A DNA stretch of 35,771 nucleotides, from the NCBI GenBank assembly GCA_900314465.1, contig OMVK01000049.1, positions 1 through 35,771 of the forward strand, written 5' to 3'. The DNA is from an uncultured bacterium (GTDB taxonomy: Bacteria > Bacillota_I > Bacilli_A > RF39 > UBA660). Shown here in pieces: positions 1 to 35,771 of the stretch. The notes under the pieces are model-generated. The model ran no database searches, was not told the origin of the DNA, and saw only the letters and a program-made list of their open reading frames with translations. The position numbers and the translations under genes are program-made. Each line of letters starts with the position of its first letter. The first letter of the stretch is position 1.

Positions 1-1
1 T

Positions 2-1906
2 ATACTAATAAATTACTTATATATATTATCTTTAGAATTTATATTTAAAATATTAGTATTACATACATATGGAATAGAATTATTATATATATCAATAATA
101 GTATTCTTATTAAGTATTATATTAACTTTTATAACTAATATAACAAGTAATAATAAAATAAATAGAAGATTAACTAAAACTATGTGGATTACAATATTTT
201 GTATATTTATAGCAGAAGTAATTTATTATTCTTTTTATAAGACGATATTTGGCTATAAAGCTATACTTTATGGGGGACAAGTAGCTACATTTTATAGTGC
301 TATTATTGAACATGTATTAGTAAATATACCTGCATTAATATTAATGTTTATATGTTTATTTATTGTATTTAAATTAAGTAAAAAAATAGAATTTAATAGA
401 TTTAATATGAAAAATACTTTAGTATTATTTATACCATTATTAATCTTTTTATTATCTAGTTTAGAATATAATAAGAATAGTATTAATTCAGCTTATAATA
501 TTTTTTATAAAGAAAATAATTTAATGGACTTTAGTGATACTTTTGGAGTACTTTCTAGTTTTGATATGGATATTTTAAAAAGTATTACAAATTTTCAAGA
601 AAATGTTAGTTTAAGTGCTGATAATACTAATAATAATGAAGATAAAAAACAAGAATATAATGTTACTAATATTGATTTTGATAATATTATTAATAATACT
701 AATGATGATAAAGTTAAAGAAATGAGTAATTATTTTAAAAATCAAAGTCCTACTAATAAAAATGAATATACAGGTATATTTAAAGGTAAGAATTTAATAT
801 TTATAACTGCTGAAGCTTTTTATCCAATCGCAGTAGATGAAAAACTAACACCAACTTTATATAAATTAGTGCATGATGGTTTGTATTTTACTAATTATTA
901 TCAACCAATATATAATTGTTCAACAAGTGATGGTGAATATACTAATTTATTATCTTTATTACCTGGTACAAGTACTTGTTCCATGGATGATACACATAAT
1001 AATTATTTTCCATATAATATAGGTAATGTATTTAAACAAGATGGTTATAATTCATATGCATTTCATGGATGGAATTATTCTTTTTATCGAAGAGATTTAA
1101 CATATCCTAATTTAGGATTTACATATTATGGTTATGATAGATATAATAAAGGTTATGAACATCCATTAGAGGGAATAACAGATTCATGGCCTACAAGTGA
1201 TGTTGATGTTATAAATAGTTCATATAAAATATATGGTAATGATTCTAAGTATGTAGCATATTATATGAGTATATCAGGACATTTACAGTATAGTTTTACT
1301 GATAATGCTATGTCTTTAAAACATAAAAGCGAAGTAGAAAATCTAAATGCATCAGATACGATAAAAGCTTATATTGCAGCTAATATTGAATTTGATAAAT
1401 CACTTGAATTATTACTTAATGACTTAAAAGAATCAGGTAAACTAGATGATACAGTAATAGTAATAGCACCTGATCACTATCCATATGGCCTAACTAATAG
1501 TGATATAGAGTCATATATAAATATAGATGATGAGAATTTTGATTTATATCATAATAACTTAATAATATATAATAGTAAGTTAGAACATAAAGAAATAACT
1601 AAAAATATTTATAGTTTAGATATATTACCTACATTATTAAATATGTTTGGTATTAATTATGATTCAAGATTATTAATGGGTAGTGATATATTTTCTAATA
1701 GTAGTGATTTAGTAATATTTAATAATAAATCATGGATAACAAATAAAGGCAGATATAATTATTTAACTAAAGAATTTATACCTAATGATGGTATAAGTGT
1801 AGATAATAATTATATTGATTCAATAAATAATATAGTAAATACTAAATTTACATTAAGTAAATTAATAATATATAAAGATTATTATAGAATTATATTTGGA
1901 GGTTAA
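2..1906 (+). CDS. LTA synthase-like sulfatase-fold membrane enzyme, 5' partial
   Basis: Probable lipoteichoic acid synthase or related phosphoglycerol transferase, which adds glycerol-phosphate from phosphatidylglycerol outside the membrane. The frame is open to the window edge: 60 sense codons precede the first ATG (182), and they encode further hydrophobic segments, so the true start lies outside and the ATG at 182 is internal. Counting from that ATG, hydrophobic helices lie at about 3-20, 44-64 and 78-94. A low-complexity Asn/Asp linker follows (about 140-190), then the sulfatase-type domain. The expected catalytic and metal residues are present: Glu211 in the first strand motif, the nucleophile Thr248 in STSDGEY, His367 in SGH, and Asp431-His432 in APDHYP. 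It ends two bases before ftsY. Fold and residues are convincing; the exact substrate is inferred. Confidence 0.85.
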   Translation: MLINYLYILSLEFIFKILVLHTYGIELLYISIIVFLLSIILTFITNITSNNKINRRLTKTMWITIFCIFIAEVIYYSFYKTIFGYKAILYGGQVATFYSAIIEHVLVNIPALILMFICLFIVFKLSKKIEFNRFNMKNTLVLFIPLLIFLLSSLEYNKNSINSAYNIFYKENNLMDFSDTFGVLSSFDMDILKSITNFQENVSLSADNTNNNEDKKQEYNVTNIDFDNIINNTNDDKVKEMSNYFKNQSPTNKNEYTGIFKGKNLIFITAEAFYPIAVDEKLTPTLYKLVHDGLYFTNYYQPIYNCSTSDGEYTNLLSLLPGTSTCSMDDTHNNYFPYNIGNVFKQDGYNSYAFHGWNYSFYRRDLTYPNLGFTYYGYDRYNKGYEHPLEGITDSWPTSDVDVINSSYKIYGNDSKYVAYYMSISGHLQYSFTDNAMSLKHKSEVENLNASDTIKAYIAANIEFDKSLELLLNDLKESGKLDDTVIVIAPDHYPYGLTNSDIESYINIDDENFDLYHNNLIIYNSKLEHKEITKNIYSLDILPTLLNMFGINYDSRLLMGSDIFSNSSDLVIFNNKSWITNKGRYNYLTKEFIPNDGISVDNNYIDSINNIVNTKFTLSKLIIYKDYYRIIFGG

Positions 1907-1907
1907 A

Positions 1908-2960
1908 ATGGGATTGCTTTCAGGAATAAAAAATTTATTTAGTAAAAAGAAAGAAGTAGAAGAACAAGCTGATAAAGAACTTGAAACTAAGAGTGTTGAA
2001 GAAGTAAAAGAAGATAATAGTGTATCTGATGAAGTAAAAACTAATATTACTTATGATAAAGGACTAGAAAAAACAAGAAAAGAATTTGTTTCATCATTAA
2101 CATTACTTGGTAAAAAGTTTGGTAAAGTAAATGATGATTATTTTGATGAACTCGAGGAAATATTAATAAAAGCTGATATAGGTGTTAGAACAGTTGAAGA
2201 GTTTATTGATAAACTAAGAATGAGATGTAAACATGAAAATATTACAGATACTAAATATTTAAATGAAGTAATAGTAGATGAATTATTTAATATATATGTT
2301 AATGGTGAAAGTATTACTGATAAGATTAATATAAATGAAGATGGTATTACAGTTATCTTAGTTGTTGGTGTTAATGGTGTAGGTAAGACTACTACTATTG
2401 GTAAACTTGCTAATAAATATCACAAAATGGGTAAGAAAGTTATGCTAATTGGCGCTGATACTTTTAGAGCAGGTGCTGTTGAACAATTATCTATCTGGGC
2501 TAAAAAGACTGATTCACTATTTTATGGAAAAGATAATACAGATCCATCCGGTGTTATTTATGATGGACTAGAAATGGCTAAAAAAGAACATGCCGATATT
2601 GTATTCATTGATACTGCAGGAAGACTTCAAAATAAAGATAATCTCATGAAGGAACTTGAAAAGATGAATAAAGTAATTGGTAGAATTATACCAGGAGCAC
2701 CACAAGAAACATTATTAATTATTGATGCAACAACTGGACAAAATGGTATAAGCCAAGCTAAGAGTTTTAAGAGTATTACCAATATAACTGGTATAGTTTT
2801 AACTAAACTTGATGGTACTGCTAAAGGTGGAATAGTACTTGCTATAAAAGATGAAGTAGGTATACCTGTTAAATTCATAGGTTTAGGTGAGGGAATAAAC
2901 GATTTAGAAACATTTGATATCGAAGAGTATATCTATGGTTTATTTAAGGATATGATGTAA
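1908..2960 (+). CDS. ftsY: Signal recognition particle receptor FtsY
   Basis: SRP-family GTPase that docks ribosome-SRP complexes at the membrane and hands them to SecYEG. I chose the ATG at 1908 because a strong GGAGG lies just upstream; an in-frame TTG at 1896 has no such site. Residues 1-45 are a short charged A domain, followed by the helical N domain. The GTPase domain has the P-loop GVNGVGKTT (154-162), DTFRAGA (184), DTAGR (235), TKLDGTAKGG near 300, and the FtsY-type ending GLGEGINDLETFD. Length 350 residues is normal for a Gram-positive FtsY. The P-loop reads VNGVGKTT, as in FtsY, rather than the Ffh form. Its stop overlaps the ylxM start by one base. Confidence 0.97.
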   Translation: MGLLSGIKNLFSKKKEVEEQADKELETKSVEEVKEDNSVSDEVKTNITYDKGLEKTRKEFVSSLTLLGKKFGKVNDDYFDELEEILIKADIGVRTVEEFIDKLRMRCKHENITDTKYLNEVIVDELFNIYVNGESITDKININEDGITVILVVGVNGVGKTTTIGKLANKYHKMGKKVMLIGADTFRAGAVEQLSIWAKKTDSLFYGKDNTDPSGVIYDGLEMAKKEHADIVFIDTAGRLQNKDNLMKELEKMNKVIGRIIPGAPQETLLIIDATTGQNGISQAKSFKSITNITGIVLTKLDGTAKGGIVLAIKDEVGIPVKFIGLGEGINDLETFDIEEYIYGLFKDMM

Positions 2961-3241
2961 TGGAAGATTTATTATATATAAGTTCTTTATATGATTATTA
3001 TTCATGTTTATTAACTGAAAAAGAACGTATTTATTTTGAAGATTATTATTTTAATAACTTAACTATGGATGAAATAGCACAAAATTATAATGTAACTAAA
3101 AATGCAATATCAAAGACATTAATAGATGTAAAAGATAAAATACAAGAATATGAATCTAAATTACATTTAGAAAGCAATAGATTAAAGATTAAAGAATTAC
3201 TTGATGAAGATGAATATAAAAAAATTGAAAATTATATTTAG
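2960..3241 (+). CDS. ylxM: YlxM-family helix-turn-helix protein (SRP-associated)
   Basis: A 93-residue all-helical protein of the YlxM/UPF0122 family. The centre resembles sigma-70 region 4: a helix-turn-helix at about residues 33-60 (MDEIAQNYNVTKNAISKTL). In other Firmicutes ylxM usually lies beside ffh and the product is thought to modulate SRP; here it is translationally coupled to ftsY (TAATG overlap) and ffh is not in the window. Family assignment rests on length, helix-turn-helix, and SRP gene linkage. A small sigma-like regulator is the alternative. Confidence 0.85.
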   Translation: MEDLLYISSLYDYYSCLLTEKERIYFEDYYFNNLTMDEIAQNYNVTKNAISKTLIDVKDKIQEYESKLHLESNRLKIKELLDEDEYKKIENYI

Positions 3242-3255
3242 AATAAAAATGTTTA

Positions 3256-3264
3256 TGTTATAAT
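3256..3264 (+). promoter_or_regulatory. Extended -10 promoter for the 3290 gene
   Basis: TGTTATAAT, an extended -10 element, lies 25 bases before the start codon at 3290, just after the ylxM stop. No good -35 is visible, as expected for extended -10 promoters. Confidence 0.6.
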
Positions 3265-3289
3265 ATGAGTAATTATAGGTGTGATGATT

Positions 3290-4600
3290 ATGAGAAAAAA
3301 AATTGTGCTATTACTGATAGTATTTGTATGTAGTTTTTATTCAATAAATGTAAAAGCAGATGTCAATGGTAAATGTCCAACAGATTTTGATACTGTAGTA
3401 TGTAAATATAAATGGAAGAAAAGTGACAAAGATATTTATTATTACGAAATTCAAAGAGATTCAAAAACAAAAGAATGGAGACTAACTGGACTTGAAAGAT
3501 GGAATACTCCTACAAATATATGTGGATCCTCTGATTTGGCAAATTTTGTTTCATTTGATGCTGCTCATTTACAACTTGCACAAGAAACAGGAATTGGTTT
3601 ACTAAATAAAGGCCAATGCCCAGAGTTTACCATTGAAAATAAAGGATTTAATACATATTATATTGGTTCATTTAAATTTTTTACAAATGGTATAAGTAGT
3701 GACAATTTAAAAACATGGCACATAGCAGAACTTGTTGATTCAATTTCACAAGATGATTGGGAACAAAAGTTTGGAAAAGTCCAAGAATTATCGGAAGCAG
3801 ATAATGCTACTGATGGAAAAGGCACATGTGATGTACAAATTAAATATAAATACTATGGCGACGATGGTGACAACACAGCATACTTTGAATCTAATAAAGC
3901 GATATTAGATTATAGTAGTACACCACCAACTATTCAAGAAAGTTCATCTACAGGTGGTGCATCAATCACAACTCATAACGTTGATTCTAGTTTTGCAACT
4001 TCGTCGGCATTGACTTTCGTCAATGAAGCTAATTCATCTAGTTGTCCCACTAATTTAGTATTAATGTGTAATGAGACTGGAAAAGATACAAATAAATTTA
4101 CTTGTAATAGTCTTGAAACACTTAGTGAAGTTAAAGCATCATCAGATGTTCAAGAAGAAATGGATTTAACACCAGTATATGATAACGATACCACAGATAG
4201 TAATATTAATTATGAATATGTTGGCAAAGATTTCTGTATTCAACCTGAAGTACAATCAATAATAAAAGTAGCTAGTGTATTATTATTAATTGTAAGATTA
4301 TTTGTACCTATAATAATAATAGTTATTGGAACATTTGACTTAGTAAAAATAGTAACATCTGGTGATGAAAAAGAAATTAACAAAGCAATTAGGCAATTAG
4401 GTGCAAGAATATTAATTGGTCTTTTAGTATTTTTAGCTCCACCAATGATAGATTTCTTTTTATCTCCATTTTTAAAAGCAACTAGTAATGGAAAAACAAG
4501 CGAAGCATACAGTGATGCACGAGTATGTGAAAAATGTTTACTTACACCTAAAGACTGTGATTCAGCAGTTAATAACTATAAATCAGCTAAAAGTTCATAA
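3290..4600 (+). CDS. Secreted Cys-rich protein with C-terminal VirB2/TrbC-like two-helix module
   Basis: Function unknown. The start at 3290 is chosen because AGGTG lies just upstream and because it places a clean Sec signal peptide (basic MRKK, hydrophobic core, cut near VKA-D at residue 23). Residues about 24-320 form a presumed extracellular domain with about ten Cys, often in pairs (CPTDFDTVVC, CPTNLVLMC), suggesting disulfides. A hydrophobic helix (about 326-350), a charged loop containing TSGDEKEINKAIRQ and a second helix (about 374-392) recall VirB2/TrbC-type pilin subunits. The tail holds CEKC and another Cys. Roughly 436 residues is far longer than a pilin, so this looks like a fusion of an ectodomain to that module. 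It is monocistronic, with its own promoter and terminator. Signal peptide and helices are seen; VirB2 kinship is inference. Confidence 0.7.
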   Translation: MRKKIVLLLIVFVCSFYSINVKADVNGKCPTDFDTVVCKYKWKKSDKDIYYYEIQRDSKTKEWRLTGLERWNTPTNICGSSDLANFVSFDAAHLQLAQETGIGLLNKGQCPEFTIENKGFNTYYIGSFKFFTNGISSDNLKTWHIAELVDSISQDDWEQKFGKVQELSEADNATDGKGTCDVQIKYKYYGDDGDNTAYFESNKAILDYSSTPPTIQESSSTGGASITTHNVDSSFATSSALTFVNEANSSSCPTNLVLMCNETGKDTNKFTCNSLETLSEVKASSDVQEEMDLTPVYDNDTTDSNINYEYVGKDFCIQPEVQSIIKVASVLLLIVRLFVPIIIIVIGTFDLVKIVTSGDEKEINKAIRQLGARILIGLLVFLAPPMIDFFLSPFLKATSNGKTSEAYSDARVCEKCLLTPKDCDSAVNNYKSAKSS

Positions 4601-4630
4601 AAACATAGATAAAAACATCTATGTTTTATT
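4600..4630. terminator. Bidirectional intrinsic terminator
   Basis: Perfect 11-bp stem, AAAACATAGAT (4600-4610) with ATCTATGTTTT (4617-4627), 6-base loop, T-rich run after it and A-rich run before it. It sits between convergent genes and can serve both. Confidence 0.85.
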
Positions 4631-4636
4631 TTATAA

Positions 4637-4918
4637 TTAATTATTATTAAAGTTATAATCTATTTGATATCTAAATTCTAAAAAAGATAGTAATTTCTTA
4701 TAAGCAACATTACTTAATATAATTGCATTAATAAAACCAGTACTAATAGATACTATTGCAATCATACTTCTTATAATATTATCTATATTAATATTATTAT
4801 TACTTATTATTAATATAATAATTGAATAAGGTATTATACCTACTATAAAACCTATAAAGAAATATTTAATTTTATATCTTTTAATATTTTTTATCTCTTT
4901 ATCATAATTACTATCCAT
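4637..4918 (-). CDS. Small two-helix membrane protein, unknown
   Basis: Not recognised. The ATG at 4918 is preferred over one 27 bases upstream because AGAGGG precedes it at proper spacing. The 93-residue product has a Lys-rich N-terminus (residues 6-18) and two hydrophobic helices, about 19-39 and 53-76, separated by an Asn-rich loop, with a short soluble tail. Nothing resembles a toxin or a known holin. It is transcribed away from the 5035 gene and toward the 3290 gene, sharing the terminator at 4600-4630. The good ribosome site and a TATAAT upstream support it as a real gene. Confidence 0.7.
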   Translation of the reverse strand: MDSNYDKEIKNIKRYKIKYFFIGFIVGIIPYSIIILIISNNNINIDNIIRSMIAIVSISTGFINAIILSNVAYKKLLSFLEFRYQIDYNFNNN

Positions 4919-4944
4919 ATTAAAACCCTCTAGTCTATATATCA

Positions 4945-4950
4945 ATTATA
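4945..4950 (-). promoter_or_regulatory. -10 element for the 4637-4918 gene
   Basis: TATAAT on the minus strand, 26 bases before the chosen start. No clear -35. Confidence 0.45.
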
Positions 4951-4979
4951 ATATAAATTTAAAATAAATAGTATTTTTT

Positions 4980-5008
4980 TTGACTGATAACTATTAAAAT
5001 GATAATAT
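4980..5008 (+). promoter_or_regulatory. Promoter for the 5035 gene
   Basis: TTGACT (4980-4985) and TAATAT (5003-5008) with 17-base spacing; TGA immediately before the -10 gives an extended element. It faces the gene starting at 5035. Confidence 0.6.
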
Positions 5009-5034
5009 ATTCATTAATAAAAGAGGGGTTATTA

Positions 5035-5916
5035 ATGAAAGATGATAGAGAGAAAAATTATCTAGTAAATGACTTATTAGATTTAAAATTCTTGTATGAA
5101 AAGTTTATCAAAGACTATAAAGAATATTTAGATGACATTAATGCTAATGATCCATTTAAAATATTTTGTATATTTGATTATATGCTAGATAATGGTTATC
5201 TTTCTTATAATCATGAATATAATTATGCTTTTGATAAGAGTAATATCAAAGACTTTTTTAGATATTTATCTGATGGTACATGTGTATTAACAGGAAGTGG
5301 TGTATGTCGTAATGCTTCAACTTTACTCGATGATATATATAGAGTTACTAATTATAAACATTCACTTGTATATGTTTATTCTCATAATAATATATATGCA
5401 ATCGAAGATAATAATACAAATCAATCACTAAAAGAACAATATAAGATGATTAATAAAATATATAATCCTGATAAAAGAAAAAAATTAAAAGATAAAATAG
5501 AAACAGGTAACTATGAATTATTTGAAGATATTGATAATAAAAACAAATTAATAACTAAAGCTATTGGTAATCATATGATTAATTACGCTCTCTTTGATGA
5601 TATTAATTTATTTGCTGATCCAACTAATCATGAAATATATAAGGTAGTAAAATATTCTAAATCTAAAATATATTCAGAACATATAGATTGTGATATTAAA
5701 AGAATGTCTAATAAAAAAATCAAAGATTATTATAGTGGTAGTAATTATGGATTAAATAAGCTTATTAAAATATATGAATCTTCTAAAATAGAATTTGATA
5801 AATATGATAAAGACTTTGAAGAATTTTATCAAAGAGAGAAAAAATTATTAAGTGAATATTATAAGTTATATGAATCTATCGATTATCAAAAAGTTAGAAA
5901 ATATAAACTTGTATAA
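5035..5916 (+). CDS. Transglutaminase-like (papain-fold) protein
   Basis: The start at 5035 follows AGAGGGG; an ATG 36 bases upstream lacks a ribosome site. The 293-residue product has no signal peptide or membrane helix, so it is probably cytoplasmic. A Cys-His-Asp order typical of transglutaminase-like cysteine enzymes is visible: Cys91 in GSGVCRNAS at the start of a helix, His180 in GNHMINY on a strand, and Asp195 in FADPTNHEIY. The GVCR, NHxxN and DPTN contexts match that superfamily. Between Cys and His lies a charged helical insert of about 60 residues; the C-terminal 80 residues look coiled. The reaction (protease, cross-linking or peptide-handling) cannot be read from sequence. It is monocistronic. 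Confidence 0.65.
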   Translation: MKDDREKNYLVNDLLDLKFLYEKFIKDYKEYLDDINANDPFKIFCIFDYMLDNGYLSYNHEYNYAFDKSNIKDFFRYLSDGTCVLTGSGVCRNASTLLDDIYRVTNYKHSLVYVYSHNNIYAIEDNNTNQSLKEQYKMINKIYNPDKRKKLKDKIETGNYELFEDIDNKNKLITKAIGNHMINYALFDDINLFADPTNHEIYKVVKYSKSKIYSEHIDCDIKRMSNKKIKDYYSGSNYGLNKLIKIYESSKIEFDKYDKDFEEFYQREKKLLSEYYKLYESIDYQKVRKYKLV

Positions 5917-5936
5917 TTTATTATTTTATATATAAT
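5909..5936 (+). promoter_or_regulatory. Possible promoter for a small RNA
   Basis: TTGTAT (5909-5914) and TATAAT (5931-5936) with 16-base spacing. The -35 overlaps the stop of the preceding gene. It points at a short region that contains two hairpins and no reading frame. Confidence 0.35.
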
Positions 5937-5942
5937 AGATAT

Positions 5943-5999
5943 CTAAGAGTTAATTTATTACTCTGATTAGTGCTCCTGATAGGGTTCGGGAGCTTTTTA
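5943..5999 (+). ncRNA. Candidate small RNA (speculative)
   Basis: Between a putative promoter and a strong terminator is about 57 nt holding a small hairpin (AGAGT at about 5945-5949 with ACTCT at about 5960-5964) and then the terminator stem. No Rfam family is recognised. It could equally be only the 3' end of the upstream mRNA. Confidence 0.3.
5972..5999 (+). terminator. Intrinsic terminator
   Basis: 7-bp G+C-rich stem GCTCCTG (5972-5978) with CGGGAGC (5987-5993), containing one G-T pair, 8-base loop, then TTTTT. The G+C content stands out in this A+T-rich sequence. Confidence 0.85.
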
Positions 6000-6000
6000 C

Positions 6001-6028
6001 TTGAAAAAATAATTAAATGTGTTATATT
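6001..6028 (+). promoter_or_regulatory. metG promoter
   Basis: TTGAAA (6001-6006), 16-base spacer, TATATT (6023-6028); transcription would begin near 6035, just before the T-box. Confidence 0.6.
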
Positions 6029-6034
6029 AATTTT

Positions 6035-6231
6035 GTTAACGATGAAAGAAAGAAAGATAATTAGTAATATAAAGAGAGTCTTATATTGGTGTAATTAAGA
6101 TATATGAAGATTATCCCGAATGGTTCTGGAGTTAAAACGTTTTTACGCGTTAAGTATTTAAGTGCATGATAACTCATGAATAAAGGTGGTAACACGGAAA
6201 TTTTTTCGCCCTTTAGTTTATGAGTTTTTTT
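6035..6231 (+). promoter_or_regulatory. T-box leader (Met) controlling metG
   Basis: Senses uncharged tRNA-Met and allows metG transcription when methionine is short. Stem I closes GATAAT (6056-6061) with ATTATC (6110-6115). It contains the AGTA motif (6063-6066), AGAGAG and GGTG apical elements (about 6072-6092), and an ATG specifier at 6104-6106 followed by a purine. The T-box itself, AAAGGTGGTAACACGG (6182-6197), has TGGT to pair with the tRNA acceptor end, fitting discriminator A of tRNA-Met. The terminator alternative pairs AACTCATGAATAAAGG (6171-6186) with CCTTTAGTTTATGAGTT (about 6209-6226), followed by T residues. The stretch from 5917 to 6248 has no gene; it is the possible small RNA, a terminator and this leader. 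Confidence 0.93.
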
Positions 6232-6248
6232 ATTTAATGGAGGATATT

Positions 6249-7784
6249 ATGGAAAAGAAAAAATATTATATTTCAACAGCAATTGCTTATGCTAGTGGAA
6301 AACCACATATTGGTAATACTTATGAGATAATACTTGCTGATGCAATAGCTCGTTTTAAAAGACTTGAAGGTTATGATGTTTATTTTCAAACTGGTACAGA
6401 TGAACATGGAGAAAAGATTGAAAACAAAGCACATGATGCTGGTATTAGTCCACAAGAATATGTTGACAAAACATCAGGTGTTATCAAAGATATTTGGGAT
6501 TGTGTAAATACAAGTTATGATGCCTTTGTAAGAACAACTAATCCAGAACATATGAAAGTAGTCCAAGATATTTTTAAAAAATATTATGATCAAGGAGATA
6601 TTTATTTAGGTAAATATGAAGGATGGTATTGTGTTGCTTGTGAGTCATTTTGGACTGAATCACAACTTGTTAATGGTAAATGTCCTGACTGTGGAAGAGA
6701 TGTTGAAAAGAAGAGTGAAGATGCTTACTTCTTTAAAATGAGTAAATATTCTAAATGGCTTGAAGATTATATAAATACTCATCCTGATTTTATTCAACCA
6801 GAAGCGAGAAAAAATGAAATAATGAATAACTTCATTAAACCTGGACTACAAGATCTATGTGTATCTCGTACTTCATTTACTTGGGGTATTCCAGTTTCTT
6901 TTGATCCAAAGCATGTTATTTATGTATGGATAGATGCACTTTCAAACTATATAACATTCCCAGGATATCAAGTAAACTCTGAATCAAGTGATAAATTCAA
7001 AAAATATTGGCCAGCTGACTTACATTTAATAGGTAAAGATATCTTAAGATTTCATACTATTTATTGGCCAATTATGTTACATTGCCTAGATTTACCATTA
7101 CCAAAACAAATATTTGGACACCCTTGGTTATTATTTGATAATGATAAAATGAGTAAATCAAAAGGTAATGTTGCTTATGCTGATGATTTAGTAAAAGAAT
7201 ATGGTGTTGATGCTGTTCGTTATTATGCACTACATGAAATGCCTTTTGCATCAGATGGTAACTTCTCAATCGATTTAGTAGAAAGTGTAATAAATTCTGA
7301 TTTAGCAAATAAACTAGGTAATCTAGTTAATCGTACTTTAGGTATGATTAATAAATATAATGATGGTATAGTTATCAAAGGTAGTGAGTCTACAGAGTAT
7401 GATGATGACTTCATTAAGACAGTAATGGATGCTAATAAATCAATCAAGGATGATATGGATAAATTACGTATCGCTGATGCTTTAGATGACTTATTTAACA
7501 TATTTACTAGAGCTAATAAATATATTGATGAAACAACTCCATGGGTACTTGCTAAAAATCCAGAAGATAAAGAAAAACTAAATACCGTATTATATAACTT
7601 AATCGAAGCTATCAGACATGGTGCCATATATTTACAAGCTTACTTACCAGATACAGCAGAAAGTATATTCAAGCAAATAAATTCAGATGATAAATCATAT
7701 GAATCTTTAAATACATTTGGTATATATAAAACAAATACTAAAATAGGAACACCTGAAGTATTATTTAAAAGAATAGAAAAATAA
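6249..7784 (+). CDS. metG: Methionyl-tRNA synthetase
   Basis: Class Ia synthetase charging tRNA-Met and tRNA-fMet. The ATG at 6249 follows GGAGG and opens with the usual N-terminus (KKYYISTAIAYASGKPHIGN); in-frame codons upstream fall inside the T-box terminator and are not used. Signatures: HIGN at residues 20-23, a zinc knuckle with Cys128, Cys131, Cys145 and Cys148, KMSKS at 300-304, then the helical anticodon-binding domain. The protein is 511 residues and lacks the C-terminal EMAP-II/Trbp111-like tRNA-binding domain of the 660-residue Bacillus enzyme, so it belongs to the short form. Regulated by the T-box upstream and ended by the hairpin at 7791. Confidence 0.98.
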   Translation: MEKKKYYISTAIAYASGKPHIGNTYEIILADAIARFKRLEGYDVYFQTGTDEHGEKIENKAHDAGISPQEYVDKTSGVIKDIWDCVNTSYDAFVRTTNPEHMKVVQDIFKKYYDQGDIYLGKYEGWYCVACESFWTESQLVNGKCPDCGRDVEKKSEDAYFFKMSKYSKWLEDYINTHPDFIQPEARKNEIMNNFIKPGLQDLCVSRTSFTWGIPVSFDPKHVIYVWIDALSNYITFPGYQVNSESSDKFKKYWPADLHLIGKDILRFHTIYWPIMLHCLDLPLPKQIFGHPWLLFDNDKMSKSKGNVAYADDLVKEYGVDAVRYYALHEMPFASDGNFSIDLVESVINSDLANKLGNLVNRTLGMINKYNDGIVIKGSESTEYDDDFIKTVMDANKSIKDDMDKLRIADALDDLFNIFTRANKYIDETTPWVLAKNPEDKEKLNTVLYNLIEAIRHGAIYLQAYLPDTAESIFKQINSDDKSYESLNTFGIYKTNTKIGTPEVLFKRIEK

Positions 7785-7790
7785 TAACGT

Positions 7791-7820
7791 AAAGAATGTA
7801 AAAAAATACATTCTTTTTTA
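7791..7820 (+). terminator. metG intrinsic terminator
   Basis: 10-bp stem AAAGAATGTA (7791-7800) with TACATTCTTT (7807-7816), A6 loop, T run. Confidence 0.85.
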
Positions 7821-7867
7821 GTTAATAAAATACGTATAAAATACGAAATAATAATTAAAACTTACTC

Positions 7868-7896
7868 TTAAATATCTTAATATACTTTGCTATAAT
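7868..7896 (+). promoter_or_regulatory. polC promoter
   Basis: TGCTATAAT (7888-7896), an extended -10, with a weak TTAAAT at 7868-7873 and 17-base spacing. The same 9-mer occurs before ruvA and ppdK. Confidence 0.7.
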
Positions 7897-7923
7897 ATTA
7901 CTAGATTTGAATGGGTGGTTATC

Positions 7924-10900
7924 ATGGACGAAAAATTACTTAGATTCTTTAAAAAAATAGGATTTCAAGATTTAGAAAGCTTTGATGAAGCTTCATTAGA
8001 TAAATGTATAGTTAGTAAAAAAAATAATTCTTGGAAAATAGTTATTAAATCTGATAATGTTATAAATATTGATTCTATTTTAAAATTAAAGACTTTAGCT
8101 AAAGATGGTATTGATTCAGTAGAAAAAATAGATATTATTATGAAATATAATAATATAACTGATAATGATATCTTAGATTATTTTATATATTTACTTAATA
8201 ATGAAATAGAAAATAATAATAGTTTACAAAATATAAATACTGATTTAATAACAGTAACTAATAAGACTGTTAATATTGTTGTTAATAGTACTATCGAAGA
8301 AAAAAATATAATTAATATAAGTAAAAAGATAATTAATATATTAACAAATTTAGGTATAGAAAATGTTAAAATACAAACGGAAGTTAATTTAGAAGTATCA
8401 AAGAAAATAAAAGAACAAATAGAAAAAGAAAAAGAAGATTTATTAAAAAATGCACCTATTTATCGTCCAGTTAATGAAGCAAGTGAAAGAAAATGGGTAC
8501 CAAAAAAGAAAATAAATTTTACAAGAGATGGTTTAGTACCTATTAAGTCAATAATAAAAGAAGAAAGAGATTGTAATATAGATGCTTATATATTTGGTTC
8601 TGAATTTAATACCATAACTAAAAAAGATGGAACACCTTTATATCTTGCAACTATTAAAGTTTCTGATAATACCTCCTCAATACTAATGAAAAAGTTTGCT
8701 AAGGATGCTGAAGATTTTTCTAATTTAGCAAAAGAGTTAAAAAATGGTTCTTGGTATCATTTTGTTGGTGATGTTAGATATGATACTTTTGCTAAAGATT
8801 TAGTATTTAATTTAAAAACATTTGAACCAATAGATTCACCGATTATTAAAAGAAAAGATAGTGCACCTGTTAAAAGAGTAGAATTACATGCTCATACGAT
8901 GATGAGTCAAATGGATGGTGTAATTGATGAAAATAAGCTAGTTAAACAAGCAATTAGCTGGGGTATGCCTGGTATTGGTATAACTGATCATGATGGATGT
9001 CAAGCTTTCCCAGTAGTATTTGAAACAGTTACTAAATATAACTCAGGTAAACTAAAAGAATTTGATAGTAAAATCAAAGAAAATGAAGCAGCACTTGAAG
9101 AAATAAAAAAGACTAATAATCAAGAAGGTATTAATAAACTAGAAGAAATGATTGATGAACTTAAAGATGAAAAAGCCCATTATAAACCATTTAAGATAGC
9201 TTATGGTGCTGAACTTGATATGTGTGAATCATACTTAAATGTTTGTTTTAATCCTAGAAAAGAAGAAATAAAAAATAATACTTTTGTTGTATTTGATACA
9301 GAAACTACAGGCTTTAATCCAGGTTTATCTGATCAAATGATTGAAATAGGTGCTGTTAAAATAAAAAATGGTAGTGTAATAGATCGTTTTGACGAACTAA
9401 TTAATCCAGGTCATCATATTGATGAAGCCATAACTAAAGTTACTAATATATCTGATGATGATGTAAAAGATAGCGATTCTGAAGAAAATGTAACAAAGAG
9501 ATTTAAAGAGTGGATAAAAGATTATCCATTAGTAGCACATAATGCAAAATTTGATAAAAACATGTTAGATATGGCATATTATAAATATAATCTAGGTAAA
9601 CTTACTAATCCAATTATTGATACATTAATGTTATCTCGTGTCATAAATAGAGATTTAAAGAAACATTCACTTGCTGCTTTAGGTAAATTTTATGGTGTTG
9701 ATACAGGTGAAGAAAGTGATGAATCAGATAATTCAACTAATAATGATATAAAACTAGATGACGAAGATGCTAAAGTATTTGATGATATTTTTATAGATGG
9801 AGAATCAATAATACGTTTAGAAGACGAAGAATATAATGATACAGAAATAACTACTGAAGAAGTAATAAAAAAGAAACATACAATTAAATATCTAAAGACA
9901 ACTTATAAAAGTTCTAAAACAGATAAAGTACATATAGATGTAAAAACTAGTGAGGGAACTGAATTAATTAATTTTAATAATGAATATAAATTACATCCTG
10001 CAGAAAATGATATTGAAATATCTTATGTAACACCATTTGGACCTAAGAGTATAACTGTAATTGTTTATGTTGGTTCACACCATGGTGCCGATGTCGATGC
10101 TGAAAATACAGGTTATATATTCAATAAAATGTTAAAACAAATCGAAGGTATAAATACTCTTGATGAACTAAATGATACAGGTAAAGTCATGTTTCAAGCT
10201 TACAAGAATGACCCGAAAATGCTTAAAAATATCGGAGATAATATAAGCTTTAAAAATTATATTAGACCAATAACTGATGACGATGATGAAACAGTTATTA
10301 ATAAATTTGGTTATCCATTTAAAGAATTTGATAATCTAAATTATATATGGAAATATGAATGGTGTCATGATGATTATTTACAGATGTATGAAAATATACC
10401 TGGCAAAACATATGCTGAAGATTTAGCTAATATTTATGATTCAACAAAACATGTAACATTCATTTGTAAGAATCATGATGGACTTAAAAACTTATTTAAA
10501 TTAATAAGTTATGCTAATACTGGATATGAACAAAGAAACGCAAGAATACCAAGAAAATTTATAAATGAACTAAGAGATGGTTTGCTTATAGGTTCAGCTT
10601 GTTTAAATAGTGAAATATTTTATATCGCTGAAACAAGATCAGATGAAGAATTATGTAAAGCTATGGAATTCTATGATTATATCGAAGTACAACCATTAGA
10701 AAACTATGAACACTTATTAAGAAATCATGATGTTGATTCCATGAGTGATTTAAAAAAATTGGTTAAAAAAATTATCAGATGTGCTAAAAAGATGAATAAA
10801 ATAATTATCGCAACTGGGGATGTACATGTTATGGACCCTGATGATAATATTTATCGTGAAATAATCGTAAATCAAAATGTACCTGGTAAAGGAAGACATG

Positions 10901-13737
10901 AACTAGCTAGATATTTAAATAGCTATCCAGTAGTAAATCCTAATAAAGAAAATATTAAAAATGCTATTAAGAAAGCTGAAAATAACGGAGTAAAATTAAA
11001 TAATATAGATATTAAAGTATTAAAATATATTTATGCATTAGAAATGACTCCAGAAATGCCCATAACATCATCTAATCTAAGTGAATTATATGATGTAAGT
11101 AAAAAAAGTGAAGATGAAGCACAACTTATAAATGAAGATGCTAAAAAGAATGCTATTGATTCATCACTTAGAAATTTACAAATAAGTGGAATAATATCAT
11201 TTAATTATGATGAAGGTACATATACTTTAAATAGTAAATATGATAAAGTTACTTCATATAAAGAAGGACATATACCAAATCAGTATTTTAGGACTACTAA
11301 TGAAATGCTTGATGCTTTTAAATGGTTAAATGATCCTGAACTTGTTAATGATATCGTAATAGATAATACTAATAAGATACTTGATATGTTAGATTCTATC
11401 GAAGTGGTTGTTTATCCATTAAAACCATTTTCACCAATAATACCTCATTCACAAGAAACTTGTCGTGACCTAGTATTTGATAAAGCTCACTCAATGTATG
11501 GTGATCCGCTTCCAAGAAATATCGAAGAGAGAATTGCTGAGGAGTTTTATGGAGGTAAAATATTCATGCTTGTTCATGAAAAGATGGATAGAGAATATCC
11601 TAATATGAGTGATGAAGAAAAAGATTCAATATTTTCTAGCGAGCTTCATAAAGTAATCATGTCTGGTTATGATGGTGTTGTCGATTTAATGAAGAAACAT
11701 GTTTTAAGTGAAACACCAGATTTAAATGATGAAGATGCACTACAGAAAGCTAAAGATTCACTTAATGGTATCATCGGTGGCGGATTTGATGTTATTTATT
11801 TAATAGCACAAAAACTTGTTAAACACTCAAATGATCGTGGATATTTGGTTGGTTCCCGTGGTTCTGTTGGTTCATCATTTGTTGCTTCAATGATGGGAAT
11901 AACTGAATGTAATTCACTTCCTCCACATTATTATTGTCCAGAGTGTCATTACTCAATGTTCCATGAAGAAGATGGTAGTGATTTTAAACATGAAGACCCA
12001 CAAACTCATGAAATCGTACCATACTTATCAGGTTTTGATTTACCTGAACGAAAGTGTCCTAAATGTGGTGCTAAAATGATACATCAAGGAAATGATATGC
12101 CTTTTGCAACTTTCTTAGGATTCGAAGGAGAAAAAGTACCTGATATTGATTTGAACTTTTCTGGTGATGATCAACCATATGCTCATGAATATACAAAAGT
12201 ATTATTTGGAACAGATAATGTTTATCGTGCAGGTACAATTGCAACTGTTGCTGATAAGACAGCTTATGGTTATGTACAAGGTTATTTTGAAGAAAGTGAA
12301 TATCGTAAATTAAAAACTAGTGCATCATCTCTAGGATTAAAAATACCCACAAAAGATGATTTAAAAAAGAAAAAGATAATCACATGTACTACGAGAAGCG
12401 CTGAAGTAGAAAGACTTTCAATTGGTTGTACTGGTGTTAAAAGAACGACTGGTCAGCATCCAGGTGGAATAGTTGTTGTCCCAGGTTATAAAGATGTCTT
12501 TGATTTTACACCATTCCAGTATCCTGCCGATGATCCAACCGCAGCTTGGAGAACAACACACTTTGATTATCATAAAATCGAAGCGGATTTACTAAAACTT
12601 GATATCCTAGGTCATGATGATCCAACAGTATTAAGAATGCTTCAAGAATTATCTGGTATGGATGTTACGAAGATTGATTTAGGAGATATTGATACCATGA
12701 AAATATTTACAGGTCCAGAAATACTTGGTAAATATAATGCTTATGGAAAAGATCCAATCGAAATACATCCAGATGACTTACGTGGTTTAACAAAAGACGG
12801 AAGAAAATATTGTCCAACAGGTACTTTAGGTATCCCAGAGTTTGGTACTTCATTCTTACTTGGCATGCTTGAAGAAACAAAACCAACAACATTTGCCGAA
12901 TTAATCAAGATATCTGGTTTATCACATGGTACTGATGTATGGCTTGGTAATGCCCAAGAATTAATACATAATCATATCGTACCATTTTCTAAAGTAATTG
13001 GTTGTCGTGATGATATCATGGTTAACTTAATAGCATGGGGAATACCTGCTGGTAAAGCCTTCAAGATAATGGAATTTGTTCGTAAAGGAAGACCAACCAA
13101 AGCTAAAAAACCAGATGACCCACAAACATGGGAAGAATACAAAAAATATATGAGAGATAATGGAATACCTGAATATTATATAGATTCATGTCAAAAGATA
13201 AAATACATGTTTCCAAAAGCTCATGCTACAGCATATGTAACCTCAGCATTTAGAATAGCTTATTTTAAAGTACATTATCCAATATGGTATTATTGTGCAT
13301 ACTTATCAATTAGAAGAGATCAATTTGATATTGCTTCTATGATTCATGGTAGTGATGCTATCAGAAATAAAATAGATGAAATAGATGCTGAAATAAATCC
13401 ATCTAATAAAGATATAGACACAAGAGAAACATTATTATTATGTCTTGAAATGACTGTTAGGGGTTTCTATTTTAAAAATATTGATATTATGAAAAGTGAT
13501 GCAAAAAACTTTATTATAACTGATGATAATAAAGGCTTAATAATACCATTTAGAGCTTTAGATGGACTAGGTGAAAATGTTGCACTAAATATTGTAAAAG
13601 CTCGTGAAGATTCACCATTTATATCTATCGAAGATTTAAAAGTAAGAGGTAAATGTCCATCAAGTGCAATCGATAAACTAAAAGAACTAGGTTGTCTTGA
13701 TAACTTACCTGAATCTAATCAATTATCTTTATTTTAA
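7924..13737 (+). CDS. polC: DNA polymerase III alpha subunit, Gram-positive PolC, with large insertions
   Basis: Replicative polymerase with built-in 3'-5' proofreading. ATG 7924 follows GGGTGG; an in-frame GTG at 7915 is part of that site. Order: N-terminal domain, OB fold (about 218-305), PHP domain starting at HAHTMM (322), exonuclease with D458/E460 in FDTETTG, HNAKFD (539) and HHGADVDAE (about 720), second PHP half, zinc knuckle CPEC...CPKC (about 1338-1381), palm aspartates in PDIDLNFSG (about 1406) and KLDILGHDD (about 1558), ending in QLSLF. All catalytic motifs are intact. The product is about 1,937 residues; the Bacillus enzyme is 1,437. Extra blocks lie at nucleotides about 9037-9186 (coiled-coil-like), 9700-10074, 10168-10440, 10909-11283 and 11536-11760, plus smaller ones. 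Single gene with its own promoter and terminator. Confidence 0.98.
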   Translation: MDEKLLRFFKKIGFQDLESFDEASLDKCIVSKKNNSWKIVIKSDNVINIDSILKLKTLAKDGIDSVEKIDIIMKYNNITDNDILDYFIYLLNNEIENNNSLQNINTDLITVTNKTVNIVVNSTIEEKNIINISKKIINILTNLGIENVKIQTEVNLEVSKKIKEQIEKEKEDLLKNAPIYRPVNEASERKWVPKKKINFTRDGLVPIKSIIKEERDCNIDAYIFGSEFNTITKKDGTPLYLATIKVSDNTSSILMKKFAKDAEDFSNLAKELKNGSWYHFVGDVRYDTFAKDLVFNLKTFEPIDSPIIKRKDSAPVKRVELHAHTMMSQMDGVIDENKLVKQAISWGMPGIGITDHDGCQAFPVVFETVTKYNSGKLKEFDSKIKENEAALEEIKKTNNQEGINKLEEMIDELKDEKAHYKPFKIAYGAELDMCESYLNVCFNPRKEEIKNNTFVVFDTETTGFNPGLSDQMIEIGAVKIKNGSVIDRFDELINPGHHIDEAITKVTNISDDDVKDSDSEENVTKRFKEWIKDYPLVAHNAKFDKNMLDMAYYKYNLGKLTNPIIDTLMLSRVINRDLKKHSLAALGKFYGVDTGEESDESDNSTNNDIKLDDEDAKVFDDIFIDGESIIRLEDEEYNDTEITTEEVIKKKHTIKYLKTTYKSSKTDKVHIDVKTSEGTELINFNNEYKLHPAENDIEISYVTPFGPKSITVIVYVGSHHGADVDAENTGYIFNKMLKQIEGINTLDELNDTGKVMFQAYKNDPKMLKNIGDNISFKNYIRPITDDDDETVINKFGYPFKEFDNLNYIWKYEWCHDDYLQMYENIPGKTYAEDLANIYDSTKHVTFICKNHDGLKNLFKLISYANTGYEQRNARIPRKFINELRDGLLIGSACLNSEIFYIAETRSDEELCKAMEFYDYIEVQPLENYEHLLRNHDVDSMSDLKKLVKKIIRCAKKMNKIIIATGDVHVMDPDDNIYREIIVNQNVPGKGRHELARYLNSYPVVNPNKENIKNAIKKAENNGVKLNNIDIKVLKYIYALEMTPEMPITSSNLSELYDVSKKSEDEAQLINEDAKKNAIDSSLRNLQISGIISFNYDEGTYTLNSKYDKVTSYKEGHIPNQYFRTTNEMLDAFKWLNDPELVNDIVIDNTNKILDMLDSIEVVVYPLKPFSPIIPHSQETCRDLVFDKAHSMYGDPLPRNIEERIAEEFYGGKIFMLVHEKMDREYPNMSDEEKDSIFSSELHKVIMSGYDGVVDLMKKHVLSETPDLNDEDALQKAKDSLNGIIGGGFDVIYLIAQKLVKHSNDRGYLVGSRGSVGSSFVASMMGITECNSLPPHYYCPECHYSMFHEEDGSDFKHEDPQTHEIVPYLSGFDLPERKCPKCGAKMIHQGNDMPFATFLGFEGEKVPDIDLNFSGDDQPYAHEYTKVLFGTDNVYRAGTIATVADKTAYGYVQGYFEESEYRKLKTSASSLGLKIPTKDDLKKKKIITCTTRSAEVERLSIGCTGVKRTTGQHPGGIVVVPGYKDVFDFTPFQYPADDPTAAWRTTHFDYHKIEADLLKLDILGHDDPTVLRMLQELSGMDVTKIDLGDIDTMKIFTGPEILGKYNAYGKDPIEIHPDDLRGLTKDGRKYCPTGTLGIPEFGTSFLLGMLEETKPTTFAELIKISGLSHGTDVWLGNAQELIHNHIVPFSKVIGCRDDIMVNLIAWGIPAGKAFKIMEFVRKGRPTKAKKPDDPQTWEEYKKYMRDNGIPEYYIDSCQKIKYMFPKAHATAYVTSAFRIAYFKVHYPIWYYCAYLSIRRDQFDIASMIHGSDAIRNKIDEIDAEINPSNKDIDTRETLLLCLEMTVRGFYFKNIDIMKSDAKNFIITDDNKGLIIPFRALDGLGENVALNIVKAREDSPFISIEDLKVRGKCPSSAIDKLKELGCLDNLPESNQLSLF

Positions 13738-13761
13738 AGTACCATTTATGGTACTTTTTTA
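13736..13761 (+). terminator. polC intrinsic terminator
   Basis: Stem AAAGTACCA (13736-13744) with TGGTACTTT (13749-13757), 4-base loop, T run. The stem begins inside the polC stop codon. Confidence 0.88.
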
Positions 13762-13795
13762 TATCTATATGTTATACTTTTAATAAGTGATATAT

Positions 13796-15541
13796 ATGAA
13801 TAGTAAAAAGGATAATAAAGGGTTTAAGTATTATATACAAAGATTATTAAACTATCTTCCAAGTAAAAAAATATTAATATTATTAATAATATTAAATATT
13901 ATCTCTATCTTATTTGGGATAATAGTACCTATGATATCAGCTAAATTAATAGTAAGTTTTTCTTCTAATATCTTAGATAATATAATATTAATAATAATAG
14001 TTCTAACAGTAATTAGAATATTAGATATTATTAATTCTAATATAATAAATTATATACAGTCTATTGAAACTAGTAAGATAATAGTTAATTTAAAAAAAGA
14101 TTTAGCAACTGAAATATTAAAATTAGATACTAATACTATTACTGATAAAGGTAGTGGTCATTTATATCAAAGACTTAATAATGATACTGGAAGTTTGATA
14201 TGGGCAAGTAGTAGTTTAATGAATAATTTACGTGATATATTTATAATTATTGGTACTTTAATAGCAATCTTATTTGTAAATATTAAATTTTTTATTGTTG
14301 TTTTAATATATGTAATCATAGATGTTATAATTGAAAAATTATTTACAGATAAAAATACTAAATTAAGTAAAGAATATGAAGAAGATACAGATTCAGTAGT
14401 AGGTCTTGAAAGTGAACTTGCACGTGGTATTCAAGATATAAAGATGCTTAATGCAGAACATTCTTTCTTAAAATTATTAAACAAAAAATTAAAAAATAAT
14501 ACTAATAAAGATTATGATATGAATAATTATTTAAGTAAAATAAGATCAATAATATCATTATTTGATAATACAACTAATATATTAATAATATTATTTTTAA
14601 TATCATTAATATTAGATAAAAAATTAAGTGTTTCTTTTGCTTTAGTATTATTTAATTATTTTAAAACTATATATTATAGTACTCCAGGTTTTGCTATGAT
14701 ATCTAAGAATATAAGTAAAATAATAACTTACAGTGATCGTATATTTGAAATAATAGATAGTGATTCTTCTTATCATAAAGAATCATTTGGTAATATACAT
14801 TTAGATAAAGTAATTGGTGATTTTGAGTTTAGAAATGTTTATTTTCATTATAATGATTCTAAAGAAGTATTAAAAGGTTTATCTTTTAAAATACCACATG
14901 ATAAAACTATTGGTTTTGTTGGTGCATCTGGTGTTGGAAAAACAACAATATTTAATTTATTATGTAAGATGTATGATGTTGATTCAGGTGAAATACTAAT
15001 AGATAATCATAATATTAAAGATTTAGATAGGGAGTCTATCAGAGGTAATATAACAGTTATTTCACAAGATCCATATATTTTTAATTTATCTATTAAAGAT
15101 AACTTTAAATTAATCAAAGATAATGTAACTGATGAAGAAATAAGAAACGCTTGTAAACTTGCATGCCTTGATGATTATATTGAATCTTTACCTGATAAAT
15201 ATGACACTATTCTTGGTGAGGATGGTATTACTTTATCTGGTGGACAAAAACAAAGACTTGCAATAGCCCGTGCATTAGTACAAAAAACCGAAATAATCTT
15301 ATTTGATGAAGCAACCAGTGCACTTGATAATATCACACAAAAACAAATACAAACAGCAATAGATAACTTACAAGGTAATTATACTATCATGATAATAGCT
15401 CATAGATTATCAACTATTAAAAATTGTGATAAGATTTATTATCTTGAAGATGGTAAAGTATCTCTTTCAGGTACTCATGAATACTTACTAAAACATTCCA
15501 AAGGTTATCGTACTTTATATAATGAAGAAATAGAAAAATAG
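13796..15541 (+). CDS. ABC exporter subunit (type IV half-transporter), first of a pair
   Basis: Half-transporter fusing a six-helix membrane domain (about 1-310) to an ATPase domain. ATG 13796 is used; the ribosome site is weak (AAGTGA) and a GTG nine bases upstream is possible. ATPase motifs: Walker A GASGVGKTT (376-384), Q-loop in ISQDPYIF, signature LSGGQ (480-484), Walker B ending Asp504-Glu505, His536 switch. All are canonical, so this site should hydrolyse ATP. The coupling segment ELARGIQDIKMLNAEHSF is shared with the next gene. Both proteins have 581 residues with motifs at identical positions, so they probably form a heterodimer. Substrate unknown; peptide, lipid and drug export are all possible. 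Eight bases separate it from the second subunit. Confidence 0.9.
   Translation: MNSKKDNKGFKYYIQRLLNYLPSKKILILLIILNIISILFGIIVPMISAKLIVSFSSNILDNIILIIIVLTVIRILDIINSNIINYIQSIETSKIIVNLKKDLATEILKLDTNTITDKGSGHLYQRLNNDTGSLIWASSSLMNNLRDIFIIIGTLIAILFVNIKFFIVVLIYVIIDVIIEKLFTDKNTKLSKEYEEDTDSVVGLESELARGIQDIKMLNAEHSFLKLLNKKLKNNTNKDYDMNNYLSKIRSIISLFDNTTNILIILFLISLILDKKLSVSFALVLFNYFKTIYYSTPGFAMISKNISKIITYSDRIFEIIDSDSSYHKESFGNIHLDKVIGDFEFRNVYFHYNDSKEVLKGLSFKIPHDKTIGFVGASGVGKTTIFNLLCKMYDVDSGEILIDNHNIKDLDRESIRGNITVISQDPYIFNLSIKDNFKLIKDNVTDEEIRNACKLACLDDYIESLPDKYDTILGEDGITLSGGQKQRLAIARALVQKTEIILFDEATSALDNITQKQIQTAIDNLQGNYTIMIIAHRLSTIKNCDKIYYLEDGKVSLSGTHEYLLKHSKGYRTLYNEEIEK
14985..15445 (+). repeat. Near-identical DNA shared with the second ABC gene
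   Basis: Two blocks, about 14985-15110 and 15230-15445, match 16739-16864 and 16984-17199 at a constant offset of 1,754 bases with few differences, including silent positions. The membrane-domain halves are strongly diverged. This suggests gene conversion. Confidence 0.75.
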
Positions 15542-15549
15542 GTAATAAT

Positions 15550-17295
15550 ATGAAAAAGAAAGATAATAATACAAGTTTTATATCTTATTTAAAAAAATTT
15601 ATAAAAATAAGTAAAAATAAAAAGAATATTATAATATTTATTATACTTGTTACTATCGAAGTAATATTTTCTATATTTACACCTATATGTGAAGCAAGAA
15701 TAATAACTAATCTAACAGATAGTTTATTTGAACAAGTATTTTATTATATATTAATATATTATTTATTGCGTATATTCTTTGTAATAATAGATCGTTATGC
15801 TTATAAAAACTATTTATTATTTTCTAAAGATTTTAAATATAATTTAAAAAATAATTTAGCAAAAGAAATATTAAAATTAAATTCAAGTATAGTATATAAG
15901 AGTGGTTCTGGTTTATTTATAACAAGACTTACTAGTGATATAAATTCACTTGATATAAATATAATAAATATCATATATTATGCAAGTGATATATTTATTA
16001 TATTAGGTTCATTAATAACAATATTTATAGTTAATAAAATAGCTTTTATATATGTCTTAATTACTTATATTATCTTAATTTTATTAAATAATCATATTCA
16101 AAAGAAAATAATTAAAAAAGAAAAAGAATTAGATAAATATCGTGATAAAATATCTAGTTTCGAAAATGAAATAACACGTGGTATTCAAGATATAAAAATG
16201 CTTAATTCAGAACATTCTTTCTTAAAAGAATTAAAGAATAAGAATATGGAATTATTTAGTAAAGGTAGAGATGTATTATCTTATAAAGATATCTTAAGAT
16301 CTTTATTATATATATTAAGAAATATAATTAGATTAGGTAGTTATATAATAATAGTTATATTATTAAAAGATAATATAGTTAATGGTGCTTATGCATTGGT
16401 TTTATATAATTATATAGATAATTGTTTTGGTTATTTTAAGACATTTGATTATGTTCAAGAAAATATTAGAGAATTTAAGAGATATGCAAGTAAAATTATG
16501 GAAATACTTGATGGTAGTAATGATTTTTATAAAGAAGAATTTGGTAGGACTCATTTAAATAAGATAATTGGTGATTTTGAGTTTAAAAATGTTTGCTTTA
16601 GTTATGATAATGATAAAGAAGTATTACACAATTTATCTTTTAAAGTTAAACATAATACAACTGTAGGCTTTGTAGGTAAATCTGGTGCTGGAAAGACAAC
16701 TATTTTTAATTTGTTATGTAAGATGTATGATATAAATTCTGGTGAAATATTAATAGATAATCATAATATTAAAGATTTAGATAGGGAGTCTATCAGAGGT
16801 AATATAACTATTATTTCTCAAGATCCATATATTTTTAATTTATCTATTAAAGATAATTTTAAAATTGTTAAAGAAGATATAAGTGATGATGAAATAAGAA
16901 AAGCTTGTAAGCTTGCATGTCTTGATGACTATATTGAAACACTACCTGATAAATACGATACCATAGTAGGTGAAGGTGGAGTAAGATTATCTGGTGGACA
17001 AAAACAAAGACTTGCAATAGCACGTGCCTTAGTACAAAAAACGGAAATAATCTTATTTGATGAAGCAACCAGTGCACTTGATAATATCACACAGAAACAA
17101 ATACAAACAGCAATTGATAACTTACAGGGTGAATATACTATCATGATAATAGCTCATAGATTATCAACTATTAAAAATTGTGATAAGATTTATTATATAG
17201 AAAACGGATGTATTAGTGCATCAGGTACCCATGAATACTTACTTAAGAATTCTGAAGGTTATCGTAATTTATATAATGATGAAATAGAAAAATAA
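15550..17295 (+). CDS. ABC exporter subunit (type IV half-transporter), second of a pair
   Basis: Partner of the preceding half-transporter, translated from ATG 15550 after an AGGTAA site. Membrane domain about 1-310 with six predicted helices, then the ATPase domain: Walker A GKSGAGKTT (376-384), LSGGQ (480-484), Asp504-Glu505 and AHRLSTI. Both subunits keep the catalytic Glu, so unlike many heterodimeric exporters neither ATP site looks degenerate. The membrane half shares little sequence with its partner beyond the coupling segment ITRGIQDIKMLNSEHSF, which fits complementary halves of one pore. The next gene starts 23 bases downstream with no terminator between them, so it is likely cotranscribed. 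Confidence 0.9.
   Translation: MKKKDNNTSFISYLKKFIKISKNKKNIIIFIILVTIEVIFSIFTPICEARIITNLTDSLFEQVFYYILIYYLLRIFFVIIDRYAYKNYLLFSKDFKYNLKNNLAKEILKLNSSIVYKSGSGLFITRLTSDINSLDINIINIIYYASDIFIILGSLITIFIVNKIAFIYVLITYIILILLNNHIQKKIIKKEKELDKYRDKISSFENEITRGIQDIKMLNSEHSFLKELKNKNMELFSKGRDVLSYKDILRSLLYILRNIIRLGSYIIIVILLKDNIVNGAYALVLYNYIDNCFGYFKTFDYVQENIREFKRYASKIMEILDGSNDFYKEEFGRTHLNKIIGDFEFKNVCFSYDNDKEVLHNLSFKVKHNTTVGFVGKSGAGKTTIFNLLCKMYDINSGEILIDNHNIKDLDRESIRGNITIISQDPYIFNLSIKDNFKIVKEDISDDEIRKACKLACLDDYIETLPDKYDTIVGEGGVRLSGGQKQRLAIARALVQKTEIILFDEATSALDNITQKQIQTAIDNLQGEYTIMIIAHRLSTIKNCDKIYYIENGCISASGTHEYLLKNSEGYRNLYNDEIEK
16739..17199 (+). repeat. Near-identical DNA shared with the first ABC gene
   Basis: Partner copy of the blocks at 14985-15110 and 15230-15445. 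In about 160 bases around the Walker B region only about six differences are seen. Confidence 0.75.
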
Positions 17296-17318
17296 TAAAA
17301 AAGTTAGGATGTGTATAT

Positions 17319-19199
17319 ATGAATGATGCTATCAAAGAATTTAATGAATGGAAAAATACTTTAGAAGATACTTATTATGAATATCACTTAAGTAATATAG
17401 TTAATAATGATTTATTTTCTGTATTAAATAAATTAGTTAAAGTATTACCTGATGCTAAAAGTGAAAGTGATGTTTATAATTTTGAACATATTGTATTTAA
17501 TAATAAATATTTAAATGAAGCATATCAAAAAATAGGACCAGAATGTATAAAAAAGATTAAAAAAGAAATATATCAAAAACAACAAGAGTTTATTTCTTCT
17601 TTTCCTAATCCTTTAGATGACAATAAAGTACTAGATTTTATAACTGATAGTTATTGTAAAAAAGGAGATTTTTATGATAATATTGTCAATTGTGATTCAA
17701 AAGATACAAATAATGAACAAATAAACGAAGAAGATAAAAAGAAATTTTTTATTTATTTTGTTAATAAATTTGCATCATCATATTCAGATGATCCTATATC
17801 AAATTATGAAGATGCGGTTAAAAGATGGGATGAGTGTAAAAATTATGTAATAAGACATAATTTGGATCTAAATCTCGATCTAGATAATGAAGGATTTCAC
17901 CATATAAAATCATCTAGTTATAATCCTGATGGAGTAAAACATAGAATATATATAAATATTAATAAAAAATATCTATATAAATTTATTAATATATTTATTG
18001 ATAAATGTAATTATTATGTAAATGGTTTACCATATTATTTTAAGTATGATGAAGCATGTAATCGTAGTGATTCATTCGTGTTATATTTAAATAATTATGA
18101 TTTCTTTGATTATTTTAATATCTTAAATGAGATTGGAAAAGAATATCCAGAAATGGTAAATACTTTTGGAAAACCACCAGTTTTATCAAGTAAAATTAGT
18201 TCTTGGTATGGTTATGGATCTGAACCAACAAACCATGATTCATTTAATGAAATAAGATGTAAACATATACTTTATTCTTTTGCAGAATATGGTATTAATT
18301 TAATAAAAAATAATAAAGAATATGAAAATGAAGCTAAAGTAAAATTAAATGAAATAATATCAAATGATAATTTTATAAGACAATATTGTAAATCAAATAA
18401 TTTTTATGATACTTTAAAAGAAGTAGCAAGTTATAGTTCAAAATATACAAGAGAAATATTTAGTAATATAATTGCAGAAGAAATACAAAAGAATCCTAAT
18501 GCTAAAGAAGAAATACTTTCTTACATGAATAAATACGCAGAACTATTTAATATTAGTGATAGTAATTATGCATTTGATTCAAAAGTATTAACTAAATTTA
18601 AAGAAATTCATAATAATGGTTTAGTAAGTGAATCTAAAGAAAAAAATCAAGAAAAAATAAATCTTATTTTTGATTGGCTAATAAAACATTATAATGATAA
18701 TAATTATGAAATTATATATAATAAAATATATTCAATATTAGCAAAAGAAATAATATATGGTTTAGAAAAATCTTATTTTAAAGCTAAACAAGAAGTTAGA
18801 TTAAAAAATATAGATTTAAAACATAAGCTTATAAGTGATATTAATAATAACGTATCAGATATTACTATGAAAGACATTCGAAGTGGAAATGTAAGACATT
18901 ACCATACTCAAGAAATAAAAGGTGGAATTGATTCTGATATTAATAAGGCATTATTAATAAAATATCTTAAAAATAATTTTATTGATATTATTAACTATTT
19001 AAAATATAGTAATAATGATTATACTTTTAAGTTTAGTAGTTGTGAGTGTAATGATGAATATGATATACCTATGGATAATACATGTACGATAAAAAAATCA
19101 ATGTTTCTTGGTGAAATACTTGCAACACTTAATTTTATGGATGATGAATTTTTAAATAAAGATAGTGAACTTGAACTTGCATATTCTAAACATAGATAG
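17319..19199 (+). CDS. Large soluble protein of unknown function, linked to ABC exporter
   Basis: Not firmly recognised. 626 residues, no signal peptide or membrane helix, rich in Asn, Lys and Tyr. The start ATG 17319 follows AGGATG. The best-ordered part is about residues 205-315: RIYINI (209-214), YYFK (239-242), NRSDSFVLY (248-256), GKPP (284-287), GYGSEP (298-303) and SFNEIR (308-313). This spaced R-K-RxD-S-R pattern looks like a catalytic or phosphate-binding core. From memory it recalls uncharacterised Firmicutes proteins and, weakly, the HopA1/phosphothreonine-lyase-like group; I could not test this. The flanks are helical. It lies 23 bases after the exporter pair and before a terminator, so its job may concern the exported substrate. 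Confidence 0.6.
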   Translation: MNDAIKEFNEWKNTLEDTYYEYHLSNIVNNDLFSVLNKLVKVLPDAKSESDVYNFEHIVFNNKYLNEAYQKIGPECIKKIKKEIYQKQQEFISSFPNPLDDNKVLDFITDSYCKKGDFYDNIVNCDSKDTNNEQINEEDKKKFFIYFVNKFASSYSDDPISNYEDAVKRWDECKNYVIRHNLDLNLDLDNEGFHHIKSSSYNPDGVKHRIYININKKYLYKFINIFIDKCNYYVNGLPYYFKYDEACNRSDSFVLYLNNYDFFDYFNILNEIGKEYPEMVNTFGKPPVLSSKISSWYGYGSEPTNHDSFNEIRCKHILYSFAEYGINLIKNNKEYENEAKVKLNEIISNDNFIRQYCKSNNFYDTLKEVASYSSKYTREIFSNIIAEEIQKNPNAKEEILSYMNKYAELFNISDSNYAFDSKVLTKFKEIHNNGLVSESKEKNQEKINLIFDWLIKHYNDNNYEIIYNKIYSILAKEIIYGLEKSYFKAKQEVRLKNIDLKHKLISDINNNVSDITMKDIRSGNVRHYHTQEIKGGIDSDINKALLIKYLKNNFIDIINYLKYSNNDYTFKFSSCECNDEYDIPMDNTCTIKKSMFLGEILATLNFMDDEFLNKDSELELAYSKHR

Positions 19200-19205
19200 T
19201 TATAT

Positions 19206-19236
19206 AAATGTAGACTTAAATGTTCTACATTTTTTA
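19206..19236 (+). terminator. Intrinsic terminator of the ABC operon
   Basis: 9-bp stem AAATGTAGA (19206-19214) with TCTACATTT (19224-19232), then T residues. Confidence 0.85.
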
Positions 19237-19267
19237 TATTAAAATGTTATGTATTAGTACATATGTA

Positions 19268-19276
19268 TGCTATAAT
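19268..19276 (+). promoter_or_regulatory. Extended -10 promoter of the ruvA operon
   Basis: TGCTATAAT, 19 bases before the ruvA start at 19296, giving a very short leader. No strong -35. Confidence 0.65.
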
Positions 19277-19295
19277 AACAACTGGATGTGATAAT

Positions 19296-19847
19296 ATGTA
19301 TAATTATATAAAAGGAACTATTAGTGAAATAAATACTAATTATATTGTTATAGATAATAATGGTATAGGTTATCAAATATATGTAGCTAATCCATATTCA
19401 TTTGAAGAAGGAAAAGAAGATAAAGTATATGTTTACCATCAAGTAAGTGAAAATGGGGAATTTTTATATGGTTTACATACTAAGGATGAAAAAGAATTAT
19501 TTTTAAAACTAATTAATGTTAAAGGCTTAGGACCTAAGATGGCACTTCCGATGTTTGCAACAGGTTCTGTTAATGGTATCGTAGATGCAATTGAAAGGGA
19601 AAATGTCTTATACTTAAAGAAATTTCCTAAGATAGGAGATAAAGTAGCAAGACAAATAATACTAGATCTTAAAGGTAAACTTACTAAGAGTGAAGATGAA
19701 ACTAATAATAGCTTAAGTGAACTTGTTGAAGTACTAACATCCCTTGGATATAAACAACCAGAAATTAAAAGAGTACTTCCAAATATAGATCAAAGTTTAA
19801 CTGTCGAAAATCAAATAAAACAAGCATTAAAATTAATGCTTAAATAA
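19296..19847 (+). CDS. ruvA: Holliday junction branch migration protein RuvA
   Basis: Tetrameric junction-binding subunit that loads the RuvB motor for recombination repair. ATG 19296 is chosen because the product then begins MYNYIKGTI, the normal RuvA start; an upstream in-frame ATG overlaps the promoter. At 183 residues it is slightly shorter than typical (about 200). Domains: N-terminal OB fold (1-62), helix-hairpin-helix pairs around GLGPKMA (77) and PKIGDKVA (111), then a flexible acidic linker and a C-terminal RuvB-contacting domain (SELVEVLTSLGY onward). It leads a cluster with the HAD gene, ruvB, queA and tgt. Confidence 0.97.
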   Translation: MYNYIKGTISEINTNYIVIDNNGIGYQIYVANPYSFEEGKEDKVYVYHQVSENGEFLYGLHTKDEKELFLKLINVKGLGPKMALPMFATGSVNGIVDAIERENVLYLKKFPKIGDKVARQIILDLKGKLTKSEDETNNSLSELVEVLTSLGYKQPEIKRVLPNIDQSLTVENQIKQALKLMLK

Positions 19848-19855
19848 GGGGATTT

Positions 19856-20407
19856 ATGAGAATAGGAATAGATATAGATGATACCATAACATATACACAT
19901 GAAGTAATATTACCAATGGCAAGATTATATGATAAAAAACATTATAATAATGAAAATAAAGATAATGATTTAATAGGTACATTTACCTGGACTGATGAAG
20001 AAAAAGATAAATTTTTTAATAATTTTTCTTTAAAATATTCTAAATATTTATTAATAAAAAATAATGCAAATACATATATAAATAAATTATATGATGAAGG
20101 ATATGAAATATATTTTATAACATATCGTAAATTTAAAAATGCTTATAGAGTTACTAAAAAATATTTAGATGATAATAATTTTAAATATCATAAACTTATT
20201 GTTAATTCAGGAGATAAGGGTAAAATATGTAGTGATGAGCATATAGATATATTTATTGATGATAGTATATCTCATTTAGATAGTGCTTATAAATATAACA
20301 AGAATATTAAATTATTATTAGTAGATATGCCATATAATAAGAATAATAATATTTATAAAAGAGTATTTAATTGGGATGATATATATAATATTATTCATAA
20401 TATATAG
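19856..20407 (+). CDS. HAD-superfamily 5'(3')-nucleotidase-like hydrolase
   Basis: Haloacid-dehalogenase fold phosphatase resembling the 5'(3')-deoxyribonucleotidase / YqfW-type group. Motif I is GIDIDDTIT, giving Asp6 as nucleophile and Asp8 as acid/base; motif II is the strand and Thr in FITYRK (about residue 92); a Lys near 120 (GDKGKI) fits motif III; motif IV is DIFIDDS (about 135-141). 183 residues with a helical cap after motif I matches the group. AAGGGG precedes the ATG eight bases after ruvA, and ruvB follows closely, so it is cotranscribed between them. A nucleotide or nucleotide-like phosphate is the probable substrate; this is inferred from the family. Confidence 0.8.
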   Translation: MRIGIDIDDTITYTHEVILPMARLYDKKHYNNENKDNDLIGTFTWTDEEKDKFFNNFSLKYSKYLLIKNNANTYINKLYDEGYEIYFITYRKFKNAYRVTKKYLDDNNFKYHKLIVNSGDKGKICSDEHIDIFIDDSISHLDSAYKYNKNIKLLLVDMPYNKNNNIYKRVFNWDDIYNIIHNI

Positions 20408-20422
20408 AAAGAAGGTTATTTA

Positions 20423-21463
20423 ATGACTAGTAAAAAGAAAAAAAGTGAAATAGATAATGAATCATTAATAACTTCTGGAGAAAAAATCGAGGGGGATAGT
20501 GAAACTGAAGAAAGTATACGTCCCCAAGTCTTAGATGAATATGTAGGTCAAAGCGAAGTAAAAGAAAATATTAGAGTATTTATCGAAGCAGCTAAGATGC
20601 GTAATGAACCACTTGATCATGTACTTTTATATGGCCCTCCTGGACTTGGTAAAACCACACTTGCACATATTATTGCAAATGAACTTGGAACAAATATTAG
20701 AACTACTACTGGTCCTGCAATTGAAAAAACAGGTGATTTAGCAGCAGTTTTATCGACACTTGAACCAGGTGATGTTTTATTTATCGATGAAATACATAGA
20801 CTTCCTAAATATATCGAAGAAATGCTTTATCCAGCAATGGAAGATTTTGAACTTGATATAGTAGTTGGTGGTGAAGGTTCATCTAGGTCAATAAAAATAG
20901 ATTTACCTCCATTTACTTTAGTTGGTGCAACTACTCGTGCAGGTGATATCTCAGCTCCATTACGTGATCGTTTTGGTATTGTTTCTAAATTAAATTTCTA
21001 TTCTGATGAAGAATTAAAGCAAATAATTGAGCGTACATCAAGAGTTTTAAATATGCCAATAGATTCTGATGCTGCTGAAGAACTTGCTAAAAGATCAAGA
21101 AAAACACCAAGAATTGCTAATAGATTATTTAAAAGAGTAAGAGATTTTGCTCTTGTTTATGGAACAGGTAAAATTGATTTAAATATTACTAAAGATGCTC
21201 TTAAAAGATTACATGTTGATGAATATGGACTAGATGCACTCGATATTGAATATTTACATACTCTAATAGATAAATTTAATGGTGGACCTGTAGGTGTTGA
21301 AACTATGGCTTCTGCTATGGGTGAAGAAATATCATCACTTGAAGATGTCGTAGAACCATTTTTAATGCAAGAAGGGTTTATAAAAAGAACACAACGTGGT
21401 AGAGTAGCTACCGAAAAAGCCTACGAACATATTGGTATTAATCATGAATATCGTTTGTTCTAA
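20423..21463 (+). CDS. ruvB: Holliday junction branch migration ATPase RuvB
   Basis: AAA+ hexameric motor that moves Holliday junctions together with RuvA. ATG 20423 follows GAAGG. A Lys-rich extension of about 30 residues precedes the conserved [11 protein letters not shown]. Walker [10 protein letters not shown] (71-79), Walker B FIDEIHRL with Asp122/Glu123, sensor 1 ATTRAG, the APLRDRFG arginine-finger region, and a C-terminal winged helix ([17 protein letters not shown]). Length 346 is normal. It is separated from ruvA by a nucleotidase gene instead of being adjacent. ruvC is not visible, as usual in Firmicutes. Confidence 0.98.
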
Positions 21464-21492
21464 TAAGAATATATAAGAAAGGGTGTATATAA

Positions 21493-22536
21493 ATGAAAAC
21501 AGAAGATTTTGATTACTATTTACCAAAAGAATTAATCGCACAAACACCACTTAAAGATCGTGATGCTTCAAGATTACTAGTATTACATAAAAATACAGGA
21601 AAGATTGAACATAAAGTATTTACAGATATAATTGATTATTTAAATCCAGGTGATGCATTAGTTATAAATGATACTAAAGTAATACCAGCAAGAATTATCG
21701 GGGAAAAAGAAGATACACATGCTGTTATCGAACTTTTATTACTAAAACCACTTGAAGGTGATGAAAACTCAGTTAATTGGGAATGTTTATCTAAACCACA
21801 AAAGAGATTACATGTAGGTACCATTATTACTTTTGGTGATGGTTCACTTAAAGCTGAAGTTACAGAACTACTTAATGATGGTATAACTCATGTTAAATTG
21901 ATTTTTGATGGTATACTTATGGAAGTGCTAGAAAGACTTGGTACTATGCCACTTCCTCCATATATACATGAAACGCTTAAAGATCAATCTATGTATCAAA
22001 CAGTCTATGCTAAAAATTATGGTAGTGCTGCAGCACCAACAGCTGGTCTTCATTTTACAAAAGAATTACTTGATAAAATAGAAAAGAAGGGTATTGAAAT
22101 AATACCAGTAACTTTAAATGTAGGTTTAGGTACTTTTAGACCAGTAATGGAAGAAAATATTCAAGATCATGAAATGCATACAGAATCATATATTATAAGT
22201 AAGAGTGCAGCTGATAGATTAAATAAAGTAAAAGCAAATGGGGGAAAAGTATTTGCTGTTGGTACAACAAGTACAAGAGTTCTTGAAACTAATAGACATA
22301 AATATGATAAATATACTCCAGAAGTAAATGAAACAAGTATATTTATATATCCAGGATATGAATTTAAAGGAATAGATAACTTAATAACTAATTTTCATTT
22401 ACCAAAAAGCACATTAATTATGTTAGTGTCAGCACTAGCTGGTAAAGATAATATTATGAAAGCTTATAATGAAGCTGTTAAAATGAAATATCGTTTCTTT
22501 AGTTTTGGGGATGCTATGTTAATAATAGATGACTAG
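21493..22536 (+). CDS. queA: S-adenosylmethionine:tRNA ribosyltransferase-isomerase QueA
   Basis: Moves the ribosyl group of S-adenosylmethionine onto 7-aminomethyl-7-deazaguanine in tRNA, making epoxyqueuosine at wobble position 34. ATG 21493 follows GGGTG. Family blocks are present in order: [14 protein letters not shown] at the N-terminus, [21 protein letters not shown], the highly conserved [24 protein letters not shown], and [20 protein letters not shown] near the end. Length 347 is typical. tgt follows eight bases later, giving two consecutive late queuosine steps; preQ1 synthesis genes are not in the window, so preQ1 may be imported or made elsewhere. Confidence 0.97.
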
Positions 22537-22540
22537 GTGA

Positions 22541-23960
<1,420 letters not shown>

Positions 23961-23967
23961 TAAAAAA

Positions 23968-24002
23968 GACAAGATTATTTAATTATTTTCTTGTCCTTTT
24001 TT
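23968..24002. terminator. Bidirectional intrinsic terminator
   Basis: Stem GACAAGA (23968-23974) with TCTTGTC (23989-23995), T7 run on the plus side and A6 (T run on minus) on the other. It lies between convergent genes and overlaps the 3' end of the minus-strand gene. Confidence 0.8.
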
Positions 24003-24516
24003 TATTATCATTATTTTCTTCTTGATTATTAAGTCTTTTCTTTAATTCGCGAGCATAAAAATATTCATAGTTTAATATTTTATGATCACGTGAACCAAGA
24101 ATATCTGAAGCTTTATCATAAAATTCAGTTAGTTCTTTTTTTCTTTGATTAATTAATTCTTCTTTTTTTTCAGGAGTTGCTAAATCAATAGATCTTTTAG
24201 AAGTTTTAACAACACTTTTCCAAAGTTTTAATACTAGTAAATCTGGATCAAGTGTATTAATAGCAAAAACTATTTTTTCATTATTTTTCATATTAACACC
24301 ATCAATTTTTGATAGTTTTCTTAAACAATCATAATAAAGAATATGATTAGTTAAATATCTTTTATTATTTTTTTCTTCTTCTAAAAATCTTTTACTAGAA
24401 GCTTTAATATTTTCTAATTTTTCATCACTAATCGAATTAAAAAAATCTTCAGATGGTACATAACAATATAATCTACTTCTTAAATATTCACTGTCGACAA
24501 TGGCATCTGGAAACAT
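23983..24516 (-). CDS. Hypothetical helical protein
   Basis: Not recognised. 177 residues with no signal peptide or membrane helix, predominantly helical and highly charged. Lys/Glu-rich stretches lie at about 30-55 and 110-135, and the tail (NNQEENNDNKKRTRK) is low complexity and basic. The start is well supported by GAGGGGGAT a few bases upstream of the ATG. It is transcribed opposite to its neighbours, monocistronic, and ends in a shared terminator. Base composition matches the rest of the window, so there is no sign of recent transfer. Confidence 0.65.
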   Translation of the reverse strand: MFPDAIVDSEYLRSRLYCYVPSEDFFNSISDEKLENIKASSKRFLEEEKNNKRYLTNHILYYDCLRKLSKIDGVNMKNNEKIVFAINTLDPDLLVLKLWKSVVKTSKRSIDLATPEKKEELINQRKKELTEFYDKASDILGSRDHKILNYEYFYARELKKRLNNQEENNDNKKRTRK

Positions 24517-24579
24517 ATATAAATCCCCCTCTTCATATTTAACTATTTTAACAAAAAAATAAATAAAATCAAACTTTTA

Positions 24580-24588
24580 TGATATATT
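24580..24588 (+). promoter_or_regulatory. Extended -10 for the Nudix-like gene
   Basis: TGATATATT, the same element as the rplS -10, 22 bases before ATG 24610. No clear -35. Confidence 0.4.
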
Positions 24589-24609
24589 TATATTAGAGGT
24601 GTAATAAAA

Positions 24610-25095
24610 ATGAAAGAATATATTCATAATGATGCTAAATTAAAAGAAAAAGATATTAATCAAGAAGAATCACTTGTAAAAGTATTACTAACTAAAGATG
24701 ATTCTGTATGTGTTACATATAATCAAAGATATTATGACTTTGTAGGTGTTAAAACAGAAAAGAATGAATCATTTGATGATGCCATTAAAAGAATATTTAG
24801 AGATTCATTTTCAATATCTATACCAGGTGATTCTATACCTAGTTATTCATATTCGAGTAAATGTTATTTAAAAGATTATCCTAATAGAAATAAGAATAGT
24901 GTTATAAATGTTTATTATTATCTAATACCACTTGAAGATAAAACATATAATTCAAGTGATAGTTTAGAATTTATTGTTGATAACATAGATTCTGTAATAG
25001 ATAAATTTACAAGTAATATTCCACCTATGAAATTAAATAAATATATTTATAATGATGAATTAGATATATTAAAAGAATATAAAGATAATCATTAA
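24610..25095 (+). CDS. Nudix-fold protein with degenerate catalytic box
   Basis: 161 residues after AGAGGTG. The strand pattern VKVLLTKDDSVCVTYNQRYYDFVGVKTEKNESFDDAIKRIFRDSF (in parts about 23-67) follows a Nudix domain: two strands, then a box starting at 47. In that box Glu53 and Arg61 are kept, but the first Gly is Val47, the REUxEE segment reads R-I-F-R-D-S, and the following Gly is Ser68. Only Asp65 could replace a metal-binding Glu. A catalytically weak or inactive Nudix protein, perhaps a nucleotide sensor, is therefore likely. It sits just upstream of rplS, but that gene has its own promoter. Confidence 0.65.
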   Translation: MKEYIHNDAKLKEKDINQEESLVKVLLTKDDSVCVTYNQRYYDFVGVKTEKNESFDDAIKRIFRDSFSISIPGDSIPSYSYSSKCYLKDYPNRNKNSVINVYYYLIPLEDKTYNSSDSLEFIVDNIDSVIDKFTSNIPPMKLNKYIYNDELDILKEYKDNH

Positions 25096-25097
25096 TC

Positions 25098-25126
25098 TTG
25101 AATATTTAATAAACTTATGATATATT
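25098..25126 (+). promoter_or_regulatory. rplS promoter
   Basis: TTGAAT (25098-25103), 17-base spacer, TATATT (25121-25126) preceded by TGA. Among the best-spaced promoters in the window; transcription would begin near 25132. Confidence 0.75.
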
Positions 25127-25130
25127 ACTA

Positions 25131-25180
25131 GTGCTTTTTAAATAAAGCTAAATGTAATCCGCTGAGTATTACTTATGATT
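25131..25180 (+). promoter_or_regulatory. Probable L19 (rplS) leader RNA
   Basis: The transcript starts with two small hairpins: GCTTT (25133-25137) with AAAGC (25144-25148), and GTAAT (25154-25158) with ATTAC (25168-25172) around the loop CCGCTGAGT. Autoregulatory L19 leaders are known upstream of rplS in Firmicutes. Placement and shape fit; I could not align to the Rfam model. Confidence 0.5.
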
Positions 25181-25215
25181 ATGTGGGTGTATATATTAGA
25201 GAAAGGAGTATACTT

Positions 25216-25554
25216 ATGAACTTAATAGATAAAGTTAATGCTAAGTCTGTTAGAACTGATATTCCTGAATTCCGTGTTGGTGATACTATTAGAGTAGACT
25301 ATAAAATAGTTGAAGGTAAAACTCAAAGAATACAGGCATTTGAAGGTTTAGTTGTTAAAATTAGTGAAGGAACTGTTTCAAAGACTGTAACTGTTAGAAA
25401 AAAATCTGGTTCAGTTGCTGTTAAGAGAACATTTAATATAAATTCTCCATTAGTTGATAAAATAACAGTTGTTAGAAAAGGTAAAGTTAGACGTGCTAAC
25501 TTATCATTCATTGATAAGATGTCTAGGGAATATAACGTTAAAGAAAGAAATTAA
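25216..25554 (+). CDS. rplS: 50S ribosomal protein L19
   Basis: Ribosomal protein at the 30S-50S interface. ATG 25216 is preceded by a near-perfect AAAGGAG; an upstream in-frame ATG inside the leader is not used. The 112-residue product contains the family core: FRVGDTIRVDYKIVEGKTQRIQAFEGLVV, then TVTVRKKSGSVAVKRTF and the basic tail RRANLSFID. Bacillus L19 is 115 residues. trmD and rimM, which often precede rplS, are absent here. It has its own promoter, leader and terminator and is predicted to be highly expressed. Confidence 0.98.
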   Translation: MNLIDKVNAKSVRTDIPEFRVGDTIRVDYKIVEGKTQRIQAFEGLVVKISEGTVSKTVTVRKKSGSVAVKRTFNINSPLVDKITVVRKGKVRRANLSFIDKMSREYNVKERN

Positions 25555-25567
25555 TCTTTCTTTTTTA
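25541..25567 (+). terminator. rplS intrinsic terminator
   Basis: Stem AAGAAAGA (25541-25548) with TCTTTCTT (25555-25562), T run after. The left arm is the last rplS codons and the stop codon lies in the loop. Confidence 0.8.
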
Positions 25568-25592
25568 TTTATATTTAATTAAATAATAATTA

Positions 25593-25601
25593 TGTTATAA
25601 T
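25593..25601 (+). promoter_or_regulatory. Extended -10 promoter of lepB
   Basis: TGTTATAAT, 17 bases before the lepB start at 25619. Confidence 0.6.
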
Positions 25602-25618
25602 TTAAATTGGTGAATAAT

Positions 25619-26272
25619 ATGGCTAAAAAGAAAAAAAATTTAGATGATGAAAATCTAACTAATGAAGAACGTGAAGAATTAAAAAAAGAAGAACAAACTA
25701 AATATGCTAAAAAAGATATCTTTTTAGATGTTGCCCCATATTTAATAATAATATTCTTTGTAATAATAATAAGAACATTTATATGTTCTCCGGTTACTGT
25801 TAATGGTACAAGTATGTATCCAACACTTCATGATGGAGATTATATGCTTTTATATAAATTGACTAAGAAGTTTAGAGGTATAAGAAGATTTGATATCGTA
25901 GTTGTAAATACTAAATCAGGAAGACTTGTTAAAAGAGTTATCGGATTACCTGGAGAAAACATTCGTTATGAAGTTAAAAAGAATGAATCAGGTGAACCAA
26001 CCGAAGGCATACTTTATGTAAACGGTAAAAAAGTAGATGAAGACTTCTTTGGTGATGATGCTAAGAGTAATCCATTACAAACATGTGTAAATAATCCTGA
26101 TATATGTAGTGAATCTGGTGTTAATGTTCCTGAAAATGAATATTATGTAATGGGTGATAATAGAGGTAATTCAACAGATTCAAGAATTATTGGTACAGTA
26201 TCATATGATAGTATACTAGGTACAACAAATGTAATATTATATCCATTCAGTAGAATAGGAAAAGCTAAATAA
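25619..26272 (+). CDS. lepB: Signal peptidase I
   Basis: Membrane serine protease removing Sec signal peptides. ATG 25619 follows GGTGA; a TTG twelve bases earlier overlaps that site. Lys/Glu-rich cytoplasmic tail (1-35), one membrane helix (about 39-57), then the S26 domain: Ser65 in GTSMYPTL, Lys105 in RLVKRVIGLPGE, and YYVMGDNRGNSTDSR near the end. 217 residues. Between the Lys box and the GDN box is a short insert with a Cys pair (CVNNPDIC) that could form an external disulfide; I do not recall this from Bacillus SipS. It likely matures the secreted protein at 3290-4600, among others. Confidence 0.96.
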   Translation: MAKKKKNLDDENLTNEEREELKKEEQTKYAKKDIFLDVAPYLIIIFFVIIIRTFICSPVTVNGTSMYPTLHDGDYMLLYKLTKKFRGIRRFDIVVVNTKSGRLVKRVIGLPGENIRYEVKKNESGEPTEGILYVNGKKVDEDFFGDDAKSNPLQTCVNNPDICSESGVNVPENEYYVMGDNRGNSTDSRIIGTVSYDSILGTTNVILYPFSRIGKAK

Positions 26273-26300
26273 GATAATTATATGTTATCTTATTTTATTT
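26271..26300 (+). terminator. lepB terminator, weak
   Basis: Stem AAGATAA (26271-26277) with TTATCTT (26285-26291), loop of 7, then a T-rich but interrupted tail. All A-T except two pairs. Confidence 0.5.
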
Positions 26301-26305
26301 TTTAG

Positions 26306-26311
26306 TATAAT
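26306..26311 (+). promoter_or_regulatory. -10 element for fmt
   Basis: TATAAT, 29 bases before ATG 26341. No clear -35. Confidence 0.45.
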
Positions 26312-26340
26312 ATAAGATAGTTATTTATGGAGATGATCTT

Positions 26341-27288
26341 ATGGTAAAAGAATTAAAAGATTTAAAAGTAGTATTTATGGGAACACCTGAGTTTTCTGTA
26401 CCTATCTTAGAATCATTAATTGAAAATACTAATGTTGTAGGTGTTGTATCAAGGGAAGATGCCTATGTTGGAAGAAAACATGTATTAACTCCTAGTCCAG
26501 TTAAAGAATGTGCCTTAAAACATAATATTAAAGTATTAACACCACATAAAATAAAAGAAGAATATGAAAGTATTTTAAATTTAGAACCAGATATAATAAT
26601 AACTTGTGCTTATGGACAAATAGTGCCTAAAGTAATATTAGATTTCCCATATTATGGATGTATAAATGTTCATGCATCAATTTTACCTGCATATCGTGGT
26701 GCATCGCCAATTCAAAGTGCTATTATGAATGGTGAAACAGAAACCGGAGTTACTATTATGTATATGGATGAAACTTTAGATACAGGTAATATAATTAATC
26801 ATGATTCTATTCCAATTGAAGATACTGATACTTATGGAACACTATCTAATAAATTAAGTATTTTAGGAAGAGACTTATTATTAAAAACATTACCTAGAAT
26901 AATTAAAGATGATAATTTTAATATTAAACAAGATGATGAAATAGCAACATATACTAAGTTAATTAAAAGAAGTGATGAAAGATTAGATTTTCATAAGACT
27001 AGAAAACAAATATATGATTATATCAGAGCCCTAAATCCAGAACCACTTGCTAATATTGTAATTAATGGCGAGGAAATAAAAGTACTTGAAAGTAAAATTG
27101 GAAAAGAATCACATGGTGAAATAGGTAAAATAACAAGTGTTAATAAAGACTCAATAGGTATTATGTGTAGTGATGGTGAAATACTAATAACTAAAATAAA
27201 ACCAGCAGGTAAAAAGATAATGCTTGTAAAAGATTATTTAAATGGTATTAATAAAGATAAATTATTAAATAATAAAGTAGAGGAATAA
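26341..27288 (+). CDS. fmt: Methionyl-tRNA formyltransferase
   Basis: Transfers a formyl group from 10-formyl-tetrahydrofolate to initiator Met-tRNA. ATG 26341 follows GGAG. The N-terminal Rossmann-like domain begins KVVFMGTPEFSVPIL. Catalytic Asn109 and His111 lie in INVHASILPAYRGA and Asp147 in DETLDTG, matching the E. coli triad. The C-terminal OB-like domain covers about 205-315. Length 315 is standard. def, the usual partner, is not here. The next gene starts three bases after the stop, with a ribosome site inside the end of fmt. Confidence 0.97.
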   Translation: MVKELKDLKVVFMGTPEFSVPILESLIENTNVVGVVSREDAYVGRKHVLTPSPVKECALKHNIKVLTPHKIKEEYESILNLEPDIIITCAYGQIVPKVILDFPYYGCINVHASILPAYRGASPIQSAIMNGETETGVTIMYMDETLDTGNIINHDSIPIEDTDTYGTLSNKLSILGRDLLLKTLPRIIKDDNFNIKQDDEIATYTKLIKRSDERLDFHKTRKQIYDYIRALNPEPLANIVINGEEIKVLESKIGKESHGEIGKITSVNKDSIGIMCSDGEILITKIKPAGKKIMLVKDYLNGINKDKLLNNKVEE

Positions 27289-27290
27289 TA

Positions 27291-27932
27291 ATGAAAAATA
27301 AAAATAATAAAAATTCATGGTTATCAGAGTTTTCTAAAAGTTATTCTGAATCAGATGATTTTCGTAAATATGCTAATTCATTATTTATAGTATTAATATT
27401 TATAATATTTTCTATTACTATGTTAGTAACTGTACATAATTATAGTGTAGAAAAGCGTAATAATAAAACAAATACTACTACAATATCTACATATCAATAT
27501 AAAGATATCTTAGAAAGTATTTTAGATAATCAAAAATACACTGAAACTATTAATATTGATAATAATAAATCAATTATAGATGGTTTATATGGTAATAAAA
27601 TACTTACAGGTACTTTAGAAAATATAAATGGTACATATAAATTTATATATAAGAATGATAAAGTATATGAAGTTAGATTAGATCAAGAATTAGAAAGTAC
27701 AATATTTGATAATTATAATATTAAATTTATAGATTTATCTAAATTAGTATTTATCTTAGAATCTAATAATTCAATAAAGACTATTAATAATAATATAACT
27801 AAATATAGTTATTCTAATATTAATATAGATAATGATATATATAATATCGAAGTATTAGTTAAAGATAATAAAGTAACTAATATTAATATTTCTAATACTA
27901 ATAGTTCTTATTTATTAGAATTTAATAATTAA
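27291..27932 (+). CDS. Single-pass membrane protein of unknown function
   Basis: Not recognised. 213 residues: a basic and Ser-rich cytoplasmic tail (1-27), one helix (about 30-50), a Thr/Asn-rich linker, then about 150 residues of alternating hydrophobic and Asn/Lys/Asp segments, likely beta-rich and outside the cell. No Cys in the ectodomain, unlike the 3290-4600 protein. It is directly behind fmt and shares its transcript, but nothing ties it to formylation. The A+T content and Asn content are at the high end for the window. Confidence 0.65.
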   Translation: MKNKNNKNSWLSEFSKSYSESDDFRKYANSLFIVLIFIIFSITMLVTVHNYSVEKRNNKTNTTTISTYQYKDILESILDNQKYTETINIDNNKSIIDGLYGNKILTGTLENINGTYKFIYKNDKVYEVRLDQELESTIFDNYNIKFIDLSKLVFILESNNSIKTINNNITKYSYSNINIDNDIYNIEVLVKDNKVTNINISNTNSSYLLEFNN

Positions 27933-27950
27933 GCATAATAATCTTATACT

Positions 27951-27978
27951 TTACATGATTATGGTTATTTGTTATAAT
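27951..27978 (+). promoter_or_regulatory. Promoter of the rimP-nusA-infB operon
   Basis: TTACAT (27951-27956), 16-base spacer, TATAAT (27973-27978) with TGT just before it. Start of transcription would be near 27985. Confidence 0.65.
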
Positions 27979-27992
27979 CATGTTGACATTTG

Positions 27993-28020
27993 AAGTGGGC
28001 CGCATAATCCCACTTTTATT
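27993..28020 (+). promoter_or_regulatory. Leader hairpin / possible attenuator before rimP
   Basis: Perfect stem AAGTGGG (27993-27999) with CCCACTT (28009-28015), 9-base loop, then TTTATTATT. It lies in the operon's 5' leader between promoter and rimP, so it may act as an attenuator, possibly linked to NusA, which affects pausing and termination. It is one of the most G+C-rich points in the window. Confidence 0.55.
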
Positions 28021-28040
28021 ATTGATTGGAGAGTGATTAG

Positions 28041-28298
28041 ATGGATGATAAATTATTAGTTAAAATAAAAGATTCAATAGATAAACCTATGAAAGATATG
28101 GATATTTATGTTGATTCAGTTATTTATGTTAATGATACTAAAGAACCTACGATAAGAATAATTTTAAACAAGATTAATGGCTTAGATATAGATACTTTAG
28201 TTAGTGCATCTAAAGTAATTAATCCAATCGTCGATAAAATAAATGCTGATTGTAATAATTATGTTTTAGAAATATGTAGTAAGGAAAGAGGAGATTAA
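28041..28298 (+). CDS. rimP: Ribosome maturation factor RimP, N-terminal domain only
   Basis: Assists 30S maturation. ATG 28041 follows GGAGAGTGA. The 85 residues align with the N-terminal alpha/beta domain of RimP: a first helix, VDSVIYVNDTKEPTIRIILNK, then DIDTLVSASKVINPIVDKI, ending at YVLEICSKERGD, where normal proteins read YVLEVSSPG. The C-terminal SH3-like domain (about 65-70 residues) is missing; the stop is followed one base later by nusA, so there is no room for it and no frameshift remnant. Position, first in the nusA operon, supports the identification. Confidence 0.85.
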   Translation: MDDKLLVKIKDSIDKPMKDMDIYVDSVIYVNDTKEPTIRIILNKINGLDIDTLVSASKVINPIVDKINADCNNYVLEICSKERGD

Positions 28299-28299
28299 A

Positions 28300-29457
28300 A
28301 TGCCAAAGAAAAAGAAAACTGAAGAAGTACAAACTGGTATGAATGGTAAAGAGTTTATGGATGCTCTTAATGATATTATTAAAGATAAACATATCGATGA
28401 AAATATTATCTGGGATGCTGTTGAACAAGGTTTAATAAGTGCTTATAAAAAGAATTATGATTCTAAGACTAATGTTAAAGTTAAAGTTAATCATGAAACT
28501 GGAGAATTTAAAGTATATCGTTATTATGTAGTAGTTGAAGATTATATCGAAGGAGATGAAGTTACTGATGAAGAAGGTAATGTAACTTATGCTGAACCTG
28601 AGATAAATGAAGATGCTCAAATATTACTTGAAGATGCTAAAGAAAAATGGCCTGATGCTAAAGTTGGTGATGAATATGAAGAAGAAGTTACACCAGCTGA
28701 CTTTGGTAGAGTAGCTGCAAGTACTTGTAAACAAGTTGTAACTCAAAAGTTACGTGAAGCCGAAAAAGAATCGTTAATTAACGAATTTTCTGATAAAGAA
28801 GGAGAATTAATGGTTGGAACACTTGAAATGGAAGATAGTAAAAATTATTATGTTGATTTAGGTAGAACAAGAGCATTACTTCCAAAAAGTGAAATAATAC
28901 CTGGTGAAAAACTAGTAATGGGTTCACAAATTAAAGTATATATATCTAAAGTTGAAAACAATGGTAAAGGACCACTTATCTTATGTTCTCGTAAACACTT
29001 TAATTTCATCAAGAGATTATTTGAATCAACTATACCTGAATTTAAAGATGGTACTCTTGAGATACATGGAGTTGCAAGAGAAGCTGGAGTAAGATCTAAA
29101 GTGTCTGTTGCATCAACTAATGAAAGAATAGATCCAATTGGTACATGTATTGGTGAAAAAGGTACACGTATTGCCAGTATCTTAAAAGAATTAAATGGTG
29201 AGAAAGTTGATTTAGTATTATATTCAGAAGATCCAGCAGAATATATTAAAAATGCATTAGCACCTGCTAAAAATGCTATTGTAACAATAACTGAAAATGA
29301 TAAAAACCATGAAGCACTTGCAATTGTACCTGATGATGAACTATCACTTGCGATAGGTAAAAAAGGTATAAATATCAAACTTGCATCTATCTTAACTAAA
29401 TTTAAGATAAATATTAAATCTATGAGCCAAGTCCAAGAAGAGGGAAATAGAGAATGA
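28300..29457 (+). CDS. nusA: Transcription termination/antitermination factor NusA
   Basis: RNA polymerase-binding factor. ATG 28300 follows GAGGAG. Order: N-terminal polymerase-binding domain (about 15-145), S1 domain (GELMVGTLEMEDSKNYYVDLG onward), then two KH domains with RIDPIGTCIGEKGTRI and DDELSLAIGKKGINIKLAS. 385 residues, without the acidic C-terminal repeats of proteobacterial NusA, as in Bacillus (371). An acidic insert (EGDEVTDEEGN) lies in the N-terminal domain. It ends with TGA, overlapping the ylxR ATG by four bases. This TGA confirms UGA as a stop codon here. Confidence 0.98.
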   Translation: MPKKKKTEEVQTGMNGKEFMDALNDIIKDKHIDENIIWDAVEQGLISAYKKNYDSKTNVKVKVNHETGEFKVYRYYVVVEDYIEGDEVTDEEGNVTYAEPEINEDAQILLEDAKEKWPDAKVGDEYEEEVTPADFGRVAASTCKQVVTQKLREAEKESLINEFSDKEGELMVGTLEMEDSKNYYVDLGRTRALLPKSEIIPGEKLVMGSQIKVYISKVENNGKGPLILCSRKHFNFIKRLFESTIPEFKDGTLEIHGVAREAGVRSKVSVASTNERIDPIGTCIGEKGTRIASILKELNGEKVDLVLYSEDPAEYIKNALAPAKNAIVTITENDKNHEALAIVPDDELSLAIGKKGINIKLASILTKFKINIKSMSQVQEEGNRE

Positions 29458-29708
29458 AAAAAATACCCATGCGTACATGTGTAGTTACTAAAGAAAGACT
29501 ACCAAAAAAAGAATTACTAAGAATAGTAAAAACAGAATCTGGAGTAGTAGTAGATGAAACAGGTAAAGTTAATGGACATGGTGTATATATAAAAAAAGAT
29601 TTAAGTGTATTAGATAAATGCAAGAAAAGTAAAATATTAGATAAATTATTAGAAACTAATATTTCTAATGATATATATAATGAAATAGAAGAAAAAATAA
29701 CAAAATAA
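29454..29708 (+). CDS. ylxR: YlxR-family RNA-binding protein (RnpM)
   Basis: 84-residue basic protein of the YlxR/DUF448 family. The core MRTCVVTKERLPKKELLRIV carries the RTC and pKkEL signatures; then VVVDETGKVNGHGVYI. The Bacillus homologue has been reported to bind RNase P RNA and modulate its activity. ATGA overlap with nusA means coupled translation. The L7Ae-like ylxQ gene that normally follows is absent: infB starts 20 bases downstream. Confidence 0.95.
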   Translation: MKKIPMRTCVVTKERLPKKELLRIVKTESGVVVDETGKVNGHGVYIKKDLSVLDKCKKSKILDKLLETNISNDIYNEIEEKITK

Positions 29709-29728
29709 GAAAGAATGAGGTGATTATA

Positions 29729-31849
29729 ATGACTGTACAAGATTATGCCGAAGATATGAACTTTACAGTACAAGATGTTTTAAATGAATGTAAACGTCTT
29801 GGTATTAAAGTAGAAAATAAAGATGCGATATTATCTGATGATGATATAGTTATGCTTGATAATACTATGAATATTATTTCTACTAATAGCGATTTAACTA
29901 ATGAAGAAGATGATGCTATTGATGATGTCGTAGATAATATAATGCTTGAAGATGATATACAACATATTGAAAGAAAAAATACTAAAACTACTGAAAAAAT
30001 TCATAAAAGAAGACAAGAAGAACAAGTAAGTAAAGATTATGCTAAGAGAAAAAAAGATATGTATAAGAATAAAGAAAAACTTGCTTCTAATACTAATGAT
30101 ACTGATAATAATATAATTATTTATAAAGAGAATATGTCTTTACAAGATTTAGCTAAAGAATTAAATGTTAATGGTATTGATTTAGTTAAAAAAGTAATGG
30201 AACTTGGTATGATGATATCACTTACTCAAAGTATTGATTTTGATACTGCTGAATTACTTGCTGCTGAATATAATAAAGTGCTTAAAAAAGAAGAGACACA
30301 AGATATCGTTAATTTTGAAAATTATGAAATAATTGATAAAGAAAGTGATTTAGTACCAAGACCTCCAGTAATTACTATTATGGGACATGTTGATCATGGT
30401 AAAACAACCTTACTTGATTATATAAGACATACTCATGTTGCTGAGGGTGAAGCCGGTGGTATTACACAATCAATTGGTGCTTATGAGATTACTTATAATG
30501 GCAATAAATTAACATTTATTGATACTCCAGGACATGCTGCATTTACTGAAATGCGTGCAAGAGGTGCATCAATTACTGATATTGTTATTATTATCGTATC
30601 AGCTGAAGACTCAGTTATGCCACAAACAGAAGAAGCAATTGATCATGCAAGAGCTGCTAATGTTCCAATCGTTGTAGCTATAAACAAGATTGATAAACCA
30701 AATGCTAATCCAGAAAAAGTTAAACAAGAAATGGCAGAACATGGACTTACTCCAGAAGAATGGGGTGGAGATGTACCTTATATTAATATTTCTGCTGTAA
30801 CTGGTGAAGGTGTTGATAAATTACTTGATACACTACTTGCAATCGCAGAAGTAAGAGAGTTAAAAGCAAATCCTAATAGATATGCATCAGGTACTGTAAT
30901 TGAATCTAAAATCGATAAGAAAATGGGTGGAGTTGCTAATATCTTAATTCAAAATGGTACTTTAAGAATTGGGGATCCAATTGTTGTTGGTACTACTCAT
31001 GGTCGTGTTCGTACAATGAAAGATGACCGTGGAAAAGATATTGTCGAAGCTGGCCCATCAACTCCAGTTTCTATCACAGGTTTATCTGATAATCCACAAG
31101 CTGGAGATAAATTCATGGCTTTTGAATCAGAAAAACAAGCAAGAGAAATCGCTGAAAAACGTTTATTACAAGAAAAATCAAAAAATACAACTCAAAAAGC
31201 TTTATCACTTGATGAACTATTTGCTGCTGTTCAAAGTGGTGTAAAAGAAATAAATGTTGTCTTAAAATGTGATGTTCGTGGTTCTGAAGAAGCCGTTAAA
31301 AACTCTTTAGAAAAGATCAATATCGAAGGAGTTAAATGTAAAGTAATTAGATCAGGTATTGGTACAATTACTGATTCTGATATCTCACTTGCTAAAGCTT
31401 CTAATGCTATTATTATTGGTTTTAATGTCATACCTACAAACGAAGTACTTGAAAGTGCTAAGGGTGAAGGTGTAGATGTTCGTTTATATACAATTATCTA
31501 TAAACTTGTCGAAGATATGGAGAGTGCTATGAAAGGTATGCTTGACCCAGTTTATGAAGAAAAAGTAACTGGTGATGCTGAAGTTAGAAAGTTATTTAAA
31601 TTTTCTAAAGTTGGAACTATTGCTGGTTGTATGGTAACAACAGGTACTATTAAAAATGGTTCTAAAGTACGTGTAATACGTGATAGTATCGTAACTTATG
31701 ATGGTATTATATCTTCACTACAAAGAGGTAAAGATAATGCTAAAGAAGTTAAAAAAGGCTATGAATGTGGTATTACAATTGAAAACTTTAATGATATTAA
31801 AATAGGTGATATTCTTCAAACTTATGAAGAAGTTGAAGTAGAAAGATAA
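29729..31849 (+). CDS. infB: Translation initiation factor IF-2
   Basis: GTPase that brings fMet-tRNA to the 30S subunit and joins the subunits. ATG 29729 follows GAGGTGA; an in-frame GTG at 29720 is part of that site. 706 residues: a short N-terminal helical domain, a charged Lys/Glu/Asn linker, a second IF2-N motif ([21 protein letters not shown]), G domain with GHVDHGKTT (219-227), DTPGHAAF and NKID, then domains II-IV with [13 protein letters not shown]. Close to the Bacillus length (716). rbfA follows two bases later. Confidence 0.98.
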
Positions 31850-31851
31850 TT

Positions 31852-32202
31852 ATGAATAAAATAAAACAAGGTCGTATATCTAGTGATATTTTACGTAATT
31901 TATCTAATATCATGTTACTTGAATCACGTGATGAAACACTTAAACATATTACTTTAACAGGGTGTGAAGTTACAAATGATTTATCACTTGCACGTGTTTA
32001 TTACACATATATGGGTAATGAGACAATCGATGCAGTTAAAGAAAACTTAAAAGTAGCTGAACCATATTTAAGAACTGTACTTGCAAGTAAAATGAGTGAT
32101 TTACGAAAAATACCAGAATTAAGATTTATCCAAGATGAATCAAGAGAATATGGTAATAAAATAGATAAATTAATTGAAAAAATACATGAAGATGAGCAAT
32201 AA
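31852..32202 (+). CDS. rbfA: Ribosome-binding factor A
   Basis: KH-fold protein needed for late 30S maturation and 16S rRNA 5' end processing. 116 residues with the expected blocks: RISSDILRNLSNIM near the start, HITLTGCEVTNDLSLARVYYT, and LRTVLASKMSDLRKIPELRFIQDES. The ribosome site is weak (GAAAG), but the start is two bases from the infB stop, so re-initiation may suffice. A hairpin overlaps its stop codon (32191-32216). Confidence 0.96.
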   Translation: MNKIKQGRISSDILRNLSNIMLLESRDETLKHITLTGCEVTNDLSLARVYYTYMGNETIDAVKENLKVAEPYLRTVLASKMSDLRKIPELRFIQDESREYGNKIDKLIEKIHEDEQ

Positions 32203-32216
32203 TCTGCTCATCTTTT
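32191..32216 (+). terminator. Hairpin at the end of rbfA, partial terminator
   Basis: Perfect 8-bp stem GATGAGCA (32191-32198) with TGCTCATC (32205-32212), 6-base loop holding most of the stop codon, then only TTTT. The short tail and the following truB suggest partial termination or mRNA 3'-end protection. Confidence 0.6.
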
Positions 32217-32234
32217 ATAAATATGGGAGTAATT

Positions 32235-33074
32235 ATGAACGGAATACTAATAGTAAATAAAGAAGCTAATATGACATCAAGAGATGTAGTAAACAAATTA
32301 ACTCATATCTTACACACTAAACATATTGGTCATACTGGAACACTAGATCCAATAGCAACTGGAGTACTTGTATGTGTAATAGGTAAATATACTAAATTAT
32401 GTGATGATTTAACTAGTACATATAAAGAATATATAGCTGAATTTAAATTAGGTATAAAAACAGATACTTATGATTATACAGGTAATATAATTAATACAAG
32501 TAATAAAAAAGTAGCTAACAATGAAATAAAAAATATAATAAATTCATATGTTAAAACATATAACCAAGAAGTACCAATATATTCAAGTGTTAAAATAAAT
32601 GGAAGAAAATTATATGAATATGCTCGTAATAATGAAACAGTAATATTACCTAAAAGAGAAGTTACTATTAAATCAATAGATATATTAAGTATTAAAGATA
32701 ATATTATTAAAATAAAATGTTTAGTATCAAAAGGAACATATATTAGATCACTTATAAATGATATAGGTATTTCTCTAGGTACATATGCAACTATGATATC
32801 TTTATGTAGAACTAAACAAGGTATATTTGATATAAGTAATAGTTATACTTTAGAAGATATTAAAAATAATAATTATAAATTACTTAATTTAGAAGATGTC
32901 TTAGATTTAGATATTATTAATGTATCAGATAATCTATATAAATTAATAAATAATGGAGTATCTATAGATTATACTAGTAATAAAGAATATCTATTATTTA
33001 GATATCATAATGAAGATATATCTTTATATAAAAGAATAGATAATAAGTATCATATGTATATTTATTTAAAATAA
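32235..33074 (+). CDS. truB: tRNA pseudouridine-55 synthase TruB
   Basis: Makes pseudouridine 55 in the T loop of tRNAs. ATG 32235 is chosen because an ATG at 32223 merges with the GGGAG ribosome site; the protein then begins MNGILIVNKEANMTS, the family's usual start. Catalytic Asp38 lies in GHTGTLDPIATGVL; further blocks are KEYIAEFKLGIKTDTYDYTG, VPIYSSVKINGRKLYEYAR and KGTYIRSLINDIG. 279 residues, with a divergent C-terminal part that may be a reduced PUA-like domain. ribF, which often follows truB in Firmicutes, is absent; ppdK comes next under its own promoter. Confidence 0.97.
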   Translation: MNGILIVNKEANMTSRDVVNKLTHILHTKHIGHTGTLDPIATGVLVCVIGKYTKLCDDLTSTYKEYIAEFKLGIKTDTYDYTGNIINTSNKKVANNEIKNIINSYVKTYNQEVPIYSSVKINGRKLYEYARNNETVILPKREVTIKSIDILSIKDNIIKIKCLVSKGTYIRSLINDIGISLGTYATMISLCRTKQGIFDISNSYTLEDIKNNNYKLLNLEDVLDLDIINVSDNLYKLINNGVSIDYTSNKEYLLFRYHNEDISLYKRIDNKYHMYIYLK

Positions 33075-33094
33075 TTCAGAAATAATTAATTTTA

Positions 33095-33124
33095 TTGATT
33101 ATCTTTAAAAAAACTTGCTATAAT
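33095..33124 (+). promoter_or_regulatory. ppdK promoter
   Basis: TTGATT (33095-33100), 18-base spacer, TATAAT (33119-33124) preceded by TGC. Same extended -10 as polC and ruvA. Confidence 0.7.
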
Positions 33125-33156
33125 ATAGAAGTACGTGTAAGAAAGGAAAATAAATA

Positions 33157-35771
33157 ATGACTAAGAAATATGTATATTTATTTAAAGAAGGTAATGCGAA
33201 TATGCGTGAACTTCTTGGAGGTAAAGGTGCTAACTTAGCTGAAATGGCTAACCTTGGTTTACCAGTTCCTCATGGATTTACTATCACTACTGAAGCATGT
33301 ACTCAATATTATGATGATGGAAAAGATATTTCTCCTGAAATCAAAAAACAAATTGATAAAGCTTTAAAAGAACTTGAAAAAGAACAAGGTAAAAAGTTCG
33401 GTGATAATAAAGATCCATTACTTGTATCAGTAAGATCTGGTGCTCGTGCATCAATGCCTGGTATGATGGATACTATTCTTAACTTAGGATTAAACGATGT
33501 TGCTGTTGATGCCTTTGCTAAGAAGACTAATAATGAAAGATTTGCTTATGATTCTTATAGAAGATTCATCCAAATGTTTTCAGATGTAGTTATGGGAGTT
33601 CCAAAAAGTTACTTTGAAAAGATAATTGATGAAGTAAAAAATAAAAAAGGTATTAAATATGATATTGAACTAACAACTGATGACTTAAAAGAATTAGTTA
33701 AGAGATTCAAGGAAGTTTATAAAGAAAACATGAACGGTGAAGAATTTCCACAAGATCCTAAAGTTCAATTAATGGAAGCTATTAAGGCTGTATTTAGATC
33801 ATGGGATAATCCAAGAGCTATTGTATATCGTCGTATGAATGATATCCCTTATTCATGGGGTACTGCAGTTAATGTACAAGCTATGGTATTTGGTAATAAA
33901 GGAAACACTTCAGGTACTGGAGTTGCATTTACAAGAAATCCTGCTACTGGTGAAAAAGGTATTTTTGGTGAATACTTAATAAATGCACAAGGTGAGGATG
34001 TTGTTGCTGGTGTTCGTACTCCACAACCAATTGCTAAGTTAAAAGAAGACTTACCAGAAGTTTATGATGAATTTATAAAAGATGCTATGATGCTTGAAGA
34101 ACATTACAAAGATATGCAAGATATGGAATTTACTATTGAAGAAGGCAAATTATATTTCTTACAAACTCGTAATGGTAAGAGAACTGCACATGCTGCTATT
34201 AAGATTGCTTGTGATTTAGTTGATGAAGGCAAGATTGATGAAGATGAAGCAGTTATGCGTATTGAACCAAAGAGTCTAGATCAATTATTACATCCAACTT
34301 TTGATCCTGATGCTCTAAAGAAGGGTGAAGTAATTGGTGAAGGTTTACCTGCAAGTCCTGGTGCTGCTGCTGGTTGTGTAGTTTTTAATGCTGAACGTGC
34401 AAAAGAACTAGGTAAAGGTGGTAAAGGAGATAGAGTCGTATTAGTTAGACTTGAAACTACTCCTGAAGATATCGAAGGCATGGTTGCAGCTCAAGGTGTA
34501 TTAACAGTTCGTGGAGGTATGACTTCACATGCTGCTGTTGTTGCCCGTGGAATGGGAACATGCTGTGTTTCTGGATGCGGTGCAATTGTTATCGATGAAA
34601 AGAAGAAAGAATTCTCACTTGGTGGACATACTTACCATGAAGGAGACTATATTTCACTAGATGGTTCTACTGGAAAAATCTATGATGGTGATATAAAGAC
34701 TCAAGATGCTACAGTTGCTGGTGATTTTGGTCGTATCATGAAATGGGCTGATGCTCGTAGAACTCTAAAAGTTAAAACTAATGCTGATAATCCAAGAGAT
34801 ACTAAGAAGGCTGTTGAACTTGGTGCTGAAGGTATCGGTTTATGTCGTACAGAACACATGTTCTTCGATGAAGAAAGAATTCCTGCAATCAGAGAAATGA
34901 TTCTATCTGATACTGTTGAACAAAGAGAAAAAGCTTTAGCTAAATTAATACCTTTCCAAAAGGGTGATTTCAAAGCTATGTATAAAGCACTAGAAGGAAG
35001 ACCAATGACAGTTCGTTATCTTGATCCACCTCTACATGAATTCTTACCTAATAACGAAAAAGATATGAAAGCTCTAGCTAAAGAAATGAATGTTTCATTT
35101 GAACATATTAAGAATAAAGTAGCTGAATTACATGAATTTAACCCAATGATGGGTCATAGAGGTTGTCGTTTAGCTGTTACATTCCCAGAAATTGCTAGAA
35201 TGCAAACTCGTGCTTTAATTGAAGCTGCTATTGAAGTTAATGAAGAAGAAGGTTACAATATTGAACCTGAAATCATGATTCCATTAGTTGGTGAAAGAAA
35301 AGAATTAAAGTTCGTTAAAGATGTTGTAATTGATGAAGCAGAAAAAGTTAAAGCTGAAAAAAATTCTGATATTAAATATCATATTGGTACTATGATTGAA
35401 ATACCAAGAGCTGCTATTACTGCTGATGAAATAGCAAAAGAAGCTGAATTCTTCTCATTTGGTACTAATGATTTAACACAAATGACATTTGGTTTCTCAA
35501 GAGATGATGCAGGTAAGTTCTTACCAGCTTATTATGAACACAAGATTTATGAACAAGATCCATTTGCTAGACTTGATCAAGTTGGTGTTGGTGGATTAAT
35601 AAAAATTGCTGTTGAAAAAGGTAAATCAACTAGACCTGATCTTGAACTTGGTATTTGTGGTGAACATGGTGGAGATCCTTCATCTATTGAATTCTGTAAT
35701 AATGTTGGACTAAATTATGTTTCATGCTCTCCATTCAGAGTTCCTATTGCTAGACTAGCTGCTGCCCAAGC
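33157..35771 (+). CDS. ppdK: Pyruvate phosphate dikinase, 3' end cut by window
   Basis: Interconverts pyruvate + ATP + phosphate with PEP + AMP + pyrophosphate; in fermentative Bacillota it often works as a pyrophosphate-linked glycolytic step. ATG 33157 follows GAAAGGAA. The frame is open to the last base (871 complete codons). The N-terminal ATP-grasp domain starts YVYLFKEGNA and contains SVRSGARASMPGMMDT. The phosphohistidine is His458 in GGMTSHAAVVARGMG. The C-terminal TIM barrel ends with CGEHGGDPSS, catalytic Cys834, and FRVPIARLAAAQ. Positions match the Clostridium symbiosum enzyme (His455, Cys831) within three residues, so only a few residues lie beyond the window. Codon use is less extreme than in neighbours, consistent with high expression. 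Confidence 0.97.
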   Translation, partial: MTKKYVYLFKEGNANMRELLGGKGANLAEMANLGLPVPHGFTITTEACTQYYDDGKDISPEIKKQIDKALKELEKEQGKKFGDNKDPLLVSVRSGARASMPGMMDTILNLGLNDVAVDAFAKKTNNERFAYDSYRRFIQMFSDVVMGVPKSYFEKIIDEVKNKKGIKYDIELTTDDLKELVKRFKEVYKENMNGEEFPQDPKVQLMEAIKAVFRSWDNPRAIVYRRMNDIPYSWGTAVNVQAMVFGNKGNTSGTGVAFTRNPATGEKGIFGEYLINAQGEDVVAGVRTPQPIAKLKEDLPEVYDEFIKDAMMLEEHYKDMQDMEFTIEEGKLYFLQTRNGKRTAHAAIKIACDLVDEGKIDEDEAVMRIEPKSLDQLLHPTFDPDALKKGEVIGEGLPASPGAAAGCVVFNAERAKELGKGGKGDRVVLVRLETTPEDIEGMVAAQGVLTVRGGMTSHAAVVARGMGTCCVSGCGAIVIDEKKKEFSLGGHTYHEGDYISLDGSTGKIYDGDIKTQDATVAGDFGRIMKWADARRTLKVKTNADNPRDTKKAVELGAEGIGLCRTEHMFFDEERIPAIREMILSDTVEQREKALAKLIPFQKGDFKAMYKALEGRPMTVRYLDPPLHEFLPNNEKDMKALAKEMNVSFEHIKNKVAELHEFNPMMGHRGCRLAVTFPEIARMQTRALIEAAIEVNEEEGYNIEPEIMIPLVGERKELKFVKDVVIDEAEKVKAEKNSDIKYHIGTMIEIPRAAITADEIAKEAEFFSFGTNDLTQMTFGFSRDDAGKFLPAYYEHKIYEQDPFARLDQVGVGGLIKIAVEKGKSTRPDLELGICGEHGGDPSSIEFCNNVGLNYVSCSPFRVPIARLAAAQ

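Follow-up and report, generated by a model that had tools for sequence, protein, structure and literature searches.

A one-domain RimP throughout a family-level clade of uncultured gut Bacilli with reduced genomes

RimP is widely conserved. In a large, family-level clade of gut Bacilli that are uncultured and have reduced genomes, the protein has lost its inter-domain linker and C-terminal domain, and the loss is real and extends throughout the clade. We came upon it in the 35,771-nucleotide stretch analysed here (the window), which belongs to a genome of 1.15 Mb in 87 contigs, 94% complete. The reading we prefer is that of a genuine one-domain RimP, which arose through one loss of the linker and C-terminal domain in the clade's ancestor and has been kept since, likely with a role at the 30S subunit; we give it a probability of roughly 0.7. 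No earlier report of a one-domain RimP was found in the open-licence literature searched.

Results

The rimP gene of the window

The rimP gene (28041-28298, + strand) encodes 85 aa and closes with a TAA stop at 28296-28298. The RimP N-terminal domain family (PF02576, RimP_N) covers residues 14-80 (28080-28280, +), corresponding to model positions 3-69 of 73. Its score of 25.2 bits is over the cut-off of 22.7, and at 24-25 bits to RimP_N the window copy is a divergent one. RimP_N is the sole Pfam match of the protein at E<=0.001, and the RbfA family is not matched. The NCBIfam whole-protein equivalog models for RimP reach 28.1 bits at best against a cut-off of 163, through the N-terminal half only. 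The open reading frame ends where the last strand of the N-terminal domain ends, and the linker and Sm/SH3-like C-terminal domain are absent. When 67 clade proteins are aligned with 42 from the outgroup, a five-residue tail, KERGD (28281-28295, +), stands in their place.

An earlier note on this DNA had described the protein as a RimP cut down to its N-terminal domain. The PF02576 match, the absence of the C-terminal family PF17384 and the 78-88 aa lengths in relatives all bear this out. It had also placed the stop where the C-terminal domain should start, which agrees with a last strand ending at residue 80 and a missing linker, and it had put nusA one base later behind a strong ribosome site. 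We find the nusA ATG at 28300, 1 base past the rimP stop, and the site at 28287-28294. That single base between stop and nusA (385 aa, 28300-29457, +) leaves no space for a frame-shifted C-terminal domain.

As expected of RimP, the gene is the first of rimP-nusA-infB. The rest of the operon comprises rnpM (ylxR) and infB (29454-31849, +), followed by a putative rbfA of 116 aa (31852-32202, +), named from sequence reading and position. Upstream of rimP lie a ribosome-binding site read from the sequence (GGAG, 28028-28031, +) and a terminator hairpin of the rimP-leader type (AAGTGGG / CCCACTT, then T-rich; 27993-28024, +). A simple scan places such a hairpin before rimP in 49 of the 67 clade genomes and in 34 of the 42 from the outgroup; with the element in both groups, control of the operon looks ordinary. 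The rimP-leader motif is referred to in PMC2965389 as the most widespread attenuator. A search of Rfam over 26000-33200 returned nothing above the gathering score.

Two other features of the window are recorded here. Between fmt and rimP, 27291-27932 (+) encodes a 213-aa protein with one N-terminal membrane-spanning-like stretch, which matches neither Pfam nor NCBIfam models at E<=0.001. Further upstream are two tandem ABC transporter genes (13787-17295, +), whose ATP-binding halves are, by eye, nearly alike, as from a recent duplication or conversion.

Lengths among relatives

The earlier note had proposed comparing rimP lengths in related genomes, with full-length orthologues in close relatives, and a sequencing error behind the stop, as the outcome that would overturn it. 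The first sample consisted of 70 genomes of the same family (the window's included) and 47 from other families, and RimP_N exceeded its cut-off in 106 of these 117 relatives. Within the family, where 67 of 70 genomes had a RimP_N match, every one of the 67 genes measured encodes 78-88 aa (median 84); the truncation is thus lineage-wide, and full-length orthologues were found in none of them. Among the 17 other families, with matches in 42 of 47 genomes, all 42 measured proteins have 141-164 aa (median 154). A larger order-level draw gave a RimP_N match in 180 of 193 genomes, every one of the same family, and among the matches listed the open frames run from 80 to 127 aa, with a 165-aa exception (G237). 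This frame and a 148-aa frame in G059 are not long forms of RimP: the extra length is upstream open frame, and the protein ends as in the others. A clade-specific profile recovered rimP in one more clade genome. Fifteen clade genomes are without rimP; nusA is missing too in 14 of these and cut by a contig edge in the other, and we therefore take the absences as assembly gaps.

Across 392 genomes of the phylum, the clade profile matches 236, including 19 of 19 clade members. Among the phylum matches listed, short frames outside the clade occur only in G332 (102 aa) and G365 (92 aa), and other short cases may exist in the phylum. Both are artefacts of TGA read as Trp, and both become two-domain proteins under code 4. 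In one mycoplasma-like genome, a divergent two-domain RimP (G105:C3:92198-92617) is missed by RimP_N and was found by an outgroup C-terminal profile (E 5e-7) and by the clade profile (E 2e-7).

These data also speak to whether the short gene is a product of sequencing, assembly or genetic code. The genomes are metagenome-assembled, and the two outgroup genes just described do appear short through code 4. Against this stand an identical structure in 67 independent genomes and the stop codons of the clade genes, which are TAA in 55, TAG in 11 and TGA in 1 of the 67. Since all 67 same-family genes have 78-88 aa, sequencing error is excluded, and since TAA is a stop in code 4 also, the window gene is no genetic-code artefact. 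We regard an artefact of any of these kinds as already refuted.

Phylogenetic placement of the clade

A tree of NusA and S12 from 100 genomes recovers the clade as monophyletic with a support of 0.91, on 354+138 columns that are thin evidence for deep branching. Families f17 and f6 are its sisters, and their four members have a full-length RimP. A single loss is therefore the simplest account. Named neighbours of the clade in the genome collection are gut MAGs labelled Bacilli, Tenericutes or Erysipelotrichaceae. The clade probably corresponds to the GTDB order RF39. PMC6784871 and PMC7301438 present RF39 as an order of Bacilli that is uncultivated and highly reduced.

Fold, conserved residues and selection

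An AlphaFold2 model built on 67 clade rows (mean pLDDT 85.3) predicts a helix-strand-strand-helix-strand fold whose last strand ends at residue 80. Judged by this model, the N-terminal domain is complete, and just the linker and second domain are gone. Foldseek searches with the clade model gave only three matches below 0.001, all of them RimP structures (M. smegmatis 5gl6, E 8.1e-6; S. aureus 8bh7, 2.7e-4; S. pneumoniae 1ib8, 3.4e-4; 75-86 columns). The N-terminal fold is therefore common to the clade protein and two-domain RimP (YhbC/YlxS), as are the position before nusA-infB and the rimP-leader type of terminator. RbfA, a one-domain KH-type 30S factor, is likewise small, and section 2.7 of PMC9032327 describes the RimP N-terminal domain as structurally similar to it. 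However, RbfA comes up in the fold search only as a weak match to one structure ranked 47th (E 0.015), sequence models assign the clade protein to RimP, and a separate rbfA-like ORF is present at 31852-32202.

Alignment of the 67 clade with the 42 outgroup proteins shows where the two forms part. The outgroup E-V-S-S-P-G-x-E-R-P-L becomes D-V-x-S-K-E-K/R-G and a stop in the clade, so that the conserved linker SSPGxERPL is missing, with S-K-E-K/R-G in its place. Unlike two-domain RimP, the clade protein thus has neither the linker (S-S-P-G-x-E-R-P-L) nor the C-terminal Sm/SH3-like domain; it has residues of its own in helix 2, and its gene contains the nusA ribosome site. The helix-2 residues form a clade-specific motif near the end of the helix, I-N-P-I-x-D, whose N and P are each found in 58 of the 67 proteins. 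D43, D65, L76 and K81 are conserved at 90% or more. Over the domain, dN/dS has a median of 0.284 in 129 pairs, chosen by an identity cut with a crude denominator (above 1 for close pairs) and many of them with high dS. This median indicates that the short protein is under purifying selection.

The gene might instead be decaying toward loss, as in some reduced Bacilli without RimP. Such a course could be imagined here, given reduced genomes, a divergent copy in the window and a survey of Mollicutes (PMC4014445) that records RimP from only a few members. Yet wherever the locus is assembled in a clade genome rimP is retained, and the intact predicted fold, the purifying selection and the conserved clade-specific motif all argue for maintenance. 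We consider decay very unlikely.

The rimP-nusA junction

The nusA Shine-Dalgarno sequence of the window, AGAGGAGA (28287-28294, +), lies within the last rimP codons. The nusA ribosome site is wholly within rimP in 67 of 67 clade genomes as against 3 of 40 outgroup genomes; nusA starts were chosen by ribosome-site strength, a rule that favours finding a site and was the same for both groups. In all 67 clade genomes nusA starts between -20 and +4 nt from the rimP stop (median +1); the outgroup median is +14. The last 18 nt of clade rimP are 85% purine, versus 57% in the body of the gene. With the nusA site inside it and so purine-rich an end, the conservation of S-K-E-K/R-G is at least partly at the level of RNA. 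In 23 of 42 outgroup genomes, the homologous linker codons are SD-like already, and the embedded site therefore did not necessarily arise anew. Given these positions, rimP and nusA are probably translationally coupled.

This arrangement raises the prospect that the short rimP serves mainly as a leader cistron for the translation of nusA, the ribosome role of its protein having been lost. The embedded site in 67 of 67 genomes and the purine-rich last 18 nt (85%, body 57%) are what such a cistron would display. It would not explain why the N-terminal domain is under selection at the protein level (median dN/dS 0.284) or why conservation reaches at least 90% at D43, D65, L76 and K81, and we hold it to be unlikely.

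Search for a separate C-terminal domain

PF17384, the C-terminal domain family, has no match in the window genome at E<=10; of 14 control genomes it matched 12, with 8 of these scoring above the cut-off. Over the 145 family genomes no match exceeds the cut-off, and 61 are weak. We read ten of these 61 ORFs and scanned the five small ones for families. Three are Veg and one is an LSM protein, neither of them a free C-terminal domain; in the remaining small ORF the best family is still sub-threshold PF17384. The other five matches fall within long unrelated ORFs. An outgroup C-terminal profile built from 35 domains finds all 42 outgroup rimP genes (35 of which are its own rows), gives weak, scattered matches in 22 of 70 clade genomes and finds none in the window's genome. 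Its best match, a DUF6897 protein in G002 (E 2.6e-5), convinces in just 2 of 70 clade genomes and was rejected as a C-terminal domain.

The separate SH3-like gene that the earlier note had suggested looking for was therefore not found in the clade by PF17384 or by the outgroup profile. Its other suggestion, that the lineage does without the C-terminal domain, fits these results: none is present in the short rimP and no free-standing one was found, although a very diverged one may lie elsewhere in the clade genomes. For the domain to act in trans, a separate Sm/SH3-like protein would have to carry it. The clade does have small proteins of this kind (Veg, a 65-aa LSM protein, the DUF6897 protein). 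Nonetheless, PF17384 is over its cut-off in 0 of 145 family genomes, the outgroup profile is weak in 22 of 70 clade genomes and absent from the window's, and the DUF6897 protein convinces in 2 of 70 only; we disfavour this explanation and see very little chance that it holds.

The LSM-domain proteins of about 65 aa occur at L041 1396-1593 (G008) and L171 1501-1698 (G002); the gene at L041 directly follows a small membrane-protein ORF.

Residue 90 of S12

S12 sequences were taken from 107 of the 111 genomes having the gene, four outgroup ones being left out. All 64 clade genes have Ile where E. coli S12 has Pro90 (K-D-L-x-G-V-R-Y), and outgroup S12 has Pro in 34, Ala in 6, Gly in 2 and Ser in 1; three sequences missed by the regular expression (two clade, one outgroup) were read by eye. 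The numbering K87-D88-L-P90-G91 follows the S12 mutants of PMC4182516. One clade S12 gene is at G000:C79:11254-11562 (L173). Among the 392 phylum genomes, the exact Ile motif occurs in 18 of 19 clade genomes versus 0 of 373 others, in a scan that would miss variants such as V-P-D-L-I-G. The one clade genome without it, G027, has no S12 match at all.

Functional data on this residue come from mutants. P90Q, P90R and P90L in K. pneumoniae S12 are listed in PMC4182516 as streptomycin-dependent, and P90W and P90L are described in PMC4224418 as hyper-accurate, with the A-site moved off S12. Ribosomes with such substitutions are reportedly often streptomycin-dependent too. RimP, according to section 2.7 of PMC9032327, contacts h44 and holds A1492/A1493 away from S12. 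The two clade-wide changes thus fall at a single site of assembly. It is tempting to see the loss of the RimP linker and C-terminal domain and the fixed Pro90-to-Ile change as one coupled adaptation, a rebuilt route to a mature decoding site. Since the two changes characterise just one clade, however, their association amounts to a single event. Moreover, 9 of 43 outgroup S12 genes are non-Pro (Ala, Gly, Ser) with a full-length rimP wherever it was measured there, and the mycoplasma-like G094 keeps the proline though it has no RimP_N match. With a single clade and non-Pro outgroups that have full RimP, we put the link forward as a tentative hypothesis and are doubtful of it.

Discussion

Our preferred reading, a one-domain RimP derived by ancestral loss, would begin with a single removal of the linker and C-terminal domain in the ancestor of the family-level clade. 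A deletion or truncation would have set nusA against the rimP stop and brought the nusA site into the codons for S-K-E-K/R-G at the end of rimP. An old nusA ribosome site may have been fused by the loss to the end of the N-terminal domain; alternatively, the site may have grown out of linker codons.

By analogy with its two-domain homologues, the small RimP most likely still aids assembly of the 30S subunit in the region of S12, the central pseudoknot and the upper end of h44, and would do so with fewer contacts than two-domain RimP. In M. smegmatis RimP, the inter-domain linker is reportedly essential and neither domain alone sufficient. If so, assigning S12 binding to the C-terminal domain oversimplifies matters, and should S12 binding depend on the linker, a linkerless protein may not act like RimP. 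In a different test, summarised in section 2.7 of PMC9032327, the N-terminal domain of E. coli RimP failed to suppress an rbfA null. The same section reports that deletion of RimP kills S. pneumoniae and impairs the growth of Gram-negative bacteria.

A clade living on the N-terminal domain alone is a natural domain-deletion experiment on which half of RimP is essential. Were the two changes coupled, S12 Ile90 could supply part of the role of the lost RimP half, or, alternatively, the small RimP could permit assembly of such an S12. The co-occurrence with S12 Ile90 makes a genetic interaction between RimP and S12 testable.
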